Position numbers and translations under genes: made by a program
Shown here: piece after piece, positions 1 to 64,000 of the stretch
Numbering within the stretch: position 1 is the stretch's first letter
How the letters are laid out: each line of letters opens with the position of its first letter
Assembly (NCBI RefSeq): GCF_900177045.1
Contig: NZ_LT841358.1
Coordinates: 1,141,396 to 1,205,395 of the forward strand
Direction: 5' to 3'
Length of the DNA stretch: 64,000 nucleotides
Source of the DNA: Candidatus Nitrosotalea okcheonensis
GTDB taxonomy: Archaea; Thermoproteota; Nitrososphaeria; Nitrososphaerales; Nitrosopumilaceae
Notes under the pieces: generated by a model
Told to the model about the DNA's origin: nothing
The model's database searches: none
What the model saw: the letters and a program-made list of their open reading frames with translations, nothing else

Positions 1-131
1 AATGCATTGTTATAACATACTAAAGCTTCAGAAATTTTACCATATTTTTCAGCTAAAATAGAACCCTTGTTGGAGAGTAATTCGACTGTATTCTCATTCA
101 ATTTAATAAATTCCTGTTCCAGTCGCATCAT
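1..131 (-). CDS. TPR-repeat protein, N-terminal part (runs off window)
   Basis: An open frame starts at tandem ATG codons (131 or 128) and stays open to the window edge. The peptide has the tetratricopeptide pattern: NKGSILAEKYGKISEAL followed by a C-Y-N-N-A helix B. It overlaps the end of the upstream decayed gene by 29 bases in another frame. TPR proteins are protein-interaction scaffolds; no specific role can be given. The rest of the gene is left of the window. Confidence 0.5.
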   Translation of the reverse strand, partial: MMRLEQEFIKLNENTVELLSNKGSILAEKYGKISEALVCYNNA

Positions 132-1153
132 TTTTACCAATTCTTCTAATACGCAACCTTCCAGAATATCCTTTTTCTTTTATTGTTGCCATGACATTCT
201 TTATATCATAATCCATAGCAACAATATTTTTTTCATCCATATCTATGGCCACAATTTTGCCATTGTGTTTCATTTCTAGACTTTCCTTGAACATATTATA
301 GACTTCTTCCCCTTCTTTAATTTCTCTTAGAAGTTTATCACCTCTTGTAGGATATGTGAAACATAAGTCATCCGTTACTTGCGGATCGTTTGGTTTTTTC
401 AATCTTGGAATATTTACAACTCCCATCTTTTCTCCACTTTTCTCGTGTTTTACTCGTTCATTATGACTTTGTAAGATCATTCGTATAATATTCCTACATT
501 GTTTTATGGATGAAAATATTTGATCGAGCCCTTCCTTATTTACAGTAACTGCTTTTTGTTTTCCTTCGCTGTCTATGTAAGCATAAGCATCATCATGTGT
601 ATTATCATCTCTACCAAAAAATAATCTGTAGCCATGTTTGTATGCATCATATAGTGCACGATATTCTTGATACGATGTTCCTATTTTTGTCATCTCGCTT
701 TTGATGTTATCACATGATCTTTGAATGATCCCAGCTGATTTTTGCTCTTGAAGCTCTAATGGTGGATAACCAACAAATTTTGAAACATATGCTATGTTTC
801 GTTTTCCTATATGAGTATAGAAATCAACAACTTCTGATATGCCATATGATGAAATTTTTTTTAAAAGCCCTAATTTCTCTTCGTTACCATATCAAAAGTA
901 GATTTGAATGTCAACGCTAGTACAGCAAGATTTTCAGAATACTGACAGAATTTTACAATGAGTTCTAGATTCAATACCTGGATCTGTTTCTCGTGTTCCT
1001 CTTTACTTGAACTAGGATCAACTGAGGTAAGAATTCAATTACTTCCTTCATAGCATCAACCATAAAGAAGAGTCCATCTTCATCATACATAGAATAGAGC
1101 ATTTCTGCTAGAGGAGGAATTTCACCTTCTTGATAAATTTCTATAGGAGGCAA
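103..1153 (-). pseudogene. Decayed gene with DUF5678-like C-terminus, two frameshifts
   Basis: Three consecutive frames on the minus strand together read as one protein. 1153 to about 1022 begins MPPIEIYQEGEIPPLAEM. About 1020 to 893 reads DPSSSKEEHEKQIQVLNLEL and on. 891 to 103 begins YGNEEKLGLLKKISSYGISE. Each join needs one missing base (near 1020 and near 892). The apparent ATG at 693 is internal: open coding-like sequence continues upstream to 891 with no ATG, GTG or TTG. The C-terminal 60 residues resemble DUF5678 (GKIVAIDMDEKNIVA... then RLRIRRIG). Function unknown. Inference: a pseudogene in the eroded element, though assembly errors would look the same. Confidence 0.6.
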
Positions 1154-1294
1154 ACTACATTCATTCTAAATCCAACTAATAGCTAATTAAAATTAACACG
1201 TTCACAATTATTTGTGTACGACATTTTATCAACTAATACCAATTTGTACACTTGCAGATCACATGAGGATTTTGAGTTAATTACTAATTGTAAA

Positions 1295-2374
1295 TTATTT
1301 TAATGAAATATCATATTCAAATTGATATGGTTTGAAATTCTCATCATATCCTAATTGAAATACCAACTTTATATTATTTGTACCCTCAGGCACACCTTTG
1401 AATAGAATCGATCCACTCTTTGTAACACCAGGATAGATTTGTGTAAGCGTATCCAAAGAACCACCATAAGTTGTATCGTACTGGTTTCCTGCACTATCCA
1501 ATATAGCCATGGCAGTTGGTACAAAATCATCTGCTTCAGTTCCATAATTTTTCACTTGTAGATCTATTCTAAAGTCAGTCTCTTTTGTTCCAAGTTGATT
1601 CGTTACAAATTGTCCCGCATCAATCACAGATACTTCAAAATGCCCTTTTGAGATTTTTTGATTAACTTTTACAGCATTTTTAGAAAAATCTTGATCTTGT
1701 ATTTGTTGAATAGCTTGTGGACTTAATGTCATCAATCCAAATATTGACGTGCTAATCTTTTCGAATGTTAGATCATTTGTTTTAAAGGACAGATAAACAG
1801 TACCATAGCCAGAACTTCCTTGTTTTATTTGGTTAGAAGGTATTTCCCAGACATAAGCAAGTGTATTCTTCCCACTTATGAGATAGCTGTATTGCTTGAA
1901 ATCATCTTTACTAACATTTACAGTTCCAGTGTAAACTGTTTCATTATTTGAATTAACAATAGATACAATTCCTATACCATCTGATGAAATGTAGTTATTC
2001 GAAGAATCTGTCAAACTAAACCTAGCTTGAATTCTATCAGGTTGTGATGTTGCAAAAAATTCTCCAATATATTCAGAATACTTTGGTGCAGATAATACAT
2101 TATTTCCTTGATCTGTGCTTGATTGAATATTCTGAGGAGGTTGATTATTTGTGATAGATATTATTTTGTTGTCAATTAACCACTGTATGGATTTAACATA
2201 TTCATCATCACTAATTTGGCCCTCACCCCACCATTTGGCAATATTTTTTATCCATTTTGGAATAGGTGGTAATGACGTCTGAGCTTCAACATTCACGGAA
2301 GTACCAATAACAATCCCTGCTCCAAGGGCCAATATTGTAACAATGATTACTGTTCTAGTAGAATTGCGTATCAA
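1295..2374 (-). CDS. Secreted protein, WIK/WW module plus DUF4352-like domain
   Basis: Starts with TTG at 2374, with GGTGG about 8 bases upstream as a possible ribosome site. Residues 1-31 are a signal peptide ending near VEAQ. Residues about 36-72 form a module common in secreted thaumarchaeal proteins (IPKWIKNIAKWWGEGQISDD, then a segment ending in DNKIISI); the same module opens the pentapeptide protein at 48014. The C-terminal 120 residues (from GHFEVSVIDAGQF) look like a DUF4352/telokin-type beta sandwich. Probably extracellular; binding partner unknown. It lies inside the presumed integrated element. Confidence 0.75.
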   Translation of the reverse strand: MIRNSTRTVIIVTILALGAGIVIGTSVNVEAQTSLPPIPKWIKNIAKWWGEGQISDDEYVKSIQWLIDNKIISITNNQPPQNIQSSTDQGNNVLSAPKYSEYIGEFFATSQPDRIQARFSLTDSSNNYISSDGIGIVSIVNSNNETVYTGTVNVSKDDFKQYSYLISGKNTLAYVWEIPSNQIKQGSSGYGTVYLSFKTNDLTFEKISTSIFGLMTLSPQAIQQIQDQDFSKNAVKVNQKISKGHFEVSVIDAGQFVTNQLGTKETDFRIDLQVKNYGTEADDFVPTAMAILDSAGNQYDTTYGGSLDTLTQIYPGVTKSGSILFKGVPEGTNNIKLVFQLGYDENFKPYQFEYDISLK

Positions 2375-2517
2375 GATAAACCACCAATCGTTCCAAGTAG
2401 ATACGACTTCATTGAGTGATTTTTCTTTGAGTTCCTATTAAGTACTCGGTTAAACAGGTACTACATCTGTTAGAACATGGTACTATCTTATGAATCCATG
2501 CTAGTTTGCTATAACCA

Positions 2518-2784
2518 TTGGACTGGGAAGAACTATTCCAAATTAGTGACATTAGAATATTGTTTTATCTTCACGATAACCATGAAGCACGATATTCTGA
2601 ACTAGAAAAAACTGTCATTAAAACTCGAAGTGTACTCTCAGTTTCATTACAAGACTTGACAAATCGTAAACTAATTGATAGAACAGTAAAGCCAACAAAA
2701 CCCATTCAAACTACATACAAACTGACAGACAAAGGACAGAGACTAGTTCAACTGCTGATCAGCGTACAAAAACTTGTATTGTAA
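2518..2784 (+). CDS. Small winged-helix regulator (HxlR/MarR-like)
   Basis: 88 residues forming one winged helix-turn-helix: ILFYLHDNHEARYSELEK, recognition segment SVLSVSLQDLTNRKLIDR, then the wing TTYKLTDKGQRL. TTG at 2518 is the only usable start because an in-frame TAA sits 6 bases upstream. Divergent from the secreted protein at 1295-2374, so it might control it. Ligand and target unknown. Confidence 0.6.
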   Translation: MDWEELFQISDIRILFYLHDNHEARYSELEKTVIKTRSVLSVSLQDLTNRKLIDRTVKPTKPIQTTYKLTDKGQRLVQLLISVQKLVL

Positions 2785-3840
2785 TACATTTGGTTTCAGT
2801 AATTATCTTCTTTATGATCTAGTCTGATGTTATCCTAAGATAGTAATTACACTTACACAATTTTACTAATAAGGTAATTTACTGATATCAACATACGGTA
2901 ACATTTTACACATACTTTGAACGAGTATTAGCCTACTATCGTCCTCTACTTACTGCGAATGGCTTACGTTCAAATGCGTTTGATGATTTCCAATTATACG
3001 ATCAAATCATTGTTCAGGCATGATTTTCTAATTTACTAATATGGTACAGTATGTCGTATCAGATATGTAAAACATGTGCATGCCTAATCATTTCTGCTAC
3101 TTGTTGTAATGCCTTACGAACAAAACGAGTTTCAGTTTTACAATTACACAATCGAACTAGATCAGTCATTTACTTATTCATAATATACAACCACAAGTGC
3201 AAGAGTGCTTAGACACATACAGCTTAGTTATCTCTTGCGTTAAAGATCCCGGGATAGCGAGTGGTCAGGACTTTGTATACCACAGCACGTTGTGCCTTTA
3301 CCGCCACTTACATGTGTCTTATGATCGACACTTCAGCAACATCGCAAGCAGACTGAAGGGATTATACCTTCGAGCGAGAAGACGTTACCCCTGTTAGTGT
3401 TCCGACTAACTGGATACAATAAGAAGATAATACTACTAAATAAACAGAATTATTGATTTTACTAATCTGCAAACCCAGTGGAACCATGTTACCGTGAATC
3501 AATACTTCAAAGATTGTATAGTGTGTAAGCCTGATCACATCCTTATACTCTGATGATCTGGTTACGAACAAAGTTCCCCAATGATTTACAATTATACAAT
3601 CAATTCGATGATATTGTGCCTACCGTAGTTTGTAATGAGTAATTTACTAATTTGTATGCAAAACGATGTTTTACTAATGTGTCCTCCCAACGTGAAACAA
3701 CTGATCACATAAGTAATGTTCATAGAATGGGTACGGTATATTGTAGAAACTATACTACAATCTATTAGTACGTGGTATGGTCTTATTCAAACAGTTCAAT
3801 GACGTGGGCGATTTCCAGACGCGAATCATACCTAACCAAT
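2785..3840. other. About 1 kb without a convincing gene
   Basis: Short open frames exist here (3197-3397 plus, 3362-3571 minus) but show no domain, no ribosome site and no coding-like composition. The stretch is AT-rich and holds three diverged copies of a 45-50 base repeat and several TTTACTAAT strings. Best read as degraded or noncoding DNA of the integrated element. Confidence 0.5.
2961..3609 (+). repeat. Three diverged direct repeats (2961, 3111, 3560)
   Basis: Copies start at 2961, 3111 and 3560. Each begins with a TTACG block (TTACGTTCAAA or TTACGAACAAA) and, about 15-20 bases later, contains CAATTA(T/C)AC(A/G)ATC. Copies 1 and 3 are followed 10-40 bases on by ATTTACTAAT, and copy 2 by ATTTACTTAT. 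Spacing is irregular (150 and 449 bases), so this is not a CRISPR array. Possibly protein-binding repeats or remnants of a duplicated gene end. Confidence 0.45.
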
Positions 3841-4686
3841 TTACCAGTCACCCCCAACGTCACGGATAATCAGATTCCATGCTTCTAGCCACTTGTTCTT
3901 GTGCTCATACATAGATGGTAGAAAATAATGCTTTTGAGAGATATTTCCTCGTCTGCCCTGCATAAACTCAGCCAACAAAGGGTCTACTTTACCAGAATTA
4001 ATAGTAAAGTTAAGCTTTCGTAAAAATCGTATTTCATACCCCAGTATTCGTTTATTCAAAAATGTATAGACGGCTTTACTCGTCTTAAAATCAATTTTGT
4101 TATGAAGTAATGGATGACAATATACTGCATTAGATTTCTTTGTTCCCCGATCCCAAAATAACTCCATTATGCCGTCATTACATAACACAGTATGATTGTT
4201 AAATGCCCTAAGTGCCTCCTCTGTCCGTAGTCCAGATACTAGCACAAATAATGAGAATATCTTGTGCTTGTAAGGTAACTTTTTGATTGAATCCAACACG
4301 TCCTCAAGTTTTATTCTATTAGATAGACTGTAATTGTTAACAGTAGATTTTGTAGTCCATTTGATCTCTTTACGTTTTAACCAATGGGTAAATTCATCAT
4401 GAAAGTAACTGTCGTATCGGATATCCATATAACGAGTAAGATTGGCAATTGCCTTCAGTACGTCTAGTTTTTTCCTAGTAGACTCTAACGATATGAGATC
4501 ATCAGTAAAAGCTAGATCATTGTATTTCAGCGAATAGTCCAGCATCACATATGCATAGTGTTTTTGTTTTTTTGCAACGAGCCATGATTTGTAATCTTCC
4601 CAGTTTAGATCTTTGACACAAGTCCTAAATCGTTGTACAGTTGTATTAGTAGTATTATTGCTTCTGCAAAGCGAATCTATAGGGGT
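3841..4686 (-). pseudogene. SSV-type tyrosine integrase, C-terminal part int(C)
   Basis: The frame is open from 4686, inside the tRNA half, to 3841. An ATG at 4548 is available, but coding-like sequence precedes it (FRTCVKDLNWEDYKSWLVAK). Catalytic features of archaeal tyrosine recombinases are present: Arg in SGLRTEEAL, a basic cluster EIRFLRKLNF, and the GRRGNISQKHYFLP segment with the candidate nucleophile Tyr. In SSV-type elements attP lies inside the int gene, so integration splits it into int(N) and int(C). A frame that begins exactly at a tRNA half and reads into the element is the int(C) arrangement. The matching int(N) should be left of the window. Confidence 0.75.
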
Positions 4687-4705
4687 TCAAATCCCTTCCT
4701 CACCT
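4664..4705 (+). other. Attachment site: 3' half of tRNA-Cys(GCA)
   Basis: The plus strand reads as a tRNA from the anticodon loop to the discriminator: loop CTGCAAA (anticodon GCA), stem GCGAA, variable TCTAT, T-arm AGGGG/TTCAAAT/CCCTT, acceptor CCTCACC, then T. The 5' half is absent: the bases before the loop cannot pair with GCGAA. This is the expected duplicate made when an element integrates into the 3' half of a tRNA gene, and it marks the element's right border. The intact tRNA should lie to the left, outside the window. Confidence 0.75.
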
Positions 4706-4712
4706 TTGTTTT

Positions 4713-5084
4713 TCATTCCATATGATTACTAGATATTGCATCACGAATGATTTTTGCTGTAGATTCTTTATCTTGCACTTCAAAGATAATTTTTTTGTAC
4801 TTTTCATTATTTAGGGATACGGTTATGCATTTTTCCGGGTTATGCATTTCAAAAAATAAGAGGCCGTCTTTTGAAAGGAACATGCCATCTTTTACTACGC
4901 CCGGAAGTGATGCTCCCGCAATCTTTAGTTGCTGAAAAGGTTCCCAAGATACCACCACATTAGTAGACACGGATGATATATGATCCAGTGGGATAGTTAC
5001 GCTTTTTCTTATTGCCAATATTATATCAATTCCATGAATTTCAAAGACAAGATTTTTGCCTTCGATTTTGATAGTTCCAGTCAT
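4713..5084 (-). CDS. PH-like domain protein
   Basis: 123 residues, mostly beta strands with a final helix. It has the hallmarks of a small prokaryotic PH-like family: SWEPFQQLKIAGASLPGVVK, then KDGLLFFEMHNPEK and a last segment starting YKKIIFEVQD. It has no signal peptide or membrane segment. Role unknown. It is the first chromosomal gene outside the tRNA-half att site and is divergent from the AIPR gene. Confidence 0.6.
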   Translation of the reverse strand: MTGTIKIEGKNLVFEIHGIDIILAIRKSVTIPLDHISSVSTNVVVSWEPFQQLKIAGASLPGVVKDGMFLSKDGLLFFEMHNPEKCITVSLNNEKYKKIIFEVQDKESTAKIIRDAISSNHME

Positions 5085-5160
5085 TAGGATATCAGTGAAT
5101 CATAGGTCATAATTATATCATAATAACCTGCTTTTCTAAATAGGGCAATTTGTAGATAGA

Positions 5161-6921
5161 GTGAATTTGGCAGAAAGAAGTAATGGTCTACTAGAATACA
5201 TTCCGGGTGCAAAGCCTGTTTCATATCAGTACACCAATGGTCAACCATTGGACGGGTTTTCACAAAATGTCAAGGATAGCATAAAAGAATATGCAGAAAG
5301 TGCACAGAGCGAAGTTGAAAAAGGTCATAATTTCTTACAGTGGGTTCTAACCAGAGTCTTTGAAGCAACCGAAGATGATGCTACTGATGCAATAATAGAC
5401 GGAGCAAATGATCTTGGAATAGATGCATATCTGCCAGTAGATTTCTCTGAAGACAAGATCTATTTATTCCAGTCAAAGTATGGAACATCCCATTCAATTG
5501 AGGCCATTGCAAAGTTCAAGGAAGATGTCAAGAAGCTACAAGGAAGAGACATCTCAAAAATGCGTCCAGAACTTGCCCACTTGGTGACAAAAATTCAAGA
5601 AAAAAATCTCAAGATAGAATGCATCTATGTCACAGACCAGAAACTGGAGGATGAGAATTTTGATGCAGTTGAAATATACGATGTGGATGTGATAATACAG
5701 AAACTTTGGGATAGGATAAAAAAACCAGCGGCAGGCAAAAAAGCTCCCATCAAACTTGAAACTAAACTACGATATCAGAATACCCTTCTTGGAATTTTAA
5801 AACTAAGAGAGCTTACCAATTTTGTCACAAAGAACAAGGACTATGTCTTTGAGTCAAACATAAGACAGTGGATGCAGTTCAAGACCACGGTAAACAAGGG
5901 ATTGAGAGAAACTTTGCAAGAAGTACCTCACAAGTTCTTTTACTACAATAATGGGATAACAATAGTTGTAAGTGATTTTGAAGAATTGGAGGACAATTCC
6001 ATAATGTTGCACTCCCCTCAGATAGTAAACGGAGCACAGACATCCAATTCTGTATTAGATCATGCTAGACGTACACATAATTTGGATGGAAGTATAACGG
6101 TTACAATCATAAAGGCTGCAGATGAACTTGACCAGAACAATATTACAAAATATAGAAATTCCCAGAATGCAGTAAGAGGAAAAGATTTGGTATCCCTGAT
6201 GGATTTTCACAAATCATTAAAATCACAAATGGAAAATATTCATTATTTTTATGAGATACAGGGTGGCTCATTTGATACCAAGACAAAGTCTCATCAAAGT
6301 GAGTTTGTAGGAGATGCGATTTACAACAAATATCTGCCAGATAACCATAAAAAAGTCATAGTGGCAAAAGATGCTATACAGGCATTTGTTGCAGGAATAG
6401 AACAAAGACCAACGGAGGCATATAGCTCCCCTGCACAGTTCCTGCCAAGAGGCAGCAAATATGACGAAGTCTTCAACGAGAAATTAAATGATGATTACAG
6501 GCTCCTTCTTTATCCGTACTGTGTAAAGGAATACGCAAAGAAAAACCTCAACTATGGAAAGAAAGGAGGTCACAAGACAAAAAGATATGCAACTTTGTTC
6601 TTTGTTGCGGTATACTTTAAGATCCTTCATGAAAAGATCTTGTTTACAAAAGACGACTTTAAAGAAGACATATCCAAGCTAGAGCCCGTATTCAAGAGTG
6701 TCAAGCTAAATCAACGTATACTCAAACTTACAGATACCATTGCTACCAAGTTCCTAGAAGATACTGTGGTTGATGACGAAATGACTGCTGCAAATACATA
6801 CCATAATTTCTTCTCTCATCACGTATGGCAGGATTCCATGGTTCGTGTAATAGAGAAGAAAATAAAACAAGAGGAAGAAGAGATAATCAGCATTCAGAAA
6901 GTAGTCCAAGATCTTTTTTAG
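5161..6921 (+). CDS. AIPR-family (abortive infection) protein with nuclease-like N-terminus
   Basis: 586 residues. Residues about 220-520 match the AIPR family: FESNIRQWMQFK, HKFFYYNNGITIVVSDF, IVNGAQTSNSVL, KYRNSQNAVRGKDL. Residues 78-110 resemble a PD-(D/E)XK core (Asp in LGIDAY, then IYLFQSKYG), suggesting nucleic acid cleavage. AIPR proteins are associated with phage resistance. GTG start at 5161; a TATA-like TTTCTAAATA about 23 bases upstream suggests a leaderless mRNA. It sits right next to an integration site, a usual place for defence genes, but appears to act alone. Confidence 0.8.
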   Translation: MNLAERSNGLLEYIPGAKPVSYQYTNGQPLDGFSQNVKDSIKEYAESAQSEVEKGHNFLQWVLTRVFEATEDDATDAIIDGANDLGIDAYLPVDFSEDKIYLFQSKYGTSHSIEAIAKFKEDVKKLQGRDISKMRPELAHLVTKIQEKNLKIECIYVTDQKLEDENFDAVEIYDVDVIIQKLWDRIKKPAAGKKAPIKLETKLRYQNTLLGILKLRELTNFVTKNKDYVFESNIRQWMQFKTTVNKGLRETLQEVPHKFFYYNNGITIVVSDFEELEDNSIMLHSPQIVNGAQTSNSVLDHARRTHNLDGSITVTIIKAADELDQNNITKYRNSQNAVRGKDLVSLMDFHKSLKSQMENIHYFYEIQGGSFDTKTKSHQSEFVGDAIYNKYLPDNHKKVIVAKDAIQAFVAGIEQRPTEAYSSPAQFLPRGSKYDEVFNEKLNDDYRLLLYPYCVKEYAKKNLNYGKKGGHKTKRYATLFFVAVYFKILHEKILFTKDDFKEDISKLEPVFKSVKLNQRILKLTDTIATKFLEDTVVDDEMTAANTYHNFFSHHVWQDSMVRVIEKKIKQEEEEIISIQKVVQDLF

Positions 6922-7083
6922 AAAATTAACTTAGATGCGGCAGAATGATGACTGATAGGTTCTCTTGCAGGAGGTCCACATTAGCCATCCATCCTACCGC
7001 TGTTTTATTCTACATCCTGCTAGTATTTAATATGGTTTTTACAAACATGATTTTTATATCGAACTGAATCGAGTGTTATCTAC

Positions 7084-7248
7084 ATGGTAGAAACACAACA
7101 ATGTGCCATATGCAAAGGCCCTTTGGATCATGTTTATGTCCCAATGGAGTCTTGGAGCATAAAAGGTCAGTTGTGCAGCAAATGTTACTCGAAGAAAATT
7201 GGAGAGCATTATCCAGGTACCCATGAAAGAGTAAACAGGTCAAATTAG
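7084..7248 (+). CDS. Small zinc-ribbon protein, 54 residues
   Basis: ATG at 7084, stop at 7246-7248. The sequence has two Cys pairs, CAICKGPL and CSKC, spaced as in a rubredoxin-type zinc ribbon, followed by a basic tail. No family name assigned. It overlaps the end of the convergent Fe-S/zinc cluster gene by 9 bases. Confidence 0.6.
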   Translation: MVETQQCAICKGPLDHVYVPMESWSIKGQLCSKCYSKKIGEHYPGTHERVNRSN

Positions 7249-7845
7249 AAACCAGCCAGTTTTGATTAGATCCTTATCTTGTGATTCTCCTGTGCCAGTA
7301 GCATAGCGCCAAATGTATGGCGCTTTGGTATCCATCTTTTTTTGTATCAGAATTAAAGATTCCAATTCAGAATTCACATTCCCAGACGGTGTACCACAAC
7401 TTTGACAAAATTTGCATTTTGGGTCAAGGCCTAGTGGTAAAGACTGGATTACAGGATATGCCCTACATGCAAGCGGCCGGTTTTCATATATTTTACATAC
7501 ATATCCTCCATGGGGAGATCTTTTACTTGATTTTGTATCAAGAAATGGACAAGTATTACCATCCATGTCCTTTCCCATCATCTGATATGCAAGTATTGTT
7601 TTCGGCTCAGATTTTGTTTCAGACACACCTATTCTTGGCAGGATTGTTACTTCGATGTCATTTTTTTCTGCCAGTGATACCATTTTCTCTTTTTCTTCAG
7701 GCATGACAAGCACACCAATCTTACCAAATTGTATCGTAGGATAATACTCTCGTTCAATGCAACATTGAGAACATTCTTCCACACAAGAAAAATCCAATAT
7801 CTTCCATATGCTAAAAAAGGATAAATCTCCTTTCATCAAAGACAA
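7240..7845 (-). CDS. YkgJ-family cysteine cluster protein
   Basis: Contains the CxxxCxxCC-type cluster of the YkgJ/Fe-S-zinc family (CVEECSQCC), CPFLD, the CKIYENRPLACRAYPV segment and a CKFCQSCG tail. These Cys residues probably bind zinc or an Fe-S cluster. Function in the family is unsettled. Start TTG at 7845 or ATG at 7836; both are possible. About 200 residues, usual for the family. Confidence 0.75.
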   Translation of the reverse strand: MSLMKGDLSFFSIWKILDFSCVEECSQCCIEREYYPTIQFGKIGVLVMPEEKEKMVSLAEKNDIEVTILPRIGVSETKSEPKTILAYQMMGKDMDGNTCPFLDTKSSKRSPHGGYVCKIYENRPLACRAYPVIQSLPLGLDPKCKFCQSCGTPSGNVNSELESLILIQKKMDTKAPYIWRYATGTGESQDKDLIKTGWFLI

Positions 7846-7921
7846 GATCTGATCCCTATAAGGTTTCCAAAGGGCATAAATAGTAATACCCTTATATCAC
7901 CAATTCTTATACTTTCTAACA

Positions 7922-8203
7922 ATGGTAGCATATAGAACAAGCATGCAGATAGTAAGAGATTTGCTTACTGTAACAGAAGAAAGCGGTATGAACGGCATTA
8001 ATGTAACATCACTTCTAACCAAGGCAAACTTATCACATTCGAGACTTTCAAAATTCATAGACAACCTCACCGGTGCAGGCCTAATGAATAAGATAGAATA
8101 CGACGGCAAGAACACATTTGTCATAACATCAAAAGGTAAGCAATATCTGGAAACATACGAAAGATTCCAGAATCTCGCAGATTCTTTTGGTTTAGAGCTC
8201 TAA
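7922..8203 (+). CDS. Winged-helix regulator (HTH_45 type)
   Basis: 93 residues. Helix-turn-helix INVTSLLTKANLSHSRLSKF, then wing KIEYDGKNTFVITSKGKQYL and a C-terminal dimer helix. This is the small wHTH type that is expanded in ammonia-oxidising archaea. Target unknown. Confidence 0.75.
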   Translation: MVAYRTSMQIVRDLLTVTEESGMNGINVTSLLTKANLSHSRLSKFIDNLTGAGLMNKIEYDGKNTFVITSKGKQYLETYERFQNLADSFGLEL

Positions 8204-8389
8204 GCCAATTTTTTCATTATTTTAGATCAGAGATTAGATATCTTATTTTATAAAATTTTAAAAAAATTATAAATGTAATTTTTTTATGAAAGATCATCCC
8301 CGGATTTGATCAGACACAACTTACAGCAAACAAATTTTTGATAAACCATACAATAAACAACTTAGATCTAATGATCGATCCTAGGAATC

Positions 8390-8545
8390 ATGTCAAAGAA
8401 CCGACAGATCTATAAAGGTGTGGTTTGGTTTATCAAAAGGGGAGTAATTGTGGGAGAGACACTAGTATGGTGGAAAGGACTTGCAAAAGAATTAGAATTA
8501 GACATAGAATCCCTTGACGAACGAAAAGATGAAAGCAGACTATAG
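8390..8545 (+). CDS. Hypothetical 51-residue protein
   Basis: ATG 8390 to TAG 8545. Basic N-terminus (MSKNRQIYKG), a hydrophobic stretch VVWFIKRGVIVGETLVWW, and a charged C-terminus. Possibly membrane-peripheral. No recognised domain; coding status rests on composition and an uninterrupted frame in an otherwise empty gap. Confidence 0.4.
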   Translation: MSKNRQIYKGVVWFIKRGVIVGETLVWWKGLAKELELDIESLDERKDESRL

Positions 8546-8575
8546 TTAGCACATAATATTTTTATAACATAATAG

Positions 8576-8649
8576 AGCCTCGAACGGGATTCGATCCCGC
8601 GGCCTAACGCTTACGAGGCGTTCGCTCTACCAGGCTGAGCTATCGAGGC
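8576..8649 (-). tRNA. tRNA-Thr (CGT)
   Basis: Full cloverleaf on the minus strand: acceptor GCCTCGA/TCGAGGC, D-arm with GCTC/GAGC, anticodon stem AACGC/GCGTT around loop CTCGTAA (anticodon CGT), T-loop ATCGAAT. No intron and no encoded CCA. Confidence 0.95.
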
Positions 8650-8672
8650 AGTGGTTCGCAATGTAATCAGAG

Positions 8673-8680
8673 TTTATAAA
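8673..8680 (+). promoter_or_regulatory. TATA box of the phosphohexomutase gene
   Basis: TTTATAAA is centred 26-27 bases before TTG 8703. That fixes the transcript start at the start codon and supports TTG as a leaderless start. Confidence 0.65.
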
Positions 8681-8702
8681 AAGCCTTTGCGCTTTTGATT
8701 CA

Positions 8703-10001
8703 TTGAAAGTATCAATTTCAGGAGTTAGGGGAATTTTTGGCAGTGACCTAAATCTTGAAGACATAATCCATTATTGCAGAAATTTTTCACGTCTTGTCAA
8801 GTCAAAAAAATGTGTAATAGGCAGAGATACAAGGCCATCAGGCGAAATTGTAACCAATGTTGCAATTGCTTCACTTTTAGAGAGAGGAGTATCAGTGTAC
8901 AATCTAGGTACGTCCCCTACTCCCGTTATTTTCAGAGAGGCAAGAAAATATGGAAGCGGTTTGATAGTTACTTCTTCACACAATCCATTAGAATGGAATG
9001 GCCTCAAGTTCATTCTAGATGGGAGAGGCATCAACGAATCAGAACTAGAATACTTGGAAAAGAAAGACATGTTTCAAAGAGAAGCGATTGGAATTGAAAC
9101 ACAAGTCAACTCAGGTTATATCGATGAGGCTATCAAAGTAATTGGCGATATAAAAAAATCATCAAAAATAGCAATAGATGTTGGTGGAGGGGCAGCATTT
9201 AGTGTCGCTCCACAGTTGTTAAGAAGATTAGGTTGTAAAGTAAGCATCATCAACGGTACACCTGGCAGATCAACTCGAAGTCCAGATCCCACAAACGATC
9301 AATTGTCAGAGCTTGTTCATGCATCAAAAAAAGCAAACATAGGTTTTGCTTTTGATCTTGATGGAGACAGACTAGTCGTAGTTAGAAACGGTAAAAAACA
9401 ATCACCAGATGTAACACTAGGTCTTGGCGTAGCAGGTGCACTTGAGAAAGGATACAAGAAATTTGTTCTCAGCATAGACACAAGTATTACAATTGAGAAA
9501 TTTATCAAACAGGAAGGTGGTCAAGTAAACAGATCAAAAGTGGGAGAAGCAAATGTTGTGGACTTGATGTTAAAAACTAAATCACAAGCTGGTGGAGAAG
9601 GAAGCAGTGCAGGATTTATCCTACCAGAGTTTAACATGTGCAGAGACGGTCTTCTTACAAGCGGTCTTATTGCATCAATGGTTGGGACAAAACAGTTTGA
9701 AGACATAAACAAATTCATGGAAGGGTATCATCAAGTACGAACCAAGGTTAGTGTAGATTCGAAACTTCATAAAAAAACACTTGAAATCCTTTTGAAAAAA
9801 ATGAGGAAACAATCAAGTCAGATAATAACAATTGATGGAATAAAATCAATAATAGATGAGGATAGTTGGGTCTTGGTAAGACAATCAAATACTGAACACA
9901 TTATCAGGATCTCTGCAGAGTCAAATGATTTGAGTAAAGCTAAAGAAATAGAAAAACAGATCACCAAGTTGGTTAAACAAAGCTATGAAGAGTCCAGATG
10001 A
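8703..10001 (+). CDS. glmM: Phosphohexomutase, GlmM/ManB type
   Basis: 432 residues of the alpha-D-phosphohexomutase family. Active-site phosphoserine loop VTSSHNPLEWNG, metal loop FDLDGDR, sugar-binding loop GGEGSSAG, phosphate-binding loop RQSNTEHIIRIS. It interconverts hexose-6- and hexose-1-phosphates, in archaea usually glucosamine or mannose, feeding UDP-GlcNAc and glycan synthesis. Substrate cannot be decided from sequence. Leaderless TTG start after a TATA box; its end overlaps thiL by 17 bases, so the two are co-transcribed. Confidence 0.85.
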   Translation: MKVSISGVRGIFGSDLNLEDIIHYCRNFSRLVKSKKCVIGRDTRPSGEIVTNVAIASLLERGVSVYNLGTSPTPVIFREARKYGSGLIVTSSHNPLEWNGLKFILDGRGINESELEYLEKKDMFQREAIGIETQVNSGYIDEAIKVIGDIKKSSKIAIDVGGGAAFSVAPQLLRRLGCKVSIINGTPGRSTRSPDPTNDQLSELVHASKKANIGFAFDLDGDRLVVVRNGKKQSPDVTLGLGVAGALEKGYKKFVLSIDTSITIEKFIKQEGGQVNRSKVGEANVVDLMLKTKSQAGGEGSSAGFILPEFNMCRDGLLTSGLIASMVGTKQFEDINKFMEGYHQVRTKVSVDSKLHKKTLEILLKKMRKQSSQIITIDGIKSIIDEDSWVLVRQSNTEHIIRISAESNDLSKAKEIEKQITKLVKQSYEESR

Positions 10002-10944
10002 GACAAAAATAATCAAGACATTTCAAAATAGATTCGGAAAGAAATCAAGATTTCAACCAGAAGATGTCGAGGTCTTGAAGATAAAAAATGCTAAATTTGT
10101 TGTAAAGTCAGATATGTTGGTACAAAGCACTGACGTTCCTACAGGGATGAAACTGGGAGAGATTGCAAGAAAAAGTTTGGTTTCATGTGTGAGCGACTTT
10201 GCATGCAAGGGAATCAAGCCCATATTTGCTACTATTGCACTAGCAATACCACGTGGTTTTACTCAAAAAATGATCAATGAGTTGGCAAACGGTTTTCGGA
10301 AGTCAGCCGAGGAGTTTGGATTGCACATAGTAGGAGGGGATACAAATGAAGGAAAGGAGCTGGTCATAGAAGTATCCATGTTTGGAGATGGCAACAAGAA
10401 AATGCCATCAAGAGGAGGTGCAAAAACAGGAGACATTATAATAACATCAGGGCCTTTTGGCCATTCTTCAGCAGGTTTGAAGATTGTTCTGGATGGTTAC
10501 AAGGCAGAATCCAATACTGCAAAAAGATTCAGAAATGCAATCTTTAGACCAAATCCCAGATTAGATTTTGGATTAAAGGCTGTTAGATATTTTTCTTCAT
10601 CAATGGATTCTAGTGATGGACTTGCTATAACGCTAAACGATATGAGTGAACAGAGCAAAAAAAAATTTGTGATAACCAGTGTGCCCACCGAAAATAATGT
10701 AATCAAATTTGCACGTCAAAATAAAATGAATTTTGAGGATCTAGTGTTTTGTGGCGGCGAGGAGTATGAAATTGTATTCACAGTACATCCAAGAGATTTG
10801 AATAGAGTTAGAAATTTAGCAAAGAAAATGAATGTTTCATTATATGAGATAGGTTATGTATCCAACGGAAAAAACGTGGTTTTGGTTGACAATGACGGAC
10901 TCAGAGTCATAAAGAGATGCGGTTGGACACACCTTAGATCCTAA
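9985..10944 (+). CDS. thiL: Thiamine-monophosphate kinase-like protein
   Basis: 319 residues of the AIR synthase/PurM-related fold. Recognisable blocks: KSDMLVQSTDVPTGMKLGEI, CVSDFACKGIKP, GGDTNEG, DSSDGLAITL and FCGGEEYEIVFTV, as in ThiL, which makes thiamine diphosphate from thiamine phosphate with ATP. The N-terminal metal site is usually DDAA; here it reads EDVEV, a diverged form. Overlaps the mutase gene upstream. Confidence 0.8.
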   Translation: MKSPDETKIIKTFQNRFGKKSRFQPEDVEVLKIKNAKFVVKSDMLVQSTDVPTGMKLGEIARKSLVSCVSDFACKGIKPIFATIALAIPRGFTQKMINELANGFRKSAEEFGLHIVGGDTNEGKELVIEVSMFGDGNKKMPSRGGAKTGDIIITSGPFGHSSAGLKIVLDGYKAESNTAKRFRNAIFRPNPRLDFGLKAVRYFSSSMDSSDGLAITLNDMSEQSKKKFVITSVPTENNVIKFARQNKMNFEDLVFCGGEEYEIVFTVHPRDLNRVRNLAKKMNVSLYEIGYVSNGKNVVLVDNDGLRVIKRCGWTHLRS

Positions 10945-10974
10945 TGTTTTTTAAACCCGTTAAAGAGTCTTCAA

Positions 10975-11379
10975 ATGTTGTCCGCACAAGAAGCTAAGGA
11001 AAAATGGGGCATAGCTCATATTTTCAGTAGTTTTAACAATACCATAGTGCACATCACAGATGTTTCCGGTGCAGAGACCGTAGCAATTAGTTCCGGTGGA
11101 CGACATGTTAATGCAGACAGATACGAATCATCCCCCTATGCTGCAATGAAATCAACTGCAGCAGTAGTGGAGGCAGCACATGATAAGGGCTTTACAGGTC
11201 TTCACATTAGAGTAAGAGCAGTAGGCGGAGTCGGTTCACGAGTTCCAGGCCCAGGTGCACAGGCAGCAATCAGAGCTCTAGCAAGAGGCGGATTCAAGAT
11301 TGGAAGAATTGATGATGTAACTCCAATTCCTCATGATACTACCAGAAAGAAGGGTGGTAAAAGAGGAAGAAGAGTCTAG
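10975..11379 (+). CDS. rps11: Ribosomal protein uS11
   Basis: 134 residues, full length. [19 protein letters not shown], a glycine-rich [18 protein letters not shown] segment, and the basic tail KKGGKRGRR. Small-subunit platform protein. A TTTTTTAAA box about 25 bases before ATG gives a leaderless transcript. It stands alone here rather than beside S13, S4 and rpoD as in many archaea. Its stop shares CTAG with the convergent next gene. Confidence 0.95.
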
Positions 11380-11747
11380 TCGTCTACTAGCTTCACTTTT
11401 ACTTTGGCGTTTTTGTTTTCAAAGAATTTTGTCATAAAGGCAATAAATTTATCTTCGAGTTTTTTTCCTTTGGTTTTTGCAATTTGATCTCCAAGTTTCA
11501 ATTCCATCCCAGAGAAAAGTTCTGTCTTTATCAATACTTTGAAAAAGGCCCAACCAAATCTTTCCATCGGTTTGCTTATTAGAAAACCTTCCTTGACACC
11601 ACAGAGAGTCTGTAATTCATCCATGGCAGCGGAAACAATCTCTAGGTCAATTTCATATTTGGTTGTTGCAATCTCAAGAATAGTAGCTCTGCCGTGCATA
11701 AACAACCATCCATCAGGATGTACAAATAATAAACTTACTTGAGACAT
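11376..11747 (-). CDS. Conserved-looking hypothetical protein
   Basis: 123 residues, soluble, alpha/beta, with charged C-terminal half. No recognised motif. Ends on the same CTAG that stops uS11. Looks like a cytoplasmic protein restricted to this archaeal group; function unknown. Confidence 0.6.
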
Positions 11748-11782
11748 ACACGATGTAAGAAATTATTTGCACCTAGCAATTA

Positions 11783-12238
11783 TCAGATGTTTGTACTTGG
11801 AGAGTCATTAGAAGATACAGGCTCTGTAGATTCTGACGTTGACTTGGTTTGACCTTTTAGCTTATCTGACCAAGATACCATCTTACCATCTTGTTCAACA
11901 CTTATTGTAGTTTGTATTCTTACATGAATTCCAACAGATCTGAACAATGTCAATAATTTCCCCCCATCAATGATTTCAGTGATTTCCCCTCCTTGAATAA
12001 GCTCTGCAAGTTTTTCTACGACGAGCTTGGTCTCAGTAGGAAATTGTGATTCTGCATTCTGAAGTACCTCTTCTCCCCTATATCCAAGTTGTTTGAGAAC
12101 AATATCCCTAGGAGAAAGCTTCTGTATTTTTGATTCAGGTTTGACCTCTTCAATTCGTTGTCTTTGTGAGATATTTTTTTGCATCTCAAGCATTCTTTTT
12201 GCTTTAAGAAGTTCTAATTCTTTGTCTTCGTCAATCAA
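11783..12238 (-). CDS. PDCD5-like/unknown protein coupled to RtcB
   Basis: 151 residues. It begins with a charged helix (KELELLKAKRMLEMQKN) like archaeal PDCD5-type DNA-binding proteins. A middle block follows: SPRDIVLKQLGYRGEEVLQN, then KLAELIQGGEITEIIDGG and FRSVGIHVRIQT. The tail is low-complexity Ser/Thr. The start overlaps the rtcB stop by 4 bases (ATGA), so translation is coupled and a role with RNA ligation is possible. The family assignment is tentative. Confidence 0.6.
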   Translation of the reverse strand: MIDEDKELELLKAKRMLEMQKNISQRQRIEEVKPESKIQKLSPRDIVLKQLGYRGEEVLQNAESQFPTETKLVVEKLAELIQGGEITEIIDGGKLLTLFRSVGIHVRIQTTISVEQDGKMVSWSDKLKGQTKSTSESTEPVSSNDSPSTNI

Positions 12239-13686
12239 CCCTTGATTACCCCAATTGGAACAAGCTTTGCTACTTTTGTAGCTATTCCAAGTTCATGAGA
12301 TACATTTGCTACAGCATCAACATCCTTGTATGCCTCAGGCGTTTCCTCCACCACACCTTCTCGTGTAAGAGCTTTTATGAAAATTCCTTTATCATTCAAT
12401 GATTTTTGTACTTGGCCTTCTGTGAAATTTCTTCGTGCTGCAGATCTTGACATCATCCTCCCTGCACCGTGTGCAGTAGAACCAAAGCTCAAATCCATAG
12501 AGCCTGGCTTTCCCAACAAAATCCAGCTGCCAGTACCCATAGAACCAGGTATGAAGACAGGCTGGCCTATGTCTCGATACTTTCGTGGTATTTCGTCTCT
12601 TCCTTGCGGGAATGCTCTTGTTGCACCTTTTCTATGAACTACAACTGATCGTAACTCACCATCAATTTTGTGTTTTTCGACTTTGGCAATGTTATGAGCA
12701 ACATCATAGATTAGTTTCATGTCAAGGTCAGATTCTGACTGTTTGAAAACTCTTTCAAAGGCTTTTCTTGTCCAGTGTGTTATCATTTGCCTGTTACTCC
12801 ATGCATAATTTAATGCGGCAAACATTGCTTTTCTATACGACTCTCCCTCTTCTGAAGAATTTGGAACACATGCAAGTTCTCTGTCTACTAGATTTATTTT
12901 GTATTTAGAGAGCGCTTGTTCAGATACTCTTAGATAATCACTGCATACTTGGTGTCCAAAACCTCTTGAACCGCAATGAATCAGTACAGTAATTTGTCCT
13001 TCATTAAAAATTCCCATCTTTTTAGCAGCCTCTTTGTCATGAATTTGATCAACACGCTGGACCTCAAGGAAATGATTTCCAGAACCAAGACTTCCAAGTT
13101 GTGGCGCACCTCTCTTGCGTGCAGTAGGAGATATTTTTCCAGGATCGGCATTTTTTATCTGTCCATTTTCTTCACACACGTCAGCATCATCATTTGAGCC
13201 ATATCCGTGATCAACTGCCCATTGTACTCCTTTTACGAGAACCTCATCAAGATCAGATGAGGTCAATTTTACAGCACCTTTAGATCCTACTCCGGACGGA
13301 ATGGATGTAAATAATTCAGTAACAAGATCCCTGAGTCTTGGCCTGACATCTTTTTCCATGAGACTTGTTTTGATTAGTCTCACACCACAGTTGATATCAT
13401 ATCCTACCCCTCCTGGGCTAATCATGCCTTCTTGTGCGTCCATAGCAGCTACTCCACCAACAGGAAAGCCATAACCCTCATGACCATCTGGAAGAACTAC
13501 AACGTGCTTGAGAACTCCGGGTATTGTGGATACATTTACTGCTTGTTGAATAGTTCTGTCCGTAAGCATTTTTTGCAATAATTTGTCATCGGCGTAAATG
13601 GTTACCGGAACTTTCATACCTTTTGATGGATCAGCCTCAATACGATACTCCATTTCTCGTATTTTCTTTGGAATTAGTGACGACAT
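12235..13686 (-). CDS. rtcB: RNA-splicing ligase RtcB
   Basis: 483 residues from ATG 13686; a GTG at 13716 would add 10 residues but is less like the family. Signature residues: the metal Cys in GYDINCGVRL, His in GSGNHFLEV, His in IHCGSRGFGHQV, and the GMP-accepting His in STAHGAGRMMSR. It joins 2',3'-cyclic phosphate and 5'-OH RNA ends using GTP and Mn, the ligation step of tRNA splicing. At least three tRNAs in this window carry introns that need it. No intein. Confidence 0.95.
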   Translation of the reverse strand: MSSLIPKKIREMEYRIEADPSKGMKVPVTIYADDKLLQKMLTDRTIQQAVNVSTIPGVLKHVVVLPDGHEGYGFPVGGVAAMDAQEGMISPGGVGYDINCGVRLIKTSLMEKDVRPRLRDLVTELFTSIPSGVGSKGAVKLTSSDLDEVLVKGVQWAVDHGYGSNDDADVCEENGQIKNADPGKISPTARKRGAPQLGSLGSGNHFLEVQRVDQIHDKEAAKKMGIFNEGQITVLIHCGSRGFGHQVCSDYLRVSEQALSKYKINLVDRELACVPNSSEEGESYRKAMFAALNYAWSNRQMITHWTRKAFERVFKQSESDLDMKLIYDVAHNIAKVEKHKIDGELRSVVVHRKGATRAFPQGRDEIPRKYRDIGQPVFIPGSMGTGSWILLGKPGSMDLSFGSTAHGAGRMMSRSAARRNFTEGQVQKSLNDKGIFIKALTREGVVEETPEAYKDVDAVANVSHELGIATKVAKLVPIGVIKG

Positions 13687-13743
13687 CCCTTTCTGCGAAA
13701 AAAGGTATTTGTACACAATTTAAATCATGAGTATGAGATCAAG

Positions 13744-13881
13744 TCATTTAATCAGTTTGGCAGTATGTCGATACAAGTCATACAGTGTCTTTCCATCAAG
13801 TAAAACAGTATCATCACCTAGTTGATCGTCATTGATTTTGTTTTCTAGGTTATTTTTTTCTAGTTTTTTATCAGAGTCCAT
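13744..13881 (-). CDS. Possible 45-residue protein
   Basis: ATG 13881 to TGA 13744, strongly charged, ending DGKTLYDLYRHTAKLIK. It lies directly upstream of rtcB on the same strand in a gap of about 290 bases. No family recognised; the amphipathic C-terminus looks protein-like. Confidence 0.35.
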   Translation of the reverse strand: MDSDKKLEKNNLENKINDDQLGDDTVLLDGKTLYDLYRHTAKLIK

Positions 13882-13975
13882 AGATTTGATTTGTTCACAA
13901 GCATAGAAAAAAGTGTCGGTTTTAATCTAGATTCATACAAGTAGATTTATTTTCCTTGATCAACTGATCCCAAAC

Positions 13976-15337
13976 ATGCCAATTCTTCCAATAGATAGCG
14001 GCCGTTATGGTACTGATGAAATGAAGGAGATTTTTGATGATCAAAAAAAGATAACATATCAATTAGATATCGAAGCAGCAGTTGCCCTGTCTCAGTCAGA
14101 GATAAAGATGATTCCAAAGGATGCAGCTTTGAACATATCAAAGATGGCAAGATCTGGCAAGATTTCAGTAAAAAGAGTAAAACAGTTAGAGGCAAAAAGT
14201 GATCACGATACAGCAGCGTTGGTAGAAGCCCTCAGTGAAATCTGCAAACCTTCTGCAAAACCTTGGATACATTATGGTTTGACAAGTAATGATCTAGTAG
14301 ATACAAGCAATTCATTGCAAATTCGTGATACTTTACAAATAATAGAGCCAAAGGTTGCAAAACTAGCCATTATTTTAGCAGATCAGGCAATCAAATACAA
14401 GGGATTGCCAGCAGTAGGCAGAACCCACGGCCAACATGCAAGCATCATTTCATTTGGTTTAAAATTTGCAAACTGGTCACTTGAGATGTCAAAACATGTA
14501 GAAAGAATCGAAGAGATCAAGAAAAGAGTATTGATCTGTAAAACTCTTGGCGTGGTAGGAACTGGCTCTCTCATGGGTGCAAAAGCGTTGGAGGTGCAAA
14601 AAAGAGTAGCGCAGAAGCTTGAACTATATCCTGCAGAGGTCACAACCCAAATAGTTGCACGTGAAAGATATGCAGAATTTATCTTTTACATGGCTTTGAT
14701 TGGATCTACACTTGAAAAAATTGCTGTAGAGATCCGTAATCTTCAGAGAACAGAGATTGGCGAGGTTGCAGAATCTTTCAAGAAAGGCCAGATGGGAAGT
14801 AGTGCAGTTCCCGTAAAGAGAAATCCCGTAAAGAGCGAGCGTGTGACTTCGCTTTCAAGACTATTGCGCAGTCAGATATCAGTAGCGTTTGAGAACATAC
14901 CACTATGGCATGAAAGAGATCTGTCAAATTCTGCAAATGAGAGATTTATCATTCCAACAAGTTCCATTTTGCTTGATGAAATGCTTGGTACCATGACAAG
15001 AATCGTCAGCTCCTTATTTGTAAATGAGTACAGGATAAGACAGAATCTTGAAATAACAAGAGGGCAGATATTTGCAGAATTTGTTCTTGATGCATTAATA
15101 CAGAAAGGGGTTCCGCGATTTGAGGCCTACAGAGACATACAACGGGTAGCATTTGCATCTTTAGAAGATGGAACAGATTTTAAAGAGGCAGTAAAAAATG
15201 ACAAGGCATTCTCGGCTCATCTAACTAATGAAGAGATAGACAAAATTTTCATTCCTGAAAATCACCTTGGTGCATCGTTTGACATAATCAAGAAGGTATC
15301 AAACAAGGTCAAAAATTCATGTTCCAAGTTTTCTTGA
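13976..15337 (+). CDS. purB: Adenylosuccinate lyase
   Basis: 453 residues, fumarase/aspartase superfamily. GRTHGQHAS carries the general acid His; the signature loop reads GSSAVPVKRNP (usually GSSAMPYKRNP); ERFIIP block present. It cleaves SAICAR and adenylosuccinate in purine synthesis. The 3' end overlaps the convergent asparagine synthase-like gene by 29 bases. Confidence 0.93.
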   Translation: MPILPIDSGRYGTDEMKEIFDDQKKITYQLDIEAAVALSQSEIKMIPKDAALNISKMARSGKISVKRVKQLEAKSDHDTAALVEALSEICKPSAKPWIHYGLTSNDLVDTSNSLQIRDTLQIIEPKVAKLAIILADQAIKYKGLPAVGRTHGQHASIISFGLKFANWSLEMSKHVERIEEIKKRVLICKTLGVVGTGSLMGAKALEVQKRVAQKLELYPAEVTTQIVARERYAEFIFYMALIGSTLEKIAVEIRNLQRTEIGEVAESFKKGQMGSSAVPVKRNPVKSERVTSLSRLLRSQISVAFENIPLWHERDLSNSANERFIIPTSSILLDEMLGTMTRIVSSLFVNEYRIRQNLEITRGQIFAEFVLDALIQKGVPRFEAYRDIQRVAFASLEDGTDFKEAVKNDKAFSAHLTNEEIDKIFIPENHLGASFDIIKKVSNKVKNSCSKFS

Positions 15338-16097
15338 CTTTTAATAGATTTTTGTGAATTAAAGAGCCATATTGCATTGCTTTTTTGAGCTTTAGCGCAG
15401 ACTCTTCTGGAACTCCAATTGATACAGCAAGTTTTCGGATAAGATGTTTTCTGACCAAATCGTCCTTGCCTTTTATTTTATATTCCAGTGGAACCAATTT
15501 TGCAAATCCTATAAACTCTTTTGACAAAAATGGTTGTACAATACTGACGCCAAATTCAGACACAATTTGATTTACTGCCTTCATCATTCTTGTTTCGTTG
15601 AGTATCTTATCTTCCATCATCTCAAGCACCATATCTTTTCCCTCTGAGATCGAGTCTCTATATGCGTTGTATCCACAGAAAAGCTCATCAATTCCATTGG
15701 CAGTCATCACCTTTGTAACTTTGTGTTTTTGTGCAAGTTTTGCCACATAATAAAACGCAATACAATTTTCATTCCAAGACAGATTATCTACATTGATTTC
15801 ATCCCAGATCTTTTTTGCCACATCTCCAAATGTTTTCTCGGAGATTATTTCTATCTCATGATTCATACCAAGAACTTTGGCCATTCTTCTTGAAAATTCC
15901 ACATCATGTGAACCCTCAAAGCCCATTGTGAAAAGCAATACATTGTAACCCAAATCTTGACAAATTTTTGCCAAAAGACAGCTATCAACTCCACCAGAAA
16001 AAGATATTCCTATTTTTCCAGAGCCCTTTGTACCTTCAATGGCTTGAACCATTTGTGTGTGTAATTCTTTTTCAAGTTCGGGCATTACAGGCACCAT
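15309..16097 (-). CDS. Stand-alone asparagine synthase-type ATP pyrophosphatase
   Basis: 262 residues equal to the synthetase half of AsnB: PP-loop SFSGGVDSCLLAK, LLFTMGF, and GIDELFCGY. The N-terminal glutaminase domain is missing, so it would use free ammonia or a partner. Ammonia-fed asparagine synthesis would suit an ammonia oxidiser, but the family also amidates or adenylates other substrates. Start ATG 16097, or 16085. Confidence 0.8.
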   Translation of the reverse strand: MVPVMPELEKELHTQMVQAIEGTKGSGKIGISFSGGVDSCLLAKICQDLGYNVLLFTMGFEGSHDVEFSRRMAKVLGMNHEIEIISEKTFGDVAKKIWDEINVDNLSWNENCIAFYYVAKLAQKHKVTKVMTANGIDELFCGYNAYRDSISEGKDMVLEMMEDKILNETRMMKAVNQIVSEFGVSIVQPFLSKEFIGFAKLVPLEYKIKGKDDLVRKHLIRKLAVSIGVPEESALKLKKAMQYGSLIHKNLLKVKKTWNMNF

Positions 16098-16156
16098 TTT
16101 CAGAATAGGTTTACTTTGAGAGTTAAATATAGGATTCTGTAAAAAATTGCAAGAGA

Positions 16157-16435
16157 ATGTTCAAACTAACTGAAGAACAGATCAGAGTCGAATTGCAAGG
16201 ATTGCAGGGATGGAGTATAGTAAACGGAAAGCTACACAAGGATTTTGTATTCGAAGATTTTATTGAAGCCTTTGGTTTTATGTGCAAGGCAGCAATACAT
16301 ATTGAAAAGATGAATCACCATCCAGAATGGTTTAATGTATACAACAAGATTTCAATAGACTTGGTGACCCATGATGCTGGTGGAATAACACAAAATGATG
16401 TATTCCTTGCGAAAACTCTGAATTCGCTAAAGTAA
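16157..16435 (+). CDS. Pterin-4a-carbinolamine dehydratase
   Basis: 92 residues with the complete PCD/DCoH signature: HHPEW, then [17 protein letters not shown]. It dehydrates 4a-hydroxy-tetrahydropterins, recycling pterin cofactor. It lies 55 bases before a pyruvoyl-tetrahydropterin synthase-like gene, so a pterin pathway pair is likely. Confidence 0.9.
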
Positions 16436-16460
16436 ATACCATCATAACACCTGTACAGAA

Positions 16461-16468
16461 TTTATATA
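16461..16468 (+). promoter_or_regulatory. TATA box of the PTPS-like gene
   Basis: TTTATATA centred 26-27 bases before ATG 16491. This decides for ATG 16491 over the upstream in-frame TTG 16473, which would be too close to the box. Confidence 0.6.
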
Positions 16469-16490
16469 CGGATTGAGCAGAATTGTTCAA

Positions 16491-17312
16491 ATGTCAACGG
16501 GTTCTACAATTTTGGATTCAGATTTTAGATATATAGATAGTAAAGGAAATCTTTTGAAAAGTAGAACCGAACTTTCAATAGCACAGATGCTGGAATTTTT
16601 GCAAACCGAATACCAGTATGATTATTCCATAACTCTAAAAAATGGAAAGAAGATAAGTGTAGATTTTAAAACTGACAAGGGTCTAATCGAAGTAATAGAT
16701 ACTGAAATTGACATTGCAAAATACAAAGAACTCAAAGCAGAATTGCCTGATGTAAAGATAATTGCATTGGGACATCCAAAGTTTGCAGCAAGGCTATCAG
16801 AGCTACAAGACGTAATTCTCTACAAAACTCAGGAGGTACAGACAGGTTCCATATTCATGGAAGATCCTTCATTTGCATTTGATTATGCGCACATATTGCC
16901 CTTGGTGGAGAAATGTTCAATCCTACACGGCCATACATCATCAGTCACAGTAGAATTAGTAGGAGAAATGAAGAACAATTTATTGATGGACTTTGGAGAA
17001 GCAAAAAAGATAATCAAGGAAGTCATCTCAGTTTTAGATCACAAATTTTTCATTAATGAAAAATATCTCATCAAAGAAGATGACCAACATTATAACATTG
17101 GATTTGACGGTCCAAAGGGAAGATTTGATCTCCAAGTTCCAAGGAATACAACCTATCTATTGAAGGGCGAGGCAACTGTTGAGAATTTATCTACAGAACT
17201 AATCAAGCTACTTGTTCCAAAGATGCCAAAAAATATTGAAGCCGTGGGGGTCTATGTGTATGAGGGTTATAACAAGGGAGCCCACATTATATCACAAATT
17301 TCAAAGATCTAG
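16491..17312 (+). CDS. PTPS/QueD-type protein with extra N-terminal nuclease-like domain
   Basis: 273 residues. Residues about 1-115 hold a PD-(D/E)XK-like pattern (KKISVDFKTDKGLIEVID, then VKIIALGHPKF). Residues 125-273 are a 6-pyruvoyl-tetrahydropterin or 6-carboxy-tetrahydropterin synthase: zinc His residues in DYAH and LHGHTSSV, LMDFGEAKKII, LDHKFF, and catalytic Glu in YEGYNKGA. The second domain converts dihydroneopterin triphosphate; the neighbour PCD favours a pterin cofactor over queuosine. The fusion is unusual. Only two bases separate it from valS. Confidence 0.8.
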   Translation: MSTGSTILDSDFRYIDSKGNLLKSRTELSIAQMLEFLQTEYQYDYSITLKNGKKISVDFKTDKGLIEVIDTEIDIAKYKELKAELPDVKIIALGHPKFAARLSELQDVILYKTQEVQTGSIFMEDPSFAFDYAHILPLVEKCSILHGHTSSVTVELVGEMKNNLLMDFGEAKKIIKEVISVLDHKFFINEKYLIKEDDQHYNIGFDGPKGRFDLQVPRNTTYLLKGEATVENLSTELIKLLVPKMPKNIEAVGVYVYEGYNKGAHIISQISKI

Positions 17313-17314
17313 AC

Positions 17315-19630
17315 ATGGAACCGACTATCAAGGAAACTGCTTGGAATCCTGAGATTGAGAAAGAAATTCTAAAACAATGGGAAGAATCTCACATTTATGA
17401 TTTCAAACCGGAGGGAGACATATTTGTAATTGACACTCCTCCGCCGTATCCATCAGGAAGACCATGGCACATTGGAGCTGCATCACACTATGCTCAGATA
17501 GATATGATTGCAAGAACTGCAAGAATGTTTGGAAAAAAAGTTCTATTCCCAATAGGAATTGATAGAAATGGTCTACCTGTTGAGCTATACACCGAGAAAA
17601 AACATGGAATTAGGATGCATGAGACAGAAAGGGGAGAGTTTCTCAAGCTTTGTGCAACAGCGCTAGATGATTTGGAGGCAGAGATGATACAAATCATGAA
17701 GAGTCTTGGCCTTAGCGGTAATTTTACAGAATATTACAGAACAGATTCTGAAAAATATCGTACCTTGACCCAATCTACATTCATTGACATGTGGAAAAAG
17801 GGACAGATCTACCTTGCAAATAGACCCAACAACTATGATTGGGTAACAGGCACCACCATAGCAGACGCCGAGATTGTCTACGAAGAGATTCCCACTAAAC
17901 TAGTTCACATGAAGTTCAAGGTAAAAGAGACAGAAAAAACCATGATCATTGCAAGCACTAGACCAGAGCTGTTATGCGCGTGTCAGACAGTGATTGTGAA
18001 TCCAGAAGATGAACGATATACAGACATTATTGGAAAAAAAGTCATCATCCCTCTGATAAACAGGGAAGTAGAGATCAGGACACACCCTTCCGCTGAAAAA
18101 GAATTTGGTTCTGGAGCAGTAATGGTCTGTAGTTATGGCGATCAAAATGATGTTGCATTATTTAGAGATCTCAAGCTAGAAGAAATTGCAGCAGTAGGAA
18201 TGAATGGTAGAATGAAAGAGGTTGCAGGACCATATGCAGGTCTCAAGGTAAAACAAGCAAGAGAAAAAATAATTGAAGACTTGCAAAACCAAGGTCTGGT
18301 AGAAAAAATAGAGAACATCAATCATCGAACTCCAATATCTGAGAGAAGTAAGACAGCAATTGAGATTATTTCCATGGAAGAATATTATCTAAAACAAAAA
18401 GATTCAGTTGACAAGATAAGGGAACTTGGTTCAAAGATTGATTTCCATCCTGCGATGCACAAGCAGATCTTGATGAATTGGCTGGAATCAATATCAATTG
18501 ACTGGCCAATCTCAAGAAGAAGATTTTATGGCACAGAAATACCCATTTGGTATTGTAAAAAATGCAACGAACCACATGTACCAGAATCTGGAAAATACTA
18601 TAGACCATGGAGAGATCCAAGTCCAATATCAAATTGTATCAAATGTGGTTTCACAGAATTTGTAGGTGAGCAGCGTACGTTTGACACTTGGATGGATTCT
18701 AGTGTATCGCCACTTTACATAACCAAATACAAGCAAGATGAGGAATTTTTCAAAAAAACATATCCTACTACTATAAGACCCCAATCAAAAGATATTGTCC
18801 GCACATGGCTATACTATACCATACTACGATGTGAACAACTCACTGGCAAGACACCATGGAGTGATGCGTGGATAATGGGATATGGTGTGGATGAACATGG
18901 TGCAAAGATGAGTAAAAGTAAGGGCAATGTGATTGATCCGCTACCAATAATACAAAAATTTGGTGCAGATACGTTCCGGTTCTGGAGTGCAAGTGAGATT
19001 AATCTGGGATATGATTTTAGATGCTCTGAACAAAAAATAGAGACAACCAGAAAATTCCTAAGCAAACTTTGGAATGTCTCAAGATTTCTGTCCGGATTTC
19101 CGGTAATAAAATCCGGAAAACTGAGTCCTTCTGACAAGTGGATACTCTCTGAGCTTGATAAGGTAATTGAAGAATGTAAAAAAGGATACAACGAATACAA
19201 TTTCTTTGTACCAGCTACTGCACTAAGAGAATTTGTCTGGAATCTTTTTGCTGCACATTATATTGAGATGGTAAAAGGAAGGGCGTATAGCTCTGGATTT
19301 ACAGAAGAAGAACGAGACGGGGCAATATTCACACTTCATAAGGTATTATCTTCAGTTTTGACACTGCTTGCACCAATTACGCCGTTTATCACAGATTATC
19401 TATGGCAGAATCTGTATTCTAAAAATACCATACATCATGAAAAATTTGTAGAACCTGATGGACACGAAGATTGGACAAGACATACAAAAGAGATAACTGA
19501 ATTCAATTCCGAAGTTTGGAACAAGAAAAAAAGTATGAGCCTATCACTAAAAGATACTGTAAAGATTGCGATTCCAACAGGCTTGGAACCCTTTGCAAAA
19601 GATCTCAAAGCCATGCACAACATTGTCTAG
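17315..19630 (+). CDS. valS: Valyl-tRNA synthetase
   Basis: 771 residues, class I. PPPYPSGRPWHIGAASHYAQ is the HIGH region, and KMSKSKGN binds ATP. A CP1 editing domain spans about 180-330, and a zinc ribbon CKKC/CIKC sits before KMSKS. It charges tRNA-Val and hydrolyses Thr-tRNA-Val. Short at the C-terminus compared with bacterial ValRS, which is usual in archaea. Tight coupling to the pterin gene suggests shared transcription. Confidence 0.93.
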   Translation: MEPTIKETAWNPEIEKEILKQWEESHIYDFKPEGDIFVIDTPPPYPSGRPWHIGAASHYAQIDMIARTARMFGKKVLFPIGIDRNGLPVELYTEKKHGIRMHETERGEFLKLCATALDDLEAEMIQIMKSLGLSGNFTEYYRTDSEKYRTLTQSTFIDMWKKGQIYLANRPNNYDWVTGTTIADAEIVYEEIPTKLVHMKFKVKETEKTMIIASTRPELLCACQTVIVNPEDERYTDIIGKKVIIPLINREVEIRTHPSAEKEFGSGAVMVCSYGDQNDVALFRDLKLEEIAAVGMNGRMKEVAGPYAGLKVKQAREKIIEDLQNQGLVEKIENINHRTPISERSKTAIEIISMEEYYLKQKDSVDKIRELGSKIDFHPAMHKQILMNWLESISIDWPISRRRFYGTEIPIWYCKKCNEPHVPESGKYYRPWRDPSPISNCIKCGFTEFVGEQRTFDTWMDSSVSPLYITKYKQDEEFFKKTYPTTIRPQSKDIVRTWLYYTILRCEQLTGKTPWSDAWIMGYGVDEHGAKMSKSKGNVIDPLPIIQKFGADTFRFWSASEINLGYDFRCSEQKIETTRKFLSKLWNVSRFLSGFPVIKSGKLSPSDKWILSELDKVIEECKKGYNEYNFFVPATALREFVWNLFAAHYIEMVKGRAYSSGFTEEERDGAIFTLHKVLSSVLTLLAPITPFITDYLWQNLYSKNTIHHEKFVEPDGHEDWTRHTKEITEFNSEVWNKKKSMSLSLKDTVKIAIPTGLEPFAKDLKAMHNIV

Positions 19631-19681
19631 ACAAAAAGACACAAATTAGAACTTAAATAACATGTGATCCACTTTTTGCAC

Positions 19682-20050
19682 ATGCCGCGAATTGTACACT
19701 TTGACATTCCTTCAGACAATCCAGAACTAGCACAGAAATTCTATCATGAAGTATTTGGATGGGAGTTTAACAAATGGGATGGTCCCATGGAATATTGGAT
19801 GATAAAGACAGGAGACGACAAACAAGCTGGAATTAATGGAGGTCTTGCGAGAAGAATGCCAGGACAGATAGGCATGACAAATACAATAGATGTTCCTTCC
19901 ATAGATGAATACACCAGCAAAATTATATCAAAAGGTGGTCAAGTACACACACCAAAGTTTCCAATTCCAGGAGTTGGGCACTTGGCGATATGTGCGGACA
20001 TTGATGGAAATATCTTTGGAATCATTCAGATGGATATTAGTGCAAAATAA
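19682..20050 (+). CDS. VOC-family (glyoxalase-like) protein
   Basis: 122 residues from ATG 19682, chosen because CTTAAATA lies 26-27 bases upstream; GTG 19664 also fits the frame. One VOC unit in two halves: IVHFDIPSDNPELAQKFYHE, then GHLAICADIDGNIFGIIQM. Such proteins bind metal and small substrates; the substrate is unknown. Confidence 0.8.
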   Translation: MPRIVHFDIPSDNPELAQKFYHEVFGWEFNKWDGPMEYWMIKTGDDKQAGINGGLARRMPGQIGMTNTIDVPSIDEYTSKIISKGGQVHTPKFPIPGVGHLAICADIDGNIFGIIQMDISAK

Positions 20051-20055
20051 AATTG

Positions 20056-20634
20056 TCAAACAGTTATTTTTACCAGTAATTTCGCAACATTAAAGCCAAT
20101 CTTTTTTACTTGTTCCTCTTGTTTTTTGTCTTGCAATGTTCCATCGGCATGGAATACTTCATGGGCTTTTGCTATTGCAATCTGATCCGGGATTACAATT
20201 ACACCAATATTTTCAAGAATTGCACGTACATGAACCATCCCACGAAGACCTCCAAGACCCCCTGGAGATGCACTCATTATTCCTGCAACCTTGCCCTTGA
20301 AACAAGCCAGAGGCTCTTCGCCTTCAACGGGTCTAGATACCCAATCAATTGTATTTTTGAGAACACCTGAGATAGAGCTGTTGTACTCTGGTGATGAAAT
20401 CAAAAATCCCTGATGTGACAACATCAAGTCCTTGAGCTTGCGTGCATTAGATGGAAGACCTTGCTGCTGTTCCAAATCTCCGTCATAAAGTGGCATTGCA
20501 AAATCTCGAAGATCAATTACAGTAACATCTGCACCACCCTCCATTGCACCACCTGTTGCAATTTTGACTAGTTTTTTATTAAACGAATCAGTGCGAGTGC
20601 TTCCAGCAAATGCAAGAATTTTTGGTTTTACCAA
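20056..20634 (-). CDS. NADPH-dependent FMN reductase
   Basis: 192 residues, flavodoxin-like. FAGSTRTDSFNKKL binds FMN phosphate, SPEYNSSISGVLKNTIDW is the family signature, and a GGLGG loop follows. Reduces flavin or quinones with NADPH. Transcribed toward the VOC gene. Confidence 0.88.
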   Translation of the reverse strand: MVKPKILAFAGSTRTDSFNKKLVKIATGGAMEGGADVTVIDLRDFAMPLYDGDLEQQQGLPSNARKLKDLMLSHQGFLISSPEYNSSISGVLKNTIDWVSRPVEGEEPLACFKGKVAGIMSASPGGLGGLRGMVHVRAILENIGVIVIPDQIAIAKAHEVFHADGTLQDKKQEEQVKKIGFNVAKLLVKITV

Positions 20635-20734
20635 TTATAGTTTGACGTGATTATAGTTTAACAAGTTTTCTTTTGTATTATCAGACATTCATTTGAGGCG
20701 TTCTTTAAATAACAATTTCATCTTTCACAAAGAG

Positions 20735-21733
20735 TTGAAGGCTGTAATCATCAGAAAGCATGGTGGACCAGAGGTCTTGTCGTATGAAGAAATTCCAGAT
20801 CCTGTTCCTAAAAAAGGGCATGCTCTAGTCAAGGTAAATTATTGCGCAGTGAATCACTTGGATATTTGGGTGAGAAATGGAATTCCTGGCAAGACAGTAT
20901 CATTTCCACACATTCTTGGTTGCGATGTTAGTGGTACTTTGATAGAGGGATTTGGAGGTCTCAAAAAGGATGACAAGGTGATAATATATCCAGCAGTTGA
21001 CAGCAATGTTGCACGAGTATCTTTTGGAATCATCGGAGGGTTTGGAAGATATGAAGGTGGTTATGCTGAAATCATCCAGATTCCAAAAAAAAACATAATA
21101 AAAAAACCAAGTTGGTTCTCAGATCAAGAGGCTGCTTCAATTAATATCTCATATCTTACAGCGTGGAACATGTTAGAGAAATCAAGATGTAAAAAAGATG
21201 ACATTGTTTTGATCTGGGGTGCAAACAGTGGAGTTGGCTCGGCTGCAATCTTGCTTGCAAAAGCAAAGGGTCTGAAGACCATTGCTATTGCATCTGACAA
21301 GAACAAGGTAGAATTTGCAAAAAAACTTGGGGCAGACTTTGTCATAGATAGAAATGCCAAAGATGTAACATCTGAGGTTCTAAAGTTTACAGATCAGGTA
21401 GGAGTGGATATTGTAATTGATCACGTTGGAGCACAGACATGGCCCACAAGCCTCGAAGTCCTCAAGGTAAAGGGGAGAATGATTGCATGTGGAACCACGA
21501 CTGGAGGAGAAGCAGTGGTAAACATCAGATCATTTTATAGTAAAGAGGCTCAGATAATTGGTGCATATTTGGGATCAAAATCACAGCTTGTTGCATTACA
21601 TAAATTCATGAAATTAAAAAAAATCAAACCCATAATTGATAGCATATTTGATCTAAAGGATGCCAAACTTGCACAGCAAAAGATGGAAAAAAGCAACCAG
21701 TTTGGAAAAATTTTGTTGCAAGTATCTAGCTGA
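20735..21733 (+). CDS. MDR-family zinc-type alcohol dehydrogenase/quinone reductase
   Basis: 332 residues from TTG 20735. TTTAAATA at 20704-20711 lies 27-28 bases before it, and the protein then opens as the family does (LKAVIIRKHGGPEVL); TTG 20693 is less likely. GroES-like domain, then Rossmann domain with GANSGVGSAAILLAKAKG. Catalytic zinc Cys replaced in part (GCDVSG retained), so it may be a quinone reductase or enoyl reductase. Confidence 0.82.
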   Translation: MKAVIIRKHGGPEVLSYEEIPDPVPKKGHALVKVNYCAVNHLDIWVRNGIPGKTVSFPHILGCDVSGTLIEGFGGLKKDDKVIIYPAVDSNVARVSFGIIGGFGRYEGGYAEIIQIPKKNIIKKPSWFSDQEAASINISYLTAWNMLEKSRCKKDDIVLIWGANSGVGSAAILLAKAKGLKTIAIASDKNKVEFAKKLGADFVIDRNAKDVTSEVLKFTDQVGVDIVIDHVGAQTWPTSLEVLKVKGRMIACGTTTGGEAVVNIRSFYSKEAQIIGAYLGSKSQLVALHKFMKLKKIKPIIDSIFDLKDAKLAQQKMEKSNQFGKILLQVSS

Positions 21734-21959
21734 CAAATTTTCTGCATTCACAATCAAGGACAAGACAAGTTTCACTGTGTCTTATGTGGTCATCTAGTCC
21801 ATGACCACAATTGACATTTTTGCACGTATACCTACTTTTTTCCCTCTCTACAACCTTACGGGCAATTTGATTTGCTTTTTCTTTTGAATATCCCTTTTTG
21901 TCAATGTAATAGTGAACTACCCTATTGTAGAGTTCATTAGGATCAAAGATATGACTCAT
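21726..21959 (-). CDS. Small Cys/His protein, 77 residues
   Basis: N-terminal helical part (NRVVHYYIDKKGYSKEKANQ), C-terminal zinc-site candidates CKNVNCGHGLDDHIRH and CLVLDCECRKF. Likely zinc-binding; no family known to me. Overlaps the dehydrogenase end by 8 bases and lies before aconitase on the same strand. Confidence 0.6.
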   Translation of the reverse strand: MSHIFDPNELYNRVVHYYIDKKGYSKEKANQIARKVVEREKSRYTCKNVNCGHGLDDHIRHSETCLVLDCECRKFVS

Positions 21960-21994
21960 TGATAGAAAATAACGTCCTCCAAACTATTAGTTCT

Positions 21995-24277
21995 TTAGTT
22001 GGCCTGTGCTTCTCGTTCACGCAATATATTCAAAGCAGAGCCTGCCTGGAACCATTTTATCTGAAAGTCATTGTAGGAATGCTTTAGCATGATCTCATCT
22101 TTTGTACCATCTTTATGGTATAACACACATCCGATATTTTTTCCAGGTTGCATTTGAGATAAATCCAGTATGCTTATTTTATCAGTTTCCTGGACTTTAT
22201 CATAATCAGATGAATTGACAAAAGTGAGTGCTAGTACTCCTTGTTTTTTTAGATTTGTTTCATGTATGCGTGCAAAACTTCGTGCAATAACTGCCGCACA
22301 TCCAAGATATCTCGGAGACATGGCAGCGTGTTCTCTACTGCTTCCTTCCCCATAATTATTGTCACCTATTACAATCCACTTGAGATTCTTCTCTTTGTAT
22401 TGTCTTGCTATAACTGGAAATGATTCAGTATTCCCATTTAGCAGATTCTTTCCCTTACCAACATCGTTTGTAAATGCATTGACTGCACCAAGGAATATGT
22501 TGTCACTAATTTTGTCAATATGTCCGCGTAATGATAACCATGCACCTGCTGGAGATATGTGATCTGTTGTGCATTTACCTTTTGCCTTTAGTAAAAGTGG
22601 CAAATCCACAAAATCTTTACCATCCCATTTCATAAATGGAGCTAGTTTTTGCAATCTCCCACTTGAAGGATTTATGGCAACTTCTACATCATCAGGGTTT
22701 GTAGCAGGTGGAACATAGATTTGACCTATGTTTGAAAATCCCTTTGTTGGTACCTCTGGTGCTTTTTTTGGCGGTTCTAGCATGAACTCTTTTCCGTCAG
22801 AACCCTTTAGAGTATCTTTTAGCGGATTAAATGATAATCGACCGCCAAGAGCAAGAGCTACAATCAACTCAGGACTGCCCATAAAGGCCATTGTCTCCCT
22901 CCTACCATCATTACGTCCGGGAAAATTTCGGTTAAATGAGGTAATGATAGTATTTGGTTCTCCAGGTTTTATCTCTGGCCTATTCCATTGTCCTATGCAT
23001 GGTCCACATGCATTAGCTAATACGGTCGCACCAATCTCATTTAGAGTGTGCATCTGTCCATCTCGTTCAATCGTCGCTCTAATTTGTTCAGAACCTGGTG
23101 TTACAAGGAGCGGGATCCTTACATTCATTCCATGTGATTTTGCTTGCTCTGCAATAGACGCGGCTCTTGTCATGTCTTCATAAGATGAATTTGTACAACT
23201 GCCGATAAGAGCTACAGAAATACTATCAAGATATTTGTTCTTCTTGACATCTTCCGCAAGTGCAGATATTGGTCTTGCAAGATCTGGTGTGTGAGGACCT
23301 GCGATGTATGGCTCTAGTGTAGATAGATCAATCTCTATCACTTTATCAAAATATTTTTCTGGATTTTGTTCAACTTCGGGATCTGCAACAAGAATATCTC
23401 GATGCTTGTTTGCAAGATCTGCAATTTGTTCACGATTAGTAGACTTGAGATAAACTTCCATTCTGTCATCATATGGAAATACGGAACATGTCGCACCAAT
23501 TTCTGCACCCATGTTTGTTATTGTGGCTTTTCCAGTACAACTAATTGATTTGGTACCAGGTCCAAAGTATTCTACTATGGCATTTGTTCCACCAGATACT
23601 GTAAGCTTCCATGCTACATACAATATGATATCTTTTGGTGCAACCCATCCATTCAGCTCCCCTTTGAGGTGTATACCAATTCTTTTAGGATACAATAGTT
23701 CCCATGGAAAACCTGCCATTACTTCTGTTGCATCAAGTCCGCCCACTCCAACAGCAAGCATGCCCAGACCGCCTGCATTTGGCGTATGTGAATCAGTTCC
23801 AATCATTAGTCCACCAGGAAAGGCATAGTTTTCAAGTACGACTTGGTGGATAATTCCTGCACCGGGTTTCCAGAATCCTATTCCATATTTTCTTGAGGAT
23901 GATTCAAGGAATTTGTATACTTCGCTGTTTTCATCTAGTGCAACTTTAATGTCTACATCTCCATTAACTTTGGCTCTAATGAGATGATCACAGTGAACAG
24001 TTGTTGGAAGTGTACTTCGCTTTAGACCTGATTGCATGAATTGCAGAATTACCATTTGACCTGTAACATCTTGTAATGCAACTCTATCTGGTCGTAGAAG
24101 CGAGTAGCTTTTACCCGGTTCTAGATCTTTTGCACTCTCCATATCATCAAGATGGCCAACAAGAATTTTTTCAGTCAGAGTAAGCGGCCTATTGACTAGT
24201 TTTTTATATTTTGAAATGTTCTCTTCAATTTTTTTGTAAACCTTTGAAACTAGTTCTGGAGTTGTCTCTATTTCCAT
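21995..24277 (-). CDS. acn: Aconitate hydratase
   Basis: 760 residues from ATG 24277 (a TTG at 24295 adds six). Mitochondrial-type aconitase. Fe-S ligands in IGSCTNSS and ACGPCIGQW, TDSHTPNAGG, and the swivel domain with GDNNYGEGSSREHAA. It interconverts citrate and isocitrate in the TCA cycle. Divergent small genes lie on its 5' side. Confidence 0.95.
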   Translation of the reverse strand: MEIETTPELVSKVYKKIEENISKYKKLVNRPLTLTEKILVGHLDDMESAKDLEPGKSYSLLRPDRVALQDVTGQMVILQFMQSGLKRSTLPTTVHCDHLIRAKVNGDVDIKVALDENSEVYKFLESSSRKYGIGFWKPGAGIIHQVVLENYAFPGGLMIGTDSHTPNAGGLGMLAVGVGGLDATEVMAGFPWELLYPKRIGIHLKGELNGWVAPKDIILYVAWKLTVSGGTNAIVEYFGPGTKSISCTGKATITNMGAEIGATCSVFPYDDRMEVYLKSTNREQIADLANKHRDILVADPEVEQNPEKYFDKVIEIDLSTLEPYIAGPHTPDLARPISALAEDVKKNKYLDSISVALIGSCTNSSYEDMTRAASIAEQAKSHGMNVRIPLLVTPGSEQIRATIERDGQMHTLNEIGATVLANACGPCIGQWNRPEIKPGEPNTIITSFNRNFPGRNDGRRETMAFMGSPELIVALALGGRLSFNPLKDTLKGSDGKEFMLEPPKKAPEVPTKGFSNIGQIYVPPATNPDDVEVAINPSSGRLQKLAPFMKWDGKDFVDLPLLLKAKGKCTTDHISPAGAWLSLRGHIDKISDNIFLGAVNAFTNDVGKGKNLLNGNTESFPVIARQYKEKNLKWIVIGDNNYGEGSSREHAAMSPRYLGCAAVIARSFARIHETNLKKQGVLALTFVNSSDYDKVQETDKISILDLSQMQPGKNIGCVLYHKDGTKDEIMLKHSYNDFQIKWFQAGSALNILREREAQAN

Positions 24278-24356
24278 CACAATAACAATATACAATCAAT
24301 TCGAATTTAATATAAACGGTATAACTACTTTTTATTTTAGATCATTTTAGTAATAA

Positions 24357-24575
24357 TTATTTCACATCTTCCATGTTGAAACGTACTATATTAGAAGAAA
24401 TTCTGATTATAGAGTCTTTTTTGAACTTGTATTGTTTTTTCTCATCTATTTTTGTCCATAGGTACAAATTTGCAGGTTCATCTTTTGCCTCATAATACGT
24501 CTTCATGTCAGATTCTGAGGAATCCCACTTGCCATCTAACTCACACCTGATGAACTCAATATATGTAATCTTCAT
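24357..24575 (-). CDS. Hypothetical 72-residue protein
   Basis: Beta-rich, charged, no Cys motif: MKITYIEFIRCELDGKWDSS through YLWTKIDEKKQYKFKKDS. No domain recognised. It lies between aconitase and an ArsR-type regulator, all on the minus strand. Confidence 0.5.
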   Translation of the reverse strand: MKITYIEFIRCELDGKWDSSESDMKTYYEAKDEPANLYLWTKIDEKKQYKFKKDSIIRISSNIVRFNMEDVK

Positions 24576-24598
24576 TTGCTTGTAACCTCACATATTTA

Positions 24599-25276
24599 CT
24601 ATATGTCAATTTCTTCCACAAGATCTCTCATTTTACCACTATCCATTTTATTTTGCAAGTCTTTGAGGGCAGTTTTTACTTCAGATTTATTTTCACCAAG
24701 CGTTTTTGTTAGCTCGATTAAAGATGAAGGCGTATTCCTCATCATGGTATACACAATTTTTCTTTCCATGTCTGAAAAGTTTTCCTTGCCAATTTGATGA
24801 ATTTTGTGCAATATTATTTGTCGAATAACTTTCAAATCATTAATTCTACCCTGCAGGTTTTCGATTTCTTCATCCATTTCTGCTAGGTTATTTCTAAGAC
24901 TCCAAAGTGCAAGGCTAGGATCATTTGAGATTTGTTTGAATCTATTCTCAAATAACTTTTGAGATCTGTTGTCATGTATTTTTTCTTCATAGTCTATAGT
25001 AAATTCGTCTTCTGAAAGGGAAATTGATAGATTAAATGATGAATTTAGACGATAGTACTTTCTGTCAGGTGCTCCGAATTTACTTTTCTCACCATATGTG
25101 CTAACAAAACCAGTGTCTTCCAGTGTTTGCATATGGCGCAGCATGGCCTGCTGTCCAATTCCTATTTGTTTTGAAACTTGGTTAAAATACATCGATTCAT
25201 TAGAAAGAGTGGATAGAATATCTCTCCTAGCCTTGTTTCCAAGTACGTGGAAAATTGAGTCTATTTGATTGTGCAT
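24599..25276 (-). CDS. ArsR-type transcription regulator with C-terminal helical domain
   Basis: 225 residues. Residues 1-75 are a winged helix: VLGNKARRDILSTLSNES, recognition QVSKQIGIGQQAMLRHMQ, wing APDRKYYRLNSS. The rest is mostly helical (coiled coil about 125-165) with a second possible HTH near IVYTMMRNTPSSLIELTKTL. Ends are close to the thermosome gene, which is upstream on the same strand (gap 21 bases), so they could be co-transcribed. Confidence 0.75.
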   Translation of the reverse strand: MHNQIDSIFHVLGNKARRDILSTLSNESMYFNQVSKQIGIGQQAMLRHMQTLEDTGFVSTYGEKSKFGAPDRKYYRLNSSFNLSISLSEDEFTIDYEEKIHDNRSQKLFENRFKQISNDPSLALWSLRNNLAEMDEEIENLQGRINDLKVIRQIILHKIHQIGKENFSDMERKIVYTMMRNTPSSLIELTKTLGENKSEVKTALKDLQNKMDSGKMRDLVEEIDI

Positions 25277-25297
25277 GCCAATAAAAAGAAAAAGGAA

Positions 25298-26947
25298 TTA
25301 CATATCCATTCCGGACATGTCCCCCCCTGGGCCTCCATAACCTCCAGGTTTTGGTATTTCTCTTGATTTTGATGCCGCAATCACATCATCGATTCGTAAT
25401 ATCATACAAGCAGTCTCTGTTGCTGCACTTATGACCTGTTCTTTGACAGCAAGTGGCTCATAGATGTCTCTTGTAGATAGATCACCGACCTTTGCGGCGG
25501 TGACATCAATTCCATAGATTGCCTTACCGGAAGCACTCTTGGAACGCAAATCCACTTGAGTGTCAAGTGGATCCATTCCTGTATTTTCTGCCAAGACTAG
25601 TGGTATGGTTTCTATTCCATCTGCAAACTTTTGTGCAGCCAGCTGTGCCCTACCCTCAAGAGTGTTAGCCCATTCTCTTATCTTGTAAGCAACATGTGCC
25701 TCAGGGGCACCTCCGCCTACAACAATTTTGGGATAAACAACTGCATCCTTTACTGCCATCAGTGCATCATGAACAGATCTCTCTGCTTCATCCACTATTC
25801 TTTGAGAACCCCCTCGTACAAGAATGCTCACAGCTTTTGGATTTTTGCATTCTTCCACAAATACCCATCTATCTGTCTCAACAAGTCTTTCTTCTACTAG
25901 GTTAGCAGCTCCAAGATCGTTGGCAGTAAGTTCTGTTACATTTGAAACAATTCGTGCTCCTGTTGCTTTTGCAAGTTTTGTCATATCGCTTTCTTTTATT
26001 CTTCGTACTGCCAAGATTCCAGCCTTTTGCAGATAGTGTTGTGCCATGTCATCAATTCCTTTCTGGCACAAAACGACATTTGCACCAGACTGGGTTATTT
26101 TGTCAGTCATTTTCTTTATCATCTTGTTCTCTTCATCAATGAATAGTTGCATCTGGTCTGGAGAATTGATGTTAATCTTTGCATCAAACTCTGTCTTTTC
26201 TATTTCCAATGGTGCATTGAGAAGTACAATCTTGGCATTCTCAATCCTCTTTGGCATTGCACCATGTACAACTTCCTTGTCAAGAACAATTCCTTGGATG
26301 AGTTTTGTGTCCCGGATTGAACCTCCGCTCTTTTTTTCAACCTTGATGTTGTCAATATCTACTCTGTATTTGTCTCCTGATTTTTCTGCAACTGCCAAGA
26401 TTGAATCCACTACTACATCAGCTAGTTCGGATGAGTTTGTTGAAACTAGCTTTGATGCAAGTGTAGTGGTAGCAATCTTCTTCAAATATTTCTTGTCTCG
26501 TGGGTCAATCAGGGTTGCTATTTGTCTTAGCACCTCTATTGCTTTCTCAGATGCTTTCTTGAAGCCGTCTACGACCAGCGTAGGATGAACATTCTTGGTC
26601 ACAAGATCTTCTGCTTTTTCTAGTAGTGCACCTGCAAGAACTACAGTTGATGTAGTACCATCTCCCACTTCATTGTCAGTAGCTTTGCTTATCTCTACCA
26701 TCATCTTAGCTGCAGGGTGCTGTACATCAATCTCCTTTAGGATTGTTGCACCATCATTTGTAATGGTGACATCCCCAAGAGTGTCTACCAGCATCTTGTC
26801 CATGCCTCTTGGACCAAGACTGGTTCGTACCAGCTCTGAAACTAGTTTTGCTGCTTGGATATTGTTTCTTTGGGCATCATTTCCCTTTGTTTGCGTTGAT
26901 CCTTCCTTTAGAAGGATGATTGGAGTTTGTTGTGTTGGTAACGTCAT
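25298..26947 (-). CDS. Thermosome (group II chaperonin) subunit
   Basis: 549 residues. [13 protein letters not shown] and [13 protein letters not shown] form the ATP site, with VVGGGAPE; Gly/Met-rich tail [12 protein letters not shown]. Forms double-ring chaperonins that fold proteins in an enclosed chamber. A TTAAAATATT box about 39 bases upstream of ATG suggests a short leader. The promoter side contains inverted repeats. Confidence 0.95.
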
Positions 26948-27020
26948 ATTGTATCACGTTGGTCACATAATGTGTGTAAGGAATATTTTAATTTTACGAC
27001 AAATGTGTTTTAGAAAGATT

Positions 27021-27076
27021 GGTTCGATCCAATAAATTGTAGGAGAGTAGGAGAATTGTGAATCGTGGATCGAACC
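27021..27076. repeat. Perfect 11-base inverted repeat upstream of the thermosome
   Basis: GGTTCGATCCA (27021-27031) is repeated inverted as TGGATCGAACC (27066-27076), 34 bases apart. The left arm can also fold locally as ATTGG/CCAAT around TTCGAT, like a tRNA T-arm. It lies 74-129 bases upstream of the chaperonin start. Could be an operator or part of a small RNA. Confidence 0.4.
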
Positions 27077-27274
27077 TGGATCTATTACATTTTTAAAAAT
27101 TTATTTTTTATGGATAATTGATCCATCTATTTTTCAACTTTCAAATAATTTGAAATGTGTTTTAATTTTTTTATGTGATAAACCATATTTGAAAAAATAA
27201 TTTTAAACAGAATAAAAATCATGATAAAAAAAATTATGTAAAATTTTAAATATTTGAAAGTAGATTATATTGTC

Positions 27275-27405
27275 ATGGCGGAAAAGTCAAGACAGATGAC
27301 TTGAAAACCGCGTGACCCAGCAGAGTACAACTGTGGACATCGGCGCAGCGGCGTCCTGATGCTTGGGAGGGAATCTCCCCGTGTTCTGCTAATGGGTCAC
27401 GCCAT
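27275..27405 (+). ncRNA. Structured RNA of unknown family, about 131 nt
   Basis: GC-rich island in very AT-rich DNA. Closing helix ATGGCG (27275-27280) with CGCCAT (27400-27405). Hairpin AAGTCA/TGACTT (27284-27302). Long arm GTGACCCAGCAGA (27312-27324) with TCTGCT...GGGTCAC (27385-27400). The long arm encloses GGAC/GTCC and GGGAG/CTCCC stems. TAGATTATATT lies just upstream as a promoter candidate. No long open frame. The conserved motifs of 5S, SRP and RNase P RNA are not seen. The other strand could fold too; the TATA favours plus. Confidence 0.6.
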
Positions 27406-27551
27406 TTAATTTTAATAAACCTCATATTTTGATAGTAATTTCATAGATGAAATTGGTAGATTGTTTTAATGCTAGTGTATTGAATAATTATTACGATTAA
27501 TAATTTTTACATCACATAAGTATACTGATTATCAAAAAAAGAAAAGACGGT

Positions 27552-28052
27552 TTATTCCACCGTCACTATCTTTCCTTTAGGACTATCCTCTTCCTTTAAC
27601 TTGAATTTCATTTCAAGTATTCCATTAGCATATGTAGCCATGACAGAATTTTCATCGATTTTTTGTCTTATTGGTATTTTGGCATGATATTTTCTTTCTC
27701 CATGCTCTGCATCGATATTGATTATACTTCCAACCACCTCTATCTTGATATCTTTCTTTTCTATTCCAGGCATCTCTGCGACAACCTTCAAAATCTTTTC
27801 CTTACCATCTACGATTGTGTCAACGAATGGTTCCCTGTTTTCTGCAGTTGGAAGAAGGCTTGGTCGTACGTTTCCATATTCCCTTACCACGGGTTTACCA
27901 TCAGGTCCCCTCGCTAAGGAATAACCATAGTAATACGGACCAAATGTTCGCATGTTGGATGAGTTTCTTAGTTCATACCACATGTCTCCAATCTCTCTGA
28001 ATGGTCTAGTCATTCTTTGGAAGAGGTCATCAAATTCATCGATCTCGAACAT
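27552..28052 (-). CDS. Small heat shock protein, Hsp20 family
   Basis: 166 residues. The alpha-crystallin domain fills about 75-160: VVAEMPGIEKKDIKIEVVGS, then PIRQKIDENSVMATYANGIL ending EMKFKL. ATP-independent holdase for unfolding proteins. It shares the neighbourhood of the thermosome gene, a heat-shock grouping. Confidence 0.9.
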   Translation of the reverse strand: MFEIDEFDDLFQRMTRPFREIGDMWYELRNSSNMRTFGPYYYGYSLARGPDGKPVVREYGNVRPSLLPTAENREPFVDTIVDGKEKILKVVAEMPGIEKKDIKIEVVGSIINIDAEHGERKYHAKIPIRQKIDENSVMATYANGILEMKFKLKEEDSPKGKIVTVE

Positions 28053-28435
28053 ATGATTCCACCTTATGACTAATTGTCATTACTCCAATATTAATTTTAT
28101 TACAAAATGTAATATAGATGACAATTAACAAAAATTAGTGGATTTTTCCTAGCAGATACATCAGTGTAGGCCAACAGTAACTCCATACAAGTTTCCATGT
28201 TGACTATGACCAGAAATAATATTGTTTCATTATTTTCAACAATTTTTTACACATATCACGAATCCAAGTTTGACGCTCAATATTTTCTAATTTTTTTGTT
28301 ACAAAAAATATGACCATTTGTAATGCATGTCAGATCATAAATAACTCTAAAACACCATTTTAATAACATAAAATCAATATGAACAGTCAACACCATCCCC
28401 ATTAATCATAATAATATCAAATTAAATTTAAAAAA
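28053..28435. other. Gap of about 380 bases, nothing identified
   Basis: AT-rich, no open frame with coding character, no strong hairpin. It includes the promoter side of the Hsp20 gene. Confidence 0.4.
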
Positions 28436-28606
28436 TCAGTGGGCCATGCTAAATGATGCTGACATATGCGAGTGTATCAACTCTTTGATTTTTTTACAAT
28501 TAAGACATTTCTGTTTTAGAGGCCCATTGCAATTCATGCATATTTCGATAGATGCTAATTCATCACCACATTTTCTACATAGTGTTTCCAAATTTGAAAC
28601 CCCCAT
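28436..28606 (-). CDS. Small double zinc-ribbon protein, 56 residues
   Basis: ATG 28606 to TGA 28436. Cys pattern CRKCGDEL, CMNCNGPL, CLNCKK; six Cys in three CxxC pairs, so one or two zinc sites. An AT box (AAATATAATTT on the plus strand at 28628) lies about 28 bases upstream, fitting a leaderless start. Role unknown; such proteins often bind nucleic acid. Confidence 0.6.
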   Translation of the reverse strand: MGVSNLETLCRKCGDELASIEICMNCNGPLKQKCLNCKKIKELIHSHMSASFSMAH

Positions 28607-28784
28607 TATTTTTAAAATGATAAATCCAAAATATAATTTTTATTGTACATTTATTCTAATTTAATATGCGGATCTAGATAACATAGTCTAATCTCAGTCC
28701 TATTCTATAAGATCCAAATTCTTCAAGGATAAGGTACAATAAACCTATCATCAGATGGAATCAGAGATCATCCAATTAACAAAC

Positions 28785-29405
28785 CTAGTTCTTCTGTTTA
28801 ATCAGATTTACAAAGTATTTGTGAAGAGAAATGTCCCCGGTAAGCTCGGGATGAAATGCAGTGCCTATGACGTTTCCTTGTTTTACTGCAATTATTTTTT
28901 CATTAAACTTTGAGAGTATTTCCACATCTTTTCCTGTTTCTATGATAGATGGTGCACGAATAAACACACCATGAAACTTGGAGACGCCAATTTTATCCAT
29001 CGATATTTCAGATTCAAATGAATCTTTTTGTCTGCCAAAAGCATTTCGTTCTATTTTGATGTCAAGAAAATCCAATAGTGGTTGGTCCATTTCACCAACT
29101 ACTCTATCTTTTGCTTTTTTTGAGAGCATTATCATACCTGCACATATTCCAAACACAGGCATTCCACTTGCAATTTTTTCTTTAATTTTTTTCAATGAAC
29201 CATTGACTAGAGAAAGTGTGCCTATCACAGTGCTTTCTCCACCAGGTATAATCAGCCCATCAAGATCAGATATTTGTTCAGGAGTTTTAACCTCAGTCAC
29301 AATACCTTCCATACCTAGTTCTTCAATTGCCATCTTTGTAGCCAGTATGTTCTCTGCAACATCTCCCTGAACTGCCAAAATTCCTACATTTATTCCGCCG
29401 CTCAT
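28785..29405 (-). CDS. pdxT: PLP synthase glutaminase subunit PdxT
   Basis: 206 residues, class I glutaminase: nucleophile Cys in GICAGMIML, oxyanion PGGEST, and His/Glu of the triad in AFHPELTGD. It feeds ammonia to PdxS for pyridoxal phosphate. Its start overlaps the pdxS stop by 4 bases. Confidence 0.94.
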
Positions 29406-30370
29406 GCTGTACTACCACGTTCTTGCATTCTAAGCTCAAGGTTCTTTGTATCTAATCCCAGCATGGATTGTCTTTCATCAATCATTTTTTGTGCTTCTTT
29501 TACTTTATCCGGATCTTCCCAGAAAGTTGTTGCCAAGACTATTGCTTGTGCTCTCTCTTTTGCATCGTCAGCTTTGAATATTCCAGATCCTACAAATACT
29601 CCATCACAGCCCAAAGTCATCAAATATGCAGCATCGGCAGGAGTTGAAATTCCTCCTGCTGCAAAGTTTACAACTGGCAATCTGCCCAAACTTGCAGTCT
29701 CTTCCACAATAGAGTAAGAAACTTTCAATTCTCTTGCAACACTGATCAAGTCTTGTTCATCACCAGCATCATAGATTGATTTTATACGTCTCAGTTCAGT
29801 GTTTACATTTTTAATATGAATGACTGCTTCTGCAACATTACCAGTACCAGGTTCTCCTTTTGTTCTAATCATTGCCGCACCTTCCTCTATTCTTCGAAGA
29901 GCTTCACCAAGATTTCGTGCACCATTTACAAATGGGCTTGTGAAATCCCATTTCCATATGTGGTGGTTTTCATCTGCAGGGGTTAGAACTTCTGATTCAT
30001 CTATCATATCCACATTTGTTTCTTGCAGAACCATTGCCTCGTATACATGACCTATTCTACATTTTGCCATGACAGGAATTGTTACAGAATCAATAATCTC
30101 TTGAATAATTCTAATACTTGCAGTCCTTGCAACGCCGCCAGCTTTTCTAACGTCAGATGGAAGTTTATCTAAAACCATCACTGCTACTGCACCAGCATCT
30201 TCTGCAATCTGGGCTTGTTCAACGGTAGTAACATCCATCACAACTCCATTTTTGAGCATGTGCGCAAAACCACGTTTTAGAGTAGAAGTTCCGCGTGTTG
30301 TACCAAACGATCCTATCTTTTCTTTGATTATCCCTTTGGCATTACCCAAATCACCAGCGAGTGGAATCAT
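29402..30370 (-). CDS. pdxS: PLP synthase PdxS
   Basis: 322 residues, beta/alpha barrel. [43 protein letters not shown] and GVFVGSGIF are family blocks. Makes pyridoxal 5'-phosphate from ribose 5-phosphate, glyceraldehyde 3-phosphate and ammonia. Operon pdxS-pdxT. Confidence 0.95.
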
Positions 30371-30395
30371 GAGATTTGATCGCTCCTTAGGCTAT

Positions 30396-30929
30396 TTATT
30401 TTGTTATTTCTGCAATCACGGAATCTAGATTGCTTTGCACCTCAGTTATCAAGGGAGGAATGAATTTCTGAGTAGAATTTTGGTCGGGCCACTGGATATT
30501 GATAGATTTGCCATCCAGTGTGACTTGTAACCCAAATTTTTCATACTCGTTTAGATCACTTTTTACTGGATATGATGTTGTCGGGATTTCCATAAATCCA
30601 GTCTCTTTTATTAGTGCAGTTAGTCTTTTGACCTCATCTTTTGACAATTGATACTGTTTATCAGGTTCAGAATAACCATTCTTTGTGAGACTATAGGTAG
30701 TTTGACCATCATTTGAGATTGTTAGAACTTCTGCTGTATCAGCACCAATGCTTTGCGTAAGACCAAATGATATTTTTTTGAGGTGCTCTTTACTGTATTC
30801 TATTGATATAACATCATCAGAATTGACTGCAACATTTGGGATTTCGGGTCGAAGAAGTGTAGGAACCACAATGAAAAGTGCAGCAAGAACCGGTATTGCT
30901 CCCAATAGTATGATTATAGGACGAACCAA
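30396..30929 (-). CDS. Membrane-anchored hypothetical protein
   Basis: 177 residues. Residues 4-26 form one membrane segment (IIILLGAIPVLAALFIVVPT). The rest is an extracellular beta-rich domain with LTISNDGQTTYSLTKNGYSE and LQVTLDGKSINIQWPDQ. TTG start with a purine-rich GAGAGTG just upstream. Just upstream of pdxST on the same strand. Function unknown. Confidence 0.65.
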   Translation of the reverse strand: MVRPIIILLGAIPVLAALFIVVPTLLRPEIPNVAVNSDDVISIEYSKEHLKKISFGLTQSIGADTAEVLTISNDGQTTYSLTKNGYSEPDKQYQLSKDEVKRLTALIKETGFMEIPTTSYPVKSDLNEYEKFGLQVTLDGKSINIQWPDQNSTQKFIPPLITEVQSNLDSVIAEITK

Positions 30930-31101
30930 TTTTCACTCTCCAAGTGACTCTGATCTATATTATGCATGTAACTGATCAAAAGATGAAAATCATAATGTGT
31001 TGTTTTCTTGCAGTCCAATGCTCAAAATGAGTTACAATGGTACCAATAAATCTTCAGAAGTCAAGTAAATTAAAATTCAAGTGTATTTATGTCCATTACG
31101 T

Positions 31102-31258
31102 GGGGTCGTAGCCTAGCCTGGTATGGCGACAGTTTAGATCACATGATCACCGCTAAGGGCTCCAGTGGTTTCACAAGCTTCACTGACGCAAGGATGATGT
31201 ACAGTTTGGAGCTGTAGTGACCCGTGTGTCGCCGGTTCAATTCCGGTCGGCCCCACCA
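31102..31258 (+). tRNA. tRNA-Trp (CCA) with two introns
   Basis: Acceptor GGGGTCG/CGGCCCC, T-arm GCCGG/TTCAATT/CCGGT, CCA encoded. Removing 31131-31156 (26 nt) and 31166-31219 (54 nt) gives a perfect anticodon arm ACGGG-CTCCAGA-CCCGT and a 74-base body. The first intron falls inside the anticodon stem (28/29), a non-canonical place; the second is at the usual 37/38. TTAG/CTAA in the first and GCTCCA/TGGAGC across the second can build splicing helices. Junctions may shift by one or two bases. Confidence 0.88.
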
Positions 31259-31299
31259 TCCGATCTCTGTTTGACCGAACAGTTATAAGGAAAAAGAGA

Positions 31300-31317
31300 C
31301 CTAGTAATCATACTAGG
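31300..31317. promoter_or_regulatory. Inverted repeat CCTAGT-6-ACTAGG, possible operator
   Basis: Perfect 6-base arms around AATCAT, about 12 bases after TTATAA (31283-31288), so it covers the expected transcript start of the gene at 31370. Fits a repressor site or a 5' hairpin. Confidence 0.45.
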
Positions 31318-31328
31318 GAGAGTGTGAT

Positions 31329-31373
31329 TTGAGTTTTACAATACCAAAAATACATGGAGGTAGTCAGGATTGA
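31329..31373 (+). other. Possible 14-codon leader reading frame
   Basis: TTG 31329 after AGGGAGAGTG reads MSFTIPKIHGGSQD and stops on TGA 31371-31373, overlapping the TTG start of the next gene (TTGA). Translational coupling is possible. It may be chance. Confidence 0.25.
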
Positions 31374-32002
31374 GTAGAGGTAATTTTCCAACATTTGGCG
31401 CCTCCAAAACTGGAACTTTTGTTTCCACCTTGAAAAACTATAATCTGCCGCCTTTTATTTTAGAAAAAATTGCTGCAGACTGCAAATCAGATCTGGTCAG
31501 AAAAGGCAGAATTGAAGAACGCCTGCAAAGCATGAATGATTCTGCTCTTGAACTTTTGCACAAGGTTTTTGTTGATTGTCACGAAGATTCCGCTGGCACA
31601 TATGCCAACTATCGATTTTTTGCATACATCTCAAGCATGTTCCACAAGTGTGAAATTTTGTTAAACGAAAAAATTCCAGGCCATTCTGGCAAGATCTACA
31701 AAGTACCCATCGCAGTGAAAAACAATGGCATGTACATTGCAGTTGGTTTCAACAAATCTTCGGGCGGTCCAACAACAAAAAGAGAGGCCGTAAAATTTTA
31801 TGAGATGGTTGATGACATAAAGAAAGGAGAGCATGGAAATCAGCTTTCAGAAGGAGTTTTCGGATCTTCTGTCGGGTTTGATGGGGAAGCACTTGTCACA
31901 TTAGAAAAGCTAAGTACAACAAGAAAGAAAGATCCGCAAAATAAGATAGATTTCAAGACAGCTAGTTTTCAAGACAGAATATATTCTGTCACAAAGTGCT
32001 AG
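31370..32002 (+). CDS. Hypothetical soluble protein, 210 residues
   Basis: TTG start with a strong ribosome site GGAGGT 8 bases before it, unlike the leaderless genes around. Alpha/beta, basic, with KIYKVPIAVKNNGMYIAVGF and a Gly-rich EGVFGSSVGFDGE. No family recognised. Its stop shares CTAG with the convergent small gene. Confidence 0.6.
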   Translation: MSRGNFPTFGASKTGTFVSTLKNYNLPPFILEKIAADCKSDLVRKGRIEERLQSMNDSALELLHKVFVDCHEDSAGTYANYRFFAYISSMFHKCEILLNEKIPGHSGKIYKVPIAVKNNGMYIAVGFNKSSGGPTTKREAVKFYEMVDDIKKGEHGNQLSEGVFGSSVGFDGEALVTLEKLSTTRKKDPQNKIDFKTASFQDRIYSVTKC

Positions 32003-32115
32003 TGCTTCTTTTTAGCGGGACAGAATTTTATGTGTACTTGTTTTTCCACAGTCAATGTAGTTTCATTTTCATGAAATAGTTTTGTACTACAGTCAGGACA
32101 GACGAATTCTGGCAT
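31999..32115 (-). CDS. Small Cys-pair protein, 38 residues
   Basis: MPEFVCPDCSTKLFHENE with a further Cys near the C-terminus (FCPAKKKH): half of a zinc ribbon. ATG 32115, stop on the shared CTAG. Probably real by composition, but very short. Confidence 0.45.
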   Translation of the reverse strand: MPEFVCPDCSTKLFHENETTLTVEKQVHIKFCPAKKKH

Positions 32116-32173
32116 AAAAAATCTCCAAGGCACTTACTTATAGTCTTTTAGGGTTTAGACAAAAACTATTGTA

Positions 32174-32740
32174 TTATGATCGTAAACTGGAAGTATCTAT
32201 AGTTGCAAACAGAGCAACTTTTTCTGTTTGTTTATAATCTACATCATAGTGTTCAAAGGGCAACGATGCAAAGAGATGTTTGTCCCATATATCATGTACT
32301 AGTTCCTTGTAGTTTTTGTATCCTTTTTTCCTCAGGAATTCATGAGCAAGTTCATGAGAAACCTTTGGACAATTAGTCTCCATTAGAAATGTTAAATCAT
32401 TTTTTTGTGGACTCTTGCTCCATAAAACCATGCCAAAATTCTCTGCAAAATATCCCTCACATGTACAATCAGTCCAAAGCGGCCTAAAATAAGTCAGATA
32501 AAAATGAAAAATATCCCTTCCCCTATCAGCGTGGTCTTCAAGCAATGTAGGAGTATCAATAATTCGTAATCGTCCACCAGATCGTACAATCATCTCATCT
32601 ACTTGAATGTCAACTTTTTGTGAAAAAGTCTTTTCAATCCAAACCTTGTAAAAATGTGCCATCTTTGTGACGTATTCAAATTCCCATTTTTTATTGTCCA
32701 CATCCTCTTCTTTTACCAAGAAAATGAAATGAAGAATCAT
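32174..32740 (-). CDS. Putative zinc metallopeptidase-like protein
   Basis: 188 residues. KVSHELAHEFLRKKGYKNYK contains HExxH in a helix, the zincin zinc site; a third ligand cannot be assigned. No signal peptide. Two Cys (CTCEGYF) upstream. Similar proteins are, as far as I recall, found in ammonia-oxidising archaea; substrate unknown. Confidence 0.6.
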   Translation of the reverse strand: MILHFIFLVKEEDVDNKKWEFEYVTKMAHFYKVWIEKTFSQKVDIQVDEMIVRSGGRLRIIDTPTLLEDHADRGRDIFHFYLTYFRPLWTDCTCEGYFAENFGMVLWSKSPQKNDLTFLMETNCPKVSHELAHEFLRKKGYKNYKELVHDIWDKHLFASLPFEHYDVDYKQTEKVALFATIDTSSLRS

Positions 32741-32844
32741 ATAATGAAAAAATCATGACGCGATTAAAAGTTCTTTGCATAAAAAATTAGGATACCCTAT
32801 GATGTAGGGTTCAAAAATATGGGTAAAGATTTCTCCACAGAGAC

Positions 32845-33084
32845 TTAGCTTTGACCTTCTATTCCCATCAGGGTCAGAGTTGAACGAATCTTCTCTATTT
32901 TACGAATTTTCCAAGTGATGATTTCCCTTAATGCTTCCACTGTTGGAGATTCAATCTTGGCCAATATATCGTAGGCCCCAAAGGTACCGTGAACTTCCTT
33001 GACTCCGTTAATTGCTTTCAGTTGTGAGATGATAGATTCTTCAGAGCCAAGTTCACAATTTATTAGCACATATGCAGTTGCCAT
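32845..33084 (-). CDS. Lrp/AsnC ligand-binding (RAM) domain protein
   Basis: 79 residues from ATG 33084; TTG 33099 adds five. A single RAM domain: AYVLINCELGSEESIISQLK, GVKEVHGTFGAYDILAKI. No DNA-binding part. Such stand-alone domains bind amino acids and may tune full-length Lrp proteins. Confidence 0.85.
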   Translation of the reverse strand: MATAYVLINCELGSEESIISQLKAINGVKEVHGTFGAYDILAKIESPTVEALREIITWKIRKIEKIRSTLTLMGIEGQS

Positions 33085-33236
33085 AGTATACCTATACAAT
33101 GCAAATATATCAATAGATCTGTTTTCTCATGTAAATCAAGAATTATATCATTGTTGAAAATAGAACCTCTTTTCTGCATAAAATCTCAAGAATCCTTTTG
33201 ATTGTAGACATTTTTAGAAGATTTAGGAAAAAAGAA

Positions 33237-33381
33237 TGTTCCCCGGTTCTGACTCACATAGAGTCATTGGTACTATTAGCCTAATCCTCATCTTGTTCTA
33301 TTACCGGGGTGCCCTGTAGCACGGCTGGGTGGACCAAAAATCATATTTCATCATCCCAGTCCGTCTGCGTGCATTTGGGGC
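33237..33381 (-). ncRNA. Possible structured RNA after pheT
   Basis: Many stems in about 145 nt: CCCCGGT/ACCGGGG, GACTC/GAGTC hairpin, GCACG/CGTGC, CTGGG/CCCAG. On the minus strand the fold is followed by TTCTTTTTTCC, a T-rich terminator, and preceded by TTAATATTT at the end of pheT. Either an independent RNA or the pheST 3' end. No open frame of note; known families not matched by eye. Confidence 0.45.
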
Positions 33382-33395
33382 GATATGATTATTTT

Positions 33396-35033
33396 CTAGT
33401 CAAATATTAATCCAGTGAGCTTCATTTCAAATCCAGATATAGAAGTTCTCAGCTTGAAATTGTCAGCAATTTTAGGATCAACTTCTCCTATAGTTCCAAG
33501 TTTCTTGCCAGATATTACAATATTACCAGTTCGTCCATCAACAAACATGTGTTCTTTTTGTGCAATTGTTTCACAGGTTAGATTAAAACCAATTTTTAGA
33601 AGGGATTGAAGAACAGATTTTATTTCTGTAAAGTTTGCATCCTTGTGTGCATCAAGGCAAGCAAGATGAACCACTTCTCTGATTGAAGAACCTTTTTCGA
33701 ATACTGTTCCTATCTCAAAGATCTTTTGAGGATATGATTCATGGATATTTCTTGACAAGACTTCCATCATACCAGGAAGAAGTACATCACGAAGAATCAT
33801 GTGTTCTTGGCTTTTTGAATCTGCGACAGATATTTTTTTAGACGAATCTCGATTGGTTTTTTCATACAAAATTTCTTTGCCAGTAAGCTCAAAGTTCATT
33901 ACTTCAGTATATCCAAGACCAACCATGAGTGAACGAATAATTTCAAGTGACTTTGTGATATCATTTCTTTCTCCTGCAGAGACAGATTCAGGCATCGTAG
34001 GTACTAGATTTTGAATTCCATACCCAAGTGCTACCTCTTCAACCAGATCCATCACTCCAAAAATATCTGTCCTATATCGTGGAATTGTACAAATGATTTT
34101 TTTCCCTTTCATTCTTGCATCCAGTCGACTCTTTTTTAGGGACTTTATCATAAGAGAACTAGATATGTCAATTCCGAGCGTTTTGTTTACTAGTTCTGGT
34201 TCAAGTATCAGATCTCGTGGTTTTAATGATGGTGTGAAATTGTTTGCTCCAGTTATTCTTACAGAAAAAAGTTGAAAGCCAGCTACCTGTAAAGCATTTG
34301 CAAGAACTGCAAGCACTCCCTCTGCCGCATTTTTATCGGTTGCAGTAACCTCTACAAGTAAATTCCTAGTCTTGTTGTTAATTTCCGTGAGTCTTGAGTT
34401 AATTATTGGTGGAAAAGAGACTGTATTTCCCACAGAATCAATTAGCATAGGAACTTTATCTTTTCCTTCCAAGATGTGTTCATATTTTTTTCCTGCATCT
34501 GTTTTTTCAAGCATTTCTTTAATTGTCATTGATACATCAGATTCAAGAGAAATGAAATTATGGTTTTTTGCTACCGTTTTGTAATATAATGGAAATTTTA
34601 TTTTGTCAAGATCGTGAATTCCAATTGATGTTTTCTTTCTTCTTCTCCCTAGTCCATTATGAAGATCTTCCTGCATTGTAATTATTTGCCTTATTGTTTC
34701 ATCATTTAGAACACCATTTCTTGCCTCAATCGCTGTAACATAGGGCCGCACCTTTGAAACAGATGCATCTGCCTTTATTGCATTTTTTCCACTCTTGATT
34801 TTCAACCTAGGCATTCCGAGTTTTATTTCAAGTAGTCCTTGGAGACCTGTGATTATTCCGTAATCAGTGGAATAGTCAGGCCTGTTTGGACTGTATTCTA
34901 CATTGATGTGATTGCTTGTTTCTTCTTCAACATCTAATCCAATAAATGGTAAAGTATCCACAATCTTTGTTTTTGGAATTTTCTTTCCCAGAATCTTGCT
35001 TATTCTGTCAAAGTATAACGTGACTACGGGCAT
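33396..35033 (-). CDS. pheT: Phenylalanyl-tRNA synthetase beta subunit
   Basis: 545 residues from ATG 35033 (MPVVTLYFDRIS); a TTG at 35054 is less likely, since AAGGAG lies at the right distance before the ATG, inside pheS. B3/B4 editing region and B5 (EEVALGYGIQNL) visible; archaeal short form. Overlaps the pheS end by 10 bases; alpha2beta2 enzyme. Confidence 0.93.
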   Translation of the reverse strand: MPVVTLYFDRISKILGKKIPKTKIVDTLPFIGLDVEEETSNHINVEYSPNRPDYSTDYGIITGLQGLLEIKLGMPRLKIKSGKNAIKADASVSKVRPYVTAIEARNGVLNDETIRQIITMQEDLHNGLGRRRKKTSIGIHDLDKIKFPLYYKTVAKNHNFISLESDVSMTIKEMLEKTDAGKKYEHILEGKDKVPMLIDSVGNTVSFPPIINSRLTEINNKTRNLLVEVTATDKNAAEGVLAVLANALQVAGFQLFSVRITGANNFTPSLKPRDLILEPELVNKTLGIDISSSLMIKSLKKSRLDARMKGKKIICTIPRYRTDIFGVMDLVEEVALGYGIQNLVPTMPESVSAGERNDITKSLEIIRSLMVGLGYTEVMNFELTGKEILYEKTNRDSSKKISVADSKSQEHMILRDVLLPGMMEVLSRNIHESYPQKIFEIGTVFEKGSSIREVVHLACLDAHKDANFTEIKSVLQSLLKIGFNLTCETIAQKEHMFVDGRTGNIVISGKKLGTIGEVDPKIADNFKLRTSISGFEMKLTGLIFD

Positions 35034-36496
35034 TTTGGTACACTCCTTAGCCAACTAAACTTGTTTTCATACAAATCGCGTACATCATCAAGACCAAACT
35101 TGAGCATTGCAATTCGTTCTATCCCTCCACCCCAAGCAAGTACGGGATTTTTAATTCCCAGTGGTTTTGTTACCTCTGGTCTGAACATACCCATTCCAAA
35201 CAACTCTACCCATTTTCCAAGATTCTCATTGTATATCATTGATTGTAGTGATGGTTCCGTATATGGAAAGAACGTAGGCCAAAATTTTATCTTCTTTATT
35301 CCCATTTTGTGATAAAATTCTGTCTGCAATCCCATCAGGTCTCTCAGTGTTACATTTTTGCCCGTTACAACTCCTTCAACCTGATGAAATTCGGCTAGAT
35401 GTTTGTAGCTTAGTTTTTCATTTCGAAATACTTTACCTATTGAGAAGAGTCTTGCCTCATCATATTGGTGGTCTGCAAGGGCACGAATTGTTATACATGT
35501 AGTATGCGTTCGCAGCACAAGCCTTTTTGCTTCCTGGTTTTGCCATTGATAATTCCAGCCCTTCTTGTGTTCTTGTGAGATTTTCCTTATTTGATCTGGT
35601 TTTGCTACTGTACCTGCAATGGTATCATGTAGGTAAAATGTATCTTGCATTTCTCTTGCAGGATGATCTTGTGGGGTAAACAGAGCATCAAAGTTCCAAA
35701 AGCTAGACTGGATGTTATTTCCAATTATTTCAGAAAATCCCAGCCCAACAAATATCTCGCGCACTTCGTCTATGACATCTCTTAACGGATGACTACGTGC
35801 AGCAAATACAGGAGGAGCAGAGGCTTGTACATCAATAGCCCTTGTAACTTTTACTTCTGAATCAGGCACAGATACAATCTCAGATATACTTGTAAGATCA
35901 ATTTCATTAGGAACGTTTTTGGTTGTTTCCAGTCCTTGTTCGGTAAGACCAACCAAGACAGATTTTTTTGAAGCAAGAACTACAAACTCGGGTCTTTTTT
36001 TCAGAGATTCTAGCGCACTCTTATCTTCTAATTCATCTGCAGATACCCCTGCAGGAGTTTTAGATGATATGATTTTGATAATTTTTTCTTCAGCTGTGGA
36101 ATCATGATATCCCTTTAACATGAGCCTATTTTGGTAAATTTCAATCCAACCATTCTTCTTTGCATTTGCAATAGCAGGGCCAAATTCATTTTTTAGGTAA
36201 TTTTTTGCGTCATCAAGTTCACAAGAATATCCATCTAATGACTTTAGATAGTTTACAAGTTGTCTTTCTGGCAATCCCTTTTCTAGTGCCTCACTACCTC
36301 TCTTTCCTAATGTTACAACAGTTTTCTCCGATTCAGATACATTGACTAGATTTTTGAATTTGAGCCATTCAATGCCGCGTCTTATTTGGTCTAGGGAAAG
36401 TTGTGTAGTAGTAGCAAGATCCTCCGGCGTCAGGTTTTTCTTTTCAGACAATGTCTTGAGAATTTTTTGCTCGATTGGATGCAGAATTTGCGACAT
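35024..36496 (-). CDS. pheS: Phenylalanyl-tRNA synthetase alpha subunit
   Basis: 490 residues from ATG 36496, placed 26-27 bases after TTTAAAAA (36519-36526, minus). N-terminal winged helices (LEKILKTLSE-like segment, LSLDQIRRGIEWLK). Class II core: DHPAREMQDTFYL, FSIGKVFRNEKLSYKHLAEF, WGGGIERIAML. Charges tRNA-Phe. Confidence 0.94.
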   Translation of the reverse strand: MSQILHPIEQKILKTLSEKKNLTPEDLATTTQLSLDQIRRGIEWLKFKNLVNVSESEKTVVTLGKRGSEALEKGLPERQLVNYLKSLDGYSCELDDAKNYLKNEFGPAIANAKKNGWIEIYQNRLMLKGYHDSTAEEKIIKIISSKTPAGVSADELEDKSALESLKKRPEFVVLASKKSVLVGLTEQGLETTKNVPNEIDLTSISEIVSVPDSEVKVTRAIDVQASAPPVFAARSHPLRDVIDEVREIFVGLGFSEIIGNNIQSSFWNFDALFTPQDHPAREMQDTFYLHDTIAGTVAKPDQIRKISQEHKKGWNYQWQNQEAKRLVLRTHTTCITIRALADHQYDEARLFSIGKVFRNEKLSYKHLAEFHQVEGVVTGKNVTLRDLMGLQTEFYHKMGIKKIKFWPTFFPYTEPSLQSMIYNENLGKWVELFGMGMFRPEVTKPLGIKNPVLAWGGGIERIAMLKFGLDDVRDLYENKFSWLRSVPKCP

Positions 36497-36566
36497 TATC
36501 ACAAAAAGCCAAAAAGACTTTTTAAAGTATGCTTTTTGGGGTTTAAAATAGAAAAATTATTGGTTT

Positions 36567-37055
36567 TTATTTATTTTCTACACTTGTTAGTAATTTCATT
36601 TTTCCATCATAGAATATCAAACCTGCTTGTGGATTCGTATGATTACTGAACATGAATGGAATATGGTTTGTAGGACATGGTGGAGAAGATACGAGTATGT
36701 GTAACAACTCATGTGCATTATCTGAAAACTTGGCATCAGTCCAATAGTATTGGAAGTTCTCAGGACTGCTAGTACATGGAATAGGCAATCCTCCTCTAAA
36801 CCCTGTTGGAAATAAGGTAAAGGTTACATCATGAAATGAAATTTGTGGTGAGTTAAAGTAAGCGTCATGAGAATAATTTGGTGTCTCAAAATAATATACT
36901 TGATTTCCCAAAGTGACTACACCTGTATCATTTTTCAAGTACGCCATTGGATGTGGTTGTGGCACATTTGTTACCATAAAGAAAAATGTTAGAGTCATAA
37001 CAATAATTACGCCAATTCCTGCTCCAGTAATTATCAAAAGATGGGGAGTTTTCAT
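36567..37055 (-). CDS. Membrane-anchored hypothetical protein
   Basis: 162 residues. One N-terminal membrane segment (LLIITGAGIGVIIVMTLTFF), the rest outside: beta-rich, with two Cys (IPCTSS, SPPCPT) that could form a disulfide. Its start overlaps the upstream small membrane gene by 4 bases. Function unknown. Confidence 0.6.
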   Translation of the reverse strand: MKTPHLLIITGAGIGVIIVMTLTFFFMVTNVPQPHPMAYLKNDTGVVTLGNQVYYFETPNYSHDAYFNSPQISFHDVTFTLFPTGFRGGLPIPCTSSPENFQYYWTDAKFSDNAHELLHILVSSPPCPTNHIPFMFSNHTNPQAGLIFYDGKMKLLTSVENK

Positions 37056-37330
37056 TTCCTAACCCTTATTACATATACCGAAATTGCAACTGTTATTCCT
37101 CCAACAATACTACCAATTCCTATTACAGTTAACCAAGAATTATTCTCATTGTCATGTGGTATCAATGAGTTCCTTGGAGGACCTGTCAATCCAAGTTGTT
37201 TTTCAAGTAATCCTTGTTTTAGTACAGATGAGTTTTGACCACAACCATAACATTGTGCTTCTATAGGAAGAACGGTAGAAAACAGAGGAGCTGTTGTCAT
37301 TACAATGATTGCAAGATGTAGAGTTTTCAA
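37052..37330 (-). CDS. Small secreted/membrane protein with CxxC
   Basis: 92 residues. Signal peptide ending near IEAQ, then CYGCGQNSS, and a C-terminal membrane helix (SWLTVIGIGSIVGGITVAIS) followed by basic residues (RVRK). ATGA overlap with the next gene shows a two-gene operon. The CxxC could be redox or metal binding. Confidence 0.6.
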   Translation of the reverse strand: MKTLHLAIIVMTTAPLFSTVLPIEAQCYGCGQNSSVLKQGLLEKQLGLTGPPRNSLIPHDNENNSWLTVIGIGSIVGGITVAISVYVIRVRK

Positions 37331-37461
37331 AATATGTTATTCTTCAACTTTCAAACTTTAAAAAACTGGCGTAGATTCTTGCTGTAACTTTCTTCTAAGA
37401 AATACAAAATTGTCAGATTTACCATAAAGACTTTTTAAACCTAAACCTAACTGAATCGTGA

Positions 37462-38577
37462 ATGTCATCTGAAGAGTTTACAGTAACTCCTTGGAGCGTG
37501 GAAGGAGATATTGACTATGATAAACTCATGCAAAAGTTTGGTACAGAAAAAATTTCCCCAGAATTAGAAGCACGCATTGAAAAAATAACTGGAGAGATGC
37601 ATCCAATGTTAAAGTTAGGATATTTTTTTAGCCATAGGGATTTGGACAAGGTTTTGACAGAATATGAGAAGGGAAACAAGTTTTATCTTTACACCGGAAG
37701 AGGCCCATCCGGAAAAATTCACATGGGGCACCTTCTTCCATGGATTTTTACAAAATATCTTCAGGAAAAATTTGATGTCAATTTGATATTTCAGTTAACT
37801 GACGATGAAAAATTTCTGTACAGTGATGGAAAATCTATGGATGATGTATCAAAGTTTACACAAGAAAACATCCTGGATATAATTGCCATTGGATTTGATC
37901 CAAAAAAGACAAAGATCCTAATTGATACAAAAGACATCAAACGGATTTATCCCATATCACTTGAGATAGCAAAAAGAGTTACCTATTCTACTGTCAAGGC
38001 AGTTTTTGGATTCGAAAATTCTACAAACATAGGCATGATTGGGTTTCCGCCGATACAGGCAGCACCGTGTTTTTTACCGTCAATAATAGAAGGGCGTCCC
38101 ACTCCTGTACTCATACCTGCAGCAATAGACCAGGATCCCTATTGGAGAGTAACAAGAGATATTGCTGAAAAATTAGGATATCCAAAACCTGCCCAGATTC
38201 ATTCCAAGTTTTTGCCTGGACTTGGCATGCAAGGAAAAATGTCTTCCTCAATTCCCGAGACTGCCATATTTACTACAGACGATGATGGTATAATAGACAA
38301 AAAGATTTCAAGTACGTTTACAGGTGGCCAGCCCACTGTTGAGCTTCAACGAAAACTTGGTGCAAACTATAGCATATGTCCAGTATTTTGGTATCTAAGA
38401 TATTTCTTTGATACTGAAAAGGAATCTGATGAGAGGGCAAGAAAGTGTAAGAGCGGACAGCTGCTATGTGGAGAATGCAAGAGCAATCTAAAAGATGCTA
38501 CAAAGCCTTTCCTATCAGAGTTCAAGAAGCAAAGAGAAAAAGCAAAAGATCAAGTAGACAAGTTCATGTTTGATTAA
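37462..38577 (+). CDS. trpS: Tryptophanyl-tRNA synthetase
   Basis: 371 residues, archaeal/eukaryotic form. GRGPSGKIHMGHLLPW is the HIGH region, GKMSSSIPETAIF the KMSKS loop. Leaderless: TTTTTAAA at 37432-37439 is 26-27 bases before ATG. Its tRNA, with two introns, lies 6 kb away in this window. Confidence 0.95.
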   Translation: MSSEEFTVTPWSVEGDIDYDKLMQKFGTEKISPELEARIEKITGEMHPMLKLGYFFSHRDLDKVLTEYEKGNKFYLYTGRGPSGKIHMGHLLPWIFTKYLQEKFDVNLIFQLTDDEKFLYSDGKSMDDVSKFTQENILDIIAIGFDPKKTKILIDTKDIKRIYPISLEIAKRVTYSTVKAVFGFENSTNIGMIGFPPIQAAPCFLPSIIEGRPTPVLIPAAIDQDPYWRVTRDIAEKLGYPKPAQIHSKFLPGLGMQGKMSSSIPETAIFTTDDDGIIDKKISSTFTGGQPTVELQRKLGANYSICPVFWYLRYFFDTEKESDERARKCKSGQLLCGECKSNLKDATKPFLSEFKKQREKAKDQVDKFMFD

Positions 38578-38582
38578 CCAAT

Positions 38583-38864
38583 ATGAAAGTAGACATTACA
38601 TGTGCAGACAATTACGAAGCGCAGAAACTTGCTAGTCTAATATACATAAAAGATGATAATGAAATTTTTATCAGCGGCATTTTAGAGATAATTGAAAATG
38701 AGATAGTCATATCTCTAAAAGACAAATCTGCCCACAGTGTACTGTTCAAAGACAAGATTCAGGCAGAGTTTTTTGCAGATTTTATCCAGTCTGTAGTTGA
38801 TGATGTAAACAAAATCACAGAGACCAAAATTCGTGAAGATGTTGTTGAAATAACAAAAGAGTAA
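38583..38864 (+). CDS. Hypothetical protein coupled to trpS
   Basis: 93 residues, acidic, alpha/beta, five bases after trpS. Reads like a small KEOPS Pcc1-like or PH-type fold (beta strands then helices), but no motif proves it. Likely same transcript as trpS. Confidence 0.55.
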   Translation: MKVDITCADNYEAQKLASLIYIKDDNEIFISGILEIIENEIVISLKDKSAHSVLFKDKIQAEFFADFIQSVVDDVNKITETKIREDVVEITKE

Positions 38865-38866
38865 TT

Positions 38867-39214
38867 TTAGACAAGAGACTTGTCCATTTCCTGAGTGACT
38901 AATTCCTGCACCTTGAGAAAGTATAGCCTAGTTGTATAGGGCATGTCATCAAGGTTATCAGATATTGCCATCATGAGATAGCGAACGGCTCGTTTTGATA
39001 TGTTGAGGTTGAATTTCAGATAAAGGATTGGATCTTGTTTCACACCAATTTTGTCTACAAGCCACGGTGGAGCCATCTCTTTTGCTTCTCCAATTATTTT
39101 ATTGTACCAGAGAGCTATATTTTCAGGATCAAGGCCGTCCTTTAGACCTGTGATATCAGAAGACATTTTGCTAAACATTCTGTCTGTTAATTCTTTCAAT
39201 GTCTTACTAGACAT
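38867..39214 (-). CDS. Hypothetical helical protein, 115 residues
   Basis: All-helical, soluble: MFSKMSSDITGLKDGLDP, APPWLVDKIGVKQDPILYLK, SKRAVRYLMMAISDNLDDMP. Looks like a conserved archaeal protein from its ordered composition; no function known. Confidence 0.55.
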   Translation of the reverse strand: MSSKTLKELTDRMFSKMSSDITGLKDGLDPENIALWYNKIIGEAKEMAPPWLVDKIGVKQDPILYLKFNLNISKRAVRYLMMAISDNLDDMPYTTRLYFLKVQELVTQEMDKSLV

Positions 39215-39258
39215 TTTAGAGTTTTATGGAACCTACTCAAAGATTGAAAAGTTGTTTG

Positions 39259-39738
39259 TCAACTAAGTATATTTCCGTCAGCATCAATCTCAGAGTTTTT
39301 GATTCGTGTTGTAGAGATACGTGTACCATCCTTGGCAAGAGCCATCGGAACGACGATCACGACAACTGGGGGGGAATTTCTTTCTGTCCGTAACTTGTTC
39401 AAATCTTTGCCTTTTGAGGAAGTTTCTTCACTTACTATCAATGCTTCCACCTCTTGTTCCAATACTGCCGGACCAAAATCATTATCAAGTTTGCTTATCA
39501 CATACTTGGAATTTGGAAAATTTTTTTTTATCACGTCTTCTAGTGTTTTGTATCGTCTAGGATAATCATTGATAGGGATTTTTCCTTTTTTTCTTGCAAG
39601 TTCGTCACTGGTTAGACCTATGATAACTTTGGATGAGATTGAAAATCCATTTCTCAAGAGTTCTATATGCCCCCTATGAATAATATCAAATGTACCGCCT
39701 AAAGCCACAAGTTTGAATCTAGTCATACCATCTTGCAT
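39259..39738 (-). CDS. coaD: Pantetheine-phosphate adenylyltransferase, archaeal type
   Basis: 159 residues (ATG 39738, or 39726). Nucleotidyltransferase motifs GGTFDIIHRGHIELL and ISTTRIK. Makes dephospho-CoA from phosphopantetheine and ATP. The archaeal form differs from bacterial CoaD in sequence. Confidence 0.88.
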   Translation of the reverse strand: MQDGMTRFKLVALGGTFDIIHRGHIELLRNGFSISSKVIIGLTSDELARKKGKIPINDYPRRYKTLEDVIKKNFPNSKYVISKLDNDFGPAVLEQEVEALIVSEETSSKGKDLNKLRTERNSPPVVVIVVPMALAKDGTRISTTRIKNSEIDADGNILS

Positions 39739-39750
39739 TTATGATATTTG

Positions 39751-40773
39751 TCATTTAACAAGTACTACATTAATTGATGGTACTGCAGAGGAAAGAGGAA
39801 CAGAGTCATAATTCCACACATATGTCTCAACAAAATAGGATCCTGCTGTATTTGGTCTCCAGTTTACTGATACATTGTGATTCCCCGGGCCAAGAAATAC
39901 TCCCTTGTATTTTCCTATGAATTCTACTTGTCCATTGAATTGTTTGACTTGGACATAATAGATAAACGACTGGGTAGAATTGAGAAGATATTTTGTATCA
40001 CTTGTTATATTTACAGATGCGTTTACTGGAATTGTAGAGTACGAAGTACCATTAGGATCAGTTATCTTAGTATTACTTACAATTACAGGTAGCGTCGCCT
40101 GAACACCCTTTACATGGATCAGGTTTGATTGGTAATTATCAGATTCTGCAATTATCATATAGGATTGCGCCCTAGTGTTTGAATTTGAAGTTATGCTAAA
40201 TTGAGAATCTTTTCCAGGGTCAATAGAAATAGGATTAGATATTCCTATAGCAACTATTCGTTGAAAGGCATCATATGATATCAAGTAGAGTTTTGTATTA
40301 GTAGATTGCTGTGCTCCATTATTTGTTATATTGCCAGAAATGAGCAACTTGTCAGAAACTTGAAGAGAGCCAGGAGAAATTTGCAAGAGCTGTTGTTTTG
40401 CAGACGACGATTGGAACCCTGCAATTTTTACTTGGATTTGAGTGATAGAGGGATCCGCTTTTGTAGATGATATCATGAAAGGAGCTTTTGCTCCAGGCTG
40501 TATTACCTGTAAAAGAGTTGTCCCGGTTTTGTATTCTATCTGATTAGAGTTACTATCCATGAATGTAACTCCAAGTGTAACTGCGTTGACAGGAGAATTA
40601 AGGTTATTTTGGACCTCCCCGAACACCACAGTAGTACCATCACTTGCCTTGTCAGAATATTCTGTTTGGAGTACTACAACACCAAGACTTGTTGAAGGTG
40701 GAAGATCAGCCCAAGCAAGATTGGTTGTAAACAATACCATAATCAAAAAACTTGAAAGCAACAAGGTTTTCAT
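39751..40773 (-). CDS. Secreted protein with FxLYD/CARDB-like domains
   Basis: 340 residues. Signal peptide ending near LAWA, then three Ig-like beta domains: VVFGEVQNNLNSPVNAVTLG, LLISGNITNNGAQQSTNTKL, and a last one with IYYVQVKQFNGQVEFIG. No membrane anchor. Extracellular or cell-surface, probably structural or adhesive. Confidence 0.7.
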   Translation of the reverse strand: MKTLLLSSFLIMVLFTTNLAWADLPPSTSLGVVVLQTEYSDKASDGTTVVFGEVQNNLNSPVNAVTLGVTFMDSNSNQIEYKTGTTLLQVIQPGAKAPFMISSTKADPSITQIQVKIAGFQSSSAKQQLLQISPGSLQVSDKLLISGNITNNGAQQSTNTKLYLISYDAFQRIVAIGISNPISIDPGKDSQFSITSNSNTRAQSYMIIAESDNYQSNLIHVKGVQATLPVIVSNTKITDPNGTSYSTIPVNASVNITSDTKYLLNSTQSFIYYVQVKQFNGQVEFIGKYKGVFLGPGNHNVSVNWRPNTAGSYFVETYVWNYDSVPLSSAVPSINVVLVK

Positions 40774-40902
40774 GTCAATAGTTCCAAAGAGGGATTAATC
40801 ATATACAGCATATCATAATCTATACAACATAGTTTAGAAGGTTCTACTAAACTTGCGTTAGGAGATAAAAATTATAAAAAGAAGATAAAAGATTTAGTTA
40901 AT

Positions 40903-41004
40903 TTACTTGTGTTTCTTTGCGGTAATTACACACCAGTAAATGAATCCAGGTATCAATCCTACCATCAATGGTATGTATACGCCCGCTTGACTCCAATCTT
41001 GCAT
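40903..41004 (-). CDS. Small one-helix membrane protein, 33 residues
   Basis: MQDWSQAGVYIPLMVGLI... continuing into PGFIYWCVITAKKHK: one membrane helix with a basic end, so the positive tail is cytoplasmic. ATG 41004, stop 40903. Unknown role. Confidence 0.4.
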   Translation of the reverse strand: MQDWSQAGVYIPLMVGLIPGFIYWCVITAKKHK

Positions 41005-41161
41005 ATCTAAATTACCTAATCACCAAAAAACTTGCATAGTATTTAAATCCATCTTTCAGAGGTTCTGGGAAGTCTCCGTCGGGTCGATCAGAGCGGAAAA
41101 AAGCGTCGGATCAAGTACAGCGATCATGAGTGGATCATGGCCATTTAAATAAAACTCGAGC

Positions 41162-41548
41162 ATGATTTGTGATCAAGACTTGGAGATACTAATCGAGCCA
41201 TGGAATCAACTTGTGATTCATGAAGTACTAGAATTAAAATTTGAGGACTGGATAACTCAGATAATTGCCAGTGCAAGGTCTGCAGGAGGCGGCATACCCA
41301 CCATTTTCTGGGCAAATGGAGTGTCATTTCATTTTGCGACATTTCCTGATACAGATACCATAGTACAAGAGAAACTCAAAGGTAGAATCCATTATTCGTC
41401 CATCACATTTGCCATAAAAGAAAAGTTTGAAAAACAGATTATTCGTGAAGGAGGAGCTGTGAATTTTACAGACGTAAGCCATAACGAAATATTTAGCAAA
41501 TTGACAGAGAGATTAAGATCCCAGTCAAAGTTCCAAAATATGCACTAG
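41162..41548 (+). CDS. Hypothetical protein, 128 residues
   Basis: Alpha/beta, soluble; ILIEPWNQLVIHEVLEL and GGGIPTIFWANGVSFHFAT. ATTTAAATAA at 41145 is only about 13 bases before ATG 41162 but 30 before an in-frame TTG at 41180, which may be the true leaderless start. End shares CTAG with the convergent gene. Confidence 0.55.
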   Translation: MICDQDLEILIEPWNQLVIHEVLELKFEDWITQIIASARSAGGGIPTIFWANGVSFHFATFPDTDTIVQEKLKGRIHYSSITFAIKEKFEKQIIREGGAVNFTDVSHNEIFSKLTERLRSQSKFQNMH

Positions 41549-41715
41549 CGTTTTCTGGATTTATAATAAACTAAGAACCCGCCTGCTGCAACAAGTCCAG
41601 TGCCTATTATTTGGTAAAGATAGGGGATAGTATCAGACCAGAATGGAAAGATAAAGATCCCAGCAGTAATCATGCCAAGATAGACAAGCATGGTTTGGTC
41701 TATATCAAATGGCAT
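41545..41715 (-). CDS. Small two-helix membrane protein, 56 residues
   Basis: MPFDIDQTMLVYLGMITA, then IPYLYQIIGTGLVAAGGFLV and a basic tail YYKSRKR. ATG 41715, stop on the shared CTAG. Unknown role. Confidence 0.5.
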   Translation of the reverse strand: MPFDIDQTMLVYLGMITAGIFIFPFWSDTIPYLYQIIGTGLVAAGGFLVYYKSRKR

Positions 41716-41945
41716 CAATGGTTGCTTCTTTTTTCCATAGTATAAAGAATTCTAATTTAGTATTCTGTAGATAATCAGAGGAAATCTATCAGTTGAAATC
41801 AAAATGTTTTCTTGATTTTGCGCCATCAGTTTCTTGAATGAATCGTATAGTTGGTTCATTTTTCCCTTAAAACACGAATGAATGATTTCTCGTCCATACT
41901 AGGAGATCAATAAAACATTATTTAATAATACTACAGAGTAGTGTT

Positions 41946-42293
41946 ACGATCAAAATAAAAAGAGTTTATGAAAAATATTCTTCGGATGATGGTTTTAGGA
42001 TATTAATTGATAGACTATGGCCACGAGGGGTTTCAAAAGCCAACGCCCATGTTGATTTGTGGCTTAGAGAGATAGCACCAACTGACCACTTGAGAGAGTG
42101 GTTTTCCCATGATGTAAAAAAATGGAAATCATTCAAGAAAAAATACAAAGAAGAATTAAAGGAAAACAAATTGTCATTAGACAAAATTAGAGATCTTCAA
42201 AAAGAACATAAAACTATCACACTAGTTTTTTCTGCAAAAGACGAACAACACAATAATGCTATTGTCTTAGGTGAAGTCTTACACATTTTATGA
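41946..42293 (+). CDS. DUF488 protein with a non-standard start codon
   Basis: About 115 residues of the DUF488 family: RVYEKYSSDDGFRILIDRLW, then PRGVSK, and LREIAPTDHLREWFSHD. The family normally begins M-I-K-I-K-R-V; here that Met is ACG (41946-41948) and no ATG, GTG or TTG precedes it in frame. A TATTTAATAA box at 41917 is 25-27 bases upstream, so the mRNA would start there. Starting at the first ATG (42053-42057 area) would drop a third of the domain. Function of DUF488 unknown. Confidence 0.6.
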   Translation, partial: TIKIKRVYEKYSSDDGFRILIDRLWPRGVSKANAHVDLWLREIAPTDHLREWFSHDVKKWKSFKKKYKEELKENKLSLDKIRDLQKEHKTITLVFSAKDEQHNNAIVLGEVLHIL

Positions 42294-42455
42294 CAATCAT
42301 AATAACAAACAAAAACACTTTGTCAAACATCCATAGTGAACATGGTTAGTTGTTTTTAAATACAAACTTGCAATACATGAATTTATGAAAATAACTGTAA
42401 GCAGTGAAGAGAAATCAGAATGAAATTAATTCAAAATATACATCTCCCGGTACTT

Positions 42456-42527
42456 ATGATGATATACATAGTTGATGACGATGTTCTGGTACATCGACAG
42501 TTTAACATTCCTCGTTCTGGATTGTAA
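42456..42527 (+). pseudogene. Receiver-domain fragment, 23 codons
   Basis: MMIYIVDDDVLVHRQF matches the first strand and acidic pocket of CheY-like receivers, then the frame stops after IPRSGL. It faces the histidine kinase gene. Probably a remnant of a response regulator. Confidence 0.4.
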
Positions 42528-42573
42528 GAAAATTAGGTGATTTTGGTTAAATTCAGTTCCTCGCCAATTTTTC

Positions 42574-44853
42574 TCATCTACGCGGTATTTTTATCATAAA
42601 TGTTGACGGCAATTTTGCTTCAATTGTCCATCCATGTTGTTCCACTAGGTTTTTACAGGTGGGCAATCCAAGACCAGTTCCTGATCTTTTTGTTGTAAAC
42701 AGAGGTTCGAAGATCTGTGGTAATACTTCAGGTGATATACCATTTCCAGAATCTGAAATTTCTATCACATCATTGTTTGATTCGTTTCTAATTGCCACAG
42801 TAATCTCACCTTGAGTGGTATCAATTGCCTGAATTGCATTATTAATTATATTTTCAAAAACAATTTCCAATTTTATCCTGTCACAATCTACTGTCAGGTC
42901 GTCTTTAGGCAAGACTAACTTGATATTGTCAGGTAACTTGATTTTACCAATACAAGAGTTCAGAATTTGTAATATTGAACAAGACTCTTTTTTAATATCA
43001 GTAGATCTGACAAAATTCAATACATCTTGAATTTGATATGATATTCGTGAAGCTGATTCATTTATCATATTAATCAGCGATAATTCTTTTGCATCCATGT
43101 TTTGTTTGCGTATTCTTAATAATTCAGCAGCATTTAGAATTACACCTAACGGATTTCGGATATCATGTGTAAGCTTGGACGATAATTCCCCTACTGTCAT
43201 CAGTCTTTTTGCTTTTTCTTCCTCAAGGGCTGCTTTTGTGCTATAAATCTCTGTCATGTCTCTTAGAGAAACGGTTCTTCCCACAATCTTTCCAGTATCA
43301 TCATAAAGACTTGTTCCGCTAATGAGGGTAGGAAATTCCGAACCATCTTTTCTTTTTAGCCATATTGTCTGATTTGTTATTTTACCAGTCTTTTTCCATT
43401 CTTCCATTCCCTTTGATAATTCCCTAAGGCTTTTTTTGGAGGTATGCTCAAAAACGGATTTTCCAATGACCTCATCTTTTGTGCAACCTAGACTTCGTAG
43501 GTAATTTTCATTACAATCCAGTATGATGCCATCTTCAGAAATGGAACGAAGCATATCAGGTGCATACTCGTAAAGACCCCTATACTTTTTCTCTGTTGCA
43601 GAAAGAATTTCATGGGTTTTTTTGAGTTCTTGGTATTGATCCTTTATTCGTTTTTCTGATAATTCCAATTTCTCGACCTCTACAAGTTTTTTTCGTGCTG
43701 TCTGAATGTTTTTAACCATGGTGTTAAATGACCGGCCAAGTTCTCCAAATTCATCAGTAGAATCTTCTTCCACACTTGTTTCAAAGTGTTCTTCAGATAT
43801 TAGCTCCGTTGCTTTTTTAAGCCTAACAATCGGTTCTGAGAAGAACTTTGATGTAATCAATGAAAAAATTATCACGCCGACTACAGATACTGATACAAGT
43901 ATTAGTATTCCACCACCCAAGATGGTGATAGATTCCGAACTTGTAGATAGATGGTAGCTCAGCGTACCAATGAAAATGGTTGGAATTACAGAGGATATGA
44001 GAAATAATGCTGTCAATCTTGTTCTTAATCGAATAGATCTAATAGTTTTATTTTCTGTAGTATAATGAGATTTCAAAATCATTAATCCTATTCCTGATAG
44101 AATGAACAATATACTTGTGTGAATTGCCATTCCAGTGCTCCATCCAGGTATGTGATAGTAGAGAAATGGTAAATTTGTTGCATATCCGATAAGACCAAGA
44201 CCTCCAGAAGACAATATAGATAGACCAATCCAAAATAAGGGTTTTTTTGATTTCGTATAATTTGACAGAGAAAATATTCCAGCTGTTACTATCATTACAA
44301 AGTCTACCATTGTAGGTATGGATGGCCTTCCTAGAACGGTAGTGTTTTCATCATGTATCTCTTTTACAAATAGATTCTCGATTCCTGTATATACACCAGA
44401 TATGTTGGATACAAGTAATGTGCCCATAAACAGAAAAATCACCATGCCAGATGCAGCGATGGCGATTTCACTTGCACCTAACTTTCCTTTTTGCATATTG
44501 GCGATAAAATAAAGAATAATTCCGCTAAAAATGAAAGAGACCGAAGTGCTAAATTTCATATTTACTGCATGAGGTAACACTTCTTCCAGAGTTGTTATGT
44601 CAAAGATCCATCCTACTGTGACCACTATTCCCATTCCAAAAACTATTATTGCCAAGATCTTTGTTATCATTAATTCAAATCCTGTCAGTGAATGATTAAT
44701 CAGGGTATTGTGACCCATTTCAGTTTTACTTTTTGATGTTTTTTCACATGGATTTTTGTACAAATTATTTTTGAAATCTTTAATTTTGTTAATTTTTGAT
44801 CCTAATGATTTTTTCTTGTTATAGTCAAGACTTCTATTGCGTCCACTAATCAT
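42574..44853 (-). CDS. Membrane sensor histidine kinase (HAMP-PAS-HisKA-HATPase)
   Basis: 759 residues. Six to eight membrane segments (about 60-320), HAMP (about 325-380), coiled coil, PAS (about 420-540). H-box LSSKLTHDIRNPLGVI with phosphoacceptor His563; N box NIINNAIQAI, G1 ISDSGNGIS, G2 SGTGLGLPTCKNL. Autophosphorylates and passes phosphate to a response regulator. No intact regulator is adjacent, only the 23-codon fragment. Its PAS resembles that of the kinase-like gene at 52424. Confidence 0.9.
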   Translation of the reverse strand: MISGRNRSLDYNKKKSLGSKINKIKDFKNNLYKNPCEKTSKSKTEMGHNTLINHSLTGFELMITKILAIIVFGMGIVVTVGWIFDITTLEEVLPHAVNMKFSTSVSFIFSGIILYFIANMQKGKLGASEIAIAASGMVIFLFMGTLLVSNISGVYTGIENLFVKEIHDENTTVLGRPSIPTMVDFVMIVTAGIFSLSNYTKSKKPLFWIGLSILSSGGLGLIGYATNLPFLYYHIPGWSTGMAIHTSILFILSGIGLMILKSHYTTENKTIRSIRLRTRLTALFLISSVIPTIFIGTLSYHLSTSSESITILGGGILILVSVSVVGVIIFSLITSKFFSEPIVRLKKATELISEEHFETSVEEDSTDEFGELGRSFNTMVKNIQTARKKLVEVEKLELSEKRIKDQYQELKKTHEILSATEKKYRGLYEYAPDMLRSISEDGIILDCNENYLRSLGCTKDEVIGKSVFEHTSKKSLRELSKGMEEWKKTGKITNQTIWLKRKDGSEFPTLISGTSLYDDTGKIVGRTVSLRDMTEIYSTKAALEEEKAKRLMTVGELSSKLTHDIRNPLGVILNAAELLRIRKQNMDAKELSLINMINESASRISYQIQDVLNFVRSTDIKKESCSILQILNSCIGKIKLPDNIKLVLPKDDLTVDCDRIKLEIVFENIINNAIQAIDTTQGEITVAIRNESNNDVIEISDSGNGISPEVLPQIFEPLFTTKRSGTGLGLPTCKNLVEQHGWTIEAKLPSTFMIKIPRR

Positions 44854-45155
44854 ATCTCATGTAATAACCAACACAAAAAGAGTATATCGTCTAGGTTGTC
44901 TATAAAAAACACACAAGTCACACAATTAGAGATTAGACTCACAAATTTGAACTCATTAAAGATCTATACTTAAACAACTGCATGTACCGTTCTTGTCAGT
45001 TTTCCATTTTATCACCCCCATAATGACAAGAGGAATTAGCACATCCAACGTTGGCATAGTTATAGAAACACTAATTGACTGATTTTCAAAGGTCTGGACA
45101 TGTTGATGAATCACAATTTACATTAGATATTGACTCCGTTCAGGTGTAAGATATG
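44854..45155. other. Gap of about 300 bases with a weak repeat copy
   Basis: No gene. About 44928-44970 there is a partial match (ACTCACAAATTTGAACTC) to the 56-base repeats at 45495 and 49059. Confidence 0.35.
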
Positions 45156-45407
45156 TTAGGTGAAGTTGTGAATTATATGATAATGACGCCCTGCCACTCC
45201 CCATGCTATGGCAAACGCAACTATGCTTGCCACCAATATGGCGCCGACCATATGTGCAGTATCTAGTGGAAGGCATCCTACGTTGTATACGTAAGCTTGT
45301 TCTCCACACGATGGTTGTTGTGCAAATGCCAAGTTAGTGCCTGCAATGGCAACTATACCTAGCGTCATAGCGACTCCAGCTAGTTTTGCTGTACTCAGAC
45401 TAACCAT
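45156..45407 (-). CDS. Small membrane protein with two helices, 83 residues
   Basis: Signal-like helix 1 (VAMTLGIVAIAGTNLAFAQQ), a short outer loop with two Cys (SCGEQAYVYNVGCLPLD) and helix 2 (MVGAILVASIVAFAIAWGVA) followed by RHYHIIHNF. His and Cys could bind metal, but this is not shown. No family known to me. Confidence 0.6.
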   Translation of the reverse strand: MVSLSTAKLAGVAMTLGIVAIAGTNLAFAQQPSCGEQAYVYNVGCLPLDTAHMVGAILVASIVAFAIAWGVAGRHYHIIHNFT

Positions 45408-45494
45408 GCATTGTATAGAACATCGTAATATTTACGGCTGACTAAAACTTCTTGTGTTTCGAATTAACGTTAACCATTTGTTATGATCTTGATT

Positions 45495-45550
45495 AAATCC
45501 TGTAAGATTTAGACTCTCACAAGTATAAACCCGTTGAATTTTGATCATGG
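45495..45550. repeat. 56-base direct repeat, left copy
   Basis: Identical to the right copy (49059-49114) at about 48 of 56 positions; shared blocks AATCCTGTAAGA, ACTCTCACAAGT and AACCCGTTGAATTTTGATCA. Lies just upstream of the copper-type island. Weaker copies near 44928 and 47941. Confidence 0.7.
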
Positions 45551-45597
45551 TACATAGGTATTGAAGAATACTGAACGTTGATCGGTACAAAATTTCC

Positions 45598-45611
45598 TTT
45601 ACAATTGTAAG
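45598..45611. promoter_or_regulatory. Operator palindrome TTTACAATTGTAAG
   Basis: Near-perfect copy of the core of the 22-base palindrome at 46591. It lies between an AT box (ACAAAATTT, about 27 bases before TTG 45618) and the start, covering the transcript start region: repressor geometry. Confidence 0.6.
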
Positions 45612-45617
45612 ATATTA

Positions 45618-46115
45618 TTGTTTAATATCGCAGGTTCTAGACAGAAAGCATTGGAAAAGAAAAAAACATTCGTCATAGTTGGTATAATCATTACTGCTCT
45701 TATGGGAGTTATAGTTGCTACGGAAATGAAACCTACTACAGACAGCATGATGTCAAATGATAAACCGATTTTGTTACACATTCATCCACGTTTGTATCTA
45801 AATGTAGATGGCAAGCCATATTTTGTGCCTCAAAATGTAGGAATAGAACCAGATCTGTGGAAAGATCACACACTTGACCAGTATGGCATGAAGGGAATGG
45901 CTCCATTACATACACATACAGCTGATGGCATGATCCATGTAGAATCAACAATAGTTAGAAATTACACGCTTGGTGAATTTCTAGACATTTGGGGACTTGA
46001 TTTGAAAGGAAAAATAATCAGTGTAGCTGTATATGGTGAGCCAATATCAGATTATAGAAATCACATTTTAAAAGATGAAGAATCTATAATCATGAACATA
46101 ACATCGAATCAATAG
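45618..46115 (+). CDS. His-rich membrane-anchored extracellular protein
   Basis: 165 residues, TTG start. Membrane anchor about 17-35 (FVIVGIIITALMGVIVATEM). Outer domain rich in His: LLHIHPRLYLNVDGK, VPQNVGIEP, PLHTHTADGMIHVES, TLGEFLDIWG. The HxH pairs suggest copper or another metal. Shares an operator palindrome with the TRASH regulator, so it is likely a member of its regulon. Confidence 0.7.
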   Translation: MFNIAGSRQKALEKKKTFVIVGIIITALMGVIVATEMKPTTDSMMSNDKPILLHIHPRLYLNVDGKPYFVPQNVGIEPDLWKDHTLDQYGMKGMAPLHTHTADGMIHVESTIVRNYTLGEFLDIWGLDLKGKIISVAVYGEPISDYRNHILKDEESIIMNITSNQ

Positions 46116-46128
46116 AGTATAGAAGATT

Positions 46129-46566
46129 CTATTTGTTGGAAAGTGATTCTATTCTACCACGATATTTTTCCTTGTACAGTGCCTTGCATGATGAACAACA
46201 GAAAAACCTTTCTTGGTCACCCACTTTCAGTATGCTAGGCTTGCTGTGGGTTGGTCCATTGCAATAATCACAGGTGATCTTTACAAGCATTCCCTTGTCT
46301 AACTTTATCTTATGTACCTTGAGTGTCTTGTATTTTATTTGATCTAGTTTTGCGCTTGTTTGTATCTCCATTTTTCCAAAATCTAGATCTACTGAGACTC
46401 CTTTGATTAATCCAATATTTACAAGTCTCTCGTAATGTAGTTGTACAGTAGGAGTGCTAACCTTTATCTCTCTTGAGATTTGTCGAAACGACTTTCGTCC
46501 ATCCTTTACAAGAGACTCTAGTAGTGCAAGATCAATCTCATCTATCTTTAGAGGCATGATTAACAT
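46129..46566 (-). CDS. AsnC-type HTH with C-terminal TRASH-like metal domain
   Basis: 145 residues (ATG 46566 or 46557). Residues 8-60 are an AsnC/Lrp-like HTH (IDLALLESLVKDGRKSFRQI, then SREIKVSTPTVQLHYE). Residues 95-140 carry CDYCNGP and FFCCSSCKALYKEKY, a TRASH-type site as in archaeal copper-responsive regulators such as Sulfolobus CopT/CopR. Likely a metal sensor. A perfect 22-base palindrome stands before its own gene (autoregulation) and its core before the His-rich gene. Confidence 0.8.
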   Translation of the reverse strand: MLIMPLKIDEIDLALLESLVKDGRKSFRQISREIKVSTPTVQLHYERLVNIGLIKGVSVDLDFGKMEIQTSAKLDQIKYKTLKVHKIKLDKGMLVKITCDYCNGPTHSKPSILKVGDQERFFCCSSCKALYKEKYRGRIESLSNK

Positions 46567-46590
46567 ACATGCAAAGCCTATTTGAAAGCT

Positions 46591-46612
46591 GATCTTTACA
46601 ATTGTAAAGATC
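46591..46612. promoter_or_regulatory. Perfect 22-base palindrome before the TRASH regulator
   Basis: GATCTTTACAA/TTGTAAAGATC, 25-46 bases before the regulator start. An AT-rich CTTATTATCC-like box lies just beyond it, so the palindrome sits at the transcript start. The core recurs at 45598. Confidence 0.7.
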
Positions 46613-46829
46613 GGATAATAAGTATCCTTTAACCGTAATTACGGTGGTCATGGAGACACTACAGTCAGCACAGAACAGGGTCAGACAAAGCATATTGCAT
46701 TAAAGATATGTAGCATGCACTGTGCAGGATATATGTTAATTCTATCCAGAATCATGTCACAGAGATCAGGATAGGAAAAATGAGATCTACAAACATGGAT
46801 ATATTTGTAGTAACTGGAAGGAGAAAACA

Positions 46830-47114
46830 ATGATGTTATGTAACTCTAAAATGAGCAAGAGTAAGAAAATTACGATATTAGTAGTATCATTTCTTACATC
46901 CATTGGTTCGACATATTTTGCATTTACTCTGCATAATCCTGCTTTAGTTGTTGTTGCTCCAGTACTTCTTGCTTTTCTTCCATGCCTAATCATGTGTGGA
47001 ATTGTAGGAGGATCGATGTGGCTAGTTCCTAGATTCTCAAAAAATAAAAACCAATCAGCTTGCAATTGTGGATTGGATCACCCTACAAAACAAAAAGAAA
47101 CACAGCAAAATTAG
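46830..47114 (+). CDS. Small Cys-rich membrane protein
   Basis: 94 residues. Two membrane helices (ITILVVSFLTSIGSTYFAFT; VVVAPVLLAFLPCLIMCGIV) then a tail with CNCGLDHP. Ribosome site AAGGAG 6 bases before the ATG. Cys at helix 2 and the CxC tail suggest metal handling next to the TRASH regulator. The stop shares TTAG with the convergent YHS frame. Confidence 0.6.
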   Translation: MMLCNSKMSKSKKITILVVSFLTSIGSTYFAFTLHNPALVVVAPVLLAFLPCLIMCGIVGGSMWLVPRFSKNKNQSACNCGLDHPTKQKETQQN

Positions 47115-47257
47115 ATCTTGAACTTTGAGGGGTCTTTATCAAATCTTGATTTGCAATGCGGACAACAAAAATAGATCTCTTTTCCGCCAATCTTGGATTT
47201 TACACTTGATTCATTTTCATCTACTTCCATTCCACAAACAGGGTCTTGCCAATTATG
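47111..47257 (-). pseudogene. YHS-domain protein with damaged start
   Basis: The frame reads WQDPVCGMEVDENESSVKSK and then IYFCCPHCKSRFDKDP, a full YHS/TRASH-like metal-binding module. In frame there is no ATG, GTG or TTG before DPVCGM; a TGA stands at 47258-47260. One base inserted after GGCAAG would join it to an upstream frame. Internal ATG would give 39 residues without DPVCG. Either a frameshifted gene, an unusual start or a sequence error. Confidence 0.5.
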
Positions 47258-47359
47258 TCACTATTTACTTATTGCTAGAACTTGAATTTAAGAATGATAT
47301 TTTACATTTGTGAACATATTTTCTCAAATATCTCAATTAGGCAATAATTTCTTAATTTA

Positions 47360-47791
47360 CTAGATTCTTAACAATTTTGAAACTTTATAATTATAGTTGG
47401 ATAAATGTGCCAAGCCCATGATGGAAGCTCCTATCACCTGCAAGACTATAGAATAATATGAATACATTCCAATGAACATAACGAATATGCCTAAAACTGC
47501 AAGTTGGAACAACTTTATTTTTCCGTTAAACCAAATTCCCAGAAGCATTGATGCTGATGAAACTACAAGTAATGCATCTCCCCATTGGCTTCCAAAAAAT
47601 GACAAAATGATATTGGAATATTTTTGATCATTCATCTTCATAGAAGACATCGAGTTTGCTTCTTTCATGTTAGAATCTTTTGAAAACGCCGCTGCAAATG
47701 ATCCTCCCATGCTTATAGTCATGAGAATAGTACACAAGGTTACTCCAAAAATCCCAAGACAGCAAATAGCCTTAGTTTCGTGGCTCTTCAT
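47360..47791 (-). CDS. Met-rich membrane protein
   Basis: 143 residues. Four membrane helices (first CLGIFGVTLCTILMTIS). Between helices 1 and 2 is a loop with many Met (NMKEANSMSSMKMNDQK), a pattern known in copper-handling proteins. Part of the same neighbourhood as the TRASH regulator. Function inferred. Confidence 0.6.
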   Translation of the reverse strand: MKSHETKAICCLGIFGVTLCTILMTISMGGSFAAAFSKDSNMKEANSMSSMKMNDQKYSNIILSFFGSQWGDALLVVSSASMLLGIWFNGKIKLFQLAVLGIFVMFIGMYSYYSIVLQVIGASIMGLAHLSNYNYKVSKLLRI

Positions 47792-47965
47792 TTAGTTGTG
47801 ATTCCATTTAGCCATTCTATAAGTTCTATCTCTGATTTTCATGACATAGGACAATTAAAGGATACAAAATGAAGGAGTATTAGACAAATTTGACCAAACC
47901 CACCCTCCGGTATTGCAATTTTGAAATGATTAAAAGAGTTCAGATTCTCACAGGTCTGAACTCAT

Positions 47966-47979
47966 TCATGATATCATGA
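47966..47979. promoter_or_regulatory. Palindrome TCATGATATCATGA
   Basis: Perfect 14-base palindrome 35 bases upstream of the pentapeptide gene, just before its AT box (TTTTTATTTTAG). Possible activator or repressor site. Confidence 0.4.
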
Positions 47980-48013
47980 GACAGTTTTTATTTTAGAAAT
48001 CAGAATTTGTTTT

Positions 48014-49030
48014 GTGGGAAATATAACAAAATCTATTTTATTCACAATGGGAATAATTTCCGTATTTTGCGTATTTTCAACTTCAAGCCTTTCTGCATTT
48101 GCCGTTTCTAGTAAATCAGAACATATACCTTCATGGGTTAAGATTAGGACAAAATGGTGGATTGAGGGACTAATTAGCGATTCAGAGTATACAAAAGGAA
48201 TTCAATACCTTGTTAAAATTGGAGTAATAAATTTAGAAGCAACTAGTGAAAAAGCCGAACTTGTTAACCAAAAACCAATACCACCAGCCAACCCCCCATC
48301 TAACTGTCAAGATAGAACATTTCCAAAGGTCAACTGGTCTAATTGTGATTTTTCTAATGTCGATTTACACAACTCAGACTTGACTGGTGCAAATCTTGTT
48401 GGAACTAATTTCAATCATGCAGATCTTCACAAAGCATATCTATTTCGTGCTAATCTTGCAGGTGCAAATCTCCAAAATTCAGATATCACAAATGCTGATT
48501 TTCCAGAAGCCATACTAAAGGGTGCCAACATGATCAATGCAAGTGCTACATACATCAATTTGCTTGCAGCAGACTTAACTGGTGCAAATCTCTCTGGAGG
48601 TAATTTTTACAGTGCTGCACTCACTGGTGCCACCTTTAGAAATGCCACATTGACTGGAGCCAATTTCAATCTATCAGAAATCAAAGATGTTGATTTTACT
48701 GGTGCAAATCTCTCGGGTGCAAACTTTCAAGATTCCGATCTTTCAAACGCTATTATGATAAATGTTAACCTGACTAATGCCAATCTTAAAAGTGCAGACC
48801 TTAACAATGCCGTATTTACTGGAGCAAATCTCTCGGGTGCCAATTTACAAAACACTGGTCTTGGGTTTGCAATTTTCGAGAATGCAACTCTGAATGGTGC
48901 AAACTTGAATCATGCGGATTTGGGTGGTGCAGATCTTAAAGGTGCAAACTTGACCAATGCAGACCTTACTGGTGCTGATTTATCTGGAGCAGATATGCAC
49001 TGCATTGGTAATCCAGTTTGTATTCACTAA
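48014..49030 (+). CDS. Secreted pentapeptide-repeat protein
   Basis: 338 residues, GTG start. Signal peptide to about 31 (ending AFAVSS). WIK/WW module about 38-78 (IPSWVKIRTKWWIEGLISDS), also in the protein at 1295. From about 97 to 330, some 40 pentapeptides of the A(D/N)LxG type (TGANLSGANL), forming a right-handed beta helix. Probably outside the cell; the role of such repeats here is unknown. A 14-base palindrome precedes the promoter. Confidence 0.85.
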   Translation: MGNITKSILFTMGIISVFCVFSTSSLSAFAVSSKSEHIPSWVKIRTKWWIEGLISDSEYTKGIQYLVKIGVINLEATSEKAELVNQKPIPPANPPSNCQDRTFPKVNWSNCDFSNVDLHNSDLTGANLVGTNFNHADLHKAYLFRANLAGANLQNSDITNADFPEAILKGANMINASATYINLLAADLTGANLSGGNFYSAALTGATFRNATLTGANFNLSEIKDVDFTGANLSGANFQDSDLSNAIMINVNLTNANLKSADLNNAVFTGANLSGANLQNTGLGFAIFENATLNGANLNHADLGGADLKGANLTNADLTGADLSGADMHCIGNPVCIH

Positions 49031-49058
49031 TGCGATTTTGACAGACTTTCATGGGTAT

Positions 49059-49114
49059 GAATCCTGTAAGACTCGAACTCTCACAAGTTTGAACCCGTTG
49101 AATTTTGATCAGGG
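49059..49114. repeat. 56-base direct repeat, right copy, abutting tRNA-Ala
   Basis: Right partner of 45495-45550, 3.5 kb away, same orientation. Ends 2 bases before the 3' end of tRNA-Ala. Read on the minus strand it contains T-arm-like GGGTTCAAA and GAGTTCGAGTC. Confidence 0.7.
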
Positions 49115-49115
49115 A

Positions 49116-49187
49116 TGGACTGGAGGGGATTTGAACCCCTGACCCCTCGCGTGCAAGGCGAGTATTCTACCGCTGAACTACCAGCCC
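49116..49187 (-). tRNA. tRNA-Ala (TGC)
   Basis: Cloverleaf: acceptor GGGCTGG/CCAGTCC with a wobble pair, anticodon arm CTCGC-CTTGCAC-GCGAG, T-arm AGGGG/TTCAAAT/CCCCT. No intron. Confidence 0.95.
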
Positions 49188-49271
49188 ATTATTGAAATTG
49201 GAAACCGCATAGATTTTAATTGTTGCCTTTAGGTGGTAAAGATTTTATGGATATTATTCTTTGATACACTC

Positions 49272-49832
49272 ATGGTATTACTCAAGTCAGAGGTTGTCCT
49301 AAAAGCAGGAGACAAAGCTCCAGACTTTAATTTATTGGGAATTGATGATAAGAAACATTCTCTTTCAGAATACAAAGACTATAAAGCAAAATTGATAATT
49401 TTCATGTGTAATCACTGTCCATATGTTCAGGCCAAAGTAGAGGCCATGAATGAAATCTATGAAAAATTCAAGGGAAAAATCGCAATGATTGGGATAAACA
49501 GCAATGATGCAACAAAATATCCAGATGATAGTTTTGACAGTATGAAAATATTTGCAAAAGAGAAAGGTTTGAAATTCACATATTTGGTTGATGAGACTCA
49601 GGAAATTGCAAAAAAATATGGTGCTGTATGCACTCCAGATCCATTTCTTTTTGACAGCAAAGGAAAATTAGTTTTTCACGGAAGAATTGACAACGCAATG
49701 AAACCTGAGGACAAACCTACAGAGAAGACAATGATATCAAACATAGAAAAAGTTCTTTTCGAAAAGAAGATAGAGAAAGATTTTGACCCATCCATGGGCT
49801 GTTCCATCAAGTGGAAAAGCCAGCAGACTTAA
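49272..49832 (+). CDS. Thioredoxin-like (AhpC/TSA-Redoxin) protein
   Basis: 186 residues from ATG 49272, because GATTTTATGG lies 27 bases before it; GTG 49233 is the longer choice. APDFNLLGIDDKKHSL, active CNHCPYVQAK (CxxC), CTPDPFLFDSKG, C-terminal GCSIKW. Thiol reductase or peroxidase-type; reductant partner unknown. Confidence 0.88.
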   Translation: MVLLKSEVVLKAGDKAPDFNLLGIDDKKHSLSEYKDYKAKLIIFMCNHCPYVQAKVEAMNEIYEKFKGKIAMIGINSNDATKYPDDSFDSMKIFAKEKGLKFTYLVDETQEIAKKYGAVCTPDPFLFDSKGKLVFHGRIDNAMKPEDKPTEKTMISNIEKVLFEKKIEKDFDPSMGCSIKWKSQQT

Positions 49833-49856
49833 ATGACAGTCGGTAAAAAAAAATTC

Positions 49857-49944
49857 GGGCCGATAGCTCAGCTTGGCTGGAGCGTTCGACTGATAAAATT
49901 ATTCAGATATCGAAAGGTCGTGGGTTCAAATCCCATTCGGCCCA
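49857..49944 (+). tRNA. tRNA-Ile (GAT) with 13-nt intron
   Basis: Acceptor GGGCCGA/TCGGCCC, T-arm GTGGG/TTCAAAT/CCCAT. Anticodon arm TTCGA-CTGATAA-TCGAA after removing 49896-49908 at 37/38. The intron pairs TTATTCAG with CTGATAA to build the splice helix. Confidence 0.92.
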
Positions 49945-50055
49945 TTGTTTTCAACAATACCATGACAGATTTCGATAAATAGGAAGAACTTGTTACACTT
50001 TTGTTGTCAAGATTTAAGCTAACAATATATCTTGTAGATATGAAAGAAAAGTTAG

Positions 50056-50406
50056 ATGGATAAAGATGAATTATGCAGACAAGTCCTAGATTTAGACTCA
50101 CGAATAAGATTTGCGGGCCTAATTAATGAAAATGGCAGACTTGTTGCCGGAGGAATGAAACCAGGACTCAAATCTTTGGAGGATTTTCGAGATGATGAAA
50201 TGTTATACATGGAGCTAGTTTTGAGAGCAAAGATGCGAAAGGAATTTGACAAGGTTTTAGGTCCAGTAAGATTTGCCATGTCATACAGAGATATGTTGAT
50301 CATCATGAGTTTTCCAGTAGATGGCAATATCCTTTTGATTTCAGTTGAAAAGGATGTTGACTTTTCTAAACTTCCCTTTAAGATCTTGGAAATAATTCAT
50401 CATTGA
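50056..50406 (+). CDS. Thaumarchaeal conserved-type protein, sensor-like (DUF6659-like)
   Basis: 116 residues: DSRIRFAGLINENGRLVAGG, a linker LRAKMRKEFDKVLGPVRFAM, and ILLISVEKDVDFSKLP. Resembles small roadblock/profilin-type sensor proteins common in ammonia-oxidising archaea; the name is tentative. Ends overlap the convergent regulator by 7 bases. Confidence 0.6.
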   Translation: MDKDELCRQVLDLDSRIRFAGLINENGRLVAGGMKPGLKSLEDFRDDEMLYMELVLRAKMRKEFDKVLGPVRFAMSYRDMLIIMSFPVDGNILLISVEKDVDFSKLPFKILEIIHH

Positions 50407-51299
50407 TTTTGATAACTTTCAAACACAGTTTGACACCACCGTAACAAGGTTTCCACATCACCAGACACAAAGTCTACACCAGTCTTGGTCTTTTTCACAA
50501 TTGTCGTACACAATGCAAGACGAAGATTCTTTCCAAATTTTTCTGTGCTAGTATCAACTGCCTTTGAAAAGAATTTAATTTCTCCTTCTTTTGAGGAAAA
50601 TATTATGATAATCATCATTCCTTCATGTTTAGGCCATATTTTATTGAGAAATCTTTGCAAGTCGATATCAAACATTACATCTATTGCAGAAGACATGTCA
50701 CCAAGTAAAGAGACTCTCCATTTCTCAGTACGAAGTGCGGCAGAGGCAGCCTGTGCAAGAAGTGCATTATGATAATCAGTGGCCAAAATAACGACATTCT
50801 TTTTTGGGTCCATTTCTTCGTCTAAAAGACCAATTAATGATATAGAAGTTGAGATTATCTCATCGAGTGAGTTTTTTTCAGATCTTCCCATTTTTCCATC
50901 ATTATAGGAACTTTCAACTGCCTCGATTGCGGGGATTATCACCTCACTTATTATTTTTGCAGGAGTAGCTCCAGAATAAAGCGCCGTTCGAAGTAAAGTA
51001 TGAGCTTCTCTGGTGGACCCCATCATGACATATTCCAGATACTTGTTTTGAACTTGAAAAAAGTCCGCTGGAAAACTGAGTTTATCTGCACCCTCCTCAA
51101 TGAACCATAAATTGACGCTACCCATGTTTTTTTGTCTTATCAGGCCCTCTCCAGCAAAGATCTTGAGGTATTTTGACATGGTTATACGATTTATTCGCAG
51201 TTTTTCTGAAATTTCAATTCCTGTCAATCCAGTCTTTGAAGGACGAAGAACATCAATCAGTTTTTCACGTATTTTATCTACACCATATTCTCGTGCCAC
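50400..51299 (-). CDS. Winged-helix regulator with corrinoid-binding-like domain
   Basis: 299 residues. HTH about 5-65 (GLTGIEISEKLRINRITMSK). Helical cap about 80-165 with SSYNDGKMGRSEKNSLDEI as in B12-binding cap domains. Rossmann-like part about 170-270 with ATDYHNALLAQAASAALR, where the cobalt-site DxHxxG reads D-Y-H-N-A-L, so the Gly is lost. Could sense a corrinoid, or have lost the cofactor. Mesh of MerR/CarH-like logic; inference. Confidence 0.65.
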   Translation of the reverse strand: MAREYGVDKIREKLIDVLRPSKTGLTGIEISEKLRINRITMSKYLKIFAGEGLIRQKNMGSVNLWFIEEGADKLSFPADFFQVQNKYLEYVMMGSTREAHTLLRTALYSGATPAKIISEVIIPAIEAVESSYNDGKMGRSEKNSLDEIISTSISLIGLLDEEMDPKKNVVILATDYHNALLAQAASAALRTEKWRVSLLGDMSSAIDVMFDIDLQRFLNKIWPKHEGMMIIIIFSSKEGEIKFFSKAVDTSTEKFGKNLRLALCTTIVKKTKTGVDFVSGDVETLLRWCQTVFESYQNQ

Positions 51300-51338
51300 A
51301 AACCTTGTGCAGTTTTCTGGTATATAGCATTAATAAAA

Positions 51339-51369
51339 TCAGCAAGGACCGGGATGAGGTCCTTGCTGA
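51339..51369. promoter_or_regulatory. Perfect 12-bp hairpin in a 416-base gap
   Basis: TCAGCAAGGACC, loop GGGATGA, GGTCCTTGCTGA. Followed by further GGTCC strings (near 51395) that could pair alternatively with the left arm. The gap 51300-51715 has no gene. Could be a small RNA, a terminator-like hairpin or an RNA switch; no T-tract follows. Confidence 0.5.
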
Positions 51370-51685
51370 CCGGTACTTTGGTATGGTCTGGTTGGTCCAA
51401 GTTATGTGAGCGTGGTATGTGATATACTACTAGCGCACTATCAATACAATAGTCAAAAAAGTAAATAAGAAAAACGCAGAATTGATACTAAATACTTAAA
51501 AGATTGATCAATATTTTTGAGATCACACAGTTCAGAATTTTAATAAATCAAAAAATCTTCTCAAGTTTTCAATACATCACGTGTATTGTTTTGAAACATC
51601 TTGTGTTGATTTTTGGATTCGTTTGACAAGTCGATATGAAGTTAACATTTGGTCGTATGTTTACATCCAAAAGTGTTAAATATTT

Positions 51686-51699
51686 GTACTTTAAAGTAC
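51686..51699. promoter_or_regulatory. Operator candidate GTACTTTAAAGTAC
   Basis: Perfect 14-base palindrome directly after TTAAATAT (51676-51683) and before ATG 51716 of an RHH-type protein: position fits autorepression. Confidence 0.55.
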
Positions 51700-51715
51700 G
51701 GTATAGGTAAGTAAT

Positions 51716-52102
51716 ATGCCAAAAGCCGGTTTCAAATCAATAACAATTTCAGAGGAAGTATACAATAGATTCCATGATACTTACAAGAAAAGCAAACACG
51801 AACTTGCAATGAAGGGTGTCAACAGTTTTGCGGGATATATCACATACATGATGGAAGATCGTATGCAAAAAGATGACACCTTTGCAAGATATGCCCCAAA
51901 ACTTGAAAAAATATCTGTTGATGATGACAGAGTTGTCGTAAAAGACAACATCAAGAATAGAATAGCAGAGATAGCTGTTCAAAATAATGAACTTTATTGT
52001 TTGTTATGTGAAGAGAAAAATTGTGTTCATGTTGGATTTGTATTTTCTCTTCCAGAAATTTATGAAATTCTAAATGCCAGAGGAATAAAGCACCAAAGAT
52101 AA
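51716..52102 (+). CDS. Ribbon-helix-helix-like protein with Cys tail
   Basis: 128 residues. N-terminus GFKSITISEEVYNRFHDTYK is an RHH-type DNA-binding strand and helix; C-terminus YCLLCEEKNCVHVGFVF has three Cys and a His, a candidate zinc site. Likely DNA-binding regulator controlled by the palindrome before it. Confidence 0.65.
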   Translation: MPKAGFKSITISEEVYNRFHDTYKKSKHELAMKGVNSFAGYITYMMEDRMQKDDTFARYAPKLEKISVDDDRVVVKDNIKNRIAEIAVQNNELYCLLCEEKNCVHVGFVFSLPEIYEILNARGIKHQR

Positions 52103-52109
52103 AAAAAGG

Positions 52110-52231
52110 TGCAGGAGGTGGGATTTGAACCCACGAACCCCTAAGAGACGGGATCACCCATTTGTATGATCTTAAGTCCCGCGCGTCCAAAGGCCATTAA
52201 ACCTTCTTTGGCCAGGCTCGGCGACTCCTGC
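52110..52231 (-). tRNA. tRNA-Leu (TAA) with two introns
   Basis: Acceptor GCAGGAG/CTCCTGC, class II with long variable arm (TCTCTTAGGGG region), T-arm GTGGG/TTCAAAT/CCCAC. Anticodon arm CGGGA-CTTAAGA-TCCCG after removing a 16-nt intron at 37/38. A further 21 nt in the D-loop, from AAGGTTTAATGG to GGAC, break the consensus CCAAAG-GCG and can pair CCAAAG with CTTTGG: a second intron. Total 122 nt, about 85 after removal. Confidence 0.85.
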
Positions 52232-52330
52232 GTTTTATTAGCGATATGTTGGAGAAATTAAACGTTTTATGAAAAAAATTTCCGGGACCCAAGTAAGATT
52301 AATAAGGATTCAGCAGAGCGAGCTTGTCAT

Positions 52331-52404
52331 GCTTCGATAGCTCAGCCTGGTAGAGCGTTACCTTGGTAAGGTAAAGGTCGCGGGATCGAATCCCGTTCGA
52401 AGCT
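52331..52404 (+). tRNA. tRNA-Thr (GGT)
   Basis: Acceptor GCTTCGA/TCGAAGC, anticodon arm TTACC-TTGGTAA-GGTAA, T-loop ATCGAAT. No intron. Close in sequence to the tRNA-Thr (CGT) at 8576. Confidence 0.95.
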
Positions 52405-52423
52405 TAATGTTTTTCAAGATATG

Positions 52424-53755
52424 TTATTTAGGAATAGAGAAATAAAATACAGTGCCTTCCCCTTCTTTGCTTTCAAACCAAATCTTTCCACCCAGATTTT
52501 CAACAATCCCTTTACATATTACCAATCCAAATCCACTTCCCCCATATTTTCGCTTAAATGAAATATCTACTTGATAGAATTTTTTAAAGACCTGGTCTTT
52601 TCTTTTTTCCAATATTCCAGACCCGTTATCTTTTACATAAAACAGAATAAAATCTCCCTCTTCTTTGGCTTTAATCTCAATTCTTCCCCCAGTTGTAGGC
52701 ACAAAATCAACAGCATTTTGTATCAAATTGTAAAAAATTTCACTTAATCTGGTTTTGTCGCTTGTTATGGAGTTCTTTATACTGGTAGAATTTACAAACT
52801 CTATATTCTTGTCTCCCATCATTGACATGCATGATTTTACTACCTCATTCATGAAATCATCAACGGCAAACTTTTCCTTCTTGAATTCCATCGTATTACC
52901 ATTGAGTTTTTGTACGTCAATGATGTCATGCATCAGTTGGTCGAGCCTTGCTGCATTGTCATAGATTTCATTTACTGCCTCAGACTGTTTTTCGTCAAGA
53001 CTTGAAATGGGAACATCACGTAGAATTTTAGAATATTTTCTGATAGGGACTATAGGAATCTGACATTCTTTTGCAACCATCATATAGAATTCTTCCTTTG
53101 TTGTATCAATTTTTTTCAGTTCCTCAAGTTGGATCTTTTGTCTCTCATGCTCTCCCAAAACTCTGTGAGCTTGATAGATTTCAGATATGTCTCTTATTAC
53201 AGTGTTACTTCCTATTAGTTTGCCCTTGTCGTCATGGATATTATTAGCACTAATCAACCCAGGGAAAATCGATCCGTCTTTTCTTTTGAACCATATCTCA
53301 ATATTTTCTACCCTGCCTGATGTTTTCCAAGTTTCAAAGGTTTTTTGCATGTCTTCCATGCTTTTTTCCGCAGTATGATCAAAAAGCGACTTGCCAAGAA
53401 TGTCATATTTTGAGTATCCAAAGTTTTTGACGTATGCCTGGTTGCATTCTAATATTATTCCAGCTGTATTTACGGTCCTTTGTAAAACAGGTGAACCCTC
53501 ATAGAGATTTCTGTATTTTATCGGATCTGCATCAGAGCCTATTTTTTGTGACTCTGTTTCGTATTTGGGTGTTAGAATATGGTTGTGTTGTTTTTTGTTA
53601 CTCATCCACACAATGATACCCCCAGCTGCTATGCCTACAACTCCAAGTGAGAATGCCTGACTTGAGTGAGGCCCGTGCACATCCAATCCATAGGCTGTAA
53701 TTGCAAGCCCAAGAATGCCTATCATCAATCCCCCAATGGAACCAAAACTGGTCAT
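52424..53755 (-). CDS. Histidine-kinase-like protein lacking the phosphoacceptor His
   Basis: 443 residues. Two membrane helices (about 5-55), PAS about 75-200, HisKA-like about 215-285, HATPase about 320-443 with NLIQNAVDF, KDNGSGI and GGSGFGLVICKG. The H-box reads EEFYMMVAKECQIPIVPI; the expected His is Lys229 (codon 53069-53071). The ATP site is intact, so it may act as a partner, a phosphatase or an ATP-dependent signal protein rather than a kinase of the usual type. PAS close to that of the kinase at 42574. Confidence 0.88.
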   Translation of the reverse strand: MTSFGSIGGLMIGILGLAITAYGLDVHGPHSSQAFSLGVVGIAAGGIIVWMSNKKQHNHILTPKYETESQKIGSDADPIKYRNLYEGSPVLQRTVNTAGIILECNQAYVKNFGYSKYDILGKSLFDHTAEKSMEDMQKTFETWKTSGRVENIEIWFKRKDGSIFPGLISANNIHDDKGKLIGSNTVIRDISEIYQAHRVLGEHERQKIQLEELKKIDTTKEEFYMMVAKECQIPIVPIRKYSKILRDVPISSLDEKQSEAVNEIYDNAARLDQLMHDIIDVQKLNGNTMEFKKEKFAVDDFMNEVVKSCMSMMGDKNIEFVNSTSIKNSITSDKTRLSEIFYNLIQNAVDFVPTTGGRIEIKAKEEGDFILFYVKDNGSGILEKRKDQVFKKFYQVDISFKRKYGGSGFGLVICKGIVENLGGKIWFESKEGEGTVFYFSIPK

Positions 53756-53940
53756 GTTCTAAAATTTCCTCCAGTAATTCTACAAGATGATTTCTTTGAA
53801 CAGATCATACTATGAACTAAAAGAAACGAACCACAATTGATTATGAATGTACTATTTTTGATGAGAATATATTGTGAAACTAGCAGATTAACTTTTCATC
53901 CGATAATAGGTTTTTCAATACAAATCAAGAACTAGGTTTT

Positions 53941-54483
53941 TCACTCTATTTCCAGCAAGGAAATTATCATATCAAGTAACTCTTGGATTTTCTTCTTTAT
54001 TCCTTCAAGAATGTGTTTGATTTCATCCTTTGGTATTCTTGCTTCATTAATTCTCAAGCTTTTTGATACTTGATCCATACCATGCTCTGCGATGAACCTG
54101 TTGAATCCATCTAGGAATTTGCTTTCAACAATTATCTGATCTTGACTTTCTAACTCTTTTACAGAATGATATACGATAGACTTGCCAAATATGCCCATCA
54201 GTTCAGGGGATAGATTGATTGAATTCCCATAGAGATCATAAAATTGCCAAGTAGTCTTTCTGTATGGTGGAAGGTTTTTAGATAATTCATCTCTTGTTTT
54301 GTATCTTACCAGATAGCCATTAATCTCAAGATCTAGCCATATGTTTTCATCAGATATCCCAATCATTTTACAGACATCCTTGCAGGTTTCCAGGATGTCA
54401 TGCAATGACCTTGTTTCCTCCAAGAGTTCAACGCTCACGTTTTTGGCCATTTGTAAGATTTGTCCTTTCTTTCCCGAATTCAA
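53941..54483 (-). CDS. AbiTii-like protein
   Basis: 180 residues. N-terminal helical domain with SLHDILETCKDVCKMIGISD, WLDLEINGYL and LPPYRKTTW, the AbiTii pattern of helical bundle, Trp, ElnGY and PxYR. Linked to abortive infection in bacteria. Same strand as the Dam gene 52 bases upstream; the pair may form a small defence unit. Confidence 0.65.
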   Translation of the reverse strand: MNSGKKGQILQMAKNVSVELLEETRSLHDILETCKDVCKMIGISDENIWLDLEINGYLVRYKTRDELSKNLPPYRKTTWQFYDLYGNSINLSPELMGIFGKSIVYHSVKELESQDQIIVESKFLDGFNRFIAEHGMDQVSKSLRINEARIPKDEIKHILEGIKKKIQELLDMIISLLEIE

Positions 54484-54535
54484 GATAATCGGTACTAAAA
54501 GTATCTTCGATTTTATCTTATTGAAATTCTATGTC

Positions 54536-55399
54536 TTATGACTTGTAGTTTTTAATCAACAATTCAGTGTGCCCGGTTCTCTTTTGTGACACAGAATTGA
54601 TGAATCTATTTGCGTTTATCTCTATTATTCCATCTGAGAATTCGTCAAAGAGTTCAATTATTTCGTCAGATCTGGAATTTGACAGCAATACCTTAACGCC
54701 TTTTCTATCAAGTGCCTTGAACTTGGCATAAAGCCTCTCTTGGTCACTGAAATCAAAGTCACTATTAGTGTAGCTTGTAAAGCTGGCAGTAGTACTGACC
54801 GGTTGGTACGGAGGATCAAGATAAACAAAATCTTCATGTCCTACTCCTTTTAGTGCATCTTCAAAATCTTGACATTTGATTGAGATGTCTTTTGATTGCA
54901 ATACCCTACTAACTTCAAAGAGGTTTTCCTTGTTCACAATATTTGGGTTTACGTATCTTCCAACAGGAACATTAAACTTTCCTTTGCTGTTCACTCGGTA
55001 CAATCCGTTAAAGCATGTCTTGTTAAGAAATATCAATCGTGAAACTTTATCAATTTCATTTTTTGGATTGGCTTCTCGCACCTTGTAATAATATGAGCTT
55101 TGATTTTTAGAATAGTTTGCAGCATGATTTTCTAATGACAAAACAAGTTCCTTTACTTTATCCCTGATTGTAACATATGACAACGCCAGATCAGAGTTGA
55201 GGTCAGAGATGAACCACTTTGCTTTCTTTTCTTTAGATACAAGTGAGAAAAAGACTGCGCCACCACCTAGAAATGGTTCAAAATATCTCTCAAATTTGCT
55301 AGGAATATGACTTGTAATGACAGGTAAAAGCTGCCTCTTGCCTCCTGCCCACTTGACAAATGGTTTCGGATCTGAAATTAGTTGATATTCTTGTTTCAA
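54536..55399 (-). CDS. DNA adenine methyltransferase, Dam/DpnM type
   Basis: 287 residues, alpha-class: SAM motif FVKWAGGKRQLL, FEPFLGGGAVFF, DSxL-type middle (FISDLNSD), catalytic YLDPPYQPV. The family usually methylates the A in GATC. No restriction enzyme is visible beside it, only the AbiTii-like gene. It ends 139 bases from amoA. Confidence 0.88.
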   Translation of the reverse strand: MKQEYQLISDPKPFVKWAGGKRQLLPVITSHIPSKFERYFEPFLGGGAVFFSLVSKEKKAKWFISDLNSDLALSYVTIRDKVKELVLSLENHAANYSKNQSSYYYKVREANPKNEIDKVSRLIFLNKTCFNGLYRVNSKGKFNVPVGRYVNPNIVNKENLFEVSRVLQSKDISIKCQDFEDALKGVGHEDFVYLDPPYQPVSTTASFTSYTNSDFDFSDQERLYAKFKALDRKGVKVLLSNSRSDEIIELFDEFSDGIIEINANRFINSVSQKRTGHTELLIKNYKS

Positions 55400-55538
55400 C
55401 AGAGATTAGTTTCAAAATCTTATTTTGTGACATGAGGTTAGAAAAGATCACACGTTGTGTAACTTTTTTTAATCTAAAATAAAGTTCAAGATAGCTTGAT
55501 AGCCAATCCAATAATAAAAGTAAAAGGAGAAGGGGAGT

Positions 55539-56189
55539 TTAATCCCATTTGGACCAAGCTGCCATCCACCTGTAAGTCCATGTTGTGAGTTTAGTTCCTA
55601 ATGCAGTCATTGTTACTGTCAAAACTGCACCAGCTCCTGCACCCAACGCAACGGGACTATCATAGAACTTTCCTACTTGGGGTTCTATTGGTGTCATGTA
55701 TGGAGGCAATGTGGTTCTCGGGTATTTGAAAGCCATCTCAAGAGGATCATCTATTGTGATTAGATTGATCATGTTGAACAACGACATGGACATGCCACAA
55801 AGTACACCACCGATTAGGATCAAAGAGTGTTTGTTTCTCTTTGTTGCCCAATATGCCAAATCCATCAATATTGCTGATGGAATCCACATTGGCACAACGA
55901 TGAAGCTGTATGGATATCCTAAGGAAAACCACGCACCTTTTGCAATCCATGTATACACTGTCATAATGAGTGCATAGTATGTTGCGGTTCCTGGCACGCC
56001 AGTGAACGTAAGGTAATATGCTGCACCGACTGCGAGCATCAATGATTGTGATAGTGTAAATATCACATAAGATGTCCATGCCCAATCAGTGTAGAATATG
56101 TAGTCTCCTGCGTTGATTGTCAACAAGGTTGAGTTGACTGCTACCACTACTATGAATAAGTAGTGAGTACATCGTCTTAGCCAGACCAT
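55539..56189 (-). CDS. amoA: Ammonia monooxygenase subunit A
   Basis: 216 residues, full-length archaeal AmoA: begins MVWLRRCTHYLFIVVVAVNS, ends YRWMAAWSKWD; TIEPQVGKFYDSPVALGAG-type block near the end (with MTPIEPQVGKFYDS). About six membrane helices. Membrane part of the copper enzyme that oxidises ammonia to hydroxylamine. Own TATA box, leaderless. Confidence 0.98.
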   Translation of the reverse strand: MVWLRRCTHYLFIVVVAVNSTLLTINAGDYIFYTDWAWTSYVIFTLSQSLMLAVGAAYYLTFTGVPGTATYYALIMTVYTWIAKGAWFSLGYPYSFIVVPMWIPSAILMDLAYWATKRNKHSLILIGGVLCGMSMSLFNMINLITIDDPLEMAFKYPRTTLPPYMTPIEPQVGKFYDSPVALGAGAGAVLTVTMTALGTKLTTWTYRWMAAWSKWD

Positions 56190-56212
56190 TGAATTGTATG
56201 CAGGAAGTGATG

Positions 56213-56220
56213 TATATAAA
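56213..56220 (-). promoter_or_regulatory. TATA box of amoA
   Basis: TTTATATA (minus strand), centred 27-28 bases before the amoA ATG at 56189. The gene therefore starts its own leaderless mRNA. Confidence 0.7.
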
Positions 56221-56320
56221 ATTTTATGAGATACGAGATCAGCAGAGAATAACCCCCAAGTTGAAAATAGATAGCTCTATTGAAAAATAATAAAAGAAAA
56301 GAAGATGAAAAGGAATTTTC

Positions 56321-56683
56321 CTATCCGAAGAAGACAGAGTCAGTCACAATTGTTGCGATAGCAATTGCTGCGATCACACCAGCGATGAGACCGTTGTATG
56401 TCTTCGCTTTAGAAGTACCCTCGGTCACTACTTTGACACAAAACAAGTACCCTATAGCTTCTATGATTGTAAGTACAGTTAACGCAAAGTGTGCGCTTGG
56501 CGGTGGATATGCCCATGGATAATATATGCATGCAACGGCAACTCCTCCCCATGTTCCTGCCCAGAGTGCAACGAATGCACCAGTGATGAGTCCAACCATG
56601 TCTTCGACACGTCTGCCAATCATCTTACTGACGTCGGAACTGGAAGCTCCGCCACCTGTACCGAATCCTTTTGGTAAGGTCAT
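56321..56683 (-). CDS. amoX: AmoX, archaeal AMO-associated membrane protein
   Basis: 120 residues, 3 membrane helices (VGLITGAFVALWAGTWGGVA; HFALTVLTIIEAIGYLF; LIAGVIAAIAIATIVTDSVF). Always next to amoA in archaeal ammonia oxidisers and found in the purified archaeal complex. Exact role unknown. Confidence 0.93.
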   Translation of the reverse strand: MTLPKGFGTGGGASSSDVSKMIGRRVEDMVGLITGAFVALWAGTWGGVAVACIYYPWAYPPPSAHFALTVLTIIEAIGYLFCVKVVTEGTSKAKTYNGLIAGVIAAIAIATIVTDSVFFG

Positions 56684-56706
56684 TTGGATTTATTGACAGG
56701 TGTATG

Positions 56707-56714
56707 CTTTTAAG
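56707..56714 (-). promoter_or_regulatory. TATA box of amoX
   Basis: CTTAAAAG (minus strand), centred about 27-28 bases before the amoX ATG at 56683. Confidence 0.55.
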
Positions 56715-56787
56715 TCTTTTCCCAAGATGAGGTATAACTTGTGTTAAGTTGATCGGAGAAAAATAAGAAAAGAGCGCTTGTGCGCGT

Positions 56788-57351
56788 TTATGGGATTGAT
56801 CTACTGTACAATTTGCCTTCAAGGGCCATCTTGTACATTTCTGCAACATATGGGTTCTCACCTGGTGTTTCTGCTCCAAGTTCGACAAGTCGTGCATATA
56901 CTCTTACTACATAGGCAAGTGCGCCCATGAAAGCAACGACGACACCCATGTTAAACATCCAGTGGTTTGGAACTGCGAAGATCTCCTCTACATACCAGAA
57001 GTGCCACATCTCATTGACACCTATTGTGAACATGGTTGCCAAGTAACCAAGGATGGTCATCTTGAGACCGGTGTTCATTGAGTTGTTTGGACCTCTCAGA
57101 ATTGGTACCTTTCTGTCATAGACAGCTACCATTCCCCATCCTAATGGAAGAGCAATGAAGTGGCTGTATAACCACCAGTGTGCTGGTGTAAAGGCACTAT
57201 CTCTGATTGATGTCTGGTGTAAAGATCCGTCTACGAAGTTGTCGACCTCTACTGATGCAGCGATCGATCCCAATGCGATGATGATAAGCCAGATCTTCTT
57301 CAGTCTCTGGATTTCAACTTCTTTTGGAATCAGTGCCGGCATTTGTGCCAT
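56788..57351 (-). CDS. amoC: Ammonia monooxygenase subunit C
   Basis: 187 residues. RDSAFTPAHWWLYSHF carries Asp and two His of the copper site, equivalent to the CuC site of particulate methane monooxygenase; NEMWHFWYVEE and HWMFNMG follow. Six membrane helices. Transcribed away from amoB. Confidence 0.97.
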   Translation of the reverse strand: MAQMPALIPKEVEIQRLKKIWLIIIALGSIAASVEVDNFVDGSLHQTSIRDSAFTPAHWWLYSHFIALPLGWGMVAVYDRKVPILRGPNNSMNTGLKMTILGYLATMFTIGVNEMWHFWYVEEIFAVPNHWMFNMGVVVAFMGALAYVVRVYARLVELGAETPGENPYVAEMYKMALEGKLYSRSIP

Positions 57352-57373
57352 GGATGTTTGAATGGTTGACGGT

Positions 57374-57381
57374 TATTTAAA
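57374..57381 (-). promoter_or_regulatory. TATA box of amoC
   Basis: TTTAAATA (minus strand), centred 26-27 bases before the amoC ATG at 57351. Confidence 0.65.
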
Positions 57382-57563
57382 AGATGAGTTATAATTTTTA
57401 TAATTTTGTATAGAATTTTCACATTATTAAACTTGAAATCATAATAATAATAGTCAAAATAAACTTGTAATTACATAATAATACCGCATAAAAAATTATG
57501 TAACTCATGATTAACATGAATGTATAACACTTAGTTAATCACTAGTCGGATCTGATAGGGCAA

Positions 57564-57572
57564 AACATATAT
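57564..57572 (+). promoter_or_regulatory. TATA box of amoB
   Basis: ACATATATC, about 39 bases before ATG 57607; implies a leader of about 12 bases, unlike the other amo genes. The space 57382-57563 holds no other gene. Confidence 0.5.
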
Positions 57573-57606
57573 CGTTGTAGTTTCTCAGTTGGATTAGTTA
57601 AGCGAT

Positions 57607-58173
57607 ATGGTCGATAAGAAGTTTATTGTAGCTGCAATAGGTGTGATAGTAGCACTTGGAGCAGTTGGACCATCATTAGCACAAATGTTCCAACATGCTG
57701 AGGCCCATGGTGTCCAGGCACAGTTACAAAGTCGTTTCGTAAGAATAGATGGCGAGACATGGTCAAAACAATCTGTTCATACCGGAGAGACTTTGTCAGT
57801 ATCTGGCAAATTTGTAAGTCTTGTAAACAGAGACTTGCGAGGCTGGTACACCGTATATGGTGACTCATCCAACGCTGGTAACAGATGGGAAATTGTAGCA
57901 AGAGATCCACCTGGTAACGTAATCATAATACCAGCAAACTCGGTGATCCCATACAAGCTAACCATCAAGGCACTCGAACCAGGAGTATATCACATGCATA
58001 CGCAGCTTAACATAGCAAGCATCGGTCCAGGTCTAGGTCCAGGACAAACAGTCGTGGTAACAGGTGATCCAATCGTAAAACCAATCCCATACACAAACGT
58101 AGTCTATCAATCGATAGTAATTGGTGTTGGATACGTGATTACTTTCGCAACAAGACCTTGGCAAGTGATTTAA
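57607..58173 (+). CDS. amoB: Ammonia monooxygenase subunit B
   Basis: 188 residues, the short archaeal AmoB. Signal peptide ending near FQHAEA, then His at AEAHGVQAQ and the HxH pair in GVYHMHTQLN, the copper site ligands; a C-terminal membrane helix (VYQSIVIGVGYVITFA). Lacks the second cupredoxin domain of bacterial AmoB, as usual in archaea. Divergent from amoC, so the cluster reads amoA-amoX-amoC on one strand and amoB on the other. Confidence 0.97.
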   Translation: MVDKKFIVAAIGVIVALGAVGPSLAQMFQHAEAHGVQAQLQSRFVRIDGETWSKQSVHTGETLSVSGKFVSLVNRDLRGWYTVYGDSSNAGNRWEIVARDPPGNVIIIPANSVIPYKLTIKALEPGVYHMHTQLNIASIGPGLGPGQTVVVTGDPIVKPIPYTNVVYQSIVIGVGYVITFATRPWQVI

Positions 58174-58236
58174 AACAATCACCCCCTCTCTTTTCATTTT
58201 CTAGTTCTTCCAATTAGTCAAAACTATCTTTCTAGA

Positions 58237-58602
58237 TCAAAAGCGATGTCTAGTTTTATTAAATTCCAAAGTCCACTTTCTTACAAAGTAAACAGGAACT
58301 AGAACAGATATTGGCAGAAATATCACCATTCCAAATGGCCATGAAATGCTACTCTGAATTAGCCAATCTACAAAATAGATAATAACTTCAATGATTATTC
58401 CGTAGACTAGTTTTTGTATCCTATAAAATGCAATCAGTTGAGACACAAATATTGGCACAACAGCAAGTATCATCTGAGTTTTCATGAATTTGTTATCTTG
58501 ATCATTTTGTGTCATGCTACACAATCTGAGTTCAGTTACAATTTCTGGGTTTAGATTTGTTTCTTTAAACCAATTACTAGAGTAACGATCCAGTAGAACC
58601 AT
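58237..58602 (-). CDS. Hypothetical membrane protein
   Basis: 121 residues, about three membrane helices (ILAVVPIFVSQLIAFYRIQK; LVYGIIIEVIIYFVDWLI; GMVIFLPISVLVPVYFV) between charged ends. Convergent with amoB. Unknown. Confidence 0.6.
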   Translation of the reverse strand: MVLLDRYSSNWFKETNLNPEIVTELRLCSMTQNDQDNKFMKTQMILAVVPIFVSQLIAFYRIQKLVYGIIIEVIIYFVDWLIQSSISWPFGMVIFLPISVLVPVYFVRKWTLEFNKTRHRF

Positions 58603-58740
58603 GATACTTTTTTTATTACAAATTTGACAAGGTTTTCAACTTTATTCTATTTTGTATCCAATTGATTTCTCTTGTTTATCATTTTTTGATACATCATCCC
58701 TTGAACCATATTATTAGATGTAATACCTGTAAATGTAAAG

Positions 58741-59427
58741 CTAATACTCTATCCTAAAATCATCAAAAAATGCACCGGTGTCTTTCTTGGTCCACATTCC
58801 AACCTCTCCAGACTGATAGTTGTGATCATTTGCCCGTATCAGAAGCTGACCATCAAGAAATGCAGCTATTCCTTGCGAAGAAACCAATGCCTTCATCGTA
58901 TGCCACTCACCAGGAGCAATAGTGACTTGCTTATCATAATTACATATTAGAAAATCAGGTGTATTTTTGCATAAAGAGAGCCTGTTTTGTGCAGAGTCAG
59001 CCATTAATACAAAATAGTGTTTAGAGTCAATAAATCTAAGAACCATGCCTGCAGACTTGGCATTCTCACCAGATACAATTTTGAATTCCATTGTAACATT
59101 TTCCGCGTCTACAGAGGGCGAATCAGGAATTAATTGTAGGTGATATTCATTAGTATCATTGATCGGTAATTTTTCTAATACATTTGGTTTTGATATTGCA
59201 CTAGGTTCAGATTTTATTATCCAAGAAGTTTGTTGATCTGTTGATAACTCAGCAAACCCCTGAGGGACAGTCCCATTTTGATACGAGTCAAAGTTCCACA
59301 TCTTAACATTATGGTACCCAGAGTTTATTTGGGCATTATAATACGCAAATGATATTCCAATTATGGTGATAACTGCAAATATAACAAGACGTTTCTTCTT
59401 ATTGGATTTCGGTTTTTGTGATGACAA
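58741..59427 (-). CDS. Membrane-anchored LamG-like protein
   Basis: 228 residues. Cytoplasmic basic N-terminus (SNKKKRL), one membrane helix (VIFAVITIIGISFAYY), then a jelly-roll domain (VTMEFKIVSG, GMVLRFIDSKHYFVLM, GEWHTMKALV, GEVGMWTKKDTGAFFDDF) as in concanavalin-like/DUF1080 proteins that bind glycans. Ligand unknown. Confidence 0.75.
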   Translation of the reverse strand: MSSQKPKSNKKKRLVIFAVITIIGISFAYYNAQINSGYHNVKMWNFDSYQNGTVPQGFAELSTDQQTSWIIKSEPSAISKPNVLEKLPINDTNEYHLQLIPDSPSVDAENVTMEFKIVSGENAKSAGMVLRFIDSKHYFVLMADSAQNRLSLCKNTPDFLICNYDKQVTIAPGEWHTMKALVSSQGIAAFLDGQLLIRANDHNYQSGEVGMWTKKDTGAFFDDFRIEY

Positions 59428-59509
59428 GAATATCTACAGGTAGTGTGCTATTTGTGATTGATATAAAGATACCATTAGATAAAACTGAAATATTAAGAAA
59501 ATAAAACTA

Positions 59510-59713
59510 TCATTTCTTTTCGCGTTTTCTTGGTTTGTTCTTGCTTTTCCACTTGTCAAATCCCCAACGTGTGGCTCCAAACGTACCAAGTGTAAAGAAA
59601 AATCCACCCACCAATAAAAAGATGAAATGATGATCAACCAAATACCAAAAAGCAAATCCTATAACTGCGCTAACAAATTCTAATGCAACAAAGACTAGCC
59701 ATTTATCAGTCAT
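59510..59713 (-). CDS. Small two-helix membrane protein
   Basis: 67 residues from ATG 59713; TTG 59719 adds two. Helices LVFVALEFVSAVIGFAFWYL and HFIFLLVGGFFFTLGTFGA, basic tail. Unknown. Confidence 0.55.
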   Translation of the reverse strand: MTDKWLVFVALEFVSAVIGFAFWYLVDHHFIFLLVGGFFFTLGTFGATRWGFDKWKSKNKPRKREKK

Positions 59714-59955
59714 TAACAAAGTTTGGTAAATTCACACATTATTTACAGTTTCTTAATTTGTGCCTTGTCGACTAACTCATTTCAACTCGCGATTTTGGAA
59801 TGAATGTGCTTGAAAGAATATCAATGAAAGTAGATCAGAGTGATCTTTGAAGAATACAAATTTCACTAGTCAACAAACCATCAATTGGAAAAAATCAATT
59901 ACAATCAACAGTTACTAGTTGTACAAAAGATAAAAATGAAAAAGATGGGAATGTT

Positions 59956-61461
59956 TTACTCTGCAAATCCAGAGTATGCTCTTTCGCCTACTTGAGATAT
60001 GTCCAATCCTATTTCTTCTTCTTTTGGTGTGACTCTAACACCACCTGGCCAAATTGCATCTTGGATTCTCCAGATGATGTAAGTTAGGCCAAATGACCAA
60101 GCTGCACCAAATCCTGCACCCATGCTGTTAATTACAAACTGCATTGGATTTCCAAAGAAGAGACCGTTATGTGCATATGGATTGATTCTGACTTCACTGA
60201 ATGCACCTGTTAGTAATGCACCTACAACACCGCCCATTCCGTGTACACCCCAAGTATCCAAGGCATCATCTATTCTTGCCCTGTTCTTGATTAATACACA
60301 GTAGAAGCATACTGTTGCACATGCAAATCCTACTATTATTGATGCCCATGTTCCAATGAAACCAGAGGCTGGTGTAATTGCTACAAGTCCAGCAACAGCT
60401 CCATTAACTGCACCGATGGCGCTAGTCTTTCCTGTGTGTGCCCAGCTTAAGAACATCCACCATATTGCCGCAACCGCAGTTGCGATGTTGGTATTCTGGA
60501 ATGCTTGTGTTTCAAGGAAACCAGCAAATCCTGCACTACCAGGGTTGAAACCAAACCATCCGAACCAAAGTAATGATGCACCCAAAATTATAAGCGGAAT
60601 TGAGTGTGGTTCAAATGGTGCCTTTCCATATCCTATTCTTCGTCCCAAGAACATTGCGGTAGCTAAACCAGCAAATCCTGAGGTGATGTGAATGACGGTT
60701 CCTCCTGCAAAGTCTTCTGCACCCATCTTGGCTAGCCAGCCAAGTGAGGTACCCTGACTTCCAAGAGACCAGTTAGCATGTCCTGCAACATCATAGATGA
60801 AAGTGGTCCATAATACGATGTGTATCAGGAATGCACTCATCTTTACTCTATCAGCATAACCAGCAATGGCTAATGACGGAGTAATGGCAGCGAACATGAG
60901 CTGGAACATCACATAGGCCAGGTGAGGAATAGTTGGAGCATATACATCGGCTGGCGCATTGTGCGATACGTTATTCAAGCCTACCCAGTCAAGGTTTCCG
61001 ATAAATCCAACAGGATCAGCAGATGGACCAAACATTATCGAGTATCCAAAGATTACCCATTGAACACTGACAATTGCATAGACCATGAATGCTTGTAACA
61101 TCACGGTTAGAGAGTGCTTTCTTCTTGTAAGACCTCCATACAAGAATCCCACACCACCAGGAGTCATTATCATGACGAAGACTGCTGCTGCGTACATGAA
61201 GGTTGTATCTCCTGTGTCTATACAGGGGGCATTACTTCCACCGAATGTTCCGTTACCTGGTGGAGTCATCGGCATAGCACAGTGAATCTCGTGTGTTTTG
61301 TTAGGATCCGCTAGATTTCCTAACGGACCAAATTGAGCGTGTGCATCTTGTATTGCCGTGAATCCAGATAACCCGACTATTAAGCCTGCGAGCACAAAAA
61401 CTACCGGCCATTTGTGTTTTGTTACTATCTGCATTGGCGATTTAGAAATTGTCTCCAGCAT
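59956..61461 (-). CDS. amt: Ammonium transporter Amt
   Basis: 501 residues from ATG 61461. CTTTTATAG, centred about 28 bases upstream, supports that start; ATG 61497 would overlap the box. Signal-like N-terminus ending near DAHAQ. Then 11 helices of the Amt/Rh family. Pore His pair in FAGGTVIHITSGFAGLA and WGVHGMGGVVGALLTGAF; AmtB-like DWVG and AGYADRV segments. Takes up ammonium for AMO or assimilation. 1.8 kb from amoB. Confidence 0.94.
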   Translation of the reverse strand: MLETISKSPMQIVTKHKWPVVFVLAGLIVGLSGFTAIQDAHAQFGPLGNLADPNKTHEIHCAMPMTPPGNGTFGGSNAPCIDTGDTTFMYAAAVFVMIMTPGGVGFLYGGLTRRKHSLTVMLQAFMVYAIVSVQWVIFGYSIMFGPSADPVGFIGNLDWVGLNNVSHNAPADVYAPTIPHLAYVMFQLMFAAITPSLAIAGYADRVKMSAFLIHIVLWTTFIYDVAGHANWSLGSQGTSLGWLAKMGAEDFAGGTVIHITSGFAGLATAMFLGRRIGYGKAPFEPHSIPLIILGASLLWFGWFGFNPGSAGFAGFLETQAFQNTNIATAVAAIWWMFLSWAHTGKTSAIGAVNGAVAGLVAITPASGFIGTWASIIVGFACATVCFYCVLIKNRARIDDALDTWGVHGMGGVVGALLTGAFSEVRINPYAHNGLFFGNPMQFVINSMGAGFGAAWSFGLTYIIWRIQDAIWPGGVRVTPKEEEIGLDISQVGERAYSGFAE

Positions 61462-61593
61462 CTTTCGATAGAGATGTTTCGCATCTATAAAAGGCATTTT
61501 ATCCTAAAATTGTTTTTTTATGATATTATGTCCAAAGAATATTAGTTCTGTAAAGATCTTAGTATCATAAAATTAGAAAAAATTCTAAATAAA

Positions 61594-61602
61594 ATTATTA
61601 TA
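61594..61602 (+). promoter_or_regulatory. TATA box of the 55-residue membrane protein gene
   Basis: ATTATTATAC-type box centred about 27 bases before ATG 61625: leaderless start. Confidence 0.5.
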
Positions 61603-61624
61603 CAACTTGTAGACTAGTGCACGC

Positions 61625-61792
61625 ATGACTGAAGCAGGAATAGAAATCTTCATTGCTACAGCAGTGACTCTTGCAATGACAATAGCAATTTACTTTGGTG
61701 AAAGAGCTCACAGGTACAATTTAGCAAAGAAAGGAAAAACTTGGGGAACCTATGGCTTCAAATATGAAGGTCAAGGTCACGAGCACGCCTAG
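61625..61792 (+). CDS. Small one-helix membrane protein, 55 residues
   Basis: One membrane helix (EIFIATAVTLAMTIAIYFGE), then a basic loop RAHRYNLAKKG and a tail ending GQGHEHA with HEH. ATG 61625 with its own TATA box. Divergent from amt. Size, topology and His tail fit small partners of membrane metalloenzymes; whether it is one of the extra subunits reported for archaeal AMO cannot be told from here. Confidence 0.65.
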   Translation: MTEAGIEIFIATAVTLAMTIAIYFGERAHRYNLAKKGKTWGTYGFKYEGQGHEHA

Positions 61793-61873
61793 AGTAAATC
61801 CCTTTACCACATTTTTGTAATTTTATTTTATTAGATAGATTGATTTATTCACAAAAGATGCTAAACAAATAAT

Positions 61874-62365
61874 ATGAGAGAAAATCTTGAAAAAGAAGAA
61901 TACATCATTTCATCCCTTCCTCAGATTTGGGGAATAGCGTTAGGATTATCAGGTTTCTTTCACAAAAATAAAGAGGGCATCCTTGTCCTTACAAACAAAA
62001 ATGTGATTTTTGTTCCGCGTTACATCTGGATCACCACAAAAGAAAAGGAACAATATTTTGCGGGTGACAAAGCAAGCATAGGAAAGATTGCAAACTACAA
62101 TGAATCAGATCTTGATGAGGATTTAATTGAGAATCCAAAATCTTGGATAATATCATTGGATTGTATAACAGATGTTAGAAGCATAACAACAAGAAAAGTA
62201 GATTTCTTGCGAATTACATTTACAGAAAAAGGGAAAGAAAAAAAATACGATTTTGGAATCACCAAAACAGTAACAAATTATCCATACAGACAGCCCCTTG
62301 TTTTTAGAAATTTGGACTGGAGTTTATGGATAGGTTTGATAGCATCAAAATTAAAAAAACCATAG
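61874..62365 (+). CDS. PH/GRAM-like hypothetical protein
   Basis: 163 residues. KEEYIISSLPQIWGIALGLS and EGILVLTNKNVIFVPRY resemble the opening of bacterial PH/GRAM domains, with a closing helix (WSLWIGLIASKLKK). Function unknown. Confidence 0.55.
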   Translation: MRENLEKEEYIISSLPQIWGIALGLSGFFHKNKEGILVLTNKNVIFVPRYIWITTKEKEQYFAGDKASIGKIANYNESDLDEDLIENPKSWIISLDCITDVRSITTRKVDFLRITFTEKGKEKKYDFGITKTVTNYPYRQPLVFRNLDWSLWIGLIASKLKKP

Positions 62366-62374
62366 GCCACAACA

Positions 62375-62845
62375 CTAGCAGTTTTCTTTAGAACCTAGTT
62401 TTTCTCTTGCCTGTAAAATAACAAGATCATCATCAACATCTTGTTTTTTTAGGAATTTTAAATCAGTTATCTTCTTTTTGAATTTGAATATTTCAAGTTC
62501 ATATGTTTTATTTTTAGGAGAATAGACTGCAAGCTGTAATGATGCAGAACCGATATATTCCTCCATAAATTGTTTGTAGTGATCAGAAATTTTCAGCGAT
62601 TTTAAAAAGACGTTTGTCTCCTGCAATATTCTAGATTGGCAACATAGTATGAACTCATAGTTAACATCACCTTCAAAGAACCTCATTTTGATCTCATCAT
62701 CTGGCCAATATTTTATCATCTGATTCCAGGCATTGACAAGTTTTCTTTTATTATCAAATATCAGGTATACGGTAGGCCGTACATCAAATACATGATATCC
62801 CAAACCTAGAAAATCTCCAAACCAGTTAATTTTAGAATTGATCAT
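62375..62845 (-). CDS. Hypothetical protein, 156 residues
   Basis: ATG 62845 chosen: CATTAAATAC lies about 30 bases upstream and the protein becomes soluble (MINSKINWFGDFLGLGYHVF). The longer form from 62947 adds a hydrophobic segment that looks untranslated. No family recognised. Confidence 0.5.
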   Translation of the reverse strand: MINSKINWFGDFLGLGYHVFDVRPTVYLIFDNKRKLVNAWNQMIKYWPDDEIKMRFFEGDVNYEFILCCQSRILQETNVFLKSLKISDHYKQFMEEYIGSASLQLAVYSPKNKTYELEIFKFKKKITDLKFLKKQDVDDDLVILQAREKLGSKENC

Positions 62846-62947
62846 GTTCAATTCCAAGCAGATATTGTATTTAATGATTAGACTACAAAAAGACGTTCCA
62901 ATAAGAAAAGTTAAGATGTTAAATAAGTTCAGGATACATGATATCAA

Positions 62948-63166
62948 ATGGGAAATAGAAAGCGAATAAGCGAAATAATGAAGATGAGTAAAGAAGAGTT
63001 ATACCAATACCTCAGACAAGAAGACAATACAATTCAATCAACAGATAAAATAGAAATGAAACCTTTTGAACATGGTATCAAAATTTTTTATTTCCATAAA
63101 GATTCTGAAAAACCCTACAAGACCAAGGTTTATCTAAATCCAGAAGAATCTGAATCCCTAAAATAA
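62948..63166 (+). CDS. Hypothetical 72-residue protein
   Basis: Basic, KRISEIMKMSKEELYQYLRQ then a beta part FEHGIKIFYFHKDSEKPYKT. No domain identified. Divergent from the previous gene. Confidence 0.45.
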   Translation: MGNRKRISEIMKMSKEELYQYLRQEDNTIQSTDKIEMKPFEHGIKIFYFHKDSEKPYKTKVYLNPEESESLK

Positions 63167-63219
63167 ACACAGATCATTCTAGATACTATTTATAAAATTA
63201 AAATGAAAAAAGTGTGTAA

Positions 63220-63969
63220 TTATAGGAAGGGTTTAGGTTTGAGTTCACGCCACTTGCCACGAGCCCAGAATCCCCATTTCTGTTTGTCTTCATTTGCATA
63301 GTAACATTTCTCATTGTGAGGACATTCCATGCATTTTTCAGATGGTTCGATTGCTGGAGCAATATTGTTTGTCAGCAAGGTATTGAGAATTTTAGCTCTA
63401 CGTTTTGTTTCATTTAAGAGCCTCTCACTTTTTGGAACATTGAATTCCATCTCATTTCCTTCCCTATCAAAGTAGACAATCACACCCTCTGGTTTGTCAA
63501 ACATGAACAAATAGGAGTTCAGGTGTATGAAATCTGCCGGATATGGCATTTCAGGCAATTTTTCTGAACTTCTAAAGAGCATCACTACCTCATCTTCGAC
63601 TCGGTCAGCTCTACCGACAATCTTTACGTTAGAACCTGCATCAAGCTGACCTTCAATTGGTTTTTCCATGATGCTAAATGCGCTCTTTTGCATTATCTTT
63701 GACACCATCTGTTTATGATTGCTTTCAGACGGATCCTTTCGATCAAGGTATGCATTTCTTAAACATCCGCTTACCTCATCTACTGTGATCTTACCTTCGT
63801 CAGCTACTTGTGGATTAATTGCTGCAAAGACTTGCTCAATGACATCGTAAACATCTACTCGTGGTGGTGCATCAGTTGCTGCACGATAGTTTTCAATTCC
63901 TTCCTTAATTTTGTCTTGAACTTTTCCAACGATTTTTGCTTTTTTGTAGCTAGCTTTGGATTCTGTCAT
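63220..63969 (-). CDS. Cas4/RecB-like nuclease family protein
   Basis: 249 residues. Cys in VSGCLRNAYLDRKD and the C-terminal cluster CMECPHNEKCYYAN fit the four-Cys Fe-S site of Cas4-type exonucleases. Core: GRADRVEDEVVMLFRSSEK and NSYLFMFDKPEGVIVYFDRE. The usual E-x-K reads as V-V-M-L-F-R, so catalysis is doubtful. No cas genes nearby; a repair role is more likely. Confidence 0.7.
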   Translation of the reverse strand: MTESKASYKKAKIVGKVQDKIKEGIENYRAATDAPPRVDVYDVIEQVFAAINPQVADEGKITVDEVSGCLRNAYLDRKDPSESNHKQMVSKIMQKSAFSIMEKPIEGQLDAGSNVKIVGRADRVEDEVVMLFRSSEKLPEMPYPADFIHLNSYLFMFDKPEGVIVYFDREGNEMEFNVPKSERLLNETKRRAKILNTLLTNNIAPAIEPSEKCMECPHNEKCYYANEDKQKWGFWARGKWRELKPKPFL

Positions 63970-64000
63970 TCTTTTGAAGAGTGGGATTTCATCTATAAAA

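Follow-up and report, generated by a model that had tools for sequence, protein, structure and literature searches.

The window (the whole 64,000-nucleotide stretch analysed here) belongs to an archaeal genome of 1.97 Mb, whose closest named relatives, judged by the regulator, are Nitrosotalea. The locus contains a CopR/CopT-type regulator gene, a gene for a His-rich membrane-anchored protein, a copA remnant, a small membrane protein gene, a frame for a YHS/TRASH mini-protein and three copies of one palindrome (Table 1). An earlier note, made from the sequence alone, had reported the palindrome at 46591 and 45598; both sequences are read there and are the top two motif matches in the 64-kb window. 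The weaker copy at 47301 was missing from that note's list.

Table 1. Positions of the palindromes and genes at the window locus
Feature	Sequence	Position	Strand	Description
Palindrome 1	GATCTTTACAATTGTAAAGATC = GATC-TTTACAATTGTAAA-GATC	46591..46612	.	0 mismatches; centre 44 nt 5' of regulator start
Palindrome 2	TTTACAATTGTAAG	45598..45611	.	1 mismatch; centre 46 nt 5' of His-rich gene
Palindrome 3, weaker	TTTACATTTGTGAA	47301..47314	.	2 mismatches; before YHS/TRASH mini-gene
His-rich membrane-anchored protein		45651..46115	+	TTG start; one TM helix and beta-rich outer domain
CopR/CopT-type regulator		46129..46557	-	AsnC/Lrp winged HTH and C-terminal TRASH (C-x2-C ... C-C-x2-C); ATG 46557
copA remnant	RIGKMRSTNMDIFVVTG (internal fragment)	46658..46818	+	N-terminus (TKxxALKIxxMHCAG..VNSIQNHVTEI) joined to internal fragment; rest deleted
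Small membrane protein		46830..47114	+	81% identity to L084 1149-1403 product
YHS/TRASH mini-protein frame	DPVCGMEVDENESSVKSKIGGKEIYFCCPHCKSRFDKDPSKFKI	47135..47236	-	no in-frame start; looks frame-broken

The regulator scores over cut-off for the Pfam families HTH_AsnC-type, TRASH_HVO_1752_C and Arc_trans_TRASH. Its N-terminal AsnC/Lrp HTH reaches 38.4 bits with PF13404, for which the cut-off is 27, and its C-terminal TRASH domain is over cut-off with PF08394 and PF24273. The start of the regulator was re-read as ATG 46557 (MPLKID...) from the operator spacing and the homologues, and that of the His-rich protein was re-read as TTG 45651 (MEKKKTF...). The first-ORF starts, 46566 and 45618 respectively, would have masked the promoter spacing. 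Measured from the re-read starts, the palindrome centres lie at the distances given in Table 1, with TATA-like boxes about 19-20 nt away, which bears out the earlier note's placement of both copies at promoters.

The His-rich protein belongs to a family in which His43, 45, 87, 89 and 96 are invariant in the alignment. Its single TM helix is N-terminal. Its model has a pLDDT of 82, with block means above 90 over residues 41 to 150, so that the beta-rich domain is modelled with confidence. Sequence searches of Pfam, NCBIfam and PDB returned no relative, and the fold search returned none below E = 0.001, with weak beta-grasp-like matches only. From the histidines and the operator, we infer that it is a copper-binding envelope protein. 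The organism is one of the ammonia-oxidizing archaea (AOA), which rely on copper enzymes both to oxidize ammonia and to respire. The earlier note had assumed that the organism's key enzyme uses copper, and an archaeal amoA is found within the window (55596-56144, minus strand); the second archaeal amoA copy of this genome is at C1:795135-795683.

A decayed copA-copR pair and a second cluster

The copA remnant was identified by tblastn with the CopA of four relatives (L084, L085, L086 and L089) and by its flanks, which on either side are syntenic with L084 at the nucleotide level. The small membrane protein gene lies directly 3' of copA in L084 and 3' of the copA remnant in the window. Two close relatives, Nitrosotalea sp. 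FS and one other (L084 and L085), have this regulator in divergent orientation to an intact copA; after the regulator comes the His-rich gene, preceded by the same TTTACAATTGTAAG site. Because the copA remnant is present and its flanks are syntenic with the intact L084 locus, the window locus is, as judged by sequence, a decayed copA-copR pair, and on the same reading palindrome 1 is the former operator shared by copA and the regulator. The identical 21-22 bp of palindrome 1 are kept in L084, L085 and L086, and the one-base variant TTTACAATTGTAAG is kept in L084 (4949) and L085 (4958). The link between the regulator and the His-rich protein through one palindrome, drawn in the earlier note, holds at the sequence level, with a copy before each gene and the same variant before the His-rich gene of relatives.

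The analysis goes beyond the earlier note in three respects: the decay of the window locus, a main regulon 630 kb distant and the presence of two paralogous regulators. In the second cluster (C1:547-559 kb), an intact copA is divergent from a second Lrp-TRASH regulator, with the palindrome exactly in between. The two regulators are 61% identical, and C99, C102, C123, C124 and C127 are the same in both. Divergence from copA, a CopR/CopT trait, is found for the paralogue and most relatives, while the window regulator faces the copA remnant only. Further genes with the site in this cluster encode a His-rich paralogue (45% identity to the window protein), two YHS/TRASH mini-proteins, a YtkA-like Met-rich protein, a rhodanese and a membrane protein. 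An intact homologue of the window's YHS/TRASH mini-protein, with its own operator copy, is found at L031 ~3856-3993. A third His-rich copy (HisRichC; L031 14183-14790, minus strand) is broken over reading frames and has an exact operator copy just 5' of it. For both HisRichC and the YHS frame of the window, the breaks may reflect either pseudogenes or assembly indels.

The identity of the signal was also considered. Several metals can be bound by TRASH domains, and thiol-redox proteins are numerous among the targets, with DsbD/TlpA/DsbA genes located within the second cluster, as might be expected of a zinc, silver/mercury or general thiol-stress regulon. However, the intact ATPase is of the P1B-1 (Cu/Ag) type, both by family score (TIGR01511, copper-translocating ATPase, over cut-off) and by its CPC, YN and MxxSS motifs, and the site in relatives also precedes cupredoxins and a multicopper oxidase. 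A signal other than copper is therefore very unlikely. Across the loci, sites were seen before genes for DsbD, cupredoxins, multicopper oxidase and an HtrA-like protease.

Distribution of the palindrome

Genome statistics were taken from a motif search with a reversed control and from selected stretches. Exact TTTACAATTGTAAA has four copies in its own genome and exact TTTACAWWTGTAAA has six, versus none for the reversed control in either case. When one mismatch was allowed, the pattern was about as frequent as its control (35 genomic matches versus 29), so weak sites alone carry no weight. All exact copies outside the window are in the single cluster at C1:547-559 kb. The cluster sites are intergenic, whereas each inspected one-mismatch site outside the two clusters lies inside a long ORF. 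Where a start codon could be assigned to a cluster site, it lies 44-54 nt away, measured from the centre of the palindrome; three cluster sites (L031 13256, L031 14798 and window 47301) have no start codon at this distance. The earlier note had proposed a genome search for the motif, and its outcome contradicts a random spread, with good sites in the two clusters only.

Conservation was examined in 55 loci from named genomes of Nitrosotalea, Nitrosotenuis, Nitrosarchaeum and Nitrososphaeraceae, which were fetched by the regulator protein alone. Exact TTTACANNTGTAAA was found 5' of the regulator in 38 of the 51 loci with readable upstream DNA, and at least 11 of 12 positions were matched in 42 of the 51. 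An unbiased count of inverted repeats 5' of the regulators ranked the same palindrome first, and the arrangement of divergent copA and regulator genes with the palindrome between them recurs in many AOA genera. In 364 kb of these protein-chosen loci, TTTACA-NN-TGTAAA has 71 copies, versus 12 for the 59 other half-site permutations together. Among the spacings of these half-sites, spacer 2 accounts for the 71 copies, while spacer 0 occurs once and spacer 3 never.

The pattern might also arise by chance or from AT-rich repeats and have no regulatory role, as the genome is AT-rich and a search with three or fewer mismatches gives 22 window matches versus 13 expected. This explanation is refuted by the reversed-control and permutation counts: all genome sets have few or no copies of the reversed control, and permuted half-sites reach only the total given above. 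In addition, the sites are intergenic and at a fixed distance from their genes.

The palindrome was then compared with the presence of the regulator in 175 genomes of two AOA families. The 84 regulator-positive genomes have 318 copies (28 for the reversed control), and the 91 regulator-negative genomes have 80 (27 for the control). A rank test of copy number against regulator presence gave p = 1.5e-17, with phylogeny ignored. Order-wide, in 221 genomes, the site is abundant where the regulator is found. Some relatives (G125, G129, G149 and G181 of genus g34, L200 and L201) have 11-17 palindrome copies. Nitrosopumilaceae without a regulator match have 78 palindrome copies versus 25 for the controls; another regulator or an undetected homologue could possibly account for these.

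Three observations count against a regulon run by the TRASH regulators. First, about nine of the 51 regulator relatives lack it. Secondly, one to four copies are kept in some genomes without a detected regulator. Third, one palindrome is common to two paralogous regulators, either of which may be the one that acts. The palindrome might instead be bound by another factor, a CopY/BlaI-type repressor or CsoR, with the TRASH regulator merely nearby. The copies kept without a detected regulator would fit such a factor, CsoR-like proteins are encoded in the genome itself, and the exact 14-mer is contained in the copB and yahC sites of Lactococcus lactis, which bind a CopR of the CopY family (PMC7253601). 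However, copy number follows the TRASH regulator, and the regulator's own promoter carries the site in most genomes. A CopY-type binder was rejected, since a PF03965 search of the genome was empty and the same search was positive in the Lactococcus lactis control. CsoR as the binder is unsupported, as the palindrome is absent near the CsoR-like genes. At C1:725969-727907, a frame-broken CsoR-like gene adjoins another P-type ATPase gene, and the palindrome is absent there also. A factor other than the TRASH regulator is thus most unlikely.

The earlier note's suggestion of a metal-responsive regulon is supported by the confinement of good sites to two copper-type clusters, by the conservation of the site before the regulator and by the copper-type targets. 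On this sequence evidence, Lrp-HTH/TRASH regulators, of the CopR/CopT type of archaea, very probably control a copper regulon with TTTACAATTGTAAA as its operator.

Promoter layout and proposed mode of action

With promoters aligned on the palindrome, 34 of 38 have a TATA-like box on the copA side whose centre is 19 nt from that of the palindrome. For the regulator side, most TATA boxes fall 12-19 nt from the palindrome centre, and 44-45 nt is the commonest distance between this centre and the regulator start codon. Several promoters have the palindromic site directly 5' of BRE, with the TATA-like box at 19 nt and the start codon at about 45 nt from the centre. Because of these TATA and start distances, the transcripts are probably leaderless and the palindrome probably ends at BRE. 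A first placement of TATA 5' of the palindrome (a repressor layout) was ruled out by the re-assigned starts and the aligned promoters, in which TATA lies between palindrome and gene.

The P. furiosus CopR site is likewise directly 5' of BRE, and this regulator occupies it whether or not copper is present and is an activator in vitro (PMC7830388). Since the AOA site ends just 5' of BRE/TATA and its placement matches that of a regulator which stays bound and activates, activation is the first choice, and the bound regulator most likely activates rather than represses. A regulator dimer would sit on the palindrome via its winged-HTH domains, and excess Cu(I) on the TRASH cysteines would alter its contact with basal factors, with activation directed outward both ways at divergent promoters. 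The targets would be copA, the regulator itself, the YHS/TRASH mini-chaperones, envelope proteins rich in His or Met and the thiol system of DsbD/TlpA/DsbA. Of the two copA-copR loci, the one in the window has lost its copA by deletion, and the regulator, operator and His-rich protein that are left there would now be satellites of the intact C1:547-559 kb cluster.

The same regulon could also be run by a repressor that blocks TFB at BRE and is loosened by Cu(I), as in bacterial CopY. The palindrome reaches 7 nt to either side of its centre and there borders on the expected BRE, the regulator-side TATA distances agree with such a block, and the operator equals that of Lactococcus CopR, where the mechanism is release by copper (PMC7253601). 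However, the site is 5' of BRE/TATA at a fixed spacing and not over TATA or the transcript start, and copper does not release P. furiosus CopR from its site, which has the same placement. Repression is thus somewhat unlikely, and activation is preferred. In Nitrososphaera viennensis, CopA2, whose gene is beside a CopT gene, is upregulated under Cu limitation (PMC7785015), which runs opposite to a simple efflux-induction model. Overall, TTTACA-NN-TGTAAA is highly likely to serve as the operator for a copper-homeostasis regulon under Lrp-HTH/TRASH control, for which we infer the binding, the copper signal and the activation.

Comparison with known copper regulators

Archaeal CopR/CopT traits include copper-dependent control of copA and an octamer on DNA. 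This type of regulator is already known, as is its role with copper, and the distinctive part is the operator; neither this operator nor this regulon in AOA is reported in the literature searched. With its fixed spacing, the operator would make the copper-defence regulon readable from any AOA genome, and it names candidate copper proteins of unknown function, such as the His-rich family and the YHS mini-proteins. Nitrosotalea sinensis was the most copper-sensitive among the test strains of a 2026 growth study (PMC13003922).

The CopR of P. furiosus (PF0739; Lrp HTH and TRASH) resembles the AOA regulators in its domain pair, its divergence from copA, its site directly 5' of BRE, its several scattered targets and its half-site TTnnCA (PMC7830388). 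However, its consensus TTNNCAWWWTGNNAA has 15 bp with a 3-nt centre and is semi-palindromic, whereas the AOA palindrome, TTTACA-NN-TGTAAA, is strict and has 2 nt at its centre; the 15-bp consensus is a trait of the P. furiosus site and not of the whole CopR/CopT family. In addition, P. furiosus CopR has a His-rich tail and the AOA regulator has no His tail (PMC7830388).

The CopT of Sulfolobus and Nitrososphaera viennensis is the same regulator type adjoining a copper ATPase (PMC7785015). N. viennensis has three CopT genes with the operator unassigned, and its Cu-limitation motif TTCSGSMTTTGWACYANT is unrelated to the AOA palindrome (PMC7785015); no match was found when the Cu-limitation motifs were compared with it. 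The Haloferax HVO_1752-type TRASH regulators are alike at the domain level, with the C-terminal TRASH domain over cut-off for PF24273.

TACA/TGTA is read by many HTH proteins. The Gram-positive CopR/CopY cop box (TACANNTGTA; RNYKACANNTGTMRNY) has the same 14-mer and the same biological role (PMC7253601), and TACANNTGTA is found before copper genes in the AOA loci. The string TTTACAATTGTAAA had a sole match in 5.39 million full texts, the same article on the CopR-CopY operator (PMC7253601). Lactococcus CopR is of the BlaI/MecI type (PF03965), which is unrelated to Lrp-TRASH. The outer bases also differ: G..C flank the 14-mer in Lactococcus, while in AOA it is mostly preceded by C and often followed by G. 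The match is either convergence of two unrelated HTH families or a coincidence favoured by the common reading of TACA/TGTA; operator convergence is likely. The match is a warning that a regulator should not be assigned from the site alone. The chances are about even for the wider proposal, in which the Lrp-TRASH regulators of AOA and the BlaI/MecI-type CopR of Lactococcus converged on the same 14-bp operator, which in AOA would define a copper regulon spanning the class, with a new five-histidine membrane family among its copper-binding components.
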